From Salipiger bermudensis (lineage in GTDB: Bacteria; Pseudomonadota; Alphaproteobacteria; Rhodobacterales; Rhodobacteraceae), in the NCBI RefSeq assembly GCF_019801965.1, contig NZ_JAHVIA010000010.1:124001-188000 (forward strand): 64,000 bases of DNA. The letters are read 5' to 3'. Position 1 is the first letter of the stretch, and the number at the start of each line of letters is the position of its first letter. Under the pieces are notes generated by a model that did no database searches, was not told the DNA's origin, and saw only the letters and a program-made list of their open reading frames with translations. Below, in pieces: positions 1 through 64,000 of this stretch. Both the position numbers and the translations under genes were made by a program.

Positions 1-390
1 GTAGGGTGTCTGCGGCGCGAAGCCGACGTTCTGGCCGCCGATCCGGATCACGTAGACCCGCGATCCGCCGCCATCCACGAGGGCGAACTCGTTCTCGACG
101 GTCTCGCCGGCGTAGTAGGTCACCCCGTCGATGGTGACGTCTTCCGCGAGTGTCGCCACGGCGCCGGTCTCGGCGTCATTGTCCTCGAACAGGCCGTCAT
201 CGTCGTTGATCTTGATGTGGGTCGGGGTGCCGCCGTTATAGGTATAGGTCTTGTCGGTCCAGCTCGGCGCGCCGGGATCGTAGTCGGGCTGCGAGGGATC
301 GTTGGCCGAGGTGTCGTTGCGCAGGTTGGAGGCGCTGAGCGCGCCGGGCGTGGTAATTTGCGACCAACTGTAAACGCCGAGAAGCGGCAT
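1..390 (-). CDS. Hint-type surface protein, N-terminal part (partial)
   Basis: Open on the minus strand from an ATG at 388-390 to the window edge, giving the first 130 residues. The protein starts MPLLGVYSWSQITTPGALSA and continues into acidic, Asn/Asp/Gly-rich sequence. This resembles the N-terminal part of Rhodobacteraceae proteins that carry a C-terminal Hint (hedgehog/intein) domain. The Hint domain itself would lie beyond the edge and is not visible. There is no signal peptide, which fits secretion by a type I system if it is secreted at all. The family call rests on resemblance of the N-terminus only; the frame is clean with normal codon use. Confidence 0.6.
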   Translation of the reverse strand, partial: MPLLGVYSWSQITTPGALSASNLRNDTSANDPSQPDYDPGAPSWTDKTYTYNGGTPTHIKINDDDGLFEDNDAETGAVATLAEDVTIDGVTYYAGETVENEFALVDGGGSRVYVIRIGGQNVGFAPQTPY

Positions 391-461
391 GGTGGCGGTT
401 CCTTGAAAGCGGGAGGGATCTGATAGGGCGCGCGCGTTAAGATCGCGTGTTGTTCAAACCG

Positions 462-1409
462 TTAGCGGGCGCTGCGGGCGGCGACCCGGTCGATGGCGGC
501 ATACATCTGCGACGCCGCCGCGTGCTGGGCGGCGTGGCCGATGCCGGGCAGCACCACGAGATTGGCGCCGGGGATCTGCCGCGCGGTCGGCACCGAGTGG
601 ATCTGCAGCCCGACGGTGGTGTCGGCATCGCCGTGCAGGATCTCGACCGGCAGCGCCAGCCCGCCGTAGCGCGGCAGCATGCGGGCGATCTCGGCTTTCA
701 GGTTGGCGCGCTGCAGGGCGTTCTCGCGCAGGGTCTCTGGGCGCAGGGCGAGCTCGGCGCCGATATGCTCGGCATAGCCGGGCGGAACCGGCTGCGGTGC
801 GAAGACCCCGGCGATGGCGTCGAGCACCCGGTCTTCTCCGGCCAGCGCCGAGATCGCCGGGTTGGCGATGCCCGCCAGCGGCCCGGAGGTCAGGCGGTAG
901 AAGAACGGCACGCCGGTCTCCCAGGTCTGCGAGGCGGCGGAGACCAGCACCAGCCCCGAGACGCGCTCGGGATGCTCGACCGCCCAGGCCAGCGCCACCG
1001 CGCCGCCGTAGGAATGGCCGAGCACGATGGGGCGTTCGGCGCCGAGCTGGCGGCCGGCGGCGCTGAGCAGAGCGGCCTGCTCCTGGATCGAGGCGCCGTC
1101 ACGGTCGATGCGCGGCGTGTAGCCCATGCCGGGCCGGTCGAAGGCAATGACGCGGTAGCGCCGCGACAGCTGGTCGACCGCGCGATAGGTCCAGTCGCGC
1201 AGGTTGCCGCTGGCGCCGTGGATCAACACGAGGGGCCGGCCACGTCCCTTCTCGACATAGTGGATGCGGTGGCCCGAGACCTCGAGAAAACGGCCCTCGG
1301 GCGGATAGTCCTCGAGCACGGAGGCGCTGCTGCTGTCGGAGGCCCGGTTCCCGGCGGCGCAGGCGGCGACGCCGAGGAACAGGAGGGAGAGCAGCGAGCG
1401 ACGTTTCAT
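462..1409 (-). CDS. alpha/beta hydrolase, predicted lipoprotein
   Basis: A 315-residue alpha/beta-hydrolase-fold enzyme of unknown substrate. The N-terminus is a lipoprotein signal (LFLGVAAC, lipobox Cys17), so it should be anchored to a membrane facing the periplasm. The oxyanion-loop motif HGASGN is near residue 64, the nucleophile elbow GHSYGG gives Ser133, and HGDAD (Asp261/263) plus GIGH (His292) complete the triad. The start at 1409 was chosen because the signal peptide begins there. It lies 1 nt after the metA stop in the same direction, so the two are probably cotranscribed, but nothing links the enzyme to methionine synthesis. Confidence 0.85.
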   Translation of the reverse strand: MKRRSLLSLLFLGVAACAAGNRASDSSSASVLEDYPPEGRFLEVSGHRIHYVEKGRGRPLVLIHGASGNLRDWTYRAVDQLSRRYRVIAFDRPGMGYTPRIDRDGASIQEQAALLSAAGRQLGAERPIVLGHSYGGAVALAWAVEHPERVSGLVLVSAASQTWETGVPFFYRLTSGPLAGIANPAISALAGEDRVLDAIAGVFAPQPVPPGYAEHIGAELALRPETLRENALQRANLKAEIARMLPRYGGLALPVEILHGDADTTVGLQIHSVPTARQIPGANLVVLPGIGHAAQHAAASQMYAAIDRVAARSAR

Positions 1410-1410
1410 C

Positions 1411-2364
1411 TCAGGGCCCCTTTCGCGTGCGCCAGTCGGTGCTCTCGACGCCGATGCGGGCAAGGTCGAAAGCGGTGGTCTGGTAGATCTCGTTGATCCA
1501 GTTGCCGTAGAGCAGGTGAGCATGGCTGCGCCAGCGGTTCTGCGGCATCTGGCTCGGATCGTCATCGGGGTAGTAGTTGGCGGGCACGTTGATCGGTTTT
1601 CCGGCCGCCACGTCGCGGTCGTATTCTTCCTTGAGCGTGCCGCTGTCATACTCGAGGTGGTTGAAGATATAGAGCGCCCGGTGGGCCGGATCCTCGACCA
1701 GCGCCGGGCCGGTCTCGGGGCTGTCGATCAGCACCGGCAGACCGGCGGCCTCGACCTCGTCGCGGCGCATCTCGGTCCAGCGCGACACCGGCATCACCAT
1801 GTCGTCGGAGAAGCCGCGCAGGTAGGGCGAGGCGGGCACGAGGTTCTGGTGCCGCACGCAGCCGAAGGCCTTGGCGTCGAGGATGTGCTTCGGCACGCCG
1901 TGGAAATAGTTGATCATCGCCATGCCGCCCCAGCACACGCCGAAGGTGGAATGCACATGGGTCTGGGTCCAGTCGAACACCCGGGTGAGCTCATCCCAGT
2001 AGGTCACCTCGGTGAACGCGAGATGCTCGATCGGCGCGCCGGTGATGATCAGACCGTCGAACTTCTCGCCCGTCGCCTCGACCTCCGAGAAGGGGCGGTA
2101 GAAATTCTCCATGTGATCGGCGGCGGTGTTGCGGGTCTGATGCTCCGACATCCGGATCAGCGACAGCTCGATCTGCAGCGGCGTGGCGCCGATCAGCCGG
2201 GCGAACTGGTTCTCGGTCTGGATCTTCTTCGGCATCAGGTTGAGCAGCGCGATGCGCAGCGGCCGGATGTCCTGCCGGCCGGCGCTGTCCTCGTCCATGA
2301 CCATGACGCCCTCGTTGGTGAGAACGTCATAGGCGGGCAGGTCGGAGGGCAGTTTGATAGGCAT
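1411..2364 (-). CDS. metA: homoserine O-acyltransferase MetA (probably acetyl-CoA type)
   Basis: 317 residues, full length for the MetA/HTS family, which activates the homoserine hydroxyl in the first dedicated step of methionine synthesis in the cytoplasm. The class I amidotransferase-like core has the nucleophile Cys144 (FGVCWGG), His236 and Glu238 (FNHLEYD). The segment [11 protein letters not shown] places a Glu (residue 113) where acetyl-CoA-using MetA proteins have Glu and E. coli succinyl-CoA-using MetA has Gly, so acetyl specificity is inferred. The upstream leader has a GC hairpin at 2383-2408. The ribosome binding site is weak (AAGAG, about 9 nt before the ATG). metF and metR lie 14 kb away. 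Confidence 0.93.
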
Positions 2365-2382
2365 CGGCTTTACTCTTGGTCA

Positions 2383-2408
2383 GGGGGCACAGATAGAGCG
2401 GCGCCCCC
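2383..2408 (-). promoter_or_regulatory. GC hairpin in metA leader
   Basis: Arms GGGGGC and GCCCCC are separated by 14 nt and sit 19-44 nt upstream of the metA start. It could be a leader structure controlling metA. It does not match the SAM-II or SAM/SAH riboswitch cores I can recall, so its function is open. Confidence 0.35.
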
Positions 2409-2463
2409 GGTTTAACAAGCTGTGCAGGGCGACCGGCGGGGGCGCACTGCGGGTCTCGAGGGA

Positions 2464-3324
2464 TCAGGCGGGCAGGGCGGCGGCGATCACTTCCGCGAAA
2501 TCCGCCTCGTCGCGGACCGTGGTCATGTCGGCCGCCTCGACGGTGATGCCCCAGTTGCGGGCCATCGCCTCGTAGCGCGGCTGGCGGTGGGCCAGGGCGC
2601 GGGCATAGGTCCAGCGGATGAAGGCATCGGGATCGACGGCGGCCTCCGAGAGCCCGGTCTCGTCGAGATAGGCGCGCCAGCCGGAGACGAGGAATTCGGG
2701 CTGATATGCCATCGGCTTCGGCGCGCGGTCGAAGCGGCGGATCAGCTCCTCGGTATGGGCCTCGCTGCCGCGGATCCAGACCATCAGCGCGTGGCTCGAG
2801 AGCTCCGAGAGGATCCGGTCCTTCGGGTCTTCGGGATCGACCCATTCGCAGATCGATCCGCCGGTGTCGCAGACGAAATGCGGGTAGCCGTAAAGCTCCT
2901 CGGAGCGGTCGATGAAATAGCTGGTGTCGAGCAGCGCCTGCTCCTCGGCGCGGCGGAACTGGTCCTGCCGGAGCTGGTAGGTCTCCATCGGCAGGCCGCC
3001 CTTCGATACGTCACCGGGCTTGCCGAGATAGGTCGAGACCGGGGTCAGGTTGTCGAAGGTGATGTTGGAGCCGATATGGATCGAGTCCGACATCAACAGC
3101 TCGCGCAGGAACGGCACCTTCATCGCCTCGCGCTTGGCGTTGTCGGCGATGTATTCGCCCATGTAGCGGGTGCCGATGCGGTAATCGACCGAGTAGTGGA
3201 ACCAGCGCCCGGTCTGGCGCAGCATCGACGAGACATGGGTCTTGCCGAGGCCCGACATGGCAAACAGCACCACGCGCTTGTGAGGCGCGGCGCGCCAGTC
3301 TTCCGCGGTCCGGTAATACATCAT
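2464..3324 (-). CDS. P-loop ATPase/kinase-like protein of unknown function
   Basis: 286 residues. The Walker A-type loop AMSGLGKT is at residues 22-29, near the N-terminus as in small nucleotide kinases. The remainder has no motif I recognise. The start MMYYRTAEDW at 3324 is chosen because GAAGGA lies about 6 nt upstream; the frame stays open further but without a better ribosome site. It runs in the same direction as metA, 99 nt upstream of it, and may belong to the same transcription unit. Substrate and role cannot be deduced. Confidence 0.8.
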   Translation of the reverse strand: MMYYRTAEDWRAAPHKRVVLFAMSGLGKTHVSSMLRQTGRWFHYSVDYRIGTRYMGEYIADNAKREAMKVPFLRELLMSDSIHIGSNITFDNLTPVSTYLGKPGDVSKGGLPMETYQLRQDQFRRAEEQALLDTSYFIDRSEELYGYPHFVCDTGGSICEWVDPEDPKDRILSELSSHALMVWIRGSEAHTEELIRRFDRAPKPMAYQPEFLVSGWRAYLDETGLSEAAVDPDAFIRWTYARALAHRQPRYEAMARNWGITVEAADMTTVRDEADFAEVIAAALPA

Positions 3325-3440
3325 CGGGCATCCTTCGAGTCGTTCGGACCACAGGTACTGACGCCCGCGCATGGCGTCAAATGGCGGCGACCGCAGGACG
3401 CACGCGCCGCTCCTGGTGCGTGTTCCGGCTGCAAACGAAA

Positions 3441-3472
3441 CCCGCCCGAGCGCCTCTCGGCACCCGGGCGGG
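3441..3472 (-). terminator. Rho-independent terminator after fadL-type gene
   Basis: A 14-position stem with two mismatches closes on a TCTC (plus strand) loop and is followed on the minus strand by TTTCGTTT. It lies about 30 nt past the stop of the FadL-type gene. Confidence 0.7.
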
Positions 3473-3500
3473 CGGTTGCTCTGCTCGATGGTCTTCCGCC

Positions 3501-4655
3501 TCAGAAGCGGTAGGCAACCTTGAGGCCGACGCCCCAGGCGTTGTTGTCCTCGAACTTGGCGCGGGCCACATCCGGCGTACCGGTTTCGGGCTTGGCGTCG
3601 CCGAGCCAGAAGTGGCTGATGCCGCCCGAGACGGTGACCTGCTCGTTCACATTGTAGGACGCGGCGAGGCGCAGCTGGGTGTAGCCGGTGGTCGGGGCCA
3701 GCGGCGAGACCAGATCGTCGCCCGGACCCTCGTAGGTGGCGCTGATCGCGGCGGAGAACTTGTCGTTGAAGCGGCGGCCGACACCCAGCGTGTAGGCGGT
3801 GCTGTCCTCGAGATCGATCAGGCCGTTGCCGACCACGGTCACGAAGCTGTCGGGATCGACGCGGAACTGCGAGTGCTTGACGTGGCGGATGCCGCCAAAC
3901 AGCAGCGTGTCCTTGGCAATGCCGGTCTGGAAGTCGAGGTTCCAGCTTTCCGGAGTCTTGACCTCGGTCTCGCCGCTGGCGTTGAGCAGCGGAAGCGCCG
4001 GGATCGGGCCGGGGCCATCGGGATCGACAAGCGGACCGGACTCGGTGGTGTCCATGTCGTGGGTGATCGCGGAGTTGTAGGTCAGCGCCACGCGCAGGGC
4101 GATCTCGGGGATCTCGTAGGCCGCGCCGAGCACGTAGCCGACGCCGGTGGTCTTGTCGAGATTGACCTCGTAGCCGCTCACCGCGCCATAGGCGAGGCCC
4201 TCGAGATGGATGTCGCCCGTGGCCTGCTGCAGGCGTAGGCCGCCGAACGCGCTCCAGTTGTCGTTGAACTGGTATTTCGCGAGCGCGGTCAGGGTGTTGG
4301 TGCTGGCCTCGGCGGTGGTGCCGCCAAGCGGGACGTTGCCGCTCTCGTAGGCGATGTCGGCGCCGAAGGGGCGGTCGTAGATCAGCGCCAGCGCCAGCCG
4401 GTCATTGACGTCATACTTGATGCCGAAGGACGGCAGGTAGAAGCCGTCGGCCACGTCGTCGATATCCTGCGCCGGGAATGGCGGCGAGACGTTCTTGCCG
4501 GTGAGCGACGGGTTGGCATAGCCCAGCGAGAATTCCAGCACGTTGCCGGTCTCGTACAGGATCATCGCCGATTGCTGCGTGCGCTCGATGCCGCCCGCGT
4601 GAAGCGCGGTCGCGGACAGGGCCAGCGCCGAGGCACCGGTCAGTAAGAATTTCAT
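3501..4655 (-). CDS. OmpP1/FadL-family outer membrane transporter
   Basis: 384 residues. A signal peptide (MKFLLTGASALALSATALHA, cleaved before GGIER) is followed by alternating amphipathic beta-strand sequence. The protein ends in VAYRF, the C-terminal aromatic signature of outer membrane beta-barrels. The family carries long-chain fatty acids or other hydrophobic compounds across the outer membrane; the substrate here is not known. It is a single-gene unit with its own terminator at 3441-3472. The first 143 nt upstream (4656-4798) hold no gene. Confidence 0.88.
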   Translation of the reverse strand: MKFLLTGASALALSATALHAGGIERTQQSAMILYETGNVLEFSLGYANPSLTGKNVSPPFPAQDIDDVADGFYLPSFGIKYDVNDRLALALIYDRPFGADIAYESGNVPLGGTTAEASTNTLTALAKYQFNDNWSAFGGLRLQQATGDIHLEGLAYGAVSGYEVNLDKTTGVGYVLGAAYEIPEIALRVALTYNSAITHDMDTTESGPLVDPDGPGPIPALPLLNASGETEVKTPESWNLDFQTGIAKDTLLFGGIRHVKHSQFRVDPDSFVTVVGNGLIDLEDSTAYTLGVGRRFNDKFSAAISATYEGPGDDLVSPLAPTTGYTQLRLAASYNVNEQVTVSGGISHFWLGDAKPETGTPDVARAKFEDNNAWGVGLKVAYRF

Positions 4656-4798
4656 GAGTTCCCTCTCCCTAAGGTATTCTCCTCCACCTTCGACGCTAAC
4701 GACGAGGCGGTTGAACGGTCAATCAATGACCCAGCGTAAGTTGACGCGCCGCGCCGTAACGTCACTTTGTCGCATCAGCGGCGGCAGGATGCTGCGGA

Positions 4799-5653
4799 TC
4801 AGCGGGTTTCTCGCAAGATATTGAAATAGTTCGCGCCAAAGATGATCGCGGCGCCGAGGAACACGAAGGGGTCGAGCGTCTCGGCATAGACCAGCATGCC
4901 CACCACGGCGACCAGCGGCAGCCGGGCGAAATCGATCGGCATGACAACCGGAGCGGGTGCGAGGCCAAGCGCGGTGGTGAGGCAGAAATGCGCCACGAGC
5001 CCGGCGATGGCGATCAGCGCTACCCAAGGCCAGGTGGCGAGGCCGGGCAGGGCGATGTCGCCGTCGATGCCGGCGCAGACAAGGCCGAACACCGCCTGCA
5101 TGACGGTGAGCCAGAACAGGATGCAGGCGGTCGAGGCGGTGCGGGTGAGCTTGCGGGTGAACACCGCCGAACCGGCGAATCCCACGCCCGCGAGCAGCGC
5201 CGCGATCAGGCCGGGGCTGATGGTCTCGGGCGTCGGCCGGGCCACCACGAGGATCCCGATGAAGCCGATGCCGGCGGCGATGGCGCGGGTTGGCGTGATG
5301 CGCTCGCCCAGCACCAGCGGTGACAGCAGGATGACCCAGAGCGGCGAGGTGAACTCGAGCGCGAAGACCTGCGCAAGGGGGATGCTGGCCACCGCGAAGA
5401 ACCAGCAGTTCTGCCCGGCGAAATGGCTGATGTTGCGCGCCACGTGCAGGCCGAAGCGGTCCCGGTTGATCTGCGAGAGCTTGCCCGTTGCAGCGAGCAC
5501 AGACGTGACGATGATGGCGCCGATGATCGAGCGGTAGAGCATGATCTCGAACGTGTCGAGATCGAGGCTGACGGCACGTCCCGCCACCGCCATCGCGGTG
5601 AAGGAGACGACGGCCCCGGTCATCCAGAGCACGGCCTGAAGCGTCTGGCTCAT
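4799..5653 (-). CDS. EamA/DMT-family transporter
   Basis: 284 residues, almost entirely hydrophobic, with about ten membrane segments in two EamA-type repeats; proteins of this size in the drug/metabolite transporter superfamily export amino acids, nucleosides or other metabolites. Gly-rich and Pro-containing turns such as LEFTSPLWVILLSPLVLGER are typical of the first repeat. The start at 5653 overlaps the stop of the upstream monooxygenase gene as ATGA, indicating translational coupling. Substrate unknown. Confidence 0.87.
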   Translation of the reverse strand: MSQTLQAVLWMTGAVVSFTAMAVAGRAVSLDLDTFEIMLYRSIIGAIIVTSVLAATGKLSQINRDRFGLHVARNISHFAGQNCWFFAVASIPLAQVFALEFTSPLWVILLSPLVLGERITPTRAIAAGIGFIGILVVARPTPETISPGLIAALLAGVGFAGSAVFTRKLTRTASTACILFWLTVMQAVFGLVCAGIDGDIALPGLATWPWVALIAIAGLVAHFCLTTALGLAPAPVVMPIDFARLPLVAVVGMLVYAETLDPFVFLGAAIIFGANYFNILRETR

Positions 5654-5922
5654 GCTTCGGTCACCGCGTAGTCGCGCGCGCAGCCGGCGGTGACGCGGGC
5701 CCAGTCGCTGGCCCGTGCGCGCGACTGGTGAGCGTCGAAGGCGGCGCAGTCGGTGAAGCGCTCGGCCACGGTGAAGACGCAAGGCGCGGTCTCGATGACC
5801 TCGAAGCTCAGGCAGCCCGGCTCGGCCCGGGTCAGGCGGATGTGCTCGGGCAGCGCGGCGCGGATCTGTTCGGCGCGCTCGGGCGGGCAGGTCATGGTGC
5901 CGGTCAGGCGGATCTCGGGCAT
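5650..5922 (-). CDS. antibiotic biosynthesis monooxygenase-domain protein (putative quinol monooxygenase)
   Basis: 90 residues, the usual size of a single ABM (dimeric alpha-beta barrel) domain. Diagnostic stretches are EPGCLSFEVIE in the middle and AERFTDCAAFDAHQ after it, as in YgiN-type quinol monooxygenases. The start MPEIRLTGTM has GAGGAGA close upstream. It is the first gene of a two-gene unit with the EamA transporter (4-nt overlap). A link between oxidation of a small molecule and its export is possible but not shown. Confidence 0.8.
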   Translation of the reverse strand: MPEIRLTGTMTCPPERAEQIRAALPEHIRLTRAEPGCLSFEVIETAPCVFTVAERFTDCAAFDAHQSRARASDWARVTAGCARDYAVTEA

Positions 5923-5997
5923 GGGGTCTCCTCGGCCGTGGCCGGCCTCATCGACGGCCCCCACGAACCGCGCGACCTTGGCCCGGGCCCCAGCAAG

Positions 5998-6033
5998 ACG
6001 CAAGCCCCGCATCGGACAATGCGGGGCTTGCGT
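5998..6033 (-). terminator. strong hairpin terminator after guaA
   Basis: A perfect 15-bp stem (arm ACGCAAGCCCCGCAT) with a 6-nt loop lies 50 nt beyond the guaA stop. The minus strand continues TCTTGCT. The symmetry may also stop plus-strand transcription. Confidence 0.8.
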
Positions 6034-6082
6034 TAATCGTTTGTGTGCAATCGGTGACGCCGTGCCTGCGCGCGGGCCCCGA

Positions 6083-7648
6083 TCACTCGAGCTCGATGGT
6101 CCCCGGCGGCTTCGAGGTGCAATCGTAGAACACCCGGTTGATGCCCTTCACCTCGTTGATGATCCGCGTCGAGGTTTCGCCGAGGAACTCGTGGGTGAAC
6201 GGGTAGTAATCCGCCGTCATGCCGTCGACGCTGGTCACCGCGCGCAGCGCCAGCGCGTAATCGTAGGTGCGGCCATCGCCCATCACGCCCACGGTGCGCA
6301 TCGGCAGGATGGCGGCGAAGGCCTGCCAGATCTCGTCGTAGAGACCGTGCTTGCGGATCTGGTCGATATAGACCGCATCCGCCTTGCGCAGGATCTCGAG
6401 CTTGTCCCGGGTGATCTCGCCGGGGCAGCGGATCGCCAGGCCCGGCCCGGGGAACGGGTGGCGGCCGATGAAGCTTGCCGGCAGGCCGAGTTCGTGGCCC
6501 AGCGCGCGGACCTCGTCCTTGAACAGCTCACGCAGCGGCTCGACCAGCTTGAGGCCCATCTTCTCGGGCAGGCCGCCGACATTGTGGTGCGACTTGATGG
6601 TCACCGACGGGCCACCGGAGAAGCTGACACTCTCGATCACGTCGGGATAGAGCGTGCCCTGCGCGAGGAACTCGGCGCCCTCGATCTCGTCGGCGTATTT
6701 CTGGAACACGTCGATGAACAGCTTGCCGATGGTCTTGCGCTTGGTCTCGGGGTCGGAGACGCCCTCGAGCGCGCCGAGGAAAAGCTCGGACTCGTCGGCA
6801 TGGATGAGGTTGAGGTTGTAGTTGTCGCGGAACATCGACACCACCTGCTCGGCCTCGTTGAGGCGCAGCAGGCCGTGGTCGACGAAGACGCAGGTCAGCT
6901 GGTCGCCGATGGCCTCGTGCAGCAGGATCCCGGTGACCGAGCTGTCGACGCCACCCGAAAGCGCGCAGATCACCTTCTTGTCGCCGACCTGCTCGCGGAT
7001 CTTGGCGATCATCTCCTCGCGGTAGGCCCCCATCGTCCAGTCGCCGGTGAAGCCCGCGATCTTTATGAAGTTTTCGTAGAGCGTCGCGCCGTTCGGGGTG
7101 TGGTGCACCTCGGGGTGGAACTGCACCGCGTAGAAGCGGCGCTCGAGATCGGCGATCATCGCGAAGGGCGCGCCCGGCGAGGTGCCGTAGACGTCGAAGC
7201 CCGGGGCGATCTCGGCGACGTGGTCGCCGTGGCTCATCCAGACCTGCTCGCGGCCGGTGGCGTCGAGGAACCAGCCGTTGAAGAACTCGGTGCTGTGCTC
7301 GGTCGGTGTCACATAGGCGCGGCCGAACTCGGCGGTGTGGCTTTCACCCGCCTCGATGCGACCGCCGAGGTCCTGCATCATCACCTGCTGGCCGTAGCAG
7401 ATCCCGAGGATCGGCACGCCGAGCTCGTAGGCGCTCTTGGGCGGGCGCGGCGAGCCTTCGCGGGTGACGCTGTCCGGGCCGCCGGAGAAGATGATCGCCT
7501 TCGGGGCGAACTCCTTCAGGAAGGCGTCGGAGACGTTCTGGTAGGGATGGATTTCGCAATAGACGTTCAGCTCGCGCAGGCGGCGCGCGATCAGCTGCGT
7601 CACCTGCGAGCCGAAATCGATGATGAGGAGGCGGTCATGCTGGGTCAT
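6083..7648 (-). CDS. guaA: GMP synthase (glutamine-hydrolysing)
   Basis: 521 residues, close to the E. coli length of 525. It converts XMP to GMP with ATP and glutamine. The N-terminal class I amidotransferase domain has Cys84 (GICYGQQ) with His178 and Glu180 (VQFHPEVHH). The ATP pyrophosphatase domain has the PP-loop SGGVDSS at about 231-237. The C-terminus PPGTIELE matches the family's usual ending. The ATG at 7648 is used; an in-frame GTG six bases earlier (7654) is possible, and neither has a strong ribosome site. It is monocistronic with a strong terminator. Confidence 0.97.
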
Positions 7649-7695
7649 GGCCACGCTTTAGAAGCGCTTTGCGCGTTGCGCAAGAGGCCAGGTGC

Positions 7696-7875
7696 TCAGC
7701 CGCGGAGCGGATCCGCCAGCACCATGCCCAAGAGCCAGGCGACACAGAGCACCGCGACGGTCACCGGCAGCGACAGGGTCAGCACGAAGGCGGCAATCGC
7801 CGCGCAGATCGAGGCTTCCATGACGAAGTCGAAGAGAGGGGCCGGTTTCGGGTCGTCGCAGGCAAAGGCTTCCAT
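7696..7875 (-). CDS. small membrane protein, 59 aa
   Basis: A short reading frame encoding 59 residues, MEAFACDDPKPAPLFDFVME at the start, followed by a hydrophobic region from about residue 21 to 54 that could form one long or two short membrane helices. GAGGA lies 9 nt before the ATG. It sits in the gap between guaA and the first DUF2270 gene, facing the same way. I do not recognise the family; the Cys and Asp residues before the helix are the only polar features. Confidence 0.55.
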   Translation of the reverse strand: MEAFACDDPKPAPLFDFVMEASICAAIAAFVLTLSLPVTVAVLCVAWLLGMVLADPLRG

Positions 7876-7987
7876 GATGGGTGTCCTCGGACGGGGTGGG
7901 TTCGACTCAAGATTGCAAATTTTTTGTGACGCTCACCTTGATCTGGCGCAGCTTCTAAGCGTTTTGGAGGATTCGGGAAAGACATAT

Positions 7988-8623
7988 TCAGCCCATTGAG
8001 TCTGATTTCGCGCGGCCACGCCGCCGCGAGCGCGCCAGGTCGTCGCGTTTGCTCCAGAGCGCGATTGCGCCGAAGGCGAGCACGTAGAGCGCCCCGAACG
8101 CGGCGATCAGTTCGCCCGGCAACGGCCCGATATCGGCGCGCCGGATCGCCTCGTCGACCGATTGCGCCGGGGTCGGGTGGACGGCGATCTTGCCGGCAAA
8201 GGCGAGGGTCTGGATCAGCAGGATCCAGAAGTAGTTGCGGCGGATGCGGCGGCCCATCGCGACCATCAGCGGGACGTGGTAGCGCGGCCGCAGGTAATCG
8301 TTGGCCAGCACGCGCTGCCAGTCTTCCTCTAGATGCAGGTCGCCCTCGGCCAGCATCGGGGCGTAGAAATGCGTCTCCATCCAGCGGGCCCGGGCGCGCC
8401 AGACGTTGAAATAGCGGTAGCGCCGGGCCTCGAGGAACAGGAAAAACACGATTAGGATGCCGACGAGGACAAGCGGGATCGGCGAGGCCTCGGGCGAGGC
8501 GAAGGAGATCGAGAGCGCCACGCCCAGCGTCACAACCGCCCAGTTCGTCGTGGTGTCGAGGCGCGTGCGCCAGATGGTGCTGCGATAGACCTCGCCGCGG
8601 TAGAGGTGGGCAATGGCGCCCAT
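7988..8623 (-). CDS. DUF2270-family membrane protein (copy 2)
   Basis: 211 residues from the first available ATG. It shares with the adjacent upstream gene the segments WRTRLDTTTNWAVVTLGVAL, LVLVGIL, LEARRYRY and GKIAVHPTP, so the pair arose by tandem duplication. Hydrophobic segments lie at about 30-65 and 130-195. The function of DUF2270 is unknown. The start is doubtful: residues KDLDAAEMGAIAHLYRGEV match NAAEIGALAHLYRSEV of the neighbour, and the homology begins before the ATG, yet no ATG, GTG or TTG precedes it in frame back to a TAG at 8720-8722. Confidence 0.78.
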   Translation of the reverse strand: MGAIAHLYRGEVYRSTIWRTRLDTTTNWAVVTLGVALSISFASPEASPIPLVLVGILIVFFLFLEARRYRYFNVWRARARWMETHFYAPMLAEGDLHLEEDWQRVLANDYLRPRYHVPLMVAMGRRIRRNYFWILLIQTLAFAGKIAVHPTPAQSVDEAIRRADIGPLPGELIAAFGALYVLAFGAIALWSKRDDLARSRRRGRAKSDSMG

Positions 8624-8778
8624 CTCGGCGGCGTCGAGATCCTTGCGCGGCGTGGGCGCCCCGCCGGTCTTGCTGTCGATGAGTTCGTCCTCCGCTCCCC
8701 TCGGCGCGCGCGCCGCTCCCTAGAGGGGAGCTTTGCATCTGCGATCCGGCTGGTCAAACCCGCTCTCGGCCGCTGCGA

Positions 8779-9522
8779 TCAGTAGACGGCGTCGGGCAAG
8801 GCCAGGTTGTGCTTGCGAAAGCTGCGCCGATCCTCGATCGCGCTGTAGACCGCCATGCCGCAGAAGCTCGCCATGTAGATCGCCCCGCCGGCGAAGATCG
8901 CCTCTCCGGGGATGAACCCGACATCCGCCCGGCGCAGCGCCTCTTCGAACGAGCCGACCGGCGTGGGGTGGACGGCGATCTTGCCCAGGAAGGCGATCAG
9001 CTGGATCAGCATGATCCAGAAATAGCTGCGCCGGATGCGCCGCCCGAGAGCATGGATGTAGGAGATGTGGAACATCGGGTGCATGTAGTCCTGCGCCATC
9101 ATCTGGCGCCAGCAATGGCGGCTGCGTTTCTGGGCCGGGTTGAGCATCGGGGCGTAGAAATTCTTTTCCATACGGCGGAAGCGGGTGCGCCAGCTGTCGC
9201 AATAGCGGTAGCGCCGGGCCTCGAGGGTCAGGAAGAACAGGTTGAGGATGCCCACGAGCACCAGCGGCAGGGGCGACGCGCCGGGCGCGGCGTAGGAGAT
9301 CGACAGCGCCACCCCCAGCGTGACCACGGCCCAGTTGGTCGTGGTGTCGAGCCGGGTGCGCCAGACGCTGCAACGATGGACCTCGCTGCGGTAGAGATGG
9401 GCGAGGGCCCCGATCTCGGCCGCGTTCAGTTCGGGAAGCGATTGAATTTCCTGAATGTTCGTCTTGTCTTCCGCGTCCTCCAGCCAATTGGCCAGAGTTG
9501 CGAGCTGCGCGCTGCTCGGCAT
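8779..9522 (-). CDS. DUF2270-family membrane protein (copy 1)
   Basis: 247 residues beginning MPSSAQLATLANWLEDAEDK. An N-terminal helical part is followed by the conserved HLYRSEVHRCSVWRTRLDTT and hydrophobic segments, then a basic C-terminus. The ATG at 9522 is preferred because AGGTGGA lies just upstream; a GTG at 9546 in the same frame is less well placed. It is the upstream member of a tandem pair with the next minus-strand gene. The family is of unknown function and is predicted to sit in the inner membrane. Confidence 0.82.
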   Translation of the reverse strand: MPSSAQLATLANWLEDAEDKTNIQEIQSLPELNAAEIGALAHLYRSEVHRCSVWRTRLDTTTNWAVVTLGVALSISYAAPGASPLPLVLVGILNLFFLTLEARRYRYCDSWRTRFRRMEKNFYAPMLNPAQKRSRHCWRQMMAQDYMHPMFHISYIHALGRRIRRSYFWIMLIQLIAFLGKIAVHPTPVGSFEEALRRADVGFIPGEAIFAGGAIYMASFCGMAVYSAIEDRRSFRKHNLALPDAVY

Positions 9523-9738
9523 TCGTCCACCTAAAGCTCGGCGCACTGCGCCGCCTTGAATTCACCCCCGGTTAGAAAGCTATGTCCGAGATGCGTTAAA
9601 AGGTGGTGACCGGCGGCGGCGCTGGCCCTGACGTTGCCGTGAGGACGCGTTTGTACCGGCGCAATGTCGCATTTCCACGCGATGCGCCGCAATCGCGCAT
9701 CCGCCCGCACGGGCGTCCGGGTTAGAAAAGGGAACCTT

Positions 9739-9756
9739 GGGCGCAGGGAGGCGCCC
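9739..9756 (+). promoter_or_regulatory. leader hairpin before MttB-like gene
   Basis: GGGCGC and GCGCCC flank a 6-nt loop, ending 23 nt before the ATG. This is a short GC stem in the 5' leader; any regulatory role is unproven. Confidence 0.25.
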
Positions 9757-9779
9757 GGATTCACGCGGGGAAGAACATC

Positions 9780-11324
9780 ATGGTCGAGGCGACGACGCGG
9801 AAACGAGGCAGAAGCGGCGGCGGTGCGGCCCGACGGGCGGCGCGGAGCTCGGCGGTGGTCGAGACGGCGCGCTATATCGAGCGTAGCATCCCCGATCTCG
9901 AGATCCTCAACGAGGAAGCGCTGCAGATCATCGAGCACAATGCCGAGACGGTGCTGGAAGAGATCGGCGTCAACTTCGTCAACAACCCCGCCGCGCTGGA
10001 GCGCTGGCGCGAGGCCGGGGCCGAGATCGACGGCGAGCGCGTGCGCATCCCGCGCGGCCTTGCCCGCAAGCTTTGCGCCACCGCGCCCTCGCGCTTCACC
10101 CAGGTGGCCCGCAACCCGGCCAAGAATGTCGAGATCGGCGGCCGCAACCTGGTGCTCGCGCCGGTCTACGGCCCGCCCTTCGTGCATGATGCCGAGGGCG
10201 GCCGGCGCTACGCCACGATCGAGGATTTCCGCAATTTCGTGAAGCTCGGCCAGATGTCGCGCTGGCTGCACCATTCCGGCGGCACGGTCTGCGAGCCCAC
10301 CGACGTTCCGGTCAACAAGCGCCATCTAGATATGCTTCACGCCCACATGACGCTGTCGGACAAGCCCTTCATGGGCTCGGTCACCGAGCCCAGCCGGGCG
10401 CAGGACAGCGTCGACATGTGCGGCGTCCTGTTCGGCGAGCAGTTCGTGCAGGACAACACGGTGATGACCTCGCTGGTCAACATCAACTCGCCGCTGACCT
10501 TCGACGACGTGATGATGGGCGCGCTCGAGATCTATGCCGCCAACAACCAGGCCTGCATCATCTCGCCCTTCATCGTCGGCGGCGCGATGGCGCCGGTCTC
10601 GGTCGCCGGGACGCTGACGCAGGTGCTGGCCGAGGTGATGGCCGGCGTGGCCTATTCGCAGCTGGTGCGGGCCGGGGCGCCGGTGATCTTCGGCGCCTTC
10701 GTGACCTCGATCGACATGAACTCCGGCGCGCCCACCTTCGGCACCCCGGAGGCGGCGCAGATCACCTACGGAGCCGGCCAGCTGGCCCGGCGCCTCGGGC
10801 TGCCCTACCGCTCGGCGGGCTCGTTCTGCGGCTCCAAGCTGCCCGACGCCCAGGCCGCCTACGAGACCGCGAACACGCTCAACAACGGCTTGCTGGCGGG
10901 GGTCAACTTCATGCTCCATGCCTGCGGCTGGCTCGAGGGCGGGCTCGTCGCGTCGTACGAGAAATTCGTCATGGATGCCGACCAGCTCGGCGCGCTGCAC
11001 AAGATGGCCGCCGGCGTCGCGTTGGACGAGAGCGCCCAGGCGATGGACGCGCTGCGCGAGGTCGGGCCGGGCGGGCATTACCTTGGCTGTGCCCACACAC
11101 AGGCACATTTCAAGACCGCGTTCTGGCGCTCGGAGCTGTTTGATTACAAGCCCTTCGAGACCTGGATCGAGGAGGGCGGGCGCGACACGATGGCGCTGGC
11201 CTCCGAGCGCGTGCGCAAGCTGCTCAACAGCTACGAGCAGCCGGCGATGGATCCCGCCACCGCCGAGGCGCTCGAGGCCTTCGTAGCGTCCAAGAAGGCC
11301 AGCATGCCCGACAGCTTCATGTAA
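9780..11324 (+). CDS. trimethylamine methyltransferase family (MttB-like) protein, non-pyrrolysine
   Basis: 514 residues, the size of the MttB superfamily, which moves a methyl group from a tri- or quaternary amine to a corrinoid protein. Recognisable blocks include LEILNEEALQIIEHNAETVL at about 40-59 and the glycine-rich core IISPFIVGGAMAPVSVAGTL. There is no in-frame TAG, so it is not the pyrrolysine enzyme of methanogens. Related non-Pyl proteins demethylate glycine betaine, carnitine or proline betaine. No corrinoid protein or activator gene is next to it. A hairpin at 9739-9756 precedes the ribosome site. It ends 8 nt into the convergent DUF6477 gene. Confidence 0.85.
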   Translation: MVEATTRKRGRSGGGAARRAARSSAVVETARYIERSIPDLEILNEEALQIIEHNAETVLEEIGVNFVNNPAALERWREAGAEIDGERVRIPRGLARKLCATAPSRFTQVARNPAKNVEIGGRNLVLAPVYGPPFVHDAEGGRRYATIEDFRNFVKLGQMSRWLHHSGGTVCEPTDVPVNKRHLDMLHAHMTLSDKPFMGSVTEPSRAQDSVDMCGVLFGEQFVQDNTVMTSLVNINSPLTFDDVMMGALEIYAANNQACIISPFIVGGAMAPVSVAGTLTQVLAEVMAGVAYSQLVRAGAPVIFGAFVTSIDMNSGAPTFGTPEAAQITYGAGQLARRLGLPYRSAGSFCGSKLPDAQAAYETANTLNNGLLAGVNFMLHACGWLEGGLVASYEKFVMDADQLGALHKMAAGVALDESAQAMDALREVGPGGHYLGCAHTQAHFKTAFWRSELFDYKPFETWIEEGGRDTMALASERVRKLLNSYEQPAMDPATAEALEAFVASKKASMPDSFM

Positions 11325-11613
11325 GCGCGGTCTCGGTCAGCGCCATCAGCCGCGCCTCGCCGATCATCGCAGCCAGCGCCTCGACATGGCGCGCGACGGA
11401 ATAGGCCCCGTCGCGCGCCTTTCGGCGTTCTTCCATCATCGCTTCGAGCTCGAGCAGCTGCATCACCGCGGCGCCATGCCGGCTCGGCACGCCGGGTCCG
11501 AGCACGCGTGGCAGATGCGCATTGCGACGGTACTCTTCGGCGGCAATGCGCGCCGCCCGGATCAGAAGCCGGGGGCGGCGCGTCTGTTGCAGGCGGCTTT
11601 GAAGATCGTGCAT
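11317..11613 (-). CDS. DUF6477-family protein
   Basis: 98 residues beginning MHDLQSRLQQTRRPRLLIRA, the N-terminal pattern of a short family confined largely to Rhodobacteraceae, of unknown function. It is rich in Arg and Leu and predicted helical. GGAAGGA lies 7 nt before the ATG. It is convergent with the MttB-like gene (8-nt overlap) and divergent from the DUF6456 gene, with which it shares the 225-nt AT-rich intergenic region holding DnaA-box-like and CtrA-like sites. Confidence 0.8.
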   Translation of the reverse strand: MHDLQSRLQQTRRPRLLIRAARIAAEEYRRNAHLPRVLGPGVPSRHGAAVMQLLELEAMMEERRKARDGAYSVARHVEALAAMIGEARLMALTETALT

Positions 11614-11700
11614 CGGTCGGTCCTTCCGGGGTTGTGACGGACCCATGCTGTCACGGCGGAAGAGGGTGTTGCGGTGCAACCTAAGCGAAAGTCCGCTCCC

Positions 11701-11765
11701 TTAATAATTGTTTATCAATTGTGGATAAATTTAAGGGTTCCGCAAAAGCGTTAACTTTTGGGTAA
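11701..11765 (+). promoter_or_regulatory. two CtrA-like half-site pairs
   Basis: TTAA-N7-TTAT at 11701-11715 and TTAA-N7-GTAA at 11751-11765 are each one base off the alphaproteobacterial CtrA consensus TTAA-N7-TTAA. They lie 75-140 nt upstream of the DUF6456 gene in an AT-rich island. Confidence 0.4.
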
Positions 11766-11814
11766 CTTGCCCTCGCTGAATTTGGGTCCGGTCTGGGGAT
11801 AAATTTGTGGACAA
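11720..11814 (-). promoter_or_regulatory. cluster of DnaA-box-like sites
   Basis: Read on the minus strand, TTATCCACA (perfect consensus) is at 11720-11728, TTATCCCCA at 11794-11802 and TTGTCCACA at 11806-11814, each of the latter with one mismatch. All three point the same way, just before the DUF6456 gene. Confidence 0.5.
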
Positions 11815-11838
11815 AATCAAGGACCAAGGGGACTGACC

Positions 11839-12957
11839 ATGACTTTTTGCTGCACCGACAAAGCCACCGGGCCGGGCTTTCCGGCCTGGGTGCCGGACGA
11901 TGCCAGGAACTACCTCGCGCACACGGTGGATGGCGAGGCGATCCGCAAGCTGGCGCGGGAGGCGGGATGCCACGCCTCGACCGTTCTGCGCCAGGTGCGG
12001 CGGATCGAGACGCTCCGGGACGACCCACTGGTCGATGGCGCCCTGTCGCGCCTCGGCGCGATGCGAACCCGGGCGATTGCCCGCCAAGCGACGAAGGAGC
12101 GCACGCAGATGACCGATTTTTCCGGACCGGATGCAGCACCGGACGAGCGCAAGCTCTCGCGCGAGGCGCGCCGCGTGCTGCGGCGGCTCTGCGAACGCGG
12201 CGCGGTTCTGGCGGTGGCCGCCGAGATGGACAAGGCGGTGGTGGTGCGCGACACCGGTGAGGGCGGCTCGGCCCGCACCGCCGTGGTCGATGCGCCGATC
12301 GCCCAGGCGATGGCGCTGAAGGGCTGGATCGCCTGCGACGCGCCGGGGCGGATCTCGCGCTACAGGATCACCTCCGCGGGCCGTGCGGCGCTCGGGCGGC
12401 TGGTGGCCGAGCAGGAGACAAGGCTGCGCGGGTTCGCCGAGGCGCAGGCCGGGTTCGACAGCGGCCGCGCCGCCGAGGCCGCAATGCAGGCCGAGGAAGA
12501 CGACCCGCAGGCACGGCGGCGCACCCTCATGCACGAGGCGCCCCTGGCGCTGCTGGCGCGGCGCCGCGACAAGGACGGGGCACCGTTTCTCCCGGACGAC
12601 CTGGTGCGCGCCGGCGAGCGGTTGCGCGAGGATTTCGAGCTGGCGCAGATGGGACCCCGGGTGGCGCAGAACTGGGACCAATTCCTCACCGCAGGCATCG
12701 ATCGCGGCGTGTCGCAGGAGCCGCCGCGCGGCCCCGAGGCGGCGCGGGCACGGCTCACGGCGGCGCTGCGCGAGCTCGGGCCGGGCCTGGGCGACGCGGC
12801 GCTGCAATGCTGCTGCTATCTCGAGGGGCTCGAGGTGACCGAGAAACGGATGGGCTGGTCGGCGCGGTCGGGCAAGATCGTGCTGCGCATCGCGCTGCAA
12901 CGGCTGCACCGCTTCTATGACGATCTCAACGCCAATGGTGGCGGCATGATCGGCTAG
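11839..12957 (+). CDS. helix-turn-helix, DUF6456-domain protein
   Basis: 372 residues. A predicted helix-turn-helix lies at about 30-60 (GEAIRKLAREAGCHASTVLR), a middle winged-helix-like region around 105-185 includes CERGAVLAVAAEMDKAVVVR, and the C-terminal DUF6456 part (about 235-365) ends with LRIALQRLHRFYDDLN. The family is predicted to be DNA-binding but its targets are unknown to me. The upstream AT-rich island carries DnaA-box and CtrA-like motifs, so cell-cycle control is a reasonable inference. It is transcribed divergently from the DUF6477 gene. Confidence 0.82.
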   Translation: MTFCCTDKATGPGFPAWVPDDARNYLAHTVDGEAIRKLAREAGCHASTVLRQVRRIETLRDDPLVDGALSRLGAMRTRAIARQATKERTQMTDFSGPDAAPDERKLSREARRVLRRLCERGAVLAVAAEMDKAVVVRDTGEGGSARTAVVDAPIAQAMALKGWIACDAPGRISRYRITSAGRAALGRLVAEQETRLRGFAEAQAGFDSGRAAEAAMQAEEDDPQARRRTLMHEAPLALLARRRDKDGAPFLPDDLVRAGERLREDFELAQMGPRVAQNWDQFLTAGIDRGVSQEPPRGPEAARARLTAALRELGPGLGDAALQCCCYLEGLEVTEKRMGWSARSGKIVLRIALQRLHRFYDDLNANGGGMIG

Positions 12958-13002
12958 GCGTGGCGGGTGGGCCGGTTTTCGGCCCACCTTCAAGGCTCGG
13001 GA

Positions 13003-13650
13003 TCAGCTGCGCGGCAGCGCCGCTGCCTCGGCGGCCAGCGCGGTGATGCCGTCCCAGTCGCCCGAGAGCATCTTGTCCTTGGGCGCAACCCAGCTGCCGC
13101 CGCAGCAGAGCACGTTCGACAGGCCGAGATAGTCGGCGATGTTGCCCATGCTGATGCCGCCCGTGGGGCAGAAGCGCACCTGCGGCAGCGGCGCGCCGAT
13201 GGCCTTCAGCGCCTTGGCGCCGCCGGAGGCCTCGGCGGGGAAGAATTTCTGCACCGTGTAGCCGCGCTCGAGCAGCGCCATCGCCTCGGAGGCGCTGGCA
13301 GCCCCCGGCAGCAGCGGCAGGTCGGCCTCTTCGCAGGCATCGAGCAGCTTGTCGGTGGCGCCCGGCGAGACGCCGAACTTGGCGCCGGCATCGACCGCAG
13401 CCTGTACGTCGGCCGGTGTCAGCAGCGTGCCCGCGCCGACCACGCCGCCCTCGACCTTGGCCATCTCGGCGATGGCCTCGAGCGCGCAGGGGGTGCGCAG
13501 GGTCACTTCCAGCACCGGCAGGCCGCCTTTGACGAGTGCTTGCGCCAGCGGGGCTGCATGGGCGACATCGTCGATGACGAGCACCGGAATGACCGGCGCA
13601 AGGCGGCAAAGCTTCTCGGATTCGAGGCTGGCGGCGGCGGGGGTGATCAT
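13003..13650 (-). CDS. eda: 2-dehydro-3-deoxy-phosphogluconate aldolase (KDPG aldolase)
   Basis: 215 residues against 213 in E. coli. It splits KDPG into pyruvate and glyceraldehyde 3-phosphate, the last step of the Entner-Doudoroff pathway, the main glycolytic route in roseobacters. Glu48 (VLEVTLRT) and the Schiff-base Lys135 (VQKFFPAE) are in place, with the phosphate-binding CPTGGIS motif and CGGSW later. AGGAGA lies 7 nt before the ATG. edd is not adjacent; the gene instead follows gpgS by 84 nt in the same direction. Confidence 0.95.
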   Translation of the reverse strand: MITPAAASLESEKLCRLAPVIPVLVIDDVAHAAPLAQALVKGGLPVLEVTLRTPCALEAIAEMAKVEGGVVGAGTLLTPADVQAAVDAGAKFGVSPGATDKLLDACEEADLPLLPGAASASEAMALLERGYTVQKFFPAEASGGAKALKAIGAPLPQVRFCPTGGISMGNIADYLGLSNVLCCGGSWVAPKDKMLSGDWDGITALAAEAAALPRS

Positions 13651-13734
13651 GGTCGGATCTCCTGGTTCCAAAGGCGTCGGCCCCGCGTTAGCACGTTTCC
13701 CGGGCGGGGTGTAGAGCGCTAACATCACGCGGCG

Positions 13735-14961
13735 TCAGTCGCTGCCGTATTCCTCCTGATCCGCCGCCACCGCCGCCCGGAAATCGCTCAGCAGCGTCGG
13801 GTCGGCCGAATGCACGCGGTTCCAGGTCGGGATGAAGGGCGTCTCCTGCGGGTTCTCGATGAAGAGCTGGCCGGCGCGGGTGATGTTTTCGCCGAACATC
13901 TCGATGCTCTGCTCCTCGGCGTGGCGGTCGATGGTCAGCCCGTTCATCTTGGCATCGGCCCAGTAGGCTTCGAGCAGGTCGAGCGCCGAGCGGTAATAGG
14001 TGGCCTTGAGGGTGCGGAACACGTGCGGGGTGAACACCGTGCCATCGGCAGCGAGCTTGCGGTAGATCGCCTTGCAGATGTCGGTCGACATGCGCGAGAG
14101 CCCCTGCGAGGCATCCTCGGCCGAGAGATCCTGATGCTTGTGGTCATACTGGTCGGCGATCTCGACCTGGCAGACCTGCCGCGGCCCGAGGTTGCGCCAC
14201 GCCTCCGAGAGCACACCGATCTCGAGCCCCCAGTCGGAGGGGATGCGCAGGTCGGGCAGCAGGCCGGTGCGCAGCGCCATCTCGCCCGAGAGCGGGTAGC
14301 GGAAGGCGCGGAGGTAGTCGATGTAGTCGCGGTCGCCGATGGTGCGCTTGAGCGCGATCAAGAGCGGCGAGACCAGCAGACGGGTGACCCGGCCGTTGAG
14401 CTTGTTGTTGCCGACGCGCGGATAGAAGCCCTTGGAGAGCTGGTAGGGGAAGGTCGGGTTGGCCACCGGGTAGACCAGCCGGTCCAGCATCTCGCGCTTG
14501 TAGGTGACGATGTCGCAATCGTGGATCGCCATCACCGAGCTGTCGGCGCAGGAGATCAGGTAGCCCATGCAGCCCCAGACGTTCTTGCCCTTGCCGGGCT
14601 CCTGCGGCGCGAGCCCCAGCGCCTCGAGCCGGCCCATGATCTGAAGCATGCGCGGGCTGTCGTTCCAGATCACCGTGGTCTGCTGCGGCAGCACGGAGAA
14701 GAACTTGCGGGCGTGGCGGTACTGCTCTTCTGAGGCGCGGTCGAGCCCGACGATGACGCGGTGCAGGTAGGTGACTTGGCTTAGCTCCTGCAGGATGTTC
14801 GGAAGCGCGTCGCCCTCGAGCTCGGAGAACAGCGAGGGAAGGATCAGCGAGATCTTGCGGCTCTGCGCAAAGGTCTCGAGCTCGTAGATCATCTCCTCGA
14901 CCGGGCGCGAGCGCAGGTTGTGGAACTGGGCGATATTGCCGTTCTGCTGGAAGTCGGCCAT
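13735..14961 (-). CDS. gpgS: glucosyl-3-phosphoglycerate synthase-type glycosyltransferase
   Basis: 408 residues of GT81 type (inverted fold GT-A). The metal-binding DCD is at 148-150 (MAIHDCDIV), preceded by LPSLFSELEG near residue 41. The enzyme transfers glucose from a nucleotide sugar to 3-phosphoglycerate. It lies 1 nt downstream of a HAD phosphatase of the mannosyl/glucosyl-3-phosphoglycerate class, so the two together should produce glucosylglycerate, a compatible solute. Mannosylglycerate is the alternative product; the sequence resembles GpgS more than the GT55 mannosyl enzyme. Confidence 0.85.
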   Translation of the reverse strand: MADFQQNGNIAQFHNLRSRPVEEMIYELETFAQSRKISLILPSLFSELEGDALPNILQELSQVTYLHRVIVGLDRASEEQYRHARKFFSVLPQQTTVIWNDSPRMLQIMGRLEALGLAPQEPGKGKNVWGCMGYLISCADSSVMAIHDCDIVTYKREMLDRLVYPVANPTFPYQLSKGFYPRVGNNKLNGRVTRLLVSPLLIALKRTIGDRDYIDYLRAFRYPLSGEMALRTGLLPDLRIPSDWGLEIGVLSEAWRNLGPRQVCQVEIADQYDHKHQDLSAEDASQGLSRMSTDICKAIYRKLAADGTVFTPHVFRTLKATYYRSALDLLEAYWADAKMNGLTIDRHAEEQSIEMFGENITRAGQLFIENPQETPFIPTWNRVHSADPTLLSDFRAAVAADQEEYGSD

Positions 14962-14962
14962 T

Positions 14963-15745
14963 TTACTCTGCTCTCCCGTTGCATCCGAGCCTGTCGAGAA
15001 GCGCCAGCACGCAGGCGTTCCAGCCTGCGGGTCCGGGCGCCTCGCTGCGGATGATGGTGCCGTCGGTTTCCCCGGGCAGGGCGGGAATGCCCTGACCGTG
15101 ATCGTTGCGGATAATCACGCCGTAACGGGCGGTCTCCAGCATCTCGGTGTCGTTCGGCGCGTCGCCGAGCGCGATGGCGGTGTCGCGGCCGAGATCGGCC
15201 ATGATGCCGGCCATCTGCTGCGCCTTGGTGCCGCCGAAGGACAGGGTCAGGAAGCGCCCGCCGCGCCGCGCCGCGATGCCCTTTGCCTCGAGCGCCGCAA
15301 GGAAGGCGGCAAGATCCGACTCGTCGCCGCTCCAGATCCCGGGCTCGGTGAAGTTGCGCAGCCGCGCCAGCCTTGCGCCGGCGAGCGGCAGACCGGTGAT
15401 CTCCGCGACCTCGTCGTCGGTCATGTCGCCGAAACCGCGATAGGACGTGCGCAGATCCGCGGGCAGGTCATCGAGCAGGCGGCGCAGCCGCGCATAGACG
15501 CTGCGGTCGTGCATGTCGGCGCCGGGGGTGACCCTCTGGGCGCCGTTCTCGACGATGATCGGCCAGTCTCCGAGGCCGAGCGCGTCATGCAGCGGCGCGA
15601 TTTCTGCGGCGGTCTTGGAGCTTGCGAGGATGAGGGGAATGCCCTGCGCCCTGAGAGCGTCCAGCGCGGGCATGGCGGCGCTGTAGCTGTAATCGCCGTG
15701 GTCCAGCAGCGTGCCGTCCAGATCCGTGAAAACGATTAGCCGCAC
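14963..15745 (-). CDS. HAD-IIB phosphatase, mannosyl/glucosyl-3-phosphoglycerate phosphatase family
   Basis: 260 residues. The HAD motif I FTDLDGTLLD provides the catalytic Asp8 and Asp10; motif IV AIALGDAPNDTEML lies near the C-terminus with the family Cof-type cap between. It removes phosphate from the product of the adjacent gpgS. The start is GTG at 15745, with GGGAAGAG upstream; no ATG is available nearby. It is the first gene of a gpgP-gpgS(-eda) unit on the minus strand. Confidence 0.88.
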   Translation of the reverse strand: MRLIVFTDLDGTLLDHGDYSYSAAMPALDALRAQGIPLILASSKTAAEIAPLHDALGLGDWPIIVENGAQRVTPGADMHDRSVYARLRRLLDDLPADLRTSYRGFGDMTDDEVAEITGLPLAGARLARLRNFTEPGIWSGDESDLAAFLAALEAKGIAARRGGRFLTLSFGGTKAQQMAGIMADLGRDTAIALGDAPNDTEMLETARYGVIIRNDHGQGIPALPGETDGTIIRSEAPGPAGWNACVLALLDRLGCNGRAE

Positions 15746-15838
15746 CTGCCGCTCTTCCCTCGCCGTTTTTCTCGAACTTAAACGGTTTGCGGCGCGGGAG
15801 GGAACCGCTGGCGGGTCTTTCTGCCATGAAGATTTTGC

Positions 15839-15861
15839 AAGGGGCGGAGAAACCGCCCCTT
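15839..15861 (-). terminator. short bidirectional hairpin terminator
   Basis: AAGGGGCGG and CCGCCCCTT flank a 5-nt loop, with four T on the plus side. It lies 45 nt past the stop of the minus-strand membrane protein gene and upstream of the phosphatase gene. Confidence 0.55.
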
Positions 15862-15905
15862 TTCAATGCGTTCGGCTTCCCCAGCGGAAGCGTGACCGGG
15901 GCCGG

Positions 15906-16406
15906 TCAGGCGCGCCGACGGCCCAGCATCGGCAGCGACTGCGACAGCAGCTCGACGAATTCGCTCTCGTCGTGATCATCGTCGCGACGCACCGGCCAGC
16001 AGCAGAGCACCAGCCCGACGCACCAGCTGATGGCAAACAGCGTGAACGGAATCGCCGCGGCCAGAATCGCGAACTGCCGGGTCGGGTGCTCGGGCAGCCC
16101 CAGCGCCATGACCAGCCCCATGCAGGGCACGATGAATAGCAGGGGCAGAAGCGCGTTGCCGAGAAGAACTGGCACGAGGTCGATCAGCTCGGAAGGTCTT
16201 GAAAACCGCCTGGGCAGTGACGAGGGCCGCGCCAGGAACACGGCGGCGACGAAGGCGAGAAGGGAAATGACGATGGGAATGATGACATGACGTCCGGAGG
16301 AAATCTGAAGCGGGACGCTTGCGAAAAAGCCCAAGGTGGCGATGCCGGCATAAATTCCGGCGGCACGATGGGCGAGTTGATAAAAGTTTGTAAGAAATAC
16401 ACGCAT
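15906..16406 (-). CDS. membrane protein of unknown function
   Basis: 166 residues with four strongly hydrophobic segments (about 17-35, 43-60, 80-105 and 112-138) and an acidic cytoplasmic-type tail (RRDDDHDESEF). The ATG at 16406 has GGAG 9 nt upstream; an in-frame GTG at 16415 lies too close to that site. Not related to anything I recognise. It stands alone between metF and the gpg genes. Confidence 0.7.
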   Translation of the reverse strand: MRVFLTNFYQLAHRAAGIYAGIATLGFFASVPLQISSGRHVIIPIVISLLAFVAAVFLARPSSLPRRFSRPSELIDLVPVLLGNALLPLLFIVPCMGLVMALGLPEHPTRQFAILAAAIPFTLFAISWCVGLVLCCWPVRRDDDHDESEFVELLSQSLPMLGRRRA

Positions 16407-16541
16407 TGGAAACACACTCCGTTTGTACGATGTGTGTACTAACTTCTCAAATTGGCATTAATACGGCAGATCGCCGGCAACATGGGGAACTGTCGCCGGC
16501 GGCTGTGTTTTTTCGGGAGGCCGCAGGGGGCGGCGGGGCGC

Positions 16542-17408
16542 TCAGGCCACGTGCTCGAGCTTGGTCTCGGGCGTGACGCCGAGCGCGTAGCAGACATCGC
16601 GGGTCAGCTCGGGGCGGTTCAGCGTGTAGAAATGCAGCTTGTCGACCCCGCCTTCGAGCAGCTCCGAGCACAGCTCGGTGCAGATCGAGGTGGCGAGCAG
16701 ATCCTGGCGGCCGTCGCGCTCGGCCTTCTCGAAGGCCTCGATCACCCAGGCGGGGATCTTGGTGCCGCAAGCTTCGGCGAAGCGGCGCGCGCCCTTCCAG
16801 TTCTCGATCGGCAGGATGCCCGGCACGATCGGCTTGTCGATGCCGGCCTTCTCGCAGGCGTCGCGGAAGCGGAAGAAGGTCTCGGCCTCGAAGAAGAACT
16901 GGGTCAGCGCCTCGGAGGCGCCGGCATCGAGCTTGCGCTTGAGCCACTCGACATCGGCCTGGCCCGAGGCGGCCTCGGGGTGGATGTCGGGATAGGCGCC
17001 GACGCGGATGTTGAAATCGCCGGCCTCGCGCAGCGCTTCGATCAGCTCGACCGAGCTGGCGAAGCCGTCCTCGTGCGGGGTGAAGCCCGAGGCGCCCTTC
17101 GGCGGGTCGCCGCGCAGGGCGACGATGTCGCTGACGCCAGCGGCGTGGAACTGCTCGGCGATGGCCAGGGTCTCGGCCTTGGTGGCGTCAACGCAGGTCA
17201 GGTGCGCCGCGACCTTCAGGCCGGAATGCTTGTGCAGCGTGGCGACCACGTCGCGGGTCAGCTCACGGGTGGTGCCGCCGGCGCCGTAGGTCACCGAGAC
17301 GAAGCGCGGGTCCAGCGGGGCCAGGGATTGCACCGTGTCCCACAGGCGGAAGGTCGCCTCGATGTTGCGGGGCGGAAAGAACTCGAACGAGATGTCAGGG
17401 CGTTGCAT
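16542..17408 (-). CDS. metF: 5,10-methylenetetrahydrofolate reductase
   Basis: 288 residues, the single-domain bacterial MTHFR size. It reduces methylene-THF to methyl-THF for methionine synthase, using FAD. The conserved opening ISFEFFPPRN, the catalytic-Glu region, SVTYGAGGTTRE and VALRGDPP are all present. AGAGGA lies 8 nt before the ATG at 17408. It is transcribed divergently from the LysR-type metR, with a palindromic operator in the 94-nt gap, so MetR/homocysteine control is expected. Confidence 0.96.
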   Translation of the reverse strand: MQRPDISFEFFPPRNIEATFRLWDTVQSLAPLDPRFVSVTYGAGGTTRELTRDVVATLHKHSGLKVAAHLTCVDATKAETLAIAEQFHAAGVSDIVALRGDPPKGASGFTPHEDGFASSVELIEALREAGDFNIRVGAYPDIHPEAASGQADVEWLKRKLDAGASEALTQFFFEAETFFRFRDACEKAGIDKPIVPGILPIENWKGARRFAEACGTKIPAWVIEAFEKAERDGRQDLLATSICTELCSELLEGGVDKLHFYTLNRPELTRDVCYALGVTPETKLEHVA

Positions 17409-17455
17409 TGCCGGGATCCTCTTTTGTTGCGAGGCTTGTCGCACATACCGCAATG

Positions 17456-17468
17456 TGAGACAAACTCA
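17456..17468. promoter_or_regulatory. probable MetR operator
   Basis: TGAG-N5-CTCA, a perfect 13-bp inverted repeat, lies between divergent metF and metR. It has the same spacing as the enterobacterial MetR site TGAA-N5-TTCA. Confidence 0.6.
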
Positions 17469-17502
17469 TAAATCTCAAGAACAACATGAGTGAAACGATA
17501 GG

Positions 17503-18408
17503 ATGCACATTGAGTTCCGTCATCTCCGCACGATCAAGGCGGTGCATGAGGCGGGCGGTCTGGCCCGTGCCGCCGACCAGCTCAACATCACGCAATCGGC
17601 TTTGAGCCACCAGATCAAGGGCTTGGAAGAGCAGGCCGGGGTCGAGCTCTTCGTGCGACGGTCCAAGCCGATGCGGCTGTCGGCGGCCGGGATGCGGCTA
17701 CTGCGGCTGGCCGAGCAGGTGCTGCCGCAGGTCGAGGCGGCGCAGGCGGAGTTTGCCGGGCTCAGGGCAGGGCGCTCCGGCCGGCTTCATATCGCCATCG
17801 AATGCCACGCCTGTTTCGAATGGCTTTTCCCGGTGCTCGAGGCGTTTCGAAAGAGCTGGCCCGATGTCGATGTCGATATCCGTCCGGGTCTCGCCTTCGA
17901 CGCGCTGCCGGCGCTGCAGAAGGAAGATGTCGACGTGGTGATCTCCTCCGACCCGGAGGATCTGCCCGACATCACCTTCACGCCGCTCTTCGATTACAGC
18001 CCGGTCTTCGTTGCGGCGGCCTCGCATCCGCTGGCCGACAAGCCGTTCATCGAGGCGGCGGATTTCCGCGGCGAGACGCTGATCACCTACCCGGTGGACC
18101 GGGCGCGGCTGGATATCTTCTCGCAGCTTCTGAGCCCCGCGAAGGTCGAGCCGGCGGCGATTCGTCAGGTTGAGCTGACGGCTGTGATTCTCCTGCTGGT
18201 AGCGTCGAATCGCGGCGTCGCGGTGCTGCCCGACTGGGTCGTGCGCGAGGTGAAATACAATTCGGATTACGTCACCCGGCCGCTGACGGAGCACGGCCTG
18301 AGCCGCACGCTCTTCGCCGCGACGCGGAGCGGAGATCTAGAGAAGCCCTACATGGCCGACCTGATCCGACTGGCCGGACAGGAAGCCCACAAGCTTCAGA
18401 CGCAATAG
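17503..18408 (+). CDS. metR: LysR-family regulator MetR
   Basis: 301 residues. The N-terminal winged helix (RHLRTIKAVHEAGGLARAAD, then LNITQSALSHQIKGLEE) is followed by a LysR co-inducer domain from about residue 90. The segment IECHACFEWLFPVLEAFR is characteristic of MetR-type proteins, which sense homocysteine and activate metE/metF-type genes. Divergent arrangement with metF supports the assignment. It is likely autoregulated through the shared operator at 17456-17468. Confidence 0.88.
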   Translation: MHIEFRHLRTIKAVHEAGGLARAADQLNITQSALSHQIKGLEEQAGVELFVRRSKPMRLSAAGMRLLRLAEQVLPQVEAAQAEFAGLRAGRSGRLHIAIECHACFEWLFPVLEAFRKSWPDVDVDIRPGLAFDALPALQKEDVDVVISSDPEDLPDITFTPLFDYSPVFVAAASHPLADKPFIEAADFRGETLITYPVDRARLDIFSQLLSPAKVEPAAIRQVELTAVILLLVASNRGVAVLPDWVVREVKYNSDYVTRPLTEHGLSRTLFAATRSGDLEKPYMADLIRLAGQEAHKLQTQ

Positions 18409-18468
18409 CGCCGTATCGGGGAGTTGCGCCCGGCCCGGATGCGGGCCGAGGCATAAGGTTTAATGATT

Positions 18469-18675
18469 TCAGAGGGTTTTGAGGTCGGACGCCATCATGC
18501 GGCCGTCACGGCCTTCCTTGAGCTCGTAGCTCACCTTCTGATTGTCGGCGAGACCCGTGAGACCGGACCGCTCGACTGCTGAAATATGAACAAAAACGTC
18601 TTTTCCGCCCTCTTCCGGCGCAATAAAGCCGTAGCCTTTGGTGGTGTTGAACCATTTCACGGTGCCACTCGGCAT
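18469..18675 (-). CDS. cold-shock protein (CspA family)
   Basis: 68 residues, a single cold-shock OB-fold that binds single-stranded RNA/DNA. RNP1 appears as KGYGFIAP and RNP2 as VFVHISA. AAGGAGC precedes the ATG at 18675. It is convergent with metR. Which Csp paralogue this is, and whether it is cold-induced, cannot be told from sequence. Confidence 0.93.
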   Translation of the reverse strand: MPSGTVKWFNTTKGYGFIAPEEGGKDVFVHISAVERSGLTGLADNQKVSYELKEGRDGRMMASDLKTL

Positions 18676-18903
18676 GTTCCCGTGCTCCTTCCAGTCGTCC
18701 AATGTTGTTGCCCGGCCTGGCCCGGGCGCCCCGTCACCATCGCCTTTCAGGGGATAACACGGCTGAAAATGCCGGATATTCCGGTTGATCGTCGAAGGTC
18801 ACGAAACAAAGCGTTGCACAGGTCAGCCAAAAATCAAGAGAAACACTTCGCTCTCGCAGAGATAGGCGATAATTTGTCGCCGCAAGTCGAAGGAGAAGGC
18901 GCG

Positions 18904-19224
18904 ATGCAGGTTTACGGGCTGAAAAATTGCGACACATGCCGAAAGGCCATGAAGGCGCTGCCGCAGGCGGAGCTAATCGATGTGCGGGCCGATGGGATGC
19001 CCGCCGCGCTGCTCGCAGAGGCGCAGGCGCGGTTCGGGGACAAGCTGCTCAACACCCGGTCGACGACATGGCGCGGCCTCTCGGACGAGGAGCGCGCGAC
19101 GCCGCCGCTCGAGCTGATCGCGGCGCATCCGGCGCTGATGAAGCGGCCGCTGATCGTCGATGGCGATCAGATGTATCTCGGCTGGGACAAGGCCACGCAG
19201 GGCGCGCTCGGCGTCTCTGCCTGA
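18904..19224 (+). CDS. ArsC/Spx-family reductase-like protein
   Basis: 106 residues of thioredoxin-like ArsC fold with a CxxC motif at Cys9-Cys12 (KNCDTCRKAM). Conserved LIVDGDQMYLGW near the end is as in YffB-type ArsC-family proteins. The extra Cys and the lack of the classical ArsC resolving Arg triad argue against true arsenate reductase. Strong GAAGGAGAAGG lies about 5 nt before the ATG. It stands alone and converges with the bufferin operon. Confidence 0.85.
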   Translation: MQVYGLKNCDTCRKAMKALPQAELIDVRADGMPAALLAEAQARFGDKLLNTRSTTWRGLSDEERATPPLELIAAHPALMKRPLIVDGDQMYLGWDKATQGALGVSA

Positions 19225-19228
19225 GCGC

Positions 19229-19801
19229 TCAGGCGGTTTGCGCCGCCGGGGCAAGCCGGCGGGCGACGAGCCGGTCGAGCGCCAGCCAGCCGCCGCCTTT
19301 CAGCACCAGCGTCAGAAAGATCAGCATCCAGAGCAGCCGCTGATCGAGGATCAGCGCGTCTGGGACGCGGTCGAACCAAGCGCCCAGCGTCTCGGGATGT
19401 GCGATGCCGCCGTGGCCGTAGAGATCGGTGAGGCTTTGCACGGTGATGAAGCCGATCATGCCCAGGGCCGCGAGCCGCGTGGCGAATCCGACGACGATCA
19501 GCAGCGGGAGCAGGAACTCGGCCCATGTTCCGGCTGCCGTCACCGCCCAGTGAAACAGGCCGAGCTGGCCCGCGTCATAGCCCACCGCCTCGAACTGGCG
19601 CGGCCAGATCTGGGCGTAGGCGCCTGTCGAGGGGCTCAAGAAGCCAAGCACGCCATCGCCGAGCTTGGTCCGGGCAGATGCCCAGAAATAGCCGAGGAGC
19701 GTGGCGGCGAAAGTCAGGCGGGCGAAGAGCGGCAGCAGGCCCTGCGTGTGCGCCTCGAGCTCGGCGGTGGCACGGCGGTAGAGCGGTATGAGCCGGGTCA
19801 T
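19229..19801 (-). CDS. DoxX-family membrane protein of bufferin operon
   Basis: 190 residues with four hydrophobic segments of the DoxX type (for example LPLLIVVGFATRLAALGMIG). It is the last gene of the bufA-bufB-bufC-doxX unit, overlapping the preceding DUF2063 gene as ATGA. The same order is seen in the Caulobacter gold-induced gig operon. Its role, perhaps redox or membrane handling of the exported peptide, is not established. Confidence 0.85.
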   Translation of the reverse strand: MTRLIPLYRRATAELEAHTQGLLPLFARLTFAATLLGYFWASARTKLGDGVLGFLSPSTGAYAQIWPRQFEAVGYDAGQLGLFHWAVTAAGTWAEFLLPLLIVVGFATRLAALGMIGFITVQSLTDLYGHGGIAHPETLGAWFDRVPDALILDQRLLWMLIFLTLVLKGGGWLALDRLVARRLAPAAQTA

Positions 19802-20529
19802 GACAGGATCTCCGTGATGGCGCCGTGGCCCAGCAGCAGCGCGAGGCAGGGGGCGGGATCGAAGCCGGGGCCGCATTGGGTCACCGCGGCGCCGGGCGGC
19901 ATGTTGGCGCGAAGGGCCGCAAGGAAGGCGTGGCCTTGCGGCGGCAGGACATGCGGCTCGGGGTCGTAATCCGGGCGCAGCACGGCGATCTCCTGTGCGC
20001 CACCGGTGGGCGCGGGGCCGAGGCCGAGCGCGAAGGCGCGGATCTCGGCCACGGGCCAGCGGGATTTCACGAGCTGGACGCTGGGCGCCAGCCGCAGGCG
20101 AGCGAGGCCGAGCCTGTCCTCCGGGATCGAGAGCAGGGCATCGGGCGCAATCGGCGTGGCATCGGCGGCGTGATAGGCGCGGCGCAGCGCCAGCTCGAGC
20201 CGGGCGACATCCGACAGGAAGGGCAGGCGGTCGAGACCGTCGAGCCCGTCGAGAAACGCCGGGAAGGCGGCGCCCCAGTGGATCATCAGCGGGCTCGCCG
20301 GCGGGTGCTGGCGCAGGAAGCGCCCGGCGATGCGGTTGGTGTTGGCCTCGCCCAGAAGCGCCGCGCAGCCCGGAAAACCGGCGGCCAGCGCTTCGGTGAG
20401 CGAGACGGCGACGTTGTTGCGGTAGACGGCGTAGCGCCGTCCGGCGGGGCGGCCCGCGCCATCGGTGAGCCCCTCTGGGATCGGCTGGGCGGCATCGAGC
20501 AGGGCGTGATGGAAGGCGTGCTGGCTCAT
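19798..20529 (-). CDS. bufC: DUF2063 protein, bufferin maturation partner BufC
   Basis: 243 residues. The N-terminal DUF2063 domain (about 5-95) contains [20 protein letters not shown] and FPGCAALLG, and the remainder is a helical C-terminal part. In MNIO-type RiPP systems this protein recognises the precursor and works with the DUF692 enzyme. It overlaps bufB upstream and doxX downstream by ATGA, so all three are translationally coupled. The older label of putative DNA-binding protein is not supported by context. Confidence 0.85.
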
Positions 20530-21377
20530 GCGGCGACCGCGAGCCGGGCCAGCGCCTCCTCGGCCCTGCGGGCTTCCTCGGCCAGCACCGGCCAGGCCGG
20601 AACATCGGTGTCCCATTCGATCAGCACCGGCTTCGGCCCGGAGCGCGCCAGGGTGTGATCGAGCAGCGCCCAGACCGGGTCTGCGACCTCGCGCCCGTGG
20701 CTGTCGATCAGCAGCGGCGCGCCATGATCGTCTTCATCCTCGTCATGGCCGCCAAGATGGATCTCGCCGACCTGCTCCAGCGCGAAGCTGTCGATATAGG
20801 CCTGCGGCGTAAAGCCGAGGTTGGTCGCCGAGACGAAGACATTGTTGACGTCGAGCAGCAGGCCGCAGCCCGTCCGCCGCGCGATCTCGCGGAGAAAATC
20901 GGGCTCGTCCCAGGTGCTTTCGGCGAAGGCGAGGTAGCTCGAGGGGTTCTCGAGAAGCATGGTGCGGCCCAGCGTGTCCTGCACCTCGTCGATATGGGCG
21001 ACGACGCGGGCCAGCGTGGTATTGGTATAGGGCAGCGGCAGGAGGTCGTTGAGGAAGGCGCTGTCATGGGTCGACCAGGCGAGATGCTCGGAGAAGCTCG
21101 CGGGGGTCAACCAGCCCACGAGGTGCTTGAGCCGGGCGAGGTGCTCGGGATCGAGCCGGCCTTCGCCGCCGATCGAGAGGCCGACGCCATGCACCGAGAT
21201 CGCAAAGCGCTCGGCCAGCGCGCGCAGCTGGGCAAGCGGCCGCCCGCCATCGCCCATGTAATTCTCGGCGTGGATCTCGAGCCAGCCCACCGGGCCCGCA
21301 TCGGAGAGGATCTCGGAATAATGCTGCGGCTTGTAGCCGACGCCCGGACGCGCGGGCAGGGTGGTGACGCTGGGCAT
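20526..21377 (-). CDS. bufB: DUF692 multinuclear non-haem iron oxidative enzyme (MNIO), BufB
   Basis: 283 residues with a TIM-barrel DUF692 fold. Candidate iron ligands and active-site blocks are HAEN at 36-39, SEHL at 96-99, ENPSSY at 143-148, DVNN at 176-179 and HLGGHDE at 207-213. These enzymes modify cysteines or Asn in ribosomal peptides using oxygen (MbnB, bufferin enzymes). It lies 74 nt after the cysteine-containing precursor gene and overlaps bufC. Confidence in the enzyme class is high; the exact modification is inferred from related systems. Confidence 0.92.
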
Positions 21378-21451
21378 GGTTCCGTCCTTTGTCGCTTGGA
21401 GATCGCTGAGCAGAGGCGCGGGGCGGGCAGGTGACCCGCCCCGGCGCGGGA

Positions 21452-21757
21452 TCACATGGTGGGCAGGTCGCGCTCGAGCGCTTCCAGCGAGCCCATGCGC
21501 TCGGAGCCGTCGGCCATCGCCGGCAGCTCGATCTCCATGCAGGTGCCGGCGTCGACGAGGCTCCAGGCGTTGCCCTGGTAGTCGACCTTGGAGGTGCCGG
21601 CGCAGGTGGTGCCGGGTCCGGCGGCGCAATCGTTCTGGCCGGCCATGGCGACACCGAAGCATTTCTCCTTCTCCTGCGCCGCGGCCTGATGCGCGGTGAG
21701 GGTGACGGCGGTGGCGACGGCGCTGAGCAGAGCGGCGGTCTTGAGGGTCTTGGACAT
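21452..21757 (-). CDS. bufA: bufferin-type precursor peptide (DUF2282)
   Basis: 101 residues. The signal peptide ([20 protein letters not shown] then TAHQAAA) precedes a short core with exactly four cysteines at 33, 44, 52 and 73. The blocks [14 protein letters not shown] and [13 protein letters not shown] match the DUF2282/bufferin-1 pattern. A 28-residue acidic tail follows the last cysteine. GGGAGAG lies 6 nt before the ATG. The family is exported after oxidative conversion of cysteines to heterocycles and binds copper. The leader holds an inverted repeat at 21784-21818. Confidence 0.9.
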
Positions 21758-21783
21758 GTTTTCTCTCCCGTGTTGGGGTCCCG

Positions 21784-21818
21784 TTGGTGCCGATCCGGAT
21801 CCGTTCCGGTGGCACCAA
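21784..21818 (-). promoter_or_regulatory. inverted repeat in bufA leader
   Basis: TTGGTGCC and GGCACCAA, perfect 8-bp arms 19 nt apart, lie 27-61 nt upstream of the bufA start. Either a 5'-leader hairpin or an operator. Confidence 0.4.
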
Positions 21819-21903
21819 CAAGCCTGCCGCGAGAGCGATGAGTGGGCCATTCACGGCCCCGTGGCTCACGTGTGTGTCACCCTACGTCAACGCGCATGAG
21901 GTG

Positions 21904-21915
21904 TGTCATATGACA
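21904..21915. promoter_or_regulatory. perfect 12-bp palindrome upstream of bufA
   Basis: TGTCATATGACA lies about 150 nt upstream of bufA in an AT-richer stretch. Possible regulator site; the cognate regulator is unknown. Confidence 0.35.
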
Positions 21916-21960
21916 TATCGCTTTGGAAAGACGTGGTATTCCGTTTCAATATTACAGAAC

Positions 21961-21981
21961 TTGTCCCATGTCGTGGGACAA
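21961..21981. promoter_or_regulatory. operator-like inverted repeat between thrS and bufA
   Basis: TTGTCCCA-N5-TGGGACAA, perfect 8-bp arms, lies about 200 nt upstream of bufA and 26 nt from the thrS terminator. It looks like a dimeric repressor site. Confidence 0.4.
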
Positions 21982-22006
21982 CGCGGCCGCTATGTTACAA
22001 ACGAAA

Positions 22007-22033
22007 CGGCCCCCGCGGGGAACGCGGGGGCCG
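22007..22033 (-). terminator. Rho-independent terminator of thrS
   Basis: An 11-bp perfect stem (CGGCCCCCGCG) with a GGGAA loop is followed on the minus strand by TTTCGTTTG. It begins about 30 nt after the thrS stop. Confidence 0.85.
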
Positions 22034-22065
22034 GTCGTGAGATATGTTTCAGTTTATTCGCGGGC

Positions 22066-24015
22066 TCAATCTCGCAGATCCGGCGGGGTTGCCTCGACGC
22101 CCAGCTCTCGGGTGATCTCGTCGAGCGTGGCGAGCTTGGTCTGCTTCTCGCCGAGGCGGCGCACGGTGACCGTCCGCTCCTCGACCTCGCGATGACCCAC
22201 GGCGAGGATCACCGGCACCTTGCCGACCGAGTGCTCGCGGACCTTGTAGTTGATCTTCTCGTTGCGGATATCGGCCTCGGCGCGCACGCCGGCGGCCTTG
22301 AGCGCGGCCACGACCTCGTGCACGTAGTCATCCGCCTCCGAGGTGATCGACGCCACCACGACCTGGCGCGGCGCCAGCCAGAACGGCAGCTTGCCGGCAT
22401 GTTCCTCGATCAGGATGCCGATGAAGCGCTCGAAGGAGCCCAGCGTCGCGCGGTGCAGCATGACCGGGCGGTGCTTCTCGCCATCCTTGCCGATATAGGT
22501 CGCGTCGAGCCGCTCGGGCAGCACGAAATCGACCTGGAAGGTGCCGCACTGCCAGACCCGGCCGATGGCGTCGGTCAGGCTGAACTCGAGCTTGGGGCCG
22601 TAGAAGGCGCCCTCGCCGGGATTCATCACCGGCTCGATGCCGGCGCTGCGGGTGGCTTCGAGCAGGGCGGTTTCCGCCTTGTCCCAGACCTCGTCGCTGC
22701 CGGCGCGGGTGTCGGGGCGATCCGAGAACAGGATGTCGAACTTCTCGAAACCGAGATCCTTGTAGATCTTCGACAGGAAATCGATGAAGCGTTGGCATTC
22801 CTCGGCGATCTGGTCCTCGGTGGCGAAGATATGCGCGTCGTCCTGGGTGAAGCCGCGCACCCGCATGATGCCGTGCAGCGCACCCGAGGGCTCGTAGCGG
22901 TTGCACGAGCCGAACTCGGCCATGCGCAGCGGCAGGTCGCGGTAGGATTTCAGGCCGACCTTGAAGATCTCCACGTGGCAGGGGCAGTTCATCGGCTTCA
23001 GCGCGTTGACGGATTTCTCGCGCGCATGCTCCTCGTCGACCTCGACGATAAACATGTTCTCCTGGTATTTCTCCCAGTGGCCGGATTTCTCCCAGAGCTT
23101 GCGGTCGACCACCTGCGGCGTGTTGACCTCGACATAGCCGCCGCGGCGCTGCTGGCGGCGCATGTAGTCCTGCAGCGTGGTGTAGATGGTCCAGCCATTG
23201 GGGTGCCAGAACACCTGGCCCGGCGCCTCTTCCTGCATGTGGAACAGGTCCATCTCGCGGCCAAGCTTGCGGTGGTCGCGCTTGGCGGCTTCCTCGAGGA
23301 AGTTGAGATAGCCCTGCAGATCCTTGCGGTTGCGGAAGGCCACGCCCTGCACGCGCTGGAGCATCGGGCGGTTGACGTCGCCGAACCAGTAGGCGCCGGA
23401 GACGCCCATCAGCTTGAACGAATCCGCCGGAAGCTGGCCGGTGTGCTGCAGGTGCGGGCCGCGGCACAGGTCTTGCCAGCCGCCATGCCAGTACATGCGG
23501 ATCGGGGCGCCTTCTGGGATGCGGTCGACCAGCTCGACCTTGTAGGGCTCGCCGTTCTCTTCATAGAAGGCGCGCGCTCGGTCGCGCTCCCAGATCTCGG
23601 TGGTGACCGGCTCGCGGGCGTTGATGATGTCCTTCATCTTGGCCTCGATCTGGCCAAGGTCTTCCGGCGTGAAGGGCTCGGCGCGGTCGAAATCGTAGAA
23701 CCAGCCATGCTCGGTGACCGGGCCGATGGTGACCTTGGTTTCGGGCCAGATCTCCTGCACGGCGCGCGCCATCACGTGGGCGAGGTCGTGGCGGATCAGC
23801 TCGAGGGCCGGCGCTTCGTCCTGAAGGGTGTTGATGGCGATCTGCGCGTCCTGCTCGATCGGCCACTGGAGATCCCAGTGCTGGCCGTCGACCATGGCGG
23901 AGATGGCCTTCTTCGACAGCGATTTCGAGATCGACTCCGCGACAGCGGCGGGGGTCACGCCCTGCTCGTACTCGCGCTTGTTGCCATCGGGAAAGGTGAG
24001 AGAGATCTGGGCCAT
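22066..24015 (-). CDS. thrS: threonyl-tRNA synthetase
   Basis: 649 residues against 642 in E. coli. It charges tRNA-Thr. An N-terminal TGS domain (about 1-62) precedes the editing domain and the class II catalytic core. The zinc ligands are recognisable in MNCPCH, the DDAHIF segment and [13 protein letters not shown], and an anticodon-binding domain ends the protein. GAGGAGA precedes the ATG at 24015; upstream in-frame codons lack a ribosome site. It has its own terminator at 22007-22033. Confidence 0.97.
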
Positions 24016-24267
24016 AGCGGCTCTCCTCGTCGGTTTGGCGCCCACGGAACGCCCGGTTGCGGGTTATGTTGCGCGGATCTTTTGGCCGGGTGGAGAGGGG
24101 GTGTCAAGGAGAGTTGCCGCCGCAGGCGCGTGGCGGCGCGAAGAACCGGGGCGCGCGAATGGCGCCGGCCAGAGGCCGGGGCAGAAACGGCTTTGTGATC
24201 GGGCGTCATGGCGCGCGCGAGAGCGAGAGTGCTATGATCTCCGCATGGGTTGAACATGGAGGATGAC

Positions 24268-24600
24268 ATGACTGGACAGATCTTCACGGCCTGCCTAGCA
24301 GCGCTCTGCGGGCTCGGCATGGCCGCAGGCTCCGCCGTTGCGGCAGACCCCACCCTCACCACGCCCGCCGCTCAGGCCGCGCCCGCGCCGGACGCGCCGG
24401 TGCAACTGGCCCTGACCTTCGGAGACCCGGTGCCGCTGACCGACGGCGAGAAGGCGGAAATCCGTTTTTTGCTGCCCGGTGCAGACCCCGAGGCCTTTCC
24501 TCCCGAGACCTGGGGGCAGGTTCGCGCGGTGCTGTTGAGCCGCGACCTGAAGGTCGAGAAGCGCAACAAGCTGAAGAGCATCCTCGGACGGGCCGGGTAA
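24268..24600 (+). CDS. small secreted protein of unknown function
   Basis: 110 residues. A signal peptide (MTGQIFTACLAALCGLGMAA then GSAVAA) is cleaved before DPTLTT, leaving a mature protein of about 84 residues whose C-terminus is basic (RDLKVEKRNKLKSILGRAG). GGAGG is 5 nt before the chosen ATG; two in-frame starts upstream (24250 TTG, 24256 ATG) overlap the ribosome site. TATGAT at 24233-24238 could be a -10 box. Unknown role, predicted periplasmic. Confidence 0.65.
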   Translation: MTGQIFTACLAALCGLGMAAGSAVAADPTLTTPAAQAAPAPDAPVQLALTFGDPVPLTDGEKAEIRFLLPGADPEAFPPETWGQVRAVLLSRDLKVEKRNKLKSILGRAG

Positions 24601-24696
24601 CGGCGCGCCGCCTCTAAACATGGCCCGCGCGACATCGCCCTGCGAGACAAGGGCGCCGCCGCCAATCACGGCGCCCCGCATCTGCCCAAGCCTCGC

Positions 24697-26046
24697 CTAC
24701 TGCAGCGTGTTCTTGTAGATCGTGCCGTCTTTCATGATGAGGTCGAAGCTCCCCTCCGGATCCCCGACCAGATCGAGGGTCTCGAGCGGGTTGCCGTCGA
24801 CGAGAATCATGTCGGCATAGGCCCCTTCCTCGATCACGCCGAGCGGTCCCATCGGGTAGGGCGTGAGCGGGCCCGAGAGCTTGAGCAGCTCCGCGTTGTC
24901 GCAGGTCGCCATCTTCAGCGCCTCGTAGGGCGTGAACCAGCGCTGCAGCTTCGCGAGCTGTGCCCCCTGCCGCTTGGCCAGATCCGCGCTGAACAGCGTG
25001 TCGGTGCCGAAGGCGATCTTGACGCCGAGCTCCTTCGCCGTGCGGTAGACGAAATCCGTGCCGTCGGTGACGAACTTGTATTTCGCCTGCTGGAAGGCGT
25101 TCAGCGCCGGCGCGTCCTCGTCATCGAGAAACGGCTGCATGCTGAGCCAGGCGTCCTCTTCGACGAAGCGTTCGAGCGTCTCGCGCGTCGACATGTGTCC
25201 GTGCTCGATGCTCTTGACGCCCGCATCCAGCGAATGGTTCACCGCCTCGTCGTTGATCGCGTGGGTAAGCACGTAGGTGCCCCAGTTCGCGGCCTGTTCG
25301 ACGGCCGCCTTAAGCTCGTCCTGAGTATACTGCATGGTGTGGATCGGGTCGTAGCTCGAGGTGACGCCGCCCCCGGCCATGAGCTTGATCTGGGTGGCGC
25401 CCTGCATGAGGTTCTCGCGGATCCGCTTGAGTACCTCCGGCACGCCATCGGCGATGTAGAACATGTCGGCCGTCTCGAACGGGTGAAGTTTGTCCGGCGT
25501 TGCCGGAACGTCCCGTGTCATCCGGAAATCCATATGACCCGCGGTCTGAGAGATGGCCGGGCCCGAGGGGAACACCCGCGGCCCTTCGATCAGACCCTCG
25601 TCCGTGGCGCGGGCGATGTCGAACATCGGCCCCGCGGCATCGCGCACGGTCGTGAAGCCGCGATAGAGCGTGTCACGCTGCGCGACCGAGGTCAGCAGGT
25701 TCCAATAGCCTTCGTTGGTGGTCATCAGCTGCGCGATGGTCGCCGTGGCGTAGACGCCGTGCCAATGCGCGTCGATCAGCCCCGGGATCAGCACGCGCCC
25801 GTCGGCATCGATGATCGTGGCGAAATCCGGCGCTTCGAGCTCGGCGCCGATCTTGCTGATCATGTTGCCGGCGACGAACACGTCCTGGCCCTCGATCAGA
25901 TCGGGCGAGCAGCCGGTGAAGATCTTGGCGCCGCGGATCAGCACGGCATTCGGAGCATCGTCCGATTGCGCGGCGACCGAACCCGCGATCACGCAGCAGC
26001 CCAAGGCAGAGGCGAGCGCGCGCCTCGACACGTCTTTCAACGTCAT
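24697..26046 (-). CDS. secreted amidohydrolase-family protein
   Basis: 449 residues. A signal peptide (about residues 1-26, ending VAAQ) precedes an amidohydrolase barrel. The metal-binding HxH is in LIDAHWHGVY, other ligands are expected in THAINDEAV and SIEHGHMS, and the terminal Asp in FGTDTLFSADL. Such enzymes hydrolyse C-N or related bonds in cyclic or peptide-like substrates. GGGAGGG lies 6 nt before the ATG. Substrate unknown; it is a single-gene unit. Confidence 0.86.
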   Translation of the reverse strand: MTLKDVSRRALASALGCCVIAGSVAAQSDDAPNAVLIRGAKIFTGCSPDLIEGQDVFVAGNMISKIGAELEAPDFATIIDADGRVLIPGLIDAHWHGVYATATIAQLMTTNEGYWNLLTSVAQRDTLYRGFTTVRDAAGPMFDIARATDEGLIEGPRVFPSGPAISQTAGHMDFRMTRDVPATPDKLHPFETADMFYIADGVPEVLKRIRENLMQGATQIKLMAGGGVTSSYDPIHTMQYTQDELKAAVEQAANWGTYVLTHAINDEAVNHSLDAGVKSIEHGHMSTRETLERFVEEDAWLSMQPFLDDEDAPALNAFQQAKYKFVTDGTDFVYRTAKELGVKIAFGTDTLFSADLAKRQGAQLAKLQRWFTPYEALKMATCDNAELLKLSGPLTPYPMGPLGVIEEGAYADMILVDGNPLETLDLVGDPEGSFDLIMKDGTIYKNTLQ

Positions 26047-26185
26047 CGTTGACCCTCCCGAGGTCAGGAACAGAGAATCGCGCGCGTGCTTCAACCTTAG
26101 CGGGCTGAGGTCCGTTCTCAAAATGAGAAATCCAGGGCCGAAAGGGCGTTGTGTCGCGGCGCCTGTCTCTTGAGGTGGCGGAGGC

Positions 26186-26878
26186 TCAGCTTCGCGCCGC
26201 CGCCTCCCAGCGCGCCTCGAGGGTCTCGAGCGCCGCGATGCGCTCGGCGGTCTTGGGGTGCGACATCAGCCAGGCGGGCACGCCGCCGCGGGCATTGGTC
26301 AGCGCCTCGAGCTTGCCGAAGAGCGATTTCTGCGGCGCCACGCCGATGCCGGACTTGTGCAGCAGGGCGGCTGCATAGGCATCGGCCTCGTATTCGTCGC
26401 CGCGCGACAGCCGTGCCGCCAGAAGCTTCATCGCCGCCGTCGCGAGGTACGGCCCGATGCCGGGCAGGAAGCGCCCCAGCACCATCGCGATTGCGGTGCG
26501 CAGCGCGTTCTGGCCCGAGAAATCGATCATCCGCCGGCGTGAATGGCCGAGCGCCACGTGGCCGAGCTCGTGGGCGATCACCGAGGCCATCTCCTCCGCC
26601 GAGACCTCGCCGGCGCGGTAGCGGTTGTAGAAGCCGCGGGTGATGAAGATGCGCCCGTCCGGCGCCGCAAGCCCGTTGACCGGCTCGATCTCATAGATGT
26701 TGACCCGGATCCGCGGCAGTTCCAGCGCAGCCGCCATGCGATCGGTCAGCGCCTTGAGCCGCGGATCGGCCAGCTCGGTCGACTTGGCGTCGAGCTCCCG
26801 CGCCGTACGCCAGGCCGAGATCCGGTACATGGCGAGCGCGTAGAGGATGGCAAGCAGGATCGGGGCAATCTTCAGCAT
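26186..26878 (-). CDS. M48-family zinc metalloprotease
   Basis: 230 residues. The zinc-binding HELGH is at 103-107 (SVIAHELGHVALGHS) and the third ligand lies in GDEYEADAYA, the standard M48 pair. An N-terminal hydrophobic segment (residues 3-20) anchors it to the inner membrane. HtpX/Ste24-type proteases of this kind degrade damaged membrane proteins. The start at 26878 is chosen at the membrane anchor; the frame continues open upstream only because of repeated DNA and is not believed. Confidence 0.87.
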   Translation of the reverse strand: MLKIAPILLAILYALAMYRISAWRTARELDAKSTELADPRLKALTDRMAAALELPRIRVNIYEIEPVNGLAAPDGRIFITRGFYNRYRAGEVSAEEMASVIAHELGHVALGHSRRRMIDFSGQNALRTAIAMVLGRFLPGIGPYLATAAMKLLAARLSRGDEYEADAYAAALLHKSGIGVAPQKSLFGKLEALTNARGGVPAWLMSHPKTAERIAALETLEARWEAAARS

Positions 26879-26989
26879 GGCCTGAATATGGGGCCGCCCC
26901 GGGCCGCCTCCAAGAGCAAAATCTCCGCCCGGCGCCACAGCCTCACAATCCCGCGCATCCCCGGTCCCGCAGGCCTCAGCACCAAACCA

Positions 26990-27232
26990 GATCTTCCCTA
27001 CGTCCCAAATACTCGAAAACCACCGCCCGCCTGCGCCCCTCGCGGGGACATCGCCCCGAAATGAGGCACCACCACAAGCCGCCCCGCACCTCGCCCCGAT
27101 CTTCTCTACGTCCCAAATACTCAAACACCACCGCCCACCCGCGCCCCTCGCCGGGACATCGCCCCCAGAACAAGGGACCACCACAAGCCGCCCCGGCACC
27201 ACGCCCTGATCTTCTCTACGTTCCAAATACTC
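26990..27232. repeat. tandem degenerate repeat, three copies, about 109-bp period
   Basis: A 25-bp segment beginning GATCTTC and ending CCAAATACTC recurs at 26990, 27098 and 27208. The intervening sequence (ACCACCGCCC, CCCCTCG, GGACATCGCCCC, CCACAAGCCG) is also repeated. It fills the gap between the M48 protease and gyrA. Confidence 0.85.
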
Positions 27233-27241
27233 AAAAAAGAA

Positions 27242-27272
27242 ACCTCCCGGCCAGGAACCCCGGCCGGGAGGT
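27242..27272 (-). terminator. Rho-independent terminator of gyrA
   Basis: An 11-bp perfect stem (ACCTCCCGGCC) with a 9-nt loop is followed on the minus strand by TTTCTTTTTTGAG, 29 nt past the gyrA stop. Confidence 0.92.
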
Positions 27273-27300
27273 CAAGAAACCACGGGCATGTTCAGGAGGC

Positions 27301-30057
27301 TCAGCTCTCCTCGGCCTCGCCATCCTCCTCGTCGCCCTGATCGGCGATCCAGGCGACCGAGACCACCGTCTCGCCCTGGCGGGTGTTGAACACCTTGACC
27401 CCGCCGGCACTGCGCGAGCGGAAGGAGATGCCCTCCACCGGGACGCGGATCGACTGGCCGGTGGAGGTGGCCAGCATGATCTGGTCCTCCATCTCGACCG
27501 GGAAGGAGGCGACGATCTCGCCGCCGCGCATGGATTTCTCCCACGCGGTGACACCCATGCCGCCACGGCCGCGGATCGGATAGTCGTGCGAGGACGAAAG
27601 CTTGCCCAGACCCTTGGCGGTGATCGTCAGGATCAGGTTCTCCGCCGCCGACATCTCCGCGTAGCGCTCGGCCGAGAGCAGGCTGTCGGCATTGCCCTCG
27701 TCGTCATCCGGGGCCGCCTCGGCGTCGTCCGCGAGACCCGCCATGGCGCGGCGCATCTTGAGATAGGAGGCGCGCTCGTCGGATTCGGCCTCGAAGTGGC
27801 GGATCACCGACATCGACACGACCTCGTCGCCATTCGACAGTTTCACGCCGCGCACACCGGTGGAGTTGCGCGAGTTGAACACCCGAACGTCCGGCACCGG
27901 GAAGCGGATGGCGCGGCCGGAATTGGTCACCAGCATGACGTCATCGTCTTCCGAGCAGATCCGGGCGTTGATCAGGCGGGTGGCGGCGTCGTCGCCCTCG
28001 AATTTCATCGCGATCTTGCCGTTGCGCATGACGTTGGTGAAATCCGACAGCCGGTTGCGGCGCACCGAGCCCTTGGAGGTGGCGAAGACGATCTGCAGAT
28101 CGTCCCACTCGTCCTCGGTGCGGTCCACCGGCATGATCGCCGCCACCGACACGCCCTGCGGGATCGGCAGGATGTTGACGATGGCCTTGCCCTTGGAGGT
28201 GCGTCCGCCCTGCGGCAGGCGCCAGCACTTGAGCTTGTAGACCATGCCCTCGGTGGTGAAGAACAAGAGCTGCGTGTGGGTGTTGGCGACGAAGAGCTGG
28301 GTGACGACGTCGTCTTCCTTGAGCGAGCCGCCCGACACGCCCTTGCCGCCGCGCTTCTGCGAGCGGAACTCGGCCAGCGGGGTGCGCTTGATGTAGCCCG
28401 ACTGCGTCACGGTGACGACCATGTCCTCGCGCTCGATCAGGTCCTCGTCGTCCATGTCGCCGGCCCAGTCGATGATCTCGGTGCGGCGCGGCACCGCGAA
28501 TTGCTCCTTCACGGCGATCATCTCGTTCGAGATGATCTCCATGATGCGCTCGCGGGAGCCGAGGATCTCGAGGTATTCCTTGATCTTGCCGGCCAGCTCC
28601 TCGAGCTCGTCGGTGACCTCCTTGACGCCAAGCTGGGTCAGGCGCTGCAGGCGCAGCTCGAGGATGGCGCGGGCCTGCGTTTCCGACAGGTTGTAGGTGC
28701 CGTCCTCGTTCATCTTGTGGGTCGGATCGTCGATCAGTTGGATGTAGGGCGCGATCTCATGCGCCGGCCAGCGGCGGGTCATCAGCTTGTCGCGCGCCTC
28801 GGCGGCGTCGGCGGAGGCGCGGATCGTGGCCACCACCTCGTCGACATTGGCCACCGCCACGGCGAGGCCGCAGAGGATGTGGCTGCGTTCGCGCGCCTTG
28901 CGCAGCAGGTAGGCGGTGCGCCGCGCCACCACGTCCTCGCGGAAATCGAGGAAGGCGGTGAGGAAGGTGCGCAGGGTGAGCTGCTCGGGCTTGCCGCCGT
29001 TCAGCGCCAGCATGTTGCAGCCGAAGCTGACCTGCATCGGCGTGAAGCGGTAGAGCTGGTTGAGCACCACCTCGGCGGTGGCGTCGCGCTTGAGCTCGAC
29101 CACCACGCGGACGCCCGAGCGGTCGGATTCGTCCTGCACGTGGGCGATGCCCTCGATCTTCTTGTCGCGCACCGATTCCGCGATGCGCTCGATCATCGTC
29201 GCCTTGTTCACCTGGTAGGGGATCTCGTCGATGACGATGGCATAGCGGTCGCGCTTGATCTCCTCGATGCGGGTTTTGGCGCGGATGATCACCGAGCCGC
29301 GGCCCTCGAGATAGGCCTTGCGGGCGCCGGAGCGGCCCACGATGACGCCACCGGTGGGGAAATCCGGGGCGGGGATGTACTCGATCAGCTGCTCGGAGCT
29401 GAGATCCGGGTTCTCGATCAGCGCCAGCGTCGCGTCGATCACCTCGCCGAGATTGTGCGGCGGGATGCGCGTGGCCATGCCGACGGCGATGCCCTCGGCG
29501 CCGTTGACCAGCACGTTCGGGTAGCGCGCCGGCAGCACCACCGGCTCGTTGCGCTCGTTGGCATAGTTCGGGACGAAATCGACGGTGTCCTTGTCGATAT
29601 CCTCGAGCAGCGCCTCGGCGGTGCGCTCGAGCCGCGATTCCGTGTAACGGTAGGCGGCGGGCGGATCGCCATCCATCGAGCCGAAATTGCCCTGACCGTC
29701 GATCAGCGGCAGCGACATGGAGAAATCCTGCGCCATCCGCACCAGCGCATCATAGACCGCCGAGTCGCCATGCGGGTGATAACGGCCCATGACGTCGCCC
29801 ACGGCGGTGGCGCATTTGCGATAGGGCTTGGACTTGGTCTGCCCGTTCTCCCAGAGCGTATAGAGGATGCGCCGGTGCACGGGTTTCAGCCCGTCGCGCA
29901 GATCCGGGATCGCGCGGCTCACGATCACGCTCATGGCGTAATCGAGATAGCTCGACTTCATCTCGTCGATGATCGAAATCGCGGGGCCCGCGTAGGCAGG
30001 GCGCTCGGGCCCGCTCATTTCGTCATCGTTTTCAGGGGGTTCCGGCGTGTCGGTCAC
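27301..30057 (-). CDS. gyrA: DNA gyrase subunit A
   Basis: 918 residues. It cuts and rejoins DNA in the gyrase A2B2 complex. The catalytic Tyr138 is in AYRYTE. The GyrA box QKRGGKG, near residue 555, separates it from ParC, and the C-terminal beta-pinwheel repeats follow. The quinolone region [10 protein letters not shown] keeps Ser99 and Asp103 (E. coli 83 and 87), the wild-type susceptible state. The start is GTG at 30057. An acidic linker ([13 protein letters not shown]) is inserted in the C-terminal domain and an acidic tail ends the protein. Confidence 0.97.
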
Positions 30058-30248
30058 GATGCTCGCCCGTCCGTTATTATGCTATATCTTGTTAGAGAGG
30101 CTTATATCAGATGCAGGATATGGGGCGCAATGCCGCCGGCGTGACAAATCTGGCAGCCACCGGGAAAGCCTGCTAACAAACTGTTTTAATTGAAAAAAGA
30201 TGTCTCCCGCGGCACGCTTTAAACACGGAAAAAAGCCGAGGTAAAGCG

Positions 30249-30518
30249 ATGCAGGAAACACCGACCGAATTGATGCTCAAGGGCTATGGCCTGACGACCG
30301 CGGAGATCTTCTACCGCATGCCCGATTACCAGAACGTTCTCAACACCTTCCTCTGGCAGGACTACGATCTCGCCCCGGATCATCCGCGGCTCTTCAAGTT
30401 CGTCGAGTTCTGGCAGGACGAGATCGAGGGCCCGCTGCACTCGATCCGCTTCACCCACCGCAAGATGCTGTCGTCGGGCGAGTGGCGGCAGGTTGTCGGG
30501 GAGTTCCATTACCACTGA
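30249..30518 (+). CDS. Usg-like family protein
   Basis: 89 residues. LKGYGLTTAEIFYRMPDY, FLWQDYDLAPD and FWQDEIEGPLHSI match the short Usg family of alphaproteobacteria, named for a gene next to trp genes. The function is unknown. It is divergent from gyrA and followed by an intergenic region with inverted repeats. Confidence 0.85.
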   Translation: MQETPTELMLKGYGLTTAEIFYRMPDYQNVLNTFLWQDYDLAPDHPRLFKFVEFWQDEIEGPLHSIRFTHRKMLSSGEWRQVVGEFHYH

Positions 30519-30852
30519 TGCAGCACGCCGTGGCCGGGGCGGGGAGGGGCGCTGCCCCTCTTCCACCGGCAAGCCGGCGGAATTCACCCCGAGGTATTTG
30601 AAAACCAGAGAAAAGGCGCGCGCTGCGCGTTCCGGTCACCCCTCGCCACAAGGGACGAGGGGCTTCTCCGGTTGCGGTCATCGGCGCCTCCGCCTGTACC
30701 GCCCCTCGGGAATAGCGCGTTAAGGTTAACCAGCCCTTTCCAACGCCGGCCCTTCTTTGGTTCAGAAATACCTTCGGGGGGTGAATTCGCGCATGCGAAG
30801 AGGGGGGCAGACAGCCCCCCCTGCGGCCTCTGGTCCAGTCGGAGCGCCGGGA
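30519..30852. other. intergenic region with a pair of inverted repeat elements
   Basis: No convincing gene. Two copies of an element with the blocks GAATTCACCCC, AGGTATTT and AACCA-AGAA lie in opposite orientation at 30580-30612 and 30753-30788. Each is bordered outside by a G- or C-rich hairpin half. Between them is the hairpin CCCCTCG/CGAGGGG at 30639-30662. Confidence 0.7.
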
Positions 30853-31407
30853 TCAGGGGATGATGCGGGTGTATTTCGTGCCTTCGAGCGTGGCGCCGAG
30901 GCGCAGCCCGGACTGGCCGAAGATCACCGCGATCACCGGCGAGAGCGAGGTGGTGGTCTCCGCCGCCAGCGTGTCGCCGCGCTCGGGGGTCGCGTACTCG
31001 ATATTGGCGCCCGCGGCCCAGCCGGGCGAGCGGCGGAAATTGTTCAGCGCGTCGTCGGTCATGAAGAACAGCACGTGGGCATATTGCTGGGCGCCGATCT
31101 GCAGGCCGCCCGAGCCGCGCACCATCGAGTAGTAATCGACCGTGGCGCCCCCGACCCGGAGCGCGCCGCGCCCGTAGGCACCGCCGACGCCGAGCCCGGC
31201 CTCGGTCACCAGCGGCATCACCAGCATGCCGGCGGCCTTCTGGCCGAGGTCCACGGTGCCGGGGAACTGCGAGTACATCTGGCTCAGGGTGCTGTCCACC
31301 CGCGCGTCGATGGTGGCGGCGCCGGAGCCGCCGATGCCGTTGCCGCAGGCGGCGAGGAGGGCCGTCGCCCCCAGTGCAAGGGTGAAGCTGCGTCGGGTCA
31401 TCATCAT
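30853..31407 (-). CDS. SYLF/YSC84-domain lipoprotein
   Basis: 184 residues. A lipoprotein signal (RRSFTLALGATALLAAC) places the lipid on Cys21, so the mature protein is membrane-anchored outside the cytoplasm. The SYLF lipid-binding domain follows: GMLVMPLVTEAGLGVGGAYG, then GGLQIGAQ and FMTDDALNNF. Any of three consecutive ATG codons (31407, 31404, 31401) could start it. Bacterial members are of unknown role; eukaryotic ones bind phosphoinositides. Monocistronic. Confidence 0.85.
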   Translation of the reverse strand: MMMTRRSFTLALGATALLAACGNGIGGSGAATIDARVDSTLSQMYSQFPGTVDLGQKAAGMLVMPLVTEAGLGVGGAYGRGALRVGGATVDYYSMVRGSGGLQIGAQQYAHVLFFMTDDALNNFRRSPGWAAGANIEYATPERGDTLAAETTTSLSPVIAVIFGQSGLRLGATLEGTKYTRIIP

Positions 31408-31543
31408 GGGTCTGCTCGTATCCTGTTTTCCGATGCCTCTGGTCCGGCTGTCCCGCCGGTATATCTGGTGGCGTTATACCCGCGATCGCCGCGGCTGTCA
31501 CGACGCAAGGGACGCGCCCGACGCCGCGGGCGCGAAATCGCCC

Positions 31544-32542
31544 TCAGCCGTTCAGAAGCCGGGCCGCGGCGGGCGCGAAATAGGTCAGCACCCCGTCGCA
31601 GCCGGCGCGCTTGAAGGCGGTCAGGCTCTCGAGCATCACCCGGTCATGGTCGAGCCAGCCGCGCTCGGCGGCACCGGCCAGCATCGCGTATTCGCCGGAG
31701 ACCTGGTAGGCGAAGGTCGGCGCGCCGAACATGTCCTTGGCACGGCGGCAGATGTCGAGATAGGGCATGCCCGGCTTCACCATCACCATGTCGGCGCCCT
31801 CGGACAGATCGCGCTCGATCAGCCGCATCGCCTCGTCGGAATTGCCCGGCACCATCTGGTAGCTGCTCTTGTCGCCCTTCAGCGCCCCGGACGCCCCCAC
31901 CGCGTCGCGGAAGGGCCCGTAGAAGGCGGAGGCGTATTTCGCCGAGTAGGACAGCAGCAGCGTGTTGCGGAACCCTTCCGCCTCCAGCGCCGCGCGCATC
32001 GCGCCGATGCGGCCGTCCATCATGTCCGACGGGCCGATCATGTCGGCCCCGGCGCGGGCCTGGCTGAGCGCCTGCTTGACCAGCGCCTCGACGGTCTCGT
32101 CATTGACGATCTCGCCACCCACCTCGAAGCCGTCATGGCCGTTGGCATTGTAGGGATCGAGCGCCACGTCGGTCATCACCGCCATCTCCGGCACCGCCTC
32201 CTTGATCGCGCGGGTCGCCCGGTTCGACAGGTTCTCCGGGTTCCAGGCTTCGGCGCAATCCGCGGTCTTCAGCGCCTCGGGGGTGTAGGGAAACAGGCAG
32301 ATTGCCGGGATGCCCAGCGCATGTGCCTCGCGCGCCGCCTCGACGACCTTGTCGACCGAGAGCCGGTTGACGCCGGGCATCGAGGCCACCGGCTCCACCA
32401 CGCCCTCGCCCTCGCGCACGAAGACCGGCCAGATGAAATCTGCCGGGCTCAGCGTGGTCTCGGCCGTCAGGGCGCGGATCGCCGCGGACTTGCGCAGCCG
32501 GCGCAGGCGGGTGGCAGGAAAGGGGGCCTGGGTGGGGAGCAT
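31544..32542 (-). CDS. hemB: porphobilinogen synthase (delta-aminolevulinic acid dehydratase)
   Basis: 332 residues. It condenses two 5-aminolevulinate molecules to porphobilinogen for haem and other tetrapyrroles. The metal site reads DVALDPYNANGHDGF (residues 125-139): Asp and Ala replace the cysteines of zinc enzymes, so it is the Mg-dependent alphaproteobacterial/plant type. The Schiff-base lysine segments SYSAKYAS and VMVKPGMPY are present. GAGGAAC precedes the ATG at 32542. Confidence 0.96.
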   Translation of the reverse strand: MLPTQAPFPATRLRRLRKSAAIRALTAETTLSPADFIWPVFVREGEGVVEPVASMPGVNRLSVDKVVEAAREAHALGIPAICLFPYTPEALKTADCAEAWNPENLSNRATRAIKEAVPEMAVMTDVALDPYNANGHDGFEVGGEIVNDETVEALVKQALSQARAGADMIGPSDMMDGRIGAMRAALEAEGFRNTLLLSYSAKYASAFYGPFRDAVGASGALKGDKSSYQMVPGNSDEAMRLIERDLSEGADMVMVKPGMPYLDICRRAKDMFGAPTFAYQVSGEYAMLAGAAERGWLDHDRVMLESLTAFKRAGCDGVLTYFAPAAARLLNG

Positions 32543-32765
32543 GTCCGGTTCCTCGGTGTCGTTCAAAAGCGTGATCGGCGCGATACGCCTTCCCGAATGC
32601 ACCCCCGGCGGGGGCTTTGTCCAGTCCCGCCGGCCCGGACCTTGTGTCACGGGGAGGCGCCGGGGCGCTGCGCGGCGGGCACAGCGGCGCGGTTCTCGCC
32701 CCGGCGCTCTGGGCAAGCGAGGGCTCTCGGGCTAGAAGGCGGAAAACGGGTTTGTGAGGCACTCA

Positions 32766-33287
32766 GTGGATTGGTACCGGATCGTTCTTGAAACCATCGA
32801 CATGCGCTCGTTCTCGAACATGTGGTTCTGGATCTCGCTGGCGGTGGTCTGGTCGACCGCGAGCCACTGGGTGCTGGGCGTGCCCTTCGACATGGTGATG
32901 CGCGCCCGGCGCCACGGCGGCCAGGCCGAGCGCGACCTCGAGGACATGGTCCGGATCAACGTGAACCGGCTGATGTTCTTCACCGAGGAGGCCGGGGTCT
33001 GGGGCGTGGCACTGGCCTCGGCGCTGCTGTCGATGCTGGCGGTCACCGGTTTCGTCTACGAGATCGAGCTGTCGCAGGCGCTGTTCCTGCTCGGTTTCCC
33101 GATGTCTCTCGTCGGCCTGATGAGCATCGGGACGGCGGCACGGATCCGCGGCAACGGGCTCTCGGGCGAGGCGCTGCGGCGCAAGCTGGCCTCGCACCGT
33201 TTCTGGGTGCAGGTGATCGGGCTGGTCTCGATCCTCGTCACCGCGCTCTGGGGCATGGCGCAGAACATGTCGTTTACCGCGCTCTGA
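32766..33287 (+). CDS. membrane protein, Rhodobacterales-specific type
   Basis: 173 residues with about four hydrophobic segments and the conserved opening RSFSNMWFWISLAVVWSTAS, then VPFDMVMRARRHGGQAERD. Close relatives in roseobacters are sometimes labelled component of SufBCD complex; nothing in this sequence supports a role in Fe-S assembly. A GTG at 32766 (M)DWYRIV is chosen from the family start, with AGG 6 nt upstream; a GTG at 32754 in the same frame is possible. Confidence 0.7.
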   Translation: MDWYRIVLETIDMRSFSNMWFWISLAVVWSTASHWVLGVPFDMVMRARRHGGQAERDLEDMVRINVNRLMFFTEEAGVWGVALASALLSMLAVTGFVYEIELSQALFLLGFPMSLVGLMSIGTAARIRGNGLSGEALRRKLASHRFWVQVIGLVSILVTALWGMAQNMSFTAL

Positions 33288-33314
33288 GCGCGGCCCGTCT
33301 TTTCCCGTGCGCAC

Positions 33315-33383
33315 CGAGCGCGAGGTGCCTTTTCGCACGCTGCGAGCGCGAAGTGGTGAAGAGCGCGCTGCGAGCGCGACGTG
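33315..33383. repeat. three short direct repeats at exact 28-bp spacing
   Basis: CGAGCGCGANGTG occurs at 33315-33327, 33343-33355 and 33371-33383, with the variable base G, A, C. It lies in the 204-nt gap before mfd. Confidence 0.7.
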
Positions 33384-33491
33384 TTGATCACCGGTCTCCA
33401 TGCGCGACCTTTCGATTCCCGCGCTCCGTGCGCACGAGGCCGCGCTATGAGCGGTTGACGGCGCCGCCCCCGCGCGCCACATCCCATTTCC

Positions 33492-36400
33492 ATGTCACAG
33501 TCCCGCATCATCATGGGCGGCGCGCCCGAAGGCTTCGACGCGAAGCTGATCCTGGCCGAGGTCGAGAAGGCCGCCGGCCCCGTCATCCATGTCGCCCGAG
33601 ACGACAAGCGCATGGCGGCGCTGCAGGAGGCGCTGGCCTTCTTCGCGCCCGACATGCCGGTGGTGAGCTTCCCCGCCTGGGACTGTCTGCCCTATGACCG
33701 TGTCTCGCCCAATCCCGACATCTCGGCGGCGCGCATGTCGACGCTGGCGGCGCTGGTCCATGCCATGCCGCAGCGCTTCGTGCTGCTGACCACGCTGTCG
33801 GCGGCGACGCAGTATATCCCCGCCCGCGACGTGCTGCGCGATGCCGCCTTCTCGGCCCGCGTCGGCGACCGCATCGATGAAAAGGCGCTGCGCGATTTCC
33901 TCGTGCGCATGGGCTTCTCGCAGGCCCCCACGGTGACCGAGCCCGGCGATTACGCCATCAGAGGCGGCATCATCGACATCTTCCCGCCGGGCGAGGGCGG
34001 GCCGGTGCGGCTCGATCTCTTCGGCGACGTGCTCGACGGCGCGCGGCGCTTCGATGCGGTCTCGCAGCGGACCACGGAAAAGCTCGACCTGGTCGAGCTG
34101 GCGCCGGTCTCGGAGGTGATCCTCGACGAGGCGGCAATCACCCGTTTTCGGCAGAACTACCGCATCGAGTTCGGCGCCGGCGGCAGCGACGATCCGCTTT
34201 ACGAGGCGGTCAGCGCAGGGCGCAAGCAGCAGGGCATGGAGCATTGGCTGCCCTTCTTCCATGAGCGGCTCGAGACGCTGTTCGATTACCTGCCGGGCGT
34301 GCCGCTCCTGATGGACGACCAGCTCACCCCGGCGCGGCTGGCGCGATGGGAGAGCATCGAGGACCAGTACCAGACCCGCCGCCATGCGATGGCACAGAAG
34401 GGCCGGATCGACTCGGTCTACAAACCGGTGCCGCCGGGCCAGCTCTATCTCGATGACACTGCCTGGGAGATGGCCACCGAGGGCCGTCGCATGGTGCAGT
34501 TCCACCCGCTGCCGCAGGCCAGCGGGCCCGGCGTCGTGGATGCGGGCGGGCGCATTGGGCGCAATTTCTCGCCCGAGCGCCAGCAGGAAAATGTCAGCCT
34601 GTTCGGTGCCTTGGCGGATCACGTCAAGAAGAAGATGCAGGATGGCCCGGTGCTCATCGCCTCGTGGTCCGAGGGCGCGCGCGAGCGCCTGACCGGGCTC
34701 ATCGAGGACGAGGGGCTGGCCGAGGCGATCCCCATCGGCAACGGCACGCGGATCGGCAAGCGCGGGCTGCACCTGGCGGTCTGGGCGCTGGAATCCGGTT
34801 TCGAGGCGCCCTGGGAGGAGGCCGGCAAGGGCCAGCGCCTGACGGTGATCTCCGAGCAGGACGTGCTGGGCGACCGGCTGATCCGCGCCCCGAAGAAGCG
34901 CCGCAAGGCCGAGAACTTCCTCACCGAGGCGCAATCGCTGACCCCGGGCAATCTCGTCGTGCATGTCGATCACGGCATCGGCCGCTATCAAGGCATGGAG
35001 GTGATTTCTGCCGCCGGCGCCGCACATGAATGCCTGCTCCTGGAATATGCCGAGGGCGCGCGGCTCTACCTGCCTGTCGAGAATATCGAGCTCTTGTCGC
35101 GCTACGGCCATGACGAGGGGCTTCTCGACAAGCTCGGTGGCGGTGCGTGGCAGGCCAAGAAGGCCCGCCTCAAGGAGCGCATCCGCGAGATGGCCGACAA
35201 GCTCATCCGCGTGGCGGCCGAGCGCGCGCTGCGGAAAGCGCCGATCATCGACCCGCCGCCCGGTGCGTGGGAGAGCTTCTGCGCGCGCTTCCCCTACAGC
35301 GAGACCGACGACCAGATCAGCGCCATCGAGGACGTGCTGCAGGACATGACCAGCGGCCAGCCGATGGACCGGCTGATCTGCGGCGACGTGGGCTTCGGCA
35401 AGACCGAGGTCGCCATGCGTGCCGCCTTCGTCGCTGCCATGTCGGGTGTGCAGGTGGCGGTGATCGCACCGACGACGCTGCTCGCCCGCCAGCACTACAA
35501 GAGCTTCGCCGAGCGCTTCCGCGGCTTCCCGATCAACGTGGCACCCCTGTCGCGCTTCGTCAGCTCCGGTGATGCCGCCAAGACCCGCGATGGCATCACG
35601 AAAGGCACCGTCGATATCGCCGTGGGCACCCATGCGCTGCTCGCCAAGGGCATCCGTTTTCAGAATCTCGGCCTCCTGATCATCGACGAGGAGCAGCATT
35701 TCGGCGTCGGCCACAAGGAGCGTCTCAAGCAGCTGCGCTCCGACATCCACGTGCTGACGCTCACCGCAACCCCGATCCCGCGCACGCTGCAGCTCTCGCT
35801 CTCGGGCGTGCGCGATCTGTCGATCATCGGAACGCCGCCGGTCGACCGCCTGTCGATCCGCACCTATGTCTCCGAGTTCGACGCGGTCACCATCCGCGAG
35901 GCGCTGCTGCGCGAACATTACCGCGGCGGCCAGAGCTTCTACGTGGTTCCGCGCATCTCCGACCTCGCAGAGATCGAGGAATTCCTGCGCGATCAGGTGC
36001 CCGAGGTCTCTTACGTGGTGGCGCATGGTCAGATGGCGGCGGGCGAGCTCGACGAGCGCATGAACGCCTTCTACGACGGCAAGTTCGACGTGCTGCTGGC
36101 GACGACCATCGTGGAATCGGGCCTCGACATCCCGACCGCCAATACCATGGTGGTGCACCGCGCCGACATGTTCGGCCTGTCGCAACTTTACCAGATCCGC
36201 GGCCGGGTCGGGCGCTCGAAGACTCGCGCCTATGCCTACCTGACCACCAAGCCGCGCAGCAAGCTCACCGACACCGCCGAAAAGCGCCTGCGGGTGCTGG
36301 GCTCGCTCGACACGCTGGGGGCCGGCTTCACGCTTGCTTCGCAGGATCTCGACATCCGCGGCGCCGGCAACCTGCTTGGCGAGGAACAGTCGGGCCAGAT

Positions 36401-36968
36401 GCGCGATGTGGGCTACGAGCTTTACCAGTCGATGCTCGAGGAGGCGATCGCCAAGATCAAGTCGGGCGAGCTCGAGGGGCTGCTCGACGATGACGGCCAG
36501 TGGGCGCCGCAGATCAATCTCGGCGTGCCGGTGCTGATCCCCGAGGATTACGTGCCCGATCTCGACGTGCGCCTTGGCCTCTACCGGCGGCTCTCGGAGC
36601 TGTCGACCAAGGTGGAGCTCGAGGGCTTCGCGGCGGAGCTCATCGACCGCTTCGGCAAGCTGCCCAAGGAGGTCAACACGCTGCTCCTGATCGTGCGCAT
36701 CAAGACCATGTGCAAGCGCGCCGGCATCGCCAAGCTCGACGGCGGGCCCAAGGGCGCGACGATCCAGTTCCACAACAATAAGTTTGCCAAGCCCGAGGGG
36801 CTGGTCTCTTTCGTGCAGGACCCGAACAACCACGCCAAGATCAAGGACAACAAGATCGTCGTGCGGCGCGACTGGGCCAAGGACAGCGACAAGATCAAGG
36901 GTGCCTATGCCATCGCCCGGGATCTGGCCGAGAAGGCGGGCGCGATCCGGCTGCGCAAGGACGCCTGA
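33492..36968 (+). CDS. mfd: transcription-repair coupling factor
   Basis: 1158 residues, close to E. coli Mfd (1148). It pushes stalled RNA polymerase off damaged DNA and recruits UvrA. In order: a UvrB-like module, the CarD-type polymerase-interacting domain (about 490-570, [14 protein letters not shown]), and the RecG-like translocase with Walker [10 protein letters not shown] near 631 and DEEQHFG near 730. [10 protein letters not shown] follows, then the C-terminal TRCF domain. It is followed 36 nt downstream by an endonuclease/phosphatase-fold gene in the same direction. Confidence 0.97.
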
Positions 36969-37004
36969 GCCGGGCGCGCCCCGACAGGGGAGGAGGAGGG
37001 GCGG

Positions 37005-37892
37005 ATGCGGATCGCCTCGCTCAACATGCAGAACCTGCGGCTGCTGCCGGATGGCAGCGGCGGCCACCTGCACGGCGCGCGCGACCGCGACGACGCCGAG
37101 AGCCCGGCGCATGACGCCGCTGACCGCCGGCTGACCGCCGCGCTGCTGGCCGCCACCGGGGCCGAGGTACTGGCGCTGCAGGAGGTGTTCGACGCCGAAA
37201 GCCTCGACGCCTTCCACGACCGCTACCTCGCGGGCCTCACCGATCCTTACCCGCACCGGCTCTGCCTGCCGGGCAATGACGGGCGCGGGCTCGACGTCGC
37301 TCTGATGGCGCGGCGGCGCTGGGACGCGGCCTCGAGCCATGCCGAACTGCTGCCCTCGGATCTGGGGCTCGAGCCGCTGCCGGGGATGCCGGCGGATCAG
37401 CCGGTGTTTCGGCGCGATTGCCTCGAGGCGCGGTTCGGCGCGCTCACGCTCTTCGTGTTGCATCTAAAGGCGCCATGGCCGGATCCGCGCCGCGCCTGGG
37501 CTCTGCGGCGGCTGGAATCGCAGGCGGTGCTGCGGCTGCTGCCGTCTGATCCAGAGGCGCTCTGGCTGGTGGCCGGCGATCTCAACGAGCCGCGCGGCGA
37601 GGGCGAGCGCGCCATCGCACCGCTCGAGGCGGCGGGGGTGGATCTGGGCCTCCGGCTCCCCGCGGACGAGCGCTGGACCTATTACGAGCCGCATCTGCAC
37701 AAGCACAATCGCCCGGACGTGATGATCGCCTCGCAAGCGCTGGCGCGGCGCTTTCCGCAGGCTGTGCCGCGGGTGCTCTACCGTGGTCTCGGGCACGAGG
37801 CGGGGCAGGGCGCACGGCTGCCGGGCGTGGGTCGCCACCGGCCCCATGCCAGCGATCACGCCGCGCTGCTGCTCGACCTGCCGGGGCTCTGA
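37005..37892 (+). CDS. endonuclease/exonuclease/phosphatase-family protein
   Basis: 295 residues of the EEP (DNase I-like) fold. Metal and catalytic blocks are recognisable: N-terminal IASLNMQNLR, ALQEVF near residue 60, LVAGDLNEPR near 190 and the C-terminal ASDHAALLLDL. Members hydrolyse phosphodiester bonds in DNA, phosphoinositides or other substrates; the target here is unknown. GGAGGAGG precedes the ATG. It lies 36 nt after mfd, so cotranscription is likely, though a repair role is only suggested by position. Confidence 0.82.
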   Translation: MRIASLNMQNLRLLPDGSGGHLHGARDRDDAESPAHDAADRRLTAALLAATGAEVLALQEVFDAESLDAFHDRYLAGLTDPYPHRLCLPGNDGRGLDVALMARRRWDAASSHAELLPSDLGLEPLPGMPADQPVFRRDCLEARFGALTLFVLHLKAPWPDPRRAWALRRLESQAVLRLLPSDPEALWLVAGDLNEPRGEGERAIAPLEAAGVDLGLRLPADERWTYYEPHLHKHNRPDVMIASQALARRFPQAVPRVLYRGLGHEAGQGARLPGVGRHRPHASDHAALLLDLPGL

Positions 37893-37966
37893 GCGCGGCA
37901 AGATCGCTTTGCGGGCAGTCCCTGAGGACGCGCCGCGCGGGCCGGCGCGACCTTGCTTTTCACTTG

Positions 37967-37980
37967 TGAAAGCGCTTTGA
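37967..37980. promoter_or_regulatory. LacI-family-type operator
   Basis: TGAAAGCGCTTTGA contains a perfect 10-bp palindrome AAAGCGCTTT centred on CG. It sits 112 nt upstream of the sugar phosphorylase gene, which points to control by a LacI-type sugar repressor that is not in the window. Confidence 0.6.
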
Positions 37981-38091
37981 AGGGCTTAACGCAAAAGGAA
38001 GCGTCCTGCTGCATCTTCTCGCCTAGGGAGCGATCCCGCCCGGCACCTGCAGACAAGGCGCCCCTGAACCGATCAGGATTAAAGGGATTTC

Positions 38092-39825
38092 ATGACCGAG
38101 AGCTCTTTCAGCGCCAGATTGTCTTCGCTGCTCCATTTCATCTATCCGGATGTGGACTCGCACATTCTTGGCAGCCAGGTCGTCGAGGCCTTCTGGCCCG
38201 AGGACAAGCACCGCCGCCGCCAGCCGCGCAAGCCCGGCAACAATCTCTGGACCCAGAACGACGCGGTCCTGATCACCTACGGCGACAGCCTGATCGACGG
38301 CCATCACAAGCCGCTCGACCTGATGCACGATTTCCTGCTGACCCACATGAAGGGCGTGGTGAACGGGGTACATATCCTGCCGTTCTTCCCCTTCACCTCG
38401 GATGACGGCTTCGCGGTGACCGATTACCGTAAGGTGAACCCGCAGCTCGGCGAGTGGGCCGACATCACCCGCATCGGCAGCGAATTCCACCTGATGTCGG
38501 ATCTGGTGCTAAACCACGTCTCGAGCCAGGGCGTGTGGTTCAATGCCTACCGGCAGGGCCAGAAGCCCTACGACAAGTTCTTCTTCGAGGCCGACCCGTC
38601 GGACGATGTCTCGATGGTGACGCGGCCGCGCACCACGCCGCTGCTGCAGGAAGTCGAGACCGCGATGGGCACCCGCCATGTCTGGTGCACCTTCAGCCAC
38701 GATCAGATCGACCTCGATTTCCGCAACCCCGACGTGCTGCTCGAGATCATCCGCATCATCCGCCTGCATATCGACATGGGCGTGCGCATCATCCGGCTCG
38801 ACGCGGTGGCCTTCCTGTGGAAGGAGCTCGGCACCAACTGCATCCACCTGCCGCAGACCCATGCGGTGATCCAGCTGATGCGGCTGCTGATGGATTACGC
38901 CACCGAGACGGTGATCCTGCTCACCGAGACCAACGTGCCCAAGGCCGAGAACCTGAGCTATTTCGGCCGCCGCAACGAGGCCCATGTGGTCTACAACTTC
39001 CCGTTGCCGCCGCTGACGCTGCACGCGATGATGTCGGGCTCGGCGAAATACCTGATCGACTGGCAGCGCACCATGCCGCCGGCGCCGCTGGGCTGCGCCT
39101 ACCTCAACTTCACCGCCAGCCATGACGGCATCGGCATGCGCCCCGCCGAGGGTCTGCTGCCGCCGCCCGAGATCGGCGAGATCATCGACACCATCCACGA
39201 GATCGGCGGCAAGGTCTCGATGCGCTCGCTGCCCGGCGGCGGCGAGGCGCCCTACGAGCTCAACTGCACCTTCTTCGAGGCCATGGGGCGCACCTTCAAG
39301 GGCACCGACGATCTGCATTTCGAACGCTTCCTGTGCTCGCAGACCATCCCGATGTCGCTCGAGGGCATCCCGGCCTTCTACATCCACTCAATGCTGGCAA
39401 CGCCCAACGATCTCGAGGCGGTGGAGCGGCGCGGCATGAACCGGGCGATCAACCGGCACCGCTGGGATTACCCTGTGCTGCAGGACAAGCTCGCCGATCC
39501 CGAGACCATCCATGCCCGCGTTCTGGCGGCGCTGTCGGAGCGTCTCAAGATCCGCTCGAAGCAGCCGGGCTTCCACCCCAACGCCACCCAGTTCACACTG
39601 AATGTCGACGACCGCATCTTCGGCCTGTGGCGTCAGTCGCTCGACCGCGAGCAATCGATCTTCGCGCTGCACAATGTCAGTGACGAGACCATCGAGATCC
39701 CGGAGGGCGAGCTGAACCTGATCGCCGACGAGCAATGGGTCGACCTGCTGAGCGGCGAGACCATCGCGGCCGGGCCGGTGACGATGGCGCCCTATCAGTG
39801 CCGGTGGATCACCAACCTGGTCTGA
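38092..39825 (+). CDS. GH13_18 sugar phosphorylase (glucosylglycerol/glucosylglycerate/sucrose phosphorylase type)
   Basis: 577 residues of GH13 fold. Catalytic blocks: MSDLVLNHVSS near 130, the nucleophile Asp in GVRIIRLDAVAF near 237, the acid/base Glu in ILLTETNVPK near 283 and NFTASHDGIG near 343. The subfamily 18 enzymes split a glucoside with phosphate to give glucose 1-phosphate. Specificity cannot be read directly. The presence of glucosylglycerol and glucosylglycerate synthesis genes in the same window makes these plausible substrates; sucrose is the other option. A LacI-type operator precedes it and a terminator follows. Confidence 0.85.
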   Translation: MTESSFSARLSSLLHFIYPDVDSHILGSQVVEAFWPEDKHRRRQPRKPGNNLWTQNDAVLITYGDSLIDGHHKPLDLMHDFLLTHMKGVVNGVHILPFFPFTSDDGFAVTDYRKVNPQLGEWADITRIGSEFHLMSDLVLNHVSSQGVWFNAYRQGQKPYDKFFFEADPSDDVSMVTRPRTTPLLQEVETAMGTRHVWCTFSHDQIDLDFRNPDVLLEIIRIIRLHIDMGVRIIRLDAVAFLWKELGTNCIHLPQTHAVIQLMRLLMDYATETVILLTETNVPKAENLSYFGRRNEAHVVYNFPLPPLTLHAMMSGSAKYLIDWQRTMPPAPLGCAYLNFTASHDGIGMRPAEGLLPPPEIGEIIDTIHEIGGKVSMRSLPGGGEAPYELNCTFFEAMGRTFKGTDDLHFERFLCSQTIPMSLEGIPAFYIHSMLATPNDLEAVERRGMNRAINRHRWDYPVLQDKLADPETIHARVLAALSERLKIRSKQPGFHPNATQFTLNVDDRIFGLWRQSLDREQSIFALHNVSDETIEIPEGELNLIADEQWVDLLSGETIAAGPVTMAPYQCRWITNLV

Positions 39826-39840
39826 TCCGGCCGAGAATGA

Positions 39841-39876
39841 GGCGCGGGTGCGGCAGAGGTCGCCCCGCGCCTTTTT
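39841..39876 (+). terminator. Rho-independent terminator of the phosphorylase gene
   Basis: GGCGCGGG pairs with CCCGCGCC and TTTTT follows, 16 nt after the stop codon. Confidence 0.85.
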
Positions 39877-40588
39877 CATGCGATCCTCAAAAGCGTCTCC
39901 GCCCAAACTTCGTCGCATTTGGCGCGAAGCGGCGGTAACGATTCGGGCTGCGAGCCGGGTTTCTCCGGTGTTTCGGGCGGTAATTTGCGGCATCTCGCGG
40001 AATTGGCCACGCTGCGAGAACAGCGGCTGCCTCATTTCTGGCACGATCTGCCGCACCGAGGCTCCGCCACATTTCCCTGCGGACTGTTGCGGAAAATCGG
40101 ACGATCAAGCCTGACTGCCGCCTGTAAGAACACGATTTCCCTTTGTTTCCTGAAAATCCTGAAAAATCCGGCGTTTCCAAAGAGAAACGATGTTCAACCA
40201 TGAGATGCGCAAATCTGTCAACAAGTCGCCTTTGTTTGTCGAAGATGTGGCGATAAGTGCCTAGATCCCGCCACTTTTCCCTTTGAGGCAACGGTCAGAC
40301 CCGGTTAGAAACGTCTCAAGCCCGACTGGGGGGTGAAGACTACAAAAGGCCACGGGGGCGGCCGCTGAACTGTCAAGCATCCGCAAGGATGCGAGGGATG
40401 CGTATGGAGGCTCGGTCTCCGCCGCCAGAAGCCGCGCTTCGTCCACATTGTGTTGTGGCACGGGGGCGGGGCGTTCCTTCGCAACATTGCAGGCATGACG
40501 AGCAAGAGGCGCTGTCGGCGGGTTTGCCGACGTCGTGAGAGCGGTTCCGGGTCCGCCCCGGTCTGTAAGGTTATGAGGGTCGAAAATT
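39877..40588 (+). other. long intergenic region/leader before Hint protein gene
   Basis: 712 nt without a convincing gene. It contains two clean hairpins: GCATCC-GCAA-GGATGC at 40377-40392, closed by a GNRA tetraloop, and GTCGGC-GGGTTT-GCCGAC at 40514-40531, 57 nt before the downstream ATG. A 24-codon frame is at 40190-40264. The length is unusual for this compact region. Confidence 0.5.
40190..40264 (+). CDS. possible 24-aa microprotein
   Basis: Encodes MFNHEMRKSVNKSPLFVEDV plus AISA, ending in TAG. AGAG lies just upstream of the ATG. Composition is protein-like, unlike the stop-rich surroundings, but it is too short to judge without homologues. Confidence 0.22.
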   Translation: MFNHEMRKSVNKSPLFVEDVAISA

Positions 40589-42688
40589 ATGGCTGATCTG
40601 GTTCTGGACTGGAGTTTGCTCGGTGCCTACGGCACCAATCTCGAAAACACCGCACCGGGTGGCGTGAGCACCACCGTGGAGACCGGCGGCGTCGCCGTCG
40701 ACATCACCTTCACGGCCGAGACGCCCGACGCACAGGCCTTCACCGCCAATTTCGAGGGCTACGTTCCGGAAGGCTCTGACACCGACCCGAATTCGCACCT
40801 GAAGCTCTTCGGCGACGGCGGCAGCAGCGCCGCCGGCCAGACCTCGACCACGGTTCTGAACTTCAACTCGACCAACGCGCTCTATGGCGACGAGGTGCAG
40901 AACGTCTCGTTCCTGCTGAACGACGTCGATGCCGGTGAGGGCAGCGATCTTGGCGAGCTTCTGGAATATGCCGCCGAGAGCGGCGGCAGCTTCGAGGACA
41001 TCGTTACCATCCTCGCCTACGATGCCGAGGGCAATCCGGTCGACGTTACCATGACCGTTCTCTCCGCCGGCAGCAGCGTCGACGGCAGCACCGCCACCGG
41101 CACCGAGGAAACCTCCTTCGCCGAACAGGATGGCACCATCCAGGTCGACATCGCCGGCCCGGTCTCGCGTATCGAGATCAGCTACGCCAATGGCGGCGAC
41201 AACACCCAGGGCGTGCTGGTCTCCGACATCGATTTCTCGACCACCGACAGCACCGAGGTGATGCCCTTCGCCGAGGATGACAGCATCGTCACCGACGAGG
41301 ACGTCGCTGTGGTGATCGACGTCCTGGACAATGATGGCGACCCGGACGGCGATCCGCTCACCGTGACCAGCGCCACCGCCGAAAATGGCAGTGTCGTGAT
41401 CAACGAAGACGGTACGCTGACCTACACTCCGAACCAGGATTACAACGGCGCCGACACGATCTCCTACAGCGTCGCCGATCCCGACGGCAACAGCGCCTCG
41501 GCGATCGTCGATGTCACCGTGAACCCGGTGAATGACGATCCGGTCGCCAATGACGACAGCGAGCAGACGCCGCAGGACACGCCGATCACCTTCGATCCGA
41601 CGGTGAACGACGAGGATGTCGACGGCGATCCGCTGACCGTCACCGGCGTCGGCGATGCCGAGAACGGCACCGTCACCATCAATGAGGACGGCACCGTCAC
41701 CTACACGCCCGACGAGGGCTATACCGGCGCCGACAGCTTCACCTACACCATCGATGACGGCAATGGCGGCACCGACGAGGCGACCGTCTCGATCAACGTC
41801 ACCGTCCCGACCGACCCGACCGCAGGCGAGAACACTCCGCCGGTGGCCGTGGACGATGCCATCACCGCGACGGCAACCGATCCGCAGACCTTCGATCCGA
41901 CGGTCAACGACACCGACGCGGATGGCGATGCGCTGACCATCACCTCGGTCGGCACCGCCGAGAACGGCACCGTGACGCTGAACGCCGACGGCACCGTGAC
42001 CTATGTTGCCGACGAGGGCTACAACGGTGCCGACACGTTCGACTACACCATCGATGACGGCAATGGCGGCACCGACGAGGGCACCGTCACCGTCGACGTG
42101 CTGCCCTGCTTCACCCCGGGCACGCTGATCGCCACGCCGCAGGGCGAGCGCCTCGTCGAGGACCTCCAGGTCGGCGATCGCGTGATCACCCGCGACAACG
42201 GCATCCAGCAGATCCGCTGGGTCGGTCGCAAGGAGCTCACCGGCCACCAGTTGGCGCGCAAGCCGCAGCTCAAGCCGGTGCTGATCCAGCAGGGCTCGCT
42301 GGGCAAGAACCTGCCCGAGCACGATCTCCTGGTGTCGCCGAATCACCGTATCCTGGTCTCCAACGACAAGACCGCCCTCTATTTCGAGGAGCGCGAGGTT
42401 CTCGCTGCCGCCAAGCACCTGACCGGGCTCGAGGGTGTGGACGAGGTCGAGACGCTGGGCGTGACCTACATCCATATCATGTTCGACAACCACGAGGTTG
42501 TGCTGTCGAACGGTGCCTGGACCGAGAGCTTCCAGCCCGGCGACCTGTCGCTGCGCGGCATCGGCGAAGAGCAGCGCCAGGAAATCTTCGAACTCTTCCC
42601 CGAGCTCGAGCATGCCGAGGGTCTCGAGGCCTATGGTGCCGCCCGCCGCTCGCTCAAGAAGCACGAGGCGCAGCTGCTGACCAAGTAA
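40589..42688 (+). CDS. cadherin-like repeat protein with C-terminal Hint domain
   Basis: 699 residues, acidic. A unique N-terminal domain (1-220) is followed by three cadherin-like/VCBS-type repeats at about 225-310, 311-415 and 416-505. Each has the pattern D-DGD-LT(V/I)-AENG-V--N-DGT-TY-. A Hint (hedgehog/intein) domain starts at CFTPGTLIATPQGERLVEDL near residue 506, with SPNHRILVS later. No signal peptide; type I secretion is likely. Autoprocessing at Cys506 could release or attach the repeat region. Two repeat units share an exact 38-bp sequence 300 bp apart. The terminator is at 42756-42789. Confidence 0.87.
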   Translation: MADLVLDWSLLGAYGTNLENTAPGGVSTTVETGGVAVDITFTAETPDAQAFTANFEGYVPEGSDTDPNSHLKLFGDGGSSAAGQTSTTVLNFNSTNALYGDEVQNVSFLLNDVDAGEGSDLGELLEYAAESGGSFEDIVTILAYDAEGNPVDVTMTVLSAGSSVDGSTATGTEETSFAEQDGTIQVDIAGPVSRIEISYANGGDNTQGVLVSDIDFSTTDSTEVMPFAEDDSIVTDEDVAVVIDVLDNDGDPDGDPLTVTSATAENGSVVINEDGTLTYTPNQDYNGADTISYSVADPDGNSASAIVDVTVNPVNDDPVANDDSEQTPQDTPITFDPTVNDEDVDGDPLTVTGVGDAENGTVTINEDGTVTYTPDEGYTGADSFTYTIDDGNGGTDEATVSINVTVPTDPTAGENTPPVAVDDAITATATDPQTFDPTVNDTDADGDALTITSVGTAENGTVTLNADGTVTYVADEGYNGADTFDYTIDDGNGGTDEGTVTVDVLPCFTPGTLIATPQGERLVEDLQVGDRVITRDNGIQQIRWVGRKELTGHQLARKPQLKPVLIQQGSLGKNLPEHDLLVSPNHRILVSNDKTALYFEEREVLAAAKHLTGLEGVDEVETLGVTYIHIMFDNHEVVLSNGAWTESFQPGDLSLRGIGEEQRQEIFELFPELEHAEGLEAYGAARRSLKKHEAQLLTK
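41743..42080 (+). repeat. exact 38-bp direct repeat, 300 bp apart, in Hint protein gene
   Basis: Positions 41743-41780 and 42043-42080 are identical and encode YTIDDGNGGTDE in consecutive cadherin-like units. Offset is exactly one 100-residue repeat. Confidence 0.9.
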
Positions 42689-42755
42689 GGCTGGGTTCTG
42701 CCGGAGACGCTCTTCGTTCCGGCGCACTTCGACCCTGCGCCGGGATGATGACGGG

Positions 42756-42789
42756 AAACGGAGCGGTGCTCGCCGCTCCGTTTCTTTTT
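42756..42789 (+). terminator. Rho-independent terminator of the Hint protein gene
   Basis: AAACGGAGCGG pairs perfectly with CCGCTCCGTTT (6-nt loop), followed by CTTTTT. Confidence 0.92.
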
Positions 42790-42943
42790 GTCCGGAGCCG
42801 GGATCCGCTTGCGCCGATTGTTGCTTGCGCGCGCCGCCGGGCAACGCAAGCGTGACCAGCTGACCGCAGGTTCCGCGCGTCGGGTCGGGAACCGTTCGGC
42901 CTCCTCATGCGTAAGGCTGAAACCACCCAGCCAGGAGATCCCA

Positions 42944-43381
42944 ATGGGCCGCATTCGCATGAAGACCAAGCTCGGTGTTGCTGTCGTCGCGGGGGCGCTC
43001 GCGGCCTCTCCGGCACTCGCGGCCACCGACCTCTTCCAGACCCTGCCGACGGACGCCCGCGACCTGAATGCGATGCGCTGGGACAAGCGCCCGGTGCTGC
43101 TCTTCGCCCCGTCGCAGGATCACCCGGACTATGCGCGCCAGATGGAGATGCTGCGCGCCGCCGAAGCGGCCCTCGCCGAGCGCGACATCGTGGTGCTGAG
43201 CGATCTCGACGACCGCACGCCCTCGCCGCTGCGGCAGGGTTTCCAGCCCGGCGGTTTCAAGCTGGTGCTCGTGGGCAAGGATGGCGGCGTGAAGCTCGAG
43301 CAGGACGCGGTTCTGGCGCCTGAGGAGCTGTTTGCCGTGATCGACCGGATGCCGATGCGGCGCAACGAGATGCGCGACTGA
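42944..43381 (+). CDS. secreted DUF4174-domain protein
   Basis: 145 residues. A signal peptide (through SPALAA, about residue 27) precedes a thioredoxin-like DUF4174 domain with LNAMRWDKRPVLLFAPS at the start and GFKLVLVGKDGGVKLEQ later. The active-site cysteines of thioredoxins are absent. It is predicted periplasmic with unknown role. AGGAG lies 7 nt before the ATG. It follows the Hint gene but behind a strong terminator, so it probably has its own promoter. Confidence 0.82.
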   Translation: MGRIRMKTKLGVAVVAGALAASPALAATDLFQTLPTDARDLNAMRWDKRPVLLFAPSQDHPDYARQMEMLRAAEAALAERDIVVLSDLDDRTPSPLRQGFQPGGFKLVLVGKDGGVKLEQDAVLAPEELFAVIDRMPMRRNEMRD

Positions 43382-43436
43382 CGCCCGCCCGAATTCCGAG
43401 ACAGGCGACGTCAAAGCGGATATCCGCAAAGCAAAT

Positions 43437-43462
43437 CGGGGCAAGCATTGCTGCTTGCCCCG
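43437..43462 (-). terminator. terminator between DUF4174 gene and ggpS
   Basis: A perfect 11-bp stem (CGGGGCAAGCA) with TTGC loop lies between two convergent genes. The minus strand continues ATTTGCTTT. It may serve both directions. Confidence 0.75.
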
Positions 43463-43516
43463 TACTCGTGAAAGAAAGAATCTGGTGATGAAAGCCGGTT
43501 GGAAATGGCCCGTGGG

Positions 43517-45031
43517 TCAGGCCATCTCAGCTTCTTCGTTTGCGCTTTCATCCCCGAAATCCTTCGGCGACAGCAGGGCAAGCTGATCTTCGGCCCAATG
43601 GCGCGTGTCGCGCTTTTCGACCGAGGCGCGCAGCAGCTCCATCCGGGCGCGGCGCTCGTCTTCCGGCATGTCCAGCGCCATGTCGATGGCGAAGTCCATG
43701 GCGCGGCTCGAGAACGGGTTGGCCAGCACCGCGGCCCCCATCTCGACGGCAGCACCGGCAAATTCCGACAGCACCAACACGCCGTCGCCATCCTTGCGGG
43801 CGGCGACATATTCCTTGCAGACGAGGTTCATGCCGTCGGCCAGCGGGGTGATCCACGCCACGTCGGCCACCTGATACCACGCCACCAGCTCCTCGAAGGG
43901 AATGGCGCGCGAAATCAGCGCGACCGGCTGGAAGGTGAAGCTGCCGAAGCGCCCGTTGATACGGCCGGCGATCTCCTCCAGTTCCTTCTGGATCGGCTCG
44001 TAGACCGTCATGTTGCGGTTGGCGGGCACCGAGACGTGCAGCAGCCGCACGATGCCGCGCAGCTCGGGCCGGCGCTCGAGCAGGCGCTCGAAGGCGAGGA
44101 GCTGGTCGGCGCCGCCCTTGGTATAGTCGGTGCGGCCCACCGAAAGCAGCACGCGGGTGTCGCCGATCTCCTCGCGGAAGCGGGCCGAGAGGGTGTCGGT
44201 CTTTTCCGATCCGGCCAGCGACTTGATGTACTCGACATCGACGCCCACCGGGGTCACGCCGAGCTGCACCACGCGCTCGTCGGTGTGGATCTCTGTCGGC
44301 ACGGTGCGGTCGGACAGGGCCGAGCCTTCCGACATCATGTCGTTCTCGACCTTGATGCGGGGCACGTTGCCGACATCGCGCAGCGAGCGCACGCAGGAGA
44401 CGAAGTTCGACGCGTAGCGCGGGATGTGGAAGCCGACCACGTCGCAGCAGAGCAGCGAGTCGATGATCTCGCCGCGCCACGGCAGCACGTTGAACATGTC
44501 TGCCGCCGGGAAGGGCGTGTGGTGGTAGAAGGAGATCCGCAGATCGGGGCGCATCTGGCGCAGGTAGCCGGGCACGAGCCACAGGTTATAGTCGTGCACC
44601 CAGACGCTGGCGCCCTCGGCGGCTTCGGCGGCGGCGGCCTCGGCAAAGGCCCAGTTGACCTCCTTGAAGGTCGGCCAATCGACCGGGTCGTAGTTATACT
44701 TTTCCTTGAACCCGTGCAGGATCGGCCAGAACGCCTCTTTCGAGGTGACGTGGTAGAAGCTCTTCACCTGCGCCGCGGTCAGCGGCAGCCGCGAGACAGT
44801 GTATTTGCCGAAGGAATCCTCGATGTGGATCACCCGCTCGAAGCCGGGATCCGAGGTGTCCTCCGCCTCCTTCCAGGCCACCCATGCGGCATTGTCGACC
44901 TTGCCGAAGAAGCTCTTCAGCGTCGGGACAATACCGTTGGGGCTTTTGTTGGCGCGATACTCGATCTTGCCGTCGACCTCGACCTCTTCGTAGGGCTGAC
45001 GGTGATAGACGATTACCAGATCACTGGACAT
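43517..45031 (-). CDS. ggpS: glucosylglycerol-phosphate synthase-type GT20 enzyme
   Basis: 504 residues of the trehalose-phosphate synthase (GT20) fold. The N-terminal NKSPNGIVPTLKSFF is the variant seen in glucosylglycerol-phosphate synthases, where OtsA has a glycine-rich loop. WVHDYNLWLVP, SFYHHTPFP and the nucleotide-site SVGRTDYTKGG are present. It would join glucose from ADP- or UDP-glucose to glycerol 3-phosphate. Its operon partners, a HAD phosphatase 3 nt upstream and gpsA, which makes glycerol 3-phosphate, strongly support glucosylglycerol over trehalose as product. Confidence 0.88.
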   Translation of the reverse strand: MSSDLVIVYHRQPYEEVEVDGKIEYRANKSPNGIVPTLKSFFGKVDNAAWVAWKEAEDTSDPGFERVIHIEDSFGKYTVSRLPLTAAQVKSFYHVTSKEAFWPILHGFKEKYNYDPVDWPTFKEVNWAFAEAAAAEAAEGASVWVHDYNLWLVPGYLRQMRPDLRISFYHHTPFPAADMFNVLPWRGEIIDSLLCCDVVGFHIPRYASNFVSCVRSLRDVGNVPRIKVENDMMSEGSALSDRTVPTEIHTDERVVQLGVTPVGVDVEYIKSLAGSEKTDTLSARFREEIGDTRVLLSVGRTDYTKGGADQLLAFERLLERRPELRGIVRLLHVSVPANRNMTVYEPIQKELEEIAGRINGRFGSFTFQPVALISRAIPFEELVAWYQVADVAWITPLADGMNLVCKEYVAARKDGDGVLVLSEFAGAAVEMGAAVLANPFSSRAMDFAIDMALDMPEDERRARMELLRASVEKRDTRHWAEDQLALLSPKDFGDESANEEAEMA

Positions 45032-45034
45032 GGC

Positions 45035-45811
45035 TCACGCTCCTTTCGGGAGGGGATGCAGATTGAAGGCCTCGACCGCCTCGAGGATGCCAGCCGCGCC
45101 GATCGCTTCGGCGGTGTGGACATGGGGCAGGCGGGAGACCCGGTCGAGCAGGGCCTGCTCGGCGCCACCCACGGCGACGGCCTGCAGCCCGCATTCCAGC
45201 ATCGACAGATCGTTAAGCGTGTCGCCGGCGGCGAGCACGCGGCTCTCCTCGATGCCGAGATGGGTGACGAGGCGGCGCAGCGACGGGCCTTTCGAGATGC
45301 CGCGCGGCAGCACGTCGAAATAGCGGTTGTCGGAGACCAGCGGGTCGTGGCCCATGTCGCGGACGATGTCATGGGCGCTGTCGTCGAAGGCCTCGGCGTC
45401 GAGATCATAGCTCACGCGGTAGCGGAACTCGGTCGGCTGCAGGGTCAGGCCGGGATGGCCGTCGAGCGCGGAGCGCACCGTGTCGCCGGCATCGCCCCAA
45501 GTCTCGGCAACTTCGACCTCGAGCGGCTCGATGGGATGGATCTTGCCATCCTCGACCCGGGCGATGGTGGTGCCGACGTCGCCGACGACGTATTCGGGCC
45601 ACGGCACGCCGCCGTCGCAGAGCTCGCCGATGAACTTGGGATCGCGCCCGGTGACGAAGATCAGGCCGATGGTGTCGCGGTTGTCCTCGATCCACTGGTA
45701 GAGCTTGGCGCGGTCCTCTTCGGAGCCGCCGAGAAAGGTGCCGTCGAGATCGGTCGCCAGTACGAAGCGGCAGCCGGCGATGTCGCGGTTATGGGGGTGA
45801 TCGAAGCTCAT
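45035..45811 (-). CDS. HAD-IIB phosphatase, probable glucosylglycerol-phosphate phosphatase
   Basis: 258 residues. HAD motif I is ATDLDGTFLG (catalytic Asp near 20), motif II VTGRD, and motif IV AAGDTLNDLSML. It resembles sucrose-phosphate-phosphatase-like HAD proteins; in some heterotrophs this domain is fused to GgpS. Here it is a separate gene lying between gpsA (ATGA overlap at its start) and ggpS (3-nt gap), so dephosphorylation of glucosylglycerol 3-phosphate is the likely reaction. The cyanobacterial phosphatase for this step belongs to a different family. Confidence 0.82.
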   Translation of the reverse strand: MSFDHPHNRDIAGCRFVLATDLDGTFLGGSEEDRAKLYQWIEDNRDTIGLIFVTGRDPKFIGELCDGGVPWPEYVVGDVGTTIARVEDGKIHPIEPLEVEVAETWGDAGDTVRSALDGHPGLTLQPTEFRYRVSYDLDAEAFDDSAHDIVRDMGHDPLVSDNRYFDVLPRGISKGPSLRRLVTHLGIEESRVLAAGDTLNDLSMLECGLQAVAVGGAEQALLDRVSRLPHVHTAEAIGAAGILEAVEAFNLHPLPKGA

Positions 45812-46893
45812 GCGGGGTCTCCCTCGTAGGGGTGAAGCGTAATGTCGAGCGCCCGCGGCTCGCCCTCGATGGGGCGGGACCAGAGCGCCTGGAAGGTCTC
45901 GGTCAGCGGCGCGCCCTCGTGCAGGATGGCGTGGACCGCCTCGCAGATCGGCATCTCGACGCCGACCCGGCGCGCCAGATCAACCACCGAGACCGCGTTG
46001 ACCTCGCCCTCGACGACCGTCGGCTTGCCATCGAAGCAGGCGTCGCGCGGGATGCCCTGACCAAGCTGGGTGCCGAGCGACATGTTGCGCGAGGTGGTCG
46101 ACGAGCAGGTGAGCGTGAGATCGCCGGCGCCGGCAAGGCCGGTCACCGTCTCGCGCTTGCCGCCGAGCGCCTCGGCCAGCGCTTTCATCTCGTCCATGCC
46201 GCGGGTGATCAGCGCGGCGCGGGTGTTCTCCGCAAAGCCTGCGCCGGTCATCATGCCACAGGCGATGGCGACCACGTTCTTCACAGCACCGCCGACCTCG
46301 ACGCCGATCAGGTCGTCCGAGACGTAGGGCCGGAAGGCCTGTGTCTGCATGGTCAGCGCGAGGCGCGCGGCGGGGGCGCGCTCGGGGGCGATGCGGTCGT
46401 GATGGCGGAAATTGAACGCCACGGTGGCGGCGGTCGGATGGCCGAGCGCCGTCTCGCGGGCAAAGGTGGGGCCGGAGAGCGCTCCGACCGGATGGCCTGG
46501 CAGCTCTTCTTCGACCACATGGCTGAGGAGGAAACCGGTGCCGCGCTCGATGCCCTTGCAGCAGAGCGCGATCGGGATGCCCTCGGGAAGATGCGGCTTC
46601 ATCTTGCGCGCCATGTCGCGCAGCGTGTGCGATGGCGTCACCAGAAGCACGGCCTCGACACCGCTGAGCGCGGCGGCCAGATCCGACGTCGGCGTCAGTG
46701 TGGTGGGAAGATCGATGCCGGGAAGGTGCTCGGGGTTCTGCCGGGTCTCGGCCATCGCTTGCGCGAGGCTGTCGCGGCGGCCCCAGAGCCGGGTGTCGCA
46801 GCCGGCCGATGCCGCGACCGCGGCAAGGGCGGTGCCCCAGCTTCCCATGCCGATCACGGCAAGTCGGGCGTAAGGTTCAGCGCGTCTCGGCAT
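45808..46893 (-). CDS. gpsA: glycerol-3-phosphate dehydrogenase [NAD(P)+]
   Basis: 361 residues. It reduces dihydroxyacetone phosphate to glycerol 3-phosphate. The Rossmann motif is VIGMGSWGTALA near residue 13, with KGIERGTGFL, LSGPTFARE, the catalytic-lysine segment VEVGGAVKNVVAIACG and GLAGAGDLTLTC. The ATG at 46893 matches the family N-terminus; an ATG at 46941 would add 16 residues. It heads a tightly overlapping operon with a HAD phosphatase and ggpS, so its product probably feeds osmolyte synthesis as well as, or instead of, phospholipids. Confidence 0.93.
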   Translation of the reverse strand: MPRRAEPYARLAVIGMGSWGTALAAVAASAGCDTRLWGRRDSLAQAMAETRQNPEHLPGIDLPTTLTPTSDLAAALSGVEAVLLVTPSHTLRDMARKMKPHLPEGIPIALCCKGIERGTGFLLSHVVEEELPGHPVGALSGPTFARETALGHPTAATVAFNFRHHDRIAPERAPAARLALTMQTQAFRPYVSDDLIGVEVGGAVKNVVAIACGMMTGAGFAENTRAALITRGMDEMKALAEALGGKRETVTGLAGAGDLTLTCSSTTSRNMSLGTQLGQGIPRDACFDGKPTVVEGEVNAVSVVDLARRVGVEMPICEAVHAILHEGAPLTETFQALWSRPIEGEPRALDITLHPYEGDPA

Positions 46894-46941
46894 GTCGCCG
46901 GTGCCGCGCGCGGGCGGGATGTCCAATGTCAGTCCGTCCAT

Positions 46942-47376
46942 AATGCTGTGCCTGGGCTTTCCCATCGCTGGGATCGCCGGCCAATTGGGCTCACTCCATT
47001 CTGTCCTATGCTGGTAACGCGACAGTAGGCTCAGGGTTCCGGCGAACCAAGCCAAGCCGCCGTTTTTTCTGCACTGGCGAAGGCCAGACAGGAATTGCCC
47101 GGTTTTTGTGCATCTGCAGCAGGCCCCTGCGGGTCCGATGGGCGCCTTTGATTCAATTTTGACGCGATTACGTGAATTTTCGGCATTTCTATACCCGACT
47201 TCCGGCAAGACATTGAATTTTCGTGTCTTTGCCGAGGCCTTTTAAAATCAGGCGGTTCTACGCCGGAACTTTTGTCCTCTCGACACGTTGTTTGGTCGAT
47301 CACCCAAAAGGGCATAAGCTCTTACGCAATTGCCGCAATGCGGCGACAGCGATCAGCGACACAAGGAGATACCGAC
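46942..47376. other. shared intergenic region between gpsA operon and galU
   Basis: About 435 nt, richer in A and T than its surroundings, between two divergent transcription units. No gene is supported. It should hold both promoters; I could not assign boxes with confidence. Confidence 0.5.
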
Positions 47377-48288
47377 GTGACCAACACCAGCCCGACTGCC
47401 CGCCAGAAAGTGCGCACCGCGATCTTCCCGGTGGCAGGGCTCGGAACGCGGTTCCTTCCGGCGACCAAGGCCACGCCCAAGGAGCTTCTGCCCGTGCTCG
47501 ACCGTCCGCTTCTGCAATTCGCCATCGACGAAGCCCGCGCCGCCGGGATCGAGCGCATGGTGTTTGTGTCGCACCCGTCGAAGGGCGCGATCGAGCGCTA
47601 CGTGCACCAGGACGAGAAACTGTGCCACCAGCTGCGCGAGAAGGGCAAGCACAGCATTGCCGACACGCTCGACGAAAACGCGATCAACCCCGAGGAAGAG
47701 CAGGCGCATTTCGTGATGCAGCCCGAGCCGCTTGGCCTCGGCCACGCTGTGCTCTGCGCTGTCGATGAATGCCTGCCGGGTCCGGTCGCCGTGATCCTGC
47801 CCGACGACCTGATCATGGGTCAGAAGGGCTGCCTGAGCGAGATGATCGAGGCGTACGAGTCCGGCGCTGCCGGTCACATGGTCGCAACGATGGAAGTCGG
47901 GCGCGACGAGGTGAAGGCCTATGGCGTGCTCGACCCGAAAGGCACGGCGATTGGCCAGATGGTGCCGGCCGCCGGCATGGTCGAGAAGCCGGAGCCGGAA
48001 GAGGCGCCGTCGCTGCACGCCGTGGTCGGTCGCTATGTTCTCGACGCCTCGATCTTCGATGACCTTCGCAATCAGGAGCCCGGTCTCGGCGGCGAAATCC
48101 AGCTCACCGATGCCATCGCGAAGGGTGTGGAGCGTGTCGGCCTCGCGGGCTTCCGCTTCAGCGGCCAGCGCTTCGACTGCGGCTCGAAGGCTGGAATGCT
48201 GCGCGCGACCCTCGCTTATGCCGGCCAGAACGAAGAGTTTCATCCGGTGCTGGAAGAGCACGGCTCCATGCAACTCGCAGCCGAGTAA
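47377..48288 (+). CDS. galU: UTP-glucose-1-phosphate uridylyltransferase
   Basis: 303 residues. It makes UDP-glucose from glucose 1-phosphate. The nucleotide-binding FPVAGLGTRFLPATKATPKE is near residue 15, with PLGLGHAVLCA, ILPDDL and VEKPEPEEAPS further on. The start is a GTG at 47377 with AAGGAG 8 nt upstream. It is divergent from the gpsA-ggpS operon and may supply the sugar donor for ggpS and gpgS as well as cell-envelope polymers. A strong terminator follows. Confidence 0.95.
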   Translation: MTNTSPTARQKVRTAIFPVAGLGTRFLPATKATPKELLPVLDRPLLQFAIDEARAAGIERMVFVSHPSKGAIERYVHQDEKLCHQLREKGKHSIADTLDENAINPEEEQAHFVMQPEPLGLGHAVLCAVDECLPGPVAVILPDDLIMGQKGCLSEMIEAYESGAAGHMVATMEVGRDEVKAYGVLDPKGTAIGQMVPAAGMVEKPEPEEAPSLHAVVGRYVLDASIFDDLRNQEPGLGGEIQLTDAIAKGVERVGLAGFRFSGQRFDCGSKAGMLRATLAYAGQNEEFHPVLEEHGSMQLAAE

Positions 48289-48315
48289 GCTCTCGTCCCA
48301 GAGACTTGCAGACCA

Positions 48316-48357
48316 AAAGGCCCCCGCGCGAGCACATCGCGCGGGGGCTTTTGTTTT
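48316..48357. terminator. bidirectional terminator after galU
   Basis: A long GC stem (GGCCCCCGCGCG arm, 7-nt loop) is flanked by A-run on the left and TTTTGTTTT on the right. It separates convergent galU and the PAS protein gene. Confidence 0.9.
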
Positions 48358-48424
48358 GCGTGAGGCCGTTTTCGTATCGCCTTAAAATTGCGATTCAAAG
48401 GACTGATTTTACGATATAAAAGGG

Positions 48425-49132
48425 TTAGTCGTTCGAGACGATCAGGCGCAGGTAGGGCGGCCTCTTCGCACCCTCCTTGGGCTTCGTCTCGAAACCCGCT
48501 GGCTCCTCCGCCAGTCCGGGCATTGGCCGTGGGGCCGACGCAGGCTCTGCACTTGGTGCCTCTGTCTCAGGCAGGCTCTTACCCGGGCTCGGAGCCTCGA
48601 TGGAGACATCGGTGATGTCGAACCGCCGCGGGGTGCGGCCGATCCGGCCCGAGCTGACCAGAGCGCCGATCATGCGGGTCATGTCCCCCATGTCGGAGCG
48701 CAAAGGCAGAAGCAGAAGATCGCCTTGCAAGCTGTTGCGACCAAACCCTTCTTCCCCGGAGAGGCGGAGCGTGGCCGCGACGCCCTCGGCGAAGACTCGG
48801 GTCACGGCATCGGCCAGCCGATCGCGCGCCGCAGGCGTGAAGAGGGTCGAAAGCGGCATGCCCGAGGTCTCCATGCCCATCAGGTCATTGAGGTGCGAGC
48901 CGGCGACCCGGAGCTTGGCGAGGCCGGGCGCGATCCTTTCGGCCAGAAAGGCGTATTCGAGCGCATTTTCGATCCGGCGCGGGTCGATCTCGCTGCGCAG
49001 CGGAACCTCGCCGCGCGTGGTTGCGAGCTCGTGCCAATAGCTCTCAACAAGCCTCAGCGAATCATGCCTTTTTTGTCTTTCCAGATCGGTCATCGAAACG
49101 ATGCCCCTGCCTTTGCCGCCATCGCGAAACAT
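48425..49132 (-). CDS. PAS-domain protein
   Basis: 235 residues. A PAS_5-type domain occupies about 20-165 (SYWHELATTRGEVPLRSEID opening, then LRVAGSHLNDLMG and MPLSTLFTP), followed by a Pro/Glu-rich linker and a short C-terminal PYLRLIVSND. No kinase, cyclase or DNA-binding domain is attached. The start MFRDGGKG at 49132 has AAGGAG about 9 nt upstream; a second ATG (MTDLERQ) lies 13 residues in. Sensory or regulatory role unknown. Confidence 0.8.
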   Translation of the reverse strand: MFRDGGKGRGIVSMTDLERQKRHDSLRLVESYWHELATTRGEVPLRSEIDPRRIENALEYAFLAERIAPGLAKLRVAGSHLNDLMGMETSGMPLSTLFTPAARDRLADAVTRVFAEGVAATLRLSGEEGFGRNSLQGDLLLLPLRSDMGDMTRMIGALVSSGRIGRTPRRFDITDVSIEAPSPGKSLPETEAPSAEPASAPRPMPGLAEEPAGFETKPKEGAKRPPYLRLIVSND

Positions 49133-49206
49133 ATCTCGGGCTCCTTCCAGTCCTGTCGCCGGCATCGTCGGAGCCCCCGTTCCACTTTGCCGGTCATTTG
49201 TGTCGT

Positions 49207-49219
49207 GTTGAGTCTCAAC
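49207..49219. promoter_or_regulatory. inverted repeat GTTGAG-T-CTCAAC
   Basis: Perfect 6-bp arms round one base, between the PAS gene and yicC. A partial second copy (TCTCAA) follows at 49223-49228. Confidence 0.35.
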
Positions 49220-49229
49220 TTATCTCAAA

Positions 49230-49249
49230 TGGGGCAGAATTCTGCCCCA
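49230..49249. promoter_or_regulatory. perfect 20-bp palindrome upstream of yicC
   Basis: TGGGGCAGAATTCTGCCCCA is fully self-complementary and lies 128 nt before yicC and about 100 nt before the PAS gene on the other strand. Confidence 0.5.
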
Positions 49250-49376
49250 ATTCTGGCTGAAAGGTTAACGCCTTGGCCCGGAACGCGCAGCTTGCCATGC
49301 CCGGACTCAGAGGGTAGGCCGATGAAACCCCGCAATTTCCCTGCGGGCAACCCGGCCTTAACATGGAGCGGCGAGA

Positions 49377-50267
49377 ATGCGGCAATCGATGACCGGCTTT
49401 GCCTCCCGCAGCGGCGAAATCGACGGGCTTCGCTGGTCCTGGGACGTGCGCGGCGTCAACGGCAAGGGGCTCGAGCTGCGGCTGCGGCTGCCCGACTGGA
49501 TCGAGGGGCTCGAACCGCTGGTGCGCAAGGCGGCGCAGGCCAAGCTCGCGCGCGGCAACGTGCAGGTCTCTCTCCGGGTCGCCGGCGGCGGCGAGGACGA
49601 GGCCGCCGAGCTCGACGAGGCCGCGCTCTCCCGGGTGCTCGACGCGATGGTGCGCATCGAGGAGGCCGCGGGTCGTCGCGGGCTGCCGCTCGAGCGCTCC
49701 AGCGCGGCGCAGATCGTCGCCCTGCGTGGCGTCATGGCGAGCGGCCAGAGCCAGCGCGACGTGCCGGCGCTGCGCGCCGCGCTGATGGCGGAGTTCGAGA
49801 TGGCGCTGGCGGAGTTCGCCGAGATGCGCGGCCTCGAAGGGCAGGCGCTGTTGACTGTGCTCAGCGGCCAGCTCGATGAGATCGAGGCGCTGGTGGCGCA
49901 GGCGGCCGAGGCCGTCGAGAGCCGACGCGGCGAACAGGCCGAGAAGCTGCGCGCGGCGTTGGCGCGCGTCATGGAGGCCAGCGAAGGCGTCGACGAGGCC
50001 CGCGTGGCACAGGAGCTCGCGCTCATTGCCGTCAAGTCCGACATCACCGAGGAGCTCGACCGCCTGACCGCGCATGTGGCGGCGGCGCGGGCGCTGCTGC
50101 AGGACAAGGGCGCCGTCGGGCGCAAGCTCGATTTCCTGATGCAGGAATTCAATCGCGAGGCCAACACGCTCTGCTCGAAATCCGGCTCTTCGGCGTTGAC
50201 CCAGATCGGTCTGACGCTCAAGACGGTGATCGACCAGATGCGCGAACAGGTCCAGAACGTGGAGTGA
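49377..50267 (+). CDS. yicC: YicC-family endoribonuclease
   Basis: 296 residues, full length. The N-terminus [17 protein letters not shown] and the C-terminal [19 protein letters not shown] are the family hallmarks. YicC-type proteins are RNases that act on small RNA or mRNA. It lies 4 nt before gmk, the usual arrangement in many bacteria, and forms a unit with gmk and a carbonic anhydrase-like gene. Confidence 0.94.
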
Positions 50268-50271
50268 TCCG

Positions 50272-50909
50272 ATGAACCGAAGAGGTCTTCTCATCATCCT
50301 GTCCTCGCCCTCGGGCGCGGGCAAATCGACATTGGCCAAGCGGCTCAGGGCCTGGGATCCGTCGGTGATCTTCTCGGTCTCGGCCACCACCCGCGCGCCG
50401 CGGCCCGGCGAGGTCGATGGCGAGGATTACCATTTCATGACCGAGGCGGCCTTCAAGAAGGCCGTCGCAAATGGCGAGATGCTCGAGCACGCCCACGTGT
50501 TCGGCAATTTCTACGGCTCGCCCAAGGGCCCGGTGCGCGACGCGATCATCGCCGGCAAGGATGTCTTGTTCGACATCGACTGGCAGGGCGCCCAGCAGAT
50601 GACCAATTCGGAGCTGGCGCTGCACACGCTGTCGATCTTCCTGCTGCCGCCGTCGATTGCAGAGCTGAAGCGTCGGCTGGAGTCGCGCGGGCAGGACGGC
50701 CCGGAGGTCATCGACCGGCGGATGCAGAAGAGCTGGGACGAGATCTCGCATTGGGGCTCGTATGATTTCGTGCTGGTCAACGAGGATCTCGACGCCACCG
50801 AGGAGCGGCTCAAGAGCATCGTCACCGCCGCGCGCCTGCGCCGGACACAGCAGCCGCACCTGCTCGATCACGTGCGCAAGCTGCAGGCGGAATTCGAGGA
50901 GGGAGAGGA

Positions 50910-50913
<4 letters not shown>
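50272..50913 (+). CDS. gmk: guanylate kinase
   Basis: 213 residues. It phosphorylates GMP to GDP. The P-loop [11 protein letters not shown] is near residue 11, with the GMP-binding [19 protein letters not shown] and the lid region following. The ATG at 50272 is 4 nt after the yicC stop, and its own stop overlaps the next gene as ATGA. It complements guaA 43 kb away in guanine nucleotide synthesis. Confidence 0.97.
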
Positions 50914-51431
<518 letters not shown>

Positions 51432-51450
51432 CGTCAGACCCTGATGCCGC

Positions 51451-51963
51451 TCACGAGGCGTGCTCGAGGGCGTATTCGACCTTGGACTGCACCACCGGCG
51501 CCATCTGACGGGTCAGCATGACGGTCGGGATGTTGCGCAGCGCCGGCTTCCGGTTCGGAGCCCGCTTGCGCTCGCGAAGGAAAGAGAGGATCTGGCGGGC
51601 ATGCTCGCGATTGCGTGCGACCAGGCTGTGCCCGTCAATGTTCCATTGCCAGTACGCGTCCTCCGGCCACGAGATCGTGGCTTTCTCCAGCGTCTTGCAC
51701 TGATCGCACTCAACCATACCGTGATGATTGAGGCGATAGCCGGGGCCCTCCGCGCCATCTTGATGGAACGTGGGTTTCTTTGCTTCCGGTTGTACCCAGG
51801 AGAACTGCTCCGGATACAGTTCTTCGACCACGACGCGGCCCCAGAGATGCGCGTTTTCAGGCACTTCCTGGTAGCGGATCACGCAAGTAAATCGAAATGG
51901 CTCGTGGAACTGGGCCACGTGGCCGCAATGCGGGCAGCGGATATCGATCGGATCGTTCTGCAT
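51451..51963 (-). CDS. zinc-ribbon-like protein of unknown function
   Basis: 170 residues. Two CxxC motifs, CPHCGH at about 10 and CDQC near 86, could bind one zinc. The middle is rich in aromatic residues (ISWPEDAYWQWNIDGHSLVA), and the C-terminus RKRAPNRKPALRN is basic. AGGAACTC lies 8 nt before the ATG at 51963. A GTAGGTG/CACCTAC inverted repeat lies 20 nt upstream of the start. I do not recognise the family. It converges with the carbonic anhydrase gene. Confidence 0.72.
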   Translation of the reverse strand: MQNDPIDIRCPHCGHVAQFHEPFRFTCVIRYQEVPENAHLWGRVVVEELYPEQFSWVQPEAKKPTFHQDGAEGPGYRLNHHGMVECDQCKTLEKATISWPEDAYWQWNIDGHSLVARNREHARQILSFLRERKRAPNRKPALRNIPTVMLTRQMAPVVQSKVEYALEHAS

Positions 51964-51982
51964 AGCATGAGTTCCTGCGGTT

Positions 51983-52000
51983 GTAGGTGCCCCCACCTAC
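51983..52000. promoter_or_regulatory. inverted repeat GTAGGTG-CCCC-CACCTAC
   Basis: Perfect 7-bp arms with a 4-nt loop lie 20 nt upstream of the zinc-ribbon gene. Operator or leader hairpin. Confidence 0.45.
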
Positions 52001-52356
52001 ATCGCCATAAAAGGACAAAACCATGGCGCGTGCAATCAAATTTCGCAAATTCATACTCTCATAGGTAGTATCTTGCCGATCGCCGTACCTAGATGCCGCC
52101 ATAATCGGGTAAATTGGCATCCTCTTCAGGTTGAAATTCATTTATTAACAGAGTCTTGCGCCGGATCTTTTTGAGGACACATTGCGGTGGGTCACCGCCG
52201 ATCGGTGTTGAACAGTGGCAAGATCGCGCAAATCTGTGGGCGCTTGCCTGCGCGCTTCGGCCATGCAACACCCGGGCACGACCGGATTTCACCGCCGCGC
52301 GAGCGCCACGCGGCGACAGTAGGGCTCGGCAGGCCATGTCGCAGGGAAGGACTTCG
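52001..52356. other. intergenic region between zinc-ribbon gene and phoR
   Basis: An AT-rich half (52001-52165) with TAGGTA and CCTAG motifs related to the arms of the adjacent inverted repeat, then GC-rich sequence leading into phoR. No gene is supported. It should contain the divergent promoters. Confidence 0.4.
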
Positions 52357-53397
52357 ATGCAGACCGATTCGAGGCATGTCGTCGCGGCGGTGCCGCTGCC
52401 GACGATCCTGATCCGCTGGGACGAGAGGGTGGAGGCCGCAAACGCGGAAGCCACGGCATTGTTGGGCGACGGGCTCGAGGGGCGGCATTTCATCACCGCG
52501 CTGCGCCAGCCCTCGCTGCTCGATGCCATCGAGGGCACCTTCCGCGACGGCGCGCCGCGACTGACCCGCTACCTGACCAGCGACGGCCGCCAGGACACCA
52601 CCTATGAAGTGTCGGTGCGGCCGGTGCCCCTCGAGGGGCGGCCCGGGGTCCTGCTCACCTTCACCGACATCACCCATCTCGAACAGGCCGGGCAAATGAG
52701 GCGGGATTTCGTCGCCAATGTCAGCCACGAGCTGCGCACGCCGCTGACCGCGCTGCTGGGCTTCATCGAGACCCTGCGCGGCCCGGCCCGCAACGACGCC
52801 GCGGCGCGCGACCGCTTCCTCGGCATCATGGAAGACGAGGCGGGGCGCATGGAGCGGCTCGTGGGTGACCTGCTGTCGCTGAGCCGTGTCGAGGCGGAGG
52901 AGCGCGTGCGCCCGATCGAGCCGGTGGATCTCGCCGGGCTGGTGCGCTCGGTGATCACCGGGCTGGCGCCGCTCGCCAATGATGCCGGGGTGACGCTCCA
53001 TACGGATCTGCCGGAGGGGCCGCTCGAGCTGCCCGGCGATGCCGATCAGCTGCGGCAGGTGCTGGTCAACCTCGTCGAGAACGGGGTGAAATACTCAGGC
53101 AGAGGGACCGACGTCACCGTGCGGCTCTCGGCGGCATCCTACCAGCCGCGGCTGCGCGGCGAGGGCGTCGAGCTGTCGGTGCGCGACACGGGTCCGGGGA
53201 TCAACCCGATCCACATCCCGCGCCTCACCGAACGGTTCTACCGGGTCGACAGCCACCGCTCACGCGAAATGGGCGGTACCGGGCTTGGCCTCGCCATCGT
53301 CAAGCACATCGTCAACCGCCACCGCGGGCGTCTGCGCATCGAGAGCACCCCGGGCGAAGGCACCACCTTCCGGGTCATCCTCCCGCTCGAGGTCTGA
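52357..53397 (+). CDS. phoR: phosphate-regulon sensor histidine kinase PhoR
   Basis: 346 residues. A PAS domain (about 10-105) is followed by HisKA with phospho-accepting His near 123 (VSHELRTPLTALLGF) and a HATPase_c domain with NLVENGVKYS, DTGPGI and GGTGLGLAIVKHIV. There is no transmembrane segment in the chosen frame, unlike E. coli PhoR. GGGAAGGA lies 6 nt before the ATG; an ATG at 52336 would add 7 residues. It would phosphorylate PhoB at low phosphate. Its last 138 nt overlap a convergent gene. Confidence 0.92.
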   Translation: MQTDSRHVVAAVPLPTILIRWDERVEAANAEATALLGDGLEGRHFITALRQPSLLDAIEGTFRDGAPRLTRYLTSDGRQDTTYEVSVRPVPLEGRPGVLLTFTDITHLEQAGQMRRDFVANVSHELRTPLTALLGFIETLRGPARNDAAARDRFLGIMEDEAGRMERLVGDLLSLSRVEAEERVRPIEPVDLAGLVRSVITGLAPLANDAGVTLHTDLPEGPLELPGDADQLRQVLVNLVENGVKYSGRGTDVTVRLSAASYQPRLRGEGVELSVRDTGPGINPIHIPRLTERFYRVDSHRSREMGGTGLGLAIVKHIVNRHRGRLRIESTPGEGTTFRVILPLEV

Positions 53398-54087
53398 AAC
53401 GTCGCTGCACGGGCGACGGTGAGCTCTCTCGATCGCGGGCAGCTGCGAGAGCACCTTCTCGACCGTCACGGGCCCGGAGATGTGTTGGCGCACCCAGTCC
53501 TCGTGGGCGCCGACGATCATCAGCGGAAATAGCGGCAGATCGAGCAGCGTGGCGATGCAGAAGCGGTGATTGCCCGAACTGGTCTTCATCAGCCGGCCCT
53601 CGGCATCGATCACCGCCGAGGATTCGTAGCCTGTCTTGGACGCGTCGAACCCGGTGGCGCGGATGCTCTCGATCAAGCCCAGGACGTAGCTGTCGAGGAA
53701 CTCGAGGATCTCGTCTTCGCTATGGAGCTTGCGGCCCTTGTAGTCGGCGACGCCCTTGGCAGCGAGATCGGCCTGGAACGTGCGAAACCAGAGGCTCGCC
53801 CGGAGATCGTCACTATGGGCGGCGAGATCCTCGAGCAGGCGGTAGCGGTGAGTCTCTGTCACCGCGGGCTTGCCGGCAAAATGCTCCGCGGGAATTGTAA
53901 ACGGTTCGGCGCGTTTGATGCGTTTGCGGAGAAGATTCACCACCGCGCGAGGCAGGAACCGGCGCAGCTTCTTGAACCGCGCCTTGCCCACCGGCCACTT
54001 CGTGCCGAAGTGCCGGGTGACGTTGGCGGGGGTCACCCAAATCACCGCTCGGTCCCCGGCCTCCTTTATAAAATCGCGTTTTTTCAT
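53260..54087 (-). CDS. unknown protein inserted between phoR and pstS
   Basis: 275 residues, basic at the N-terminus (KARFKKLRRFLPRAVVNLLR). The central part YESSAVIDAEGRLMKTSSGN then HRFCIATLLDLPLFP resembles ParB/sulfiredoxin-type folds with a GNHR motif, but I cannot assign a family. The last 46 codons run antisense to the end of phoR and look unconserved in composition. A GGGGGAAG stretch is upstream of the ATG. It breaks an otherwise colinear pho cluster and is transcribed against it. Confidence 0.65.
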   Translation of the reverse strand: MKKRDFIKEAGDRAVIWVTPANVTRHFGTKWPVGKARFKKLRRFLPRAVVNLLRKRIKRAEPFTIPAEHFAGKPAVTETHRYRLLEDLAAHSDDLRASLWFRTFQADLAAKGVADYKGRKLHSEDEILEFLDSYVLGLIESIRATGFDASKTGYESSAVIDAEGRLMKTSSGNHRFCIATLLDLPLFPLMIVGAHEDWVRQHISGPVTVEKVLSQLPAIERAHRRPCSDVSDLEREDDPEGGAFARGALDAQTPAVAVDDVLDDGEAKPGTAHFA

Positions 54088-54210
54088 TGCCTTGCTTCCC
54101 CCGGCAGAGCGGCGCAGCCCGTGTCATCCGGGCCGTGGCGCGGCACCGCGCAGCCTGCTTCCCTGCAAGGCTTCGCGATCTTCCCGAGCTTTCATGCCAT
54201 AAACAGGGTG

Positions 54211-54239
54211 CTGTCATCAAACTGTTACGTAACCGTCAC
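54211..54239 (+). promoter_or_regulatory. Pho box (three half-sites) upstream of pstS
   Basis: CTGTCAT at 54211, CTGTTAC at 54222 and CCGTCAC at 54233 repeat with exact 11-bp phase, as PhoB binds. They lie 84-112 nt before pstS. Confidence 0.88.
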
Positions 54240-54322
54240 AAAAGCATTGCGCGGGAAGCCTAGGGCTGCCCGCAAGGTTCCCCAGGGGAGGGGACCAGAC
54301 CCAAAGTTACAGGAGCATGCTC

Positions 54323-55363
54323 ATGCAATCCGTCAAACTCGCCGCATCGGCCCTGGCCATCGCCGCCGTCTCGGCTTCCGCCGCCGCCGCTCGTGACAAC
54401 GTTCAGGTCGCTGGCTCGTCCACCGTGCTGCCCTACGCCTCGATCGTGGCGGAAGCCTTCGGCGAGAACTTCGACTTCCCGACCCCGGTCGTGGAATCGG
54501 GCGGCTCCTCCGCTGGCCTCAAGCGCTTCTGCGAAGGCGTCGGCGAGAACACCATCGACATCGCCAACGCCTCGCGCGCCATCCGCGAAAAAGAGATCAA
54601 GGCCTGCGCCGACGCCGGCGTGACCGACATCATCGAAGTGCGCATCGGCTATGACGGCATCGTCTTCGCGTCGCAGAAGACCGGCCCCGAGTTCACCGCA
54701 TTCGAGCCGGCCGACATCTACAACGCCTTGGCCGCAGAGGTCCTGGTCGACGGCGAGATGACCGCTAACCCCTACACCACCTGGGCCGAGTTCAACGGCG
54801 ACCTGCCGGACGTCGAGATCGCTGCCTTCATCCCGGGCACGAAGCACGGGACCCGCGAAGTCTTCGAAGAGAAGGTCCTGCTGCAGGGCTGTGAAGACAC
54901 CGGCGCGATGGAAGCCATGATGGCCGGCGGCATGTCGGAAGACGACGCCGAGGGCGCCTGCATGGCGGTCCGCACCGACGGCAAGTCGGTCGACATCGAC
55001 GGCGACTACACCGAGACCCTCGCGCGCATCGACAGCAACCCGAACGGCATCGGCGTCTTCGGCCTGGCGTTCTACGAGAACAACACCGACAAGCTGAAGG
55101 TCGCGACCATGGGCGGCGTGCAGCCGACCACCGAGTCGATCGCCGCAGGCGAGTACCCGGTGTCGCGTCCGCTGTTCTTCTACATCAAGAAGGCCCATAT
55201 CGGCGTCATCCCCGGCCTGAAGGAATACGCCGAGTTCTTCGTTGCCGACGAGATCGCCGGCCCCGACGGCCCGCTCGCCAACTACGGCCTCGTCTCCGAC
55301 CCCGAGCTGGCCGAGACCCAGTCCAAGGTTGCCGATGAAGAGGTCATGGGCTCGAACATGTAA
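54323..55363 (+). CDS. pstS: phosphate ABC transporter substrate-binding protein
   Basis: 346 residues. A signal peptide (MQSVKLAASALAIAAVSASA, cleaved around AAA-RD) precedes the periplasmic phosphate-binding protein. The phosphate loops VAGSSTVLPY and ESGGSSAGLKRF are present, with GTKHGTREVF later. The ATG at 54323 is 7 nt after AGGAG; an ATG at 54317 is too close. It is the first gene of pstSCAB-phoU-phoB behind a Pho box. A hairpin between pstS and pstC probably gives higher pstS expression. Confidence 0.96.
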   Translation: MQSVKLAASALAIAAVSASAAAARDNVQVAGSSTVLPYASIVAEAFGENFDFPTPVVESGGSSAGLKRFCEGVGENTIDIANASRAIREKEIKACADAGVTDIIEVRIGYDGIVFASQKTGPEFTAFEPADIYNALAAEVLVDGEMTANPYTTWAEFNGDLPDVEIAAFIPGTKHGTREVFEEKVLLQGCEDTGAMEAMMAGGMSEDDAEGACMAVRTDGKSVDIDGDYTETLARIDSNPNGIGVFGLAFYENNTDKLKVATMGGVQPTTESIAAGEYPVSRPLFFYIKKAHIGVIPGLKEYAEFFVADEIAGPDGPLANYGLVSDPELAETQSKVADEEVMGSNM

Positions 55364-55384
55364 TCGGATATTTCCCGATTGCTT

Positions 55385-55421
55385 CGGGGCGGTGCCATTG
55401 TGCGCCGCCCCGTCTTCTCTT
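55385..55421 (+). terminator. pstS-pstC intergenic hairpin (partial terminator)
   Basis: CGGGGCGG pairs with CCGCCCCG across a 12-nt loop, followed by TCTTCTCTT. It lies in the 96-nt gap between pstS and pstC, so it likely attenuates read-through. Confidence 0.65.
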
Positions 55422-55459
55422 AGGCCATTTGCGAATTCGAAACGACCCTGGGGGGCGAC

Positions 55460-56914
55460 ATGCCGGTACTCTGGCTCATCCTGATCGTGCTCGCGCTAGC
55501 GGTTGCCGGCTTCATCGCCGGCCGCCTCCGCGTGACCTCCGCCGGCGCCGAGCGCCCGCATTCCCTTCCGAACTACTATGGCTGGAACGTCGCCATGAAG
55601 GTGATGGCGCCGGCCTTCCTCGCGCTGGTGGTCTGGCTGCTGGTGCAGCCGATGCTGGTCGATCGCCAGGTGACCGCTGGGCTCGGCGAGGGCGCCGTGC
55701 CCGAGGGCTCGACGCTGGGGCTGGTGATGTCCGACGTGCGCCGGGTGGCGGGCGGTCTCGACACCGCGGTGAGCCGTGGCCTGATCACCGCCGGTGACGC
55801 CGACGCCATGAGCGCCGCGGACTCCGACGTGCGCAGCCTGCTGGGCGAGGCCGGCGTGGCGCTTGGCTCCGATGTCAGCCCCGAGGTGCTCGAGGCAGCG
55901 CAGGACTATCGCGCGATGAACAGCGCCGGCAATTTCTGGCGCAGCGCAGTGGTGATCCTGCTGGCTGTTGGCGGGCTGGTCTGGGGCGTGGCACAATCGA
56001 ACCGCGACTTCCGCGCCCGCAACGCCGTCGAGACCGGCATCCGCATGATCCTGCTCGCCGCCGCCTCCATCGCGATCCTGACCACCATCGGCATCGTGCT
56101 CTCGCTGGTCGGCAACACCTGGAATTTCTTCCAGGTCTACCCCGCCTCGAAGTTCTTCGGCTCCTTCACCTGGTCGCCCTCCTTCGGCGGCGGCTCCGAG
56201 CTCGGCATCTGGCCGCTGCTCTGGGGCACGCTTTACATCTCCTTCATCGCGCTCGTCGTGGCGGTCCCGATCGGCCTCTTCGCTGCCGTCTACCTGTCGG
56301 AATATGCCGGGCCGAAGATGCGCGCCTGGGCCAAGCCGCTGCTCGAGGTGCTCGCCGGCATCCCGACGATCGTCTACGGTCTCTTCGCGCTGCTGACCGT
56401 CGGGCCGCTGCTGCTGACCGTGTTCGGCCGCGACGGGCTGGGCTGGATGCAGGCCGGCACCGCGGTGATGACCGCGGGTCTGGTGATGGGCATCATGCTG
56501 ATCCCCTTCGTCAGCTCGCTCTCCGACGATATCATCAACGCCGTGCCGCAATCGCTGCGGGATGGCTCCTACGGCCTGGGTGCGACCCAGTCCGAGACCA
56601 TCAAGCAGGTGATCCTGCCGGCGGCGCTGCCGGGCATCGTGGGCGCGGTGCTGCTCGCGGCCTCGCGCGCCATCGGCGAAACCATGATCGTGGTGTTCGG
56701 GGCAGGGGCCGCGGCGCGGCTCTCGCTCAACCCGTTCGACGCCATGACCACCGTCACCGCCAAGATCGTCAGCCAGCTCACCGGCGACGCCGACTTCGCC
56801 TCGCCCGAGGCACTGGTGGCCTTCGCCCTCGGCATGACGCTCTTCATCATCACGCTGGGGCTCAACGTCTTCGCCCTCTACATCGTGCGCAAATACCGGG
56901 AGCAGTACGAATGA
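55460..56914 (+). CDS. pstC: phosphate ABC transporter permease PstC
   Basis: 484 residues, longer than E. coli PstC (319). The extra N-terminal part (about 1-200) has two or three membrane segments and an extracytoplasmic stretch. The conserved permease core begins near 215; the coupling loop EVLAGIPTIVYGLFAL and the later LRDGSYGLGATQSETIKQVI are typical. GGGGGG lies just before the ATG. The stop overlaps pstA as ATGA. Confidence 0.95.
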   Translation: MPVLWLILIVLALAVAGFIAGRLRVTSAGAERPHSLPNYYGWNVAMKVMAPAFLALVVWLLVQPMLVDRQVTAGLGEGAVPEGSTLGLVMSDVRRVAGGLDTAVSRGLITAGDADAMSAADSDVRSLLGEAGVALGSDVSPEVLEAAQDYRAMNSAGNFWRSAVVILLAVGGLVWGVAQSNRDFRARNAVETGIRMILLAAASIAILTTIGIVLSLVGNTWNFFQVYPASKFFGSFTWSPSFGGGSELGIWPLLWGTLYISFIALVVAVPIGLFAAVYLSEYAGPKMRAWAKPLLEVLAGIPTIVYGLFALLTVGPLLLTVFGRDGLGWMQAGTAVMTAGLVMGIMLIPFVSSLSDDIINAVPQSLRDGSYGLGATQSETIKQVILPAALPGIVGAVLLAASRAIGETMIVVFGAGAAARLSLNPFDAMTTVTAKIVSQLTGDADFASPEALVAFALGMTLFIITLGLNVFALYIVRKYREQYE

Positions 56915-58260
56915 CCGACGCGACCTCTCAGGGCGCCGCCCGTCCCCGAACCAGCCTGACCGCAGCCGACAAACGCACCCAGCGCCGCAACGCCGCCGAA
57001 AAGCGCTTCCGCCTCTACGGGCTCGCCGCCATCGGCGCGGGGATGTTCTTCCTCGTGGTGCTGCTGAGCTCGATCATCGGCAACGGTATCGGCGCGTTCC
57101 AGCAGACCTTCATCGAGGTGCCGGTCTACCTGGACCCGGCCAAGCTCGACAAGAACGGCAACCGCGACCCGGCGGAAATGGCCAAGGTCTCGACCTTCGG
57201 TTACAACCCGCTGATCCAGGACAGCCTCTACCAGCTGGTACAGGACAAGGGCATCGCCACCGAATACGAAGACGGCGGCGACATGAAGGCGCTGATCTCG
57301 GCCTCCGCCGCGGCGCAGCTGCGTGACCGCGTGCTCGCCAACCCCGATCTGGTCGGCGAAACCGTCGAGTTCGAGATCCTCGCCGCCTCGCGCGTCGACG
57401 GCTACCTCAAGGACCGTGTCACCCGCGACAGCATCACCGAGGACAAGAACATCGATGCGGGCCACCTCGATCTGGTCGACGCGCTGCTCGAGGACGGCAC
57501 CGTCCACAAGAGCTTCAACCTGGCCTTCATCACCGGCTCCGACGCCTCCGAGAGCCGTCCCGAGCAGGCCGGCCTCGGCGTGTCGATGTTGGGCTCGCTG
57601 TTCATGATGCTGGTGGTGCTGTTCCTGGCGCTGCCGATCGGCGTTGCCGCCTCGATCTACCTCGAGGAATTCGCGCCGCAGAACAAGTTCACCGATTTCA
57701 TCGAGGTCAACATCTCGAACCTCGCAGCGGTGCCCTCGATCGTCTTCGGTATTCTCGGCCTCGCGGCCTTCATCCAATTCGCTCACCTGCCGCAATCGGC
57801 ACCGCTGGTCGGCGGCCTGACGCTGACGCTGATGACCCTGCCGACCATCGTGATCTCGACCCGCGCCTCGCTCAAGGCGGTGCCGCCGTCGATCCGCGAC
57901 GCCGCGCTCGGGGTCGGCGCCTCGAAGATGCAGTCGGTGTTCCACCACGTGCTGCCGCTCGCCATGCCCGGCATCCTGACCGGGACCATCATCGGCCTGG
58001 CGCAGGCGCTCGGCGAGACCGCGCCGCTGCTGCTGATCGGCATGGTCGGCTACATCGCCACCAACTACCCGGACGGGATCATCTCGGGCTTCATGTCGCC
58101 GAACTCGGCGATGCCCGCGCAGATCTACGAATGGGCCAAGCGCGCCGACCCCGCCTATTACGAACGGGCCTGGGGCGGCATCATCATCCTGCTCGTGTTC
58201 CTGCTGGTCATGAACGTGATCGCCATCGTCCTGCGCCGCAAGTTCGAGCGCCGGTGGTGA
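56911..58260 (+). CDS. pstA: phosphate ABC transporter permease PstA
   Basis: 449 residues, again with a long extension compared with E. coli (296). After the first membrane segment (about 32-52) a periplasmic insertion of about 160 residues precedes the permease core starting near residue 225. EEFAPQNKFTDFIEVNISNL and AVPSIVFGILGLA are the conserved blocks. It pairs with PstC to form the channel. The start overlaps pstC by 4 nt. Confidence 0.95.
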   Translation: MTDATSQGAARPRTSLTAADKRTQRRNAAEKRFRLYGLAAIGAGMFFLVVLLSSIIGNGIGAFQQTFIEVPVYLDPAKLDKNGNRDPAEMAKVSTFGYNPLIQDSLYQLVQDKGIATEYEDGGDMKALISASAAAQLRDRVLANPDLVGETVEFEILAASRVDGYLKDRVTRDSITEDKNIDAGHLDLVDALLEDGTVHKSFNLAFITGSDASESRPEQAGLGVSMLGSLFMMLVVLFLALPIGVAASIYLEEFAPQNKFTDFIEVNISNLAAVPSIVFGILGLAAFIQFAHLPQSAPLVGGLTLTLMTLPTIVISTRASLKAVPPSIRDAALGVGASKMQSVFHHVLPLAMPGILTGTIIGLAQALGETAPLLLIGMVGYIATNYPDGIISGFMSPNSAMPAQIYEWAKRADPAYYERAWGGIIILLVFLLVMNVIAIVLRRKFERRW

Positions 58261-58296
58261 CGATGAGCGACAATCTCGGTAAGGGGAAGTGAACCC

Positions 58297-59094
58297 ATGT
58301 ATGATGCACCGTTGAGGAAGACCGACGTGGAAGCCAACGAAATCAAGATCTCCGCCAAGGATGTCCAAGTTTATTACGGCGAGAACCACGCCATCAAGGA
58401 CGTGTCCGTCGAGCTGCAGGACAAGACCGTCACCGCCTTCATCGGACCGTCGGGCTGCGGCAAGTCGACCTTCCTGCGCTGCCTGAACCGGATGAACGAC
58501 ACCATCGACATCTGCCGCGTCGAGGGGCTGATCTCGCTCGATGGAGAGGACATCTACGACAAGCGCGTCGATCCGGTGCAGCTGCGCGCCAAGGTGGGCA
58601 TGGTGTTCCAGAAGCCGAACCCGTTCCCCAAGTCGATCTACGACAACGTGGCCTATGGCCCGCGCATCCATGGCCTCGCCAAGACCAAAGCCGATCTCGA
58701 CGAGATCGTCGAGAAGGCGCTGCGCCGCGGCGCGATCTGGAACGAAGTGAAAGACCGTCTGCACGCGCCCGGCACCGGCCTCTCGGGCGGCCAGCAGCAG
58801 CGCCTGTGCATCGCGCGCGCCGTTGCCACCGAGCCGGAAGTGCTGCTGATGGACGAGCCCTGCTCGGCGCTCGACCCGATCGCCACGGCGCAGGTCGAGG
58901 AGCTGATCGACGAGCTGCGCACCAACTACTCGGTGGTGATCGTGACCCACTCGATGCAACAGGCCGCGCGCGTCAGCCAGAAGACCGCGTTCTTCCACCT
59001 CGGTCATCTCGTGGAATACGGCGAGACCAGCCAGATCTTCACCAACCCCGTGGACTCGCGCACCGAGTCCTATATCACCGGACGGATCGGATAA
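58297..59094 (+). CDS. pstB: phosphate ABC transporter ATPase PstB
   Basis: 265 residues. Walker [10 protein letters not shown] near residue 50, signature [14 protein letters not shown] near 164, Walker [13 protein letters not shown] and the switch histidine [14 protein letters not shown]. It powers phosphate import through PstCA and takes part in signalling to PhoR. The ATG at 58297 follows the pstA stop by 36 nt. Confidence 0.97.
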
Positions 59095-59097
59095 GTC

Positions 59098-59823
59098 ATG
59101 AGCGATCTCAAGCACCACATTGCCACCGCCTTCGATCGCGATCTCGAGGGCATCCAGGCCCAGATCCTCAAGATGGGCGGGCTGGTCGAGGCCGCGATCC
59201 ACGATTCCGCCAAGTCGCTGGAGACCCGCGACGAGGAGCTGGCCGAGCAGGTCCGCAAGGGCGACAAGGCCATCGACGAGATGGAGGAGATCCTCAACGA
59301 GGAGGCCGCCCGCGTCATCGCGCTGCGCCAGCCCGCCGCCAGCGACCTGCGCGTCGTGCTGTCGGTGATGCGCATGTCGGCCAACCTCGAGCGCATCGGC
59401 GATTTGTCGAAGAACATGGCCAAGCGCACCACGGTTCTGGCCCAGATGAGCCAGATCAACGGTTCGACCACCGCGCTGCGCCGCATGGCCCGCGATGTGG
59501 AGATGATGCTCAAGGACGCGCTCGACGCCTATATCAAGCGCGACGAGGCGCTGGCCCGCGACGTCATCGAGCGCGATGCCGATGTCGACCAGATGTACAA
59601 CACGCTGTTCCGCGAGTTCCTGACTTTCATGCTGGAAGACCCGCGCAACATCACCTCGTGCATGCACCTGCATTTCATCGCCAAGAACATCGAGCGCATG
59701 GGCGACCACGTGACGGCGATCGCCGAGCAGGTGATCTTCCTTGCCACCGGCGAGAAACCCGAGGGCGTGCGGATCAAGGAAGACCGCACGTCGAGCGACC
59801 CGGCGCTGAGCGCCGACCTCTAA
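59098..59823 (+). CDS. phoU: phosphate signalling protein PhoU
   Basis: 241 residues made of two three-helix PhoU repeats. LRVVLSVMRMSANLERIGDL in the first repeat and HFIAKNIERMGDHVTAIAEQ in the second carry the metal-binding E(X)3D-type motif. It links Pst transport state to PhoR and lowers PhoB activation at high phosphate. It begins 3 nt after pstB. Confidence 0.96.
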   Translation: MSDLKHHIATAFDRDLEGIQAQILKMGGLVEAAIHDSAKSLETRDEELAEQVRKGDKAIDEMEEILNEEAARVIALRQPAASDLRVVLSVMRMSANLERIGDLSKNMAKRTTVLAQMSQINGSTTALRRMARDVEMMLKDALDAYIKRDEALARDVIERDADVDQMYNTLFREFLTFMLEDPRNITSCMHLHFIAKNIERMGDHVTAIAEQVIFLATGEKPEGVRIKEDRTSSDPALSADL

Positions 59824-59837
59824 GGCGGAGAAAGACC

Positions 59838-60527
59838 ATGTCGGCAGATCAGCCCACCGTTCTGGTCGTCGAGGATGAAGCCTCGCAGCGCGAAGTTCTT
59901 CGCTACAACCTGGAAGCCGAGGGCTTCCGCGTCGCCGCCGCCGGAAATGGCGAGGAAGCCCTCGTCATGCTCGACGAGGAAGAGCCCGATGTCATCGTGC
60001 TCGACTGGATGCTGCCCAACCTCTCGGGCATCGAGGTCTGCCGCCAGATCAAGACCCGCCCCGAGACACGGGGCGTTCCGGTCATCATGCTCTCGGCGCG
60101 CTCGGAAGAGATCGACCGGGTGCGCGGGCTCGAGACCGGGGCCGACGACTACGTGGTGAAACCCTACAGCCTGCGCGAGCTGATGGCGCGGGTGAAGGCG
60201 CAGCTGCGCCGGGCGCGCCCGGCGGCGGCGGGCCTGCGGCTCGAGTATGACGACATCATCCTCGACGCCGAAACCCACCGGGTGACCCGCGACGGGCAGG
60301 AGCTGAAGCTCGGTCCGACCGAGTTCCGGCTGCTCTCGACCTTCATGGAAAAGCCCGGCCGCGTATGGTCGCGCGAGCAGCTGCTCGACCGGGTCTGGGG
60401 GCGCGACATCTATGTCGACACCCGCACCGTCGACGTCCATATCGGGCGGCTGCGCAAGGCGCTTGGCGTCCACGGCGGCGGCGATCCGCTGCGCACGGTG
60501 CGTGGCGCGGGCTACGCCCTCGGCTGA
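59838..60527 (+). CDS. phoB: phosphate-regulon response regulator PhoB
   Basis: 229 residues. The receiver domain has the acidic pocket VVEDE, phospho-acceptor Asp56 (VIVLDWMLP) and Lys in VVKPYSLREL. The OmpR-type winged helix ends with TVDVHIGRLRKALG and GAGYALG. It binds Pho boxes such as that at 54211-54239. Fourteen nt separate it from phoU. It is the last gene of the operon, while phoR lies upstream beyond an inserted gene. Confidence 0.96.
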   Translation: MSADQPTVLVVEDEASQREVLRYNLEAEGFRVAAAGNGEEALVMLDEEEPDVIVLDWMLPNLSGIEVCRQIKTRPETRGVPVIMLSARSEEIDRVRGLETGADDYVVKPYSLRELMARVKAQLRRARPAAAGLRLEYDDIILDAETHRVTRDGQELKLGPTEFRLLSTFMEKPGRVWSREQLLDRVWGRDIYVDTRTVDVHIGRLRKALGVHGGGDPLRTVRGAGYALG

Positions 60528-60538
60528 GCGTTCAGGCT

Positions 60539-60565
60539 GACAGGCGGGTCGCAGGCCCGCCCGTC
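60539..60565. terminator. candidate hairpin between phoB and HhH gene
   Basis: GAC-A-GGCGGG pairs with CCCGCC-C-GTC with one mismatch between convergent genes. No T tract, so terminator function is uncertain. Confidence 0.35.
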
Positions 60566-60576
60566 AGGCGCCTTGC

Positions 60577-61290
60577 TCAGCTCTTCTTCTTTTTCTTGGA
60601 TTTCTTGTCGGCCTTGAGGGCCTTCGCGGCCTCGGCCTTTTTCTTCTGCTTCTTTGCAGCGGCCTTGTTCAGCTTGGCTTTCTCGGACTTTTCGCTCTTC
60701 TTGCCCTTCGACGTCTTCTTGTCCTTGGCCGCCTTGCCGTATTTGCCGTCCTTTCCGGGTCTCTTCTTCTTCGGCTTGGCGTCCTTCTTCGAGGGCTTGG
60801 CCTTCTTCTCGGCCTTGCCCTTCGCCTTGCCGCTGCCGGGCGTGAGCGTCTGCGTGGGCTCCGGCTCGGGCAGGGGATCGTTGACCGCGAGCGGGCTGTC
60901 GGGGTCGGGCTCGGGCATCAGGCGCGCCGCCTCGGCGGGCGCCTCGGCTTCCTCGAGCTTGTCGTCTCCGGGGGTCCCGGGGGCCGGGGCGGCCTCGGTC
61001 TCGGCGGTGCGCGGCGCGGGCGCGGGATCGGTGGCCAGGCTGTCGACCGCCGCCGCGATCAGGCTCTGGGCGCGGGGCAGCCTTGTGCGGGGCAGGGCGG
61101 TCAGGCGCTCCGGATCTGCCCCGGCCAGCGCCTCGGCGCTGTCGATGCCGAGCTCGCGGATCTGCGCCGCGAGGGCGGGTCCGATGCCTCGGACGGAAGT
61201 CAGGTCTGTCAAAACGATCTCCAGGTGATAGGAATGCTCAGGCGCAGGCAATGCCGGTGACGATGCGTCAGAAACCGCTGGCTTGTCCAC
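60577..61290 (-). CDS. helix-hairpin-helix protein with lysine-rich tail
   Basis: 237 residues in three parts. A helix-hairpin-helix region (about 28-75) has DLTSVRGIGPALAAQIRELG, a DNA-binding-type motif. A Pro/Glu/Ala-rich acidic linker follows (about 85-148). The last 90 residues are mainly Lys with Ala/Gly, ending KADKKSKKKKKS. The layout resembles histone H1-like nucleoid proteins. The start is GTG at 61290 (GGAA upstream). Function unknown; binding to DNA or RNA is a fair inference. Confidence 0.75.
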   Translation of the reverse strand: MDKPAVSDASSPALPAPEHSYHLEIVLTDLTSVRGIGPALAAQIRELGIDSAEALAGADPERLTALPRTRLPRAQSLIAAAVDSLATDPAPAPRTAETEAAPAPGTPGDDKLEEAEAPAEAARLMPEPDPDSPLAVNDPLPEPEPTQTLTPGSGKAKGKAEKKAKPSKKDAKPKKKRPGKDGKYGKAAKDKKTSKGKKSEKSEKAKLNKAAAKKQKKKAEAAKALKADKKSKKKKKS

Positions 61291-61306
61291 AAGGTTCCGT
61301 CAGGGC

Positions 61307-61335
61307 TTGCGCTTGTCGCGCCGACCGCTTATAGG
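61307..61335 (+). promoter_or_regulatory. promoter of rpsB-tsf
   Basis: TTGCGC at 61307 and TATAGG at 61330 are separated by 17 bp, a good housekeeping-sigma promoter for an alphaproteobacterium, about 120 nt upstream of rpsB. Confidence 0.6.
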
Positions 61336-61347
61336 CGCGCACACGAA

Positions 61348-61387
61348 CCCCGCAGGCGGGGTCGGGCCTATGGGGGAGACATCCCCA
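61348..61387 (+). promoter_or_regulatory. rpsB leader hairpins
   Basis: Two stem-loops follow the promoter: CCCCG/CGGGG at 61348-61361 and TGGGG/CCCCA at 61371-61387. Such structured leaders often mediate autoregulation by ribosomal protein S2; not shown here. Confidence 0.4.
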
Positions 61388-61458
61388 CAGCGTCCACCGG
61401 TTGCCCCATTTCGGGTCAAGCCCCCGCCGAGGATATGAAACCGGAAAGGATATAGGAC

Positions 61459-62226
61459 ATGGCTCTTCCCGAGTTCTCCATGCGCCAGCTGCTTGAAGCA
61501 GGCGTGCACTTTGGCCACCAGACGCAGCGCTGGAATCCCCGCATGGGCGAGTTCATCTACGGTGCGCGCAACGGCATCCACATTCTCGACCTGACCCAGA
61601 CCGTGCCGATGCTCGACGCGGCGCTGAACGTCATCCGCGAGACCGTTGCCAAGGGCGGCCGCGTGCTGTTCGTCGGCACCAAGCGTCAGGCAGCCCAGCC
61701 GATCGCCGAAGCGGCCGAGAAGTGCGCCCAGTACTACATGAACCACCGCTGGCTCGGCGGCACGCTGACCAACTGGCAGACCGTTTCGCAGTCGATCAAC
61801 CGCCTCAAGGCGATCGACGAGCAGATGGAAGCCGGTGCTGAAGGCCTCACCAAGAAAGAGCGCCTCGGCATGGAGCGCGAGCAGGCCAAGCTGCAGGCAT
61901 CGCTCGGCGGCATCCGCGAGATGGGCGGCCTGCCCGAACTGCTCTTCGTCATCGACGTCAAGAAAGAGCAGCTCGCCATCGCCGAAGCCAAGAAGCTGGG
62001 CATCCCGGTCGTCGCCGTCGTCGACACCAACTGCTCGCCCGAGGGTGTCGACTACATCATCCCCGGCAACGATGACGCCGCCCGCGCCATCGCGCTCTAC
62101 TGCGACCTCGTGAGCCGCGCAGCCCTCGACGGCATGACCGGCCAGATGGAAGCCGCAGGCGTCGACCTGGGCGCTCTGGAAGACGCACCGGCAGAAGAGC
62201 TGCTGGCCGGCGCCGGCCAGAACTGA
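61459..62226 (+). CDS. rpsB: 30S ribosomal protein S2
   Basis: 255 residues. [20 protein letters not shown] at the start and [14 protein letters not shown] in the middle are universal S2 blocks. S2 sits on the small subunit near S1. GGAAAGGA lies upstream of the ATG. It is followed by tsf, the standard rpsB-tsf operon order. Confidence 0.98.
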
Positions 62227-62324
62227 TCCGGCGCTGTCGCGAAAGCGTCACGCAAGCATGACATGAGCGGCGAGGCCCGGGGCAGGGCCTGCCGCACAAG
62301 ACCATTCGAGAGGGAGCCAAGCAC

Positions 62325-63200
62325 ATGGCGATCACTGCTGCACAGGTGAAAGAACTGCGCGAGATGACCGGCGCAGGCATGATGGATGCCAAGAAGGCGC
62401 TGACCGAGACCGACGGCGACATGGAAGCCGCCATCGACTGGCTGCGCACCAAGGGCCTCGCCAAGGCCGCCAAGAAATCCGGCCGCACCGCCGCCGAGGG
62501 CCTCGTGGCCGTCGAGGTGAACGGTGGCGTGGGCGTCGCCGTCGAGGTCAACGCCGAGACCGACTTCGTTGCCAAGAACGCCGAGTTCCAGGGCATGGTG
62601 TCGGACATCGCCAAGGCCGCGACCGGCGTGGACAGCGTCGAAGCGCTGGCCGATGCCGAGATCGGTGGCAAGAAGGTCTCCGAGGTCATCACCGACAAGA
62701 TCGCCAAGATCGGCGAGAACATGACCCTGCGCCGCATGGCGAAGATCGAGGGCGACGTGGTCTCGACCTACGTGCACAACGCCGCCGCTCCGGGCCTCGG
62801 CCAGATCGGCGTTCTGGTTGCGCTCAAGGGCGGTGACGACGCGTTCGGCAAGCAGGTCGCGATGCACATCGCAGCTGCCAACCCGGCCTCGCTGTCGGAA
62901 GCCGACCTCGACCCGGCTGTTGTCGAGAAGGAGCGTCAGGTCCAGATCGATATCGCCAAGGAATCCGGCAAGCCGGACGCCGTCATCGAGAAGATGATCG
63001 TCGGCCGCATGAAGAAGTTCCTCGCCGAGGTGACCCTGCTGGGCCAGCAATTCGTCATCAACCCCGACCTGACCGTCGAGAAGGCCGCCGAAGAAGCCGG
63101 CGCGACCATCGTGGGCTTCGTCCGCATGCAGGTTGGTGAAGGCATCGAGAAAGAGAAAGAGGATTTCGCAGCCGAGGTTGCGAAGGCCGCTCAGGGCTGA
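62325..63200 (+). CDS. tsf: elongation factor Ts
   Basis: 291 residues, the usual length. It exchanges GDP for GTP on EF-Tu. The N-terminal UBA-like module ([18 protein letters not shown]) precedes the core with TDFVAKN. GGGAGCC is upstream of the ATG. It lies 98 nt after rpsB and is closed by a strong terminator. Confidence 0.98.
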
Positions 63201-63239
63201 TCAGCCCCGAAAGGTATCTTTCGAATGTACGAAAAGACA

Positions 63240-63266
63240 GGAGCCGCCCAATGGGCGGCTCCTTTT
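63240..63266 (+). terminator. Rho-independent terminator of rpsB-tsf
   Basis: GGAGCCGCCC pairs with GGGCGGCTCC round a 3-nt loop, followed by TTTT. Confidence 0.93.
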
Positions 63267-63330
63267 GGTTCCTGGTGTCGGCTCCCCGCACGGTTGGGGA
63301 TGATTAGAGGAGCCTCAACAGGAGGGCGCC

Positions 63331-63415
63331 GAGGGGGCTCTCGCCAAAATTGCTCGAGCCCCTCCCAGCTCCGGTTTACACCGGGAGAACGCCAGAGCCC
63401 TCGAAATCGCGAGGG
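63331..63415. other. three consecutive GC-rich stem-loops, candidate ncRNA
   Basis: Stems are GAGGGGGCTC/GAGCCCCTC (63331-63364, one bulge), CCGGT/ACCGG (63371-63384) and CCCTCG/CGAGGG (63398-63415). They lie in the 400-nt gap between the tsf terminator and luxR. The rest of the gap (63416-63675) turns AT-rich and shows no supported gene. Confidence 0.35.
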
Positions 63416-63626
63416 ATGGGTCCTCATGTTCCATGGCCAAAGCCACCACTCACGGAACAGAGATACAATCGCAATTAACGCTTCGTCAGGGAAGTCTGGG
63501 ATACCTGACCCCGAGATTTTTTCACCAAATCTGGGAAAATCACCTAGATAGATTTCAAAATGATAAATTTAGAGCGAAGGAAAGGCAAATATAGTGCGGG
63601 ATTTGGAGGCGGTCTTCTCCTCCTAA

Positions 63627-63640
63627 AGTCGAATTCGACT
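63627..63640. promoter_or_regulatory. 14-bp palindrome near the 3' end of luxR
   Basis: AGTCGAATTCGACT is fully self-complementary. It lies 36 nt beyond the luxR stop, so it is not in the luxR promoter; it might act on rightward or neighbouring transcription, or as a weak terminator stem. Confidence 0.3.
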
Positions 63641-63675
63641 CGACTTGACCGTTCAGTTTTGATCTCTTCCAGTGT

Positions 63676-64000
63676 TCAGATATCGATGACGAACATCTGA
63701 TTCTGGAAGGCGGCCTTGGCGACCGCCTGAGCCGTCGTCTCCACGTTCAGCGCCTCACGCGCCAATCTCAGATGTTTCTCGATCGTGGCCTGGGTCAATC
63801 CCATGATCGCCGCGATATCCTGCATCGTCTTGCCGTCACCGACCCATTCCAGGGCCTCGCGCTGGCGCTTGGTCAGGGTCTGGTTGGGCGGGATGTAGGG
63901 CAGGGTGAGGATCTTGAGGTGCAGCAGGTTGTTCATCAGCATGATGTCATCGCCATGCCTGTCCCAGGTGGCGTCGATCTCGTGCTGCTGCAGGCCCGGG
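63676..64000 (-). CDS. LuxR-family autoinducer-binding transcriptional regulator (C-terminal part)
   Basis: The C-terminal 108 residues of a gene cut by the right edge; the frame is open to the edge. The LuxR-type helix-turn-helix is clear: LTKRQREALEWVGDGKTMQD then IAAIMGLTQATIEKHLRLAR. The residues before it (LQQHEIDATWDRHGDDIMLM) belong to the end of the autoinducer-binding domain. Such proteins bind acyl-homoserine lactones and control quorum-sensing genes. The synthase gene, if present, is outside the window. Confidence 0.88.
   Translation of the reverse strand, partial: PGLQQHEIDATWDRHGDDIMLMNNLLHLKILTLPYIPPNQTLTKRQREALEWVGDGKTMQDIAAIMGLTQATIEKHLRLAREALNVETTAQAVAKAAFQNQMFVIDI

Follow-up and report, generated by a model that had tools for sequence, protein, structure and literature searches.

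Bufferins are a recently described and widespread answer to copper stress, and the cores of their clusters combine genes for a precursor, an MNIO enzyme, a DUF2063 protein and a DoxX protein (PMC12452194). The founding Buf1 acts through copper, roles beyond copper have been suggested, and the same source mentions oxidative or sulphur stress. Buf1 precursors carry four conserved cysteines, of which the central two are modified and the outer two joined in a disulphide (PMC12452194; Fig. 3 legend for the pairing), and some clusters contain tandem bufA copies. DUF2282 precursors are also treated within the thiooxazole "captophorins" (PMC12668002). The corresponding Caulobacter operon responds to copper under SigF control, and mutation of sigF makes the cells sensitive to copper but not to chromate or cadmium (PMC8224329).

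Here, we add one member to this group from Salipiger bermudensis. Within the window (the entire 64,000-nt stretch analyzed, positions 124,001 to 188,000 of contig NZ_JAHVIA010000010.1, assembly GCF_019801965.1), positions 19229–21757 of the minus strand are, as judged from sequence, a complete bufA-bufB-bufC-doxX operon with the published Buf1 bufferin core (Table 1). Because that core has been published and several public records are already named BufA1, the operon belongs to a known kind. Its least ordinary feature is a DNA element upstream of bufA that is absent from the initial annotation of this stretch; the element and the apparent change of promoter type in much of the family look to be the new part of the finding.

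Table 1. Features of the bufferin locus, in window coordinates and in order of transcription.
Feature	Position	Strand	Description	Profile match
Terminator-like hairpin	22007..22033	-	T-rich tail; after upstream gene (thrS by eye), before bufA promoter region	
Extra TnAC half-site	21886..21889	-	window reads TGAC; 10 bp upstream of double dyad; columns -19 to -16	
Double-dyad element	21849..21879	-	TnAC-N6-GTGA-nn-CAC-N6-GTGA-n-T; upstream of bufA; window copy 0/15 specified bases wrong	
-10-like hexamer	21821..21826	-	CAGGCT; weaker C form of [C/T]ANNNT	
bufA	21452..21757	-	DUF2282 (Buf1) bufferin precursor, 101 aa	PF10048 86.1 bits, cut-off 22.4, E 1.6e-24
GC-rich hairpin	21416..21447	-	bufA-bufB spacer; no T tract following	
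bufB	20526..21377	-	MNIO (DUF692) cysteine-modifying enzyme, 283 aa	PF05114 343.3 bits, E 1e-102
bufC	19798..20529	-	DUF2063 partner of MNIO, 243 aa	PF09836 83.9 bits, cut-off 27.2, E 1e-23
doxX	19229..19801	-	membrane protein, 190 aa	PF07681 22.7 bits, slightly below cut-off 23.6, E 1.6e-4

The initial annotation had described four genes, a precursor with exactly four cysteines, and ATGA overlaps joining the last three genes, all of which are borne out by the ORF list and coordinates (minus strand; overlaps at bufB/bufC and bufC/doxX); bufA and bufB are separated by 74 nt. Its bufferin-type reading, made dependent on profile searches, also stands: these return DUF2282, DUF692 and DUF2063 for bufA, bufB and bufC, and so include the homology check of bufA that it had suggested. 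Its statement that all four genes are normally labeled as unknown or DNA-binding is out of date: several of the relatives listed are already named "BufA1 family periplasmic bufferin-type metallophore." Named loci include those of Ruegeria, Phaeobacter and Salipiger, which are marine genera. The nearest named protein relatives are from Salipiger (83–84% identity), and the nearest named locus is from S. bermudensis itself (BufB 92%, BufA 93%). The source genome (4.83 Mb in 32 contigs) contains a single DUF2282 match and a single MNIO match.

Gene order is uniform among near kin, which is what the 80 loci compared are, being the best 80 of 546 confirmed relatives. In all 80, bufC and doxX follow bufB; bufA precedes it in 79, the remaining contig (L066) beginning just before bufB, and in one further locus (L004) the contig ends within bufA. 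More broadly, 70 of 100 Rhodobacteraceae genomes searched contain a DUF2282 match; one genome of the same genus (G088) does not. Two loci feature tandem bufA genes ahead of a single bufB (L075, at 4225–4521 and 4657–4956, and L123 from genome G007). At least 61 of the 80 loci have a thrS-like gene upstream, and at least 42 have an ArsC-like ORF close by. Beyond doxX in the window, we recognize by eye an ArsC/Spx-like reductase gene (about 18586–19224, on the plus-strand side of the ORF list) and a cold-shock-like protein (18469–18702, minus strand). One record titled Nocardioides marinus (L077, JAHVJD010000002.1) also harbors the operon and the same upstream element, its bufB being 81% and its bufA 83% identical to those of the window; N. 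marinus is an actinobacterium, and the assembly is perhaps mislabeled or contaminated.

BufB scores 371.8 bits against NCBIfam NF050167 (MNIO_BufB), above the equivalog cut-off of 310, and falls below the cut-offs of HvfB (224.7 against 360), MbnB TIGR04159 (61.8 against 325), ApyH and ChrH. It aligns with its family over almost its whole length and matches 3bww and MbnB chains. The DUF2063 partner of Buf1 clusters is a fusion with an RRE-type domain; in BufC, PF09836 covers residues 5–95 only, and the NCBIfam HvfC RRE equivalog reaches 50.4 bits, below its cut-off of 142. The doxX product, whose profile score is sub-threshold, fits its name by position and by model: a homologue is present in 80/80 near loci, and the AlphaFold model (pLDDT 88) features long helices at residues 22–44, 82–104, 108–129 and 150–168 plus shorter ones. 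A PDB fold search with this model returned no match under E 0.001. The DoxX family name, together with the mention of oxidative or sulphur stress in PMC12452194, points to a redox role, which the protein perhaps has here. The initial annotation listed DoxX among the less understood parts; it is a usual, though not obligatory, partner of the other three, and the four-gene core has been published with it (PMC12452194, PMC3511200).

The precursor retains Cys33, Cys44, Cys52 and Cys73 invariantly in 74 aligned rows, and it scores only 18.1 bits against the BufA2 profile NF050166 (cut-off 60). Because only the central cysteines of Buf1 are described as modified and the outer two as bridged, modification here would fall on Cys44 and Cys52, and Cys33–Cys73 would form the disulphide; these assignments, and copper binding by BufA, are carried over from relatives. 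By eye, the N-terminus is hydrophobic and Sec-like with AAA before Q28, and the signal is probably cut after AAA27. The AlphaFold model (74 rows; mean pLDDT 76, pTM 0.58) is poorly ordered over residues 1–30 (pLDDT 48–63), reaches 71 over residues 41–50 around Cys44 and 88 over residues 81–100, and drops to 58 at the last residue; no PDB fold matched it under E 0.001. The high values over 81–100 suggest, with moderate confidence, that the tail is an ordered part of the domain. The 28-residue tail had also been called less understood. Its length is as described, but the tail shows conservation and a predicted fold rather than a loose end, which would tell structural work where the BufA domain ends.

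Across 70 family genomes that tail spans 15–61 residues past the last cysteine, 43 genomes having 27 or 28; in 30 loci of other Alphaproteobacteria it spans 11–27. Conservation centers on an old GSL-like motif (G[SGT][LS]), found after the last cysteine in 29 of those 30 loci; the longer form G[SA][LS]xx[LI]xRD[LIMV]P occurs in 60/70 family genomes and 78/80 of the near set, and in 4 of the 30. Four loci (L124, L129, L228 and L247) feature tails of 43–61 residues, beyond the family norm.

Upstream of bufA, the element with its half-site extends over 43 bp and consists of TnAC, TnAC-N6-GTGA and nCAC-N6-GTGA-n-T, that is, a half-site followed by two 14-bp palindromes at a distance of 15 bp. The near set provides 80 upstreams (79 loci with bufA, plus the window), of which 79 are readable, L004 being without DNA. 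A 23-bp core was recovered in 79/79, window included, compared to a mean of 0.05 in letter-shuffled sets, although this count is partly circular because the weight matrix was trained on the same upstreams; an untrained regular expression matches 63/80. Across 47 dereplicated rows (<70% identical), information is concentrated at columns -19 to +23, where the invariant columns hold 1.86 bits, and is mostly below 0.4 bits outside, the exceptions being a -10-like site and isolated columns (for example, +61). The -10-like [C/T]ANNNT lies 20 or 21 bp past the element in 43/47 rows (other offsets, mean 0.85 rows), and the stricter TANNNT occurs at the same spacing in 31/47 (other offsets, mean 0.15). 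A sigma70 consensus scan found no promoter at the window's bufA upstream. For a candidate element above a -10 box, an activator fits better than a repressor.

Other signals in this region were set aside. A palindrome upstream of bufA, TGTCATATGACA, is striking by eye and was rejected on finding it in 1/80 upstreams. Conserved GTTAC/GTAAC words apparently belong to the surroundings of the terminator that ends the upstream gene rather than to a sigmaF promoter. The words CTGTAACA and ATGTTACA (reverse complements counted) each occur in 61/80 bufA upstreams and, at 22000–22033 in the window, apparently also surround that terminator. The bufA-bufB spacer is itself structured; the window's spacer, scored as 77 nt, has a z of only -1.5 as a whole and its 51-nt core a folding energy of -28 kcal/mol (z -3.4), and a stable structure (z under -2) is present in 58 of the 71 relatives scored, namely those of the 79 loci with a placed bufB start. 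An Rfam search returned no RNA at gathering score. A survey of the literature on DUF2282, bufferins and copper, Ruegeria copper transcriptomics, and DoxX with DUF692, based on the papers cited here and mostly outside subscription papers, yielded no such upstream element.

The element also separates from sigmaF control across the Rhodobacteraceae genomes sampled. No match to the anti-sigma factor NrsF occurs in the source genome, while the same search detected the Caulobacter control, and the best GTAAC-N16..18-CGAA match upstream of the window's bufA has 2/9 bases wrong and sits at -190. Among the 100 family genomes, NrsF is present in 14. We read the bufA loci of the 70 genomes with DUF2282, one of which (G098) is without upstream DNA, leaving 69, and scored the element at up to 2/15 bases wrong and a sigmaF-like GTAAC-N16..18-CGAA at up to 1/9 wrong within 130 bp. 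The element is present in 46/69 genomes, namely 46 of 58 NrsF-negative and 0 of 11 NrsF-positive; the Caulobacter-type promoter occurs in 10 of 11 NrsF-positive and 0 of 58 NrsF-negative genomes; and by these thresholds 13/69 carry neither. Letter-shuffled family upstreams gave none in 20 rounds. NrsF itself lies on the bufA contig within about 3 kb in 10/11 genomes and on another contig in the last (G083). Beyond the family, a sigmaF-like site (up to 1/10 wrong) precedes bufA in 10 of 28 readable upstreams, drawn from 30 loci of other Alphaproteobacteria, and no element score above 15 was found among these 28.

Much of the family has thus apparently swapped sigmaF control for another regulator. 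A quick BufB tree (95 rows) contains many open forks and long branches, and the promoter types need only about two changes on it; the genome counts are therefore not independent, the Fisher value of 7e-7 reflects kinship rather than independent events, and one or two historical events are implied. One genome (G010) sits amid element-bearing rows at an open fork, yet carries both NrsF and the sigmaF promoter. We consider it an evenly balanced proposition that the ECF sigma factor and NrsF were lost and that control passed, through the two-dyad operator, to a dimeric activator encoded at an unlinked site. This activator could be a new sensor of copper or another metal, and it would act chiefly on this operon and on few other targets; G010 would then represent a reversion, a transfer or a remnant.

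Within 5 kb, the greatest reach of the flanks, no regulator is conserved in most of the 80 near loci; a protein that resembles ArsR by eye is encoded 4–5 kb upstream in 13/80. Across 61 family genomes, the strict form of the element has a single exact match in each of 7, and all seven loci carry bufA. In the source genome, the double dyad occurs twice at up to two mismatches, one occurrence being bufA (0 mismatches), and a 21-base pattern has 23 matches at up to two mismatches compared to 8 for the control; its next-best match after bufA (1 mismatch) lies inside an ORF on another contig. Further matches per genome (up to two mismatches) average 2.8 in the 46 element genomes (reversed control, 1.1), 1.8 in bufA genomes without the element (control, 0.9) and 1.4 in the 30 genomes that lack bufA (control, 1.5). 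Given the excess of 2.8 over 1.1, we dropped the idea that the element is almost confined to the bufA operon; the operon is the main recognizable target, and there may be a few others. The element offers a fixed DNA target for fishing out the regulator, and hence the signal that switches bufferins on.

Taken as a whole, the locus is probably best explained as a Buf1 bufferin operon for excess periplasmic copper, controlled by a sigmaF-independent dimeric regulator, given that BufA, BufB and BufC exceed their cut-offs, near kin share the gene order, the genome holds a single bufA and a single MNIO gene, and the chemistry of Buf1 is published. Transcription would start from the operon's own promoter, past the terminator-like hairpin, and would be switched by a putative dimeric regulator, most likely an activator, bound at the double dyad above the -10-like site, rather than by sigmaF/NrsF; we infer this regulator and its sign from relatives or logic. 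BufA would be made in the cytosol, where BufB and its partner BufC, by analogy, would oxidize Cys44 and Cys52 to thiooxazoles. After export by Sec, the Cys33–Cys73 disulphide would form and the product would bind copper, with DoxX as a membrane partner in a perhaps redox-related role. The hairpin after bufA may allow the precursor to outnumber the enzymes.

The same biosynthesis could serve mainly against a stress other than copper, namely gold, chromium, cadmium or oxidative/sulphur stress, and DoxX would then contribute to that function. The response of one related operon includes gold in addition to copper (PMC5413113), a second operon depends on sigmaF during exposure to chromate and cadmium (PMC3511200), bufferin roles beyond copper have been suggested (PMC12452194), and the changed regulation here means that the inducer may differ too; however, the founding Buf1 works through copper (PMC12452194) and the Caulobacter sigF mutant is sensitive to copper rather than to chromate or cadmium (PMC8224329), and we regard this reading as possible but doubtful. 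It is unlikely that the upstream element serves a different extracytoplasmic sigma factor as its core promoter instead of being an activator site. Relatives do use ECF sigma factors at this operon, sigmaF and, in Sinorhizobium, RpoE7 (PMC6180224), and the TnAC and CGTGA blocks can be read as -35 and -10, but two 14-bp palindromes are unlike a bipartite promoter, and a separate -10-like hexamer stands at a fixed distance in 43 of the 47 rows.

We consider it very improbable that the element was kept merely by close kinship and has no regulatory function. The thrS-like neighbor does point to vertical descent, yet in the dereplicated rows the surrounding columns have mostly lost their information while the invariant columns of the element have not. 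Decay of the operon, or a precursor left unmodified in this strain, is likewise very improbable: the absence of DUF2282 from G088 speaks for it, but all four frames are open, the four cysteines are intact, BufB aligns nearly full length, and the precursor family persists in 70/100 family genomes.

Buf2 (BufA2), oxazolin/HvfA and methanobactin clusters likewise employ MNIO enzymes on cysteines, but the BufA2, HvfB and MbnB cut-offs are missed here. Cupriavidus metallidurans and Legionella have a GIG (gold-induced genes) operon that comprises the same four families, and its response to gold and copper was measured (PMC5413113). The RpoE7-EcfR7 target SMb20527-20530 of Sinorhizobium meliloti encodes DUF692 and DUF2063 proteins with a small membrane-like first gene and is called orthologous to CC3254-3257; control there is by an ECF16 sigma factor, and the promoter printed for SMb20530 contains TGTAAC and GCGAAT (PMC6180224). 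Finally, the unit in Caulobacter to which the initial annotation had rightly pointed is bufferin-1 of C. vibrioides, CC3254-3257 (CCNA_03363-03366), which has the same DUF2282-DUF692-DUF2063-DoxX order, DoxX included, and a precursor listed at 93 aa compared to 101 aa here (PMC3511200, Table 1 of that source). The two part at the promoter: Caulobacter relies on sigmaF/NrsF and a GTAACC-N16-CGAA promoter, whereas the Salipiger genome is without NrsF and carries the double-dyad element instead.
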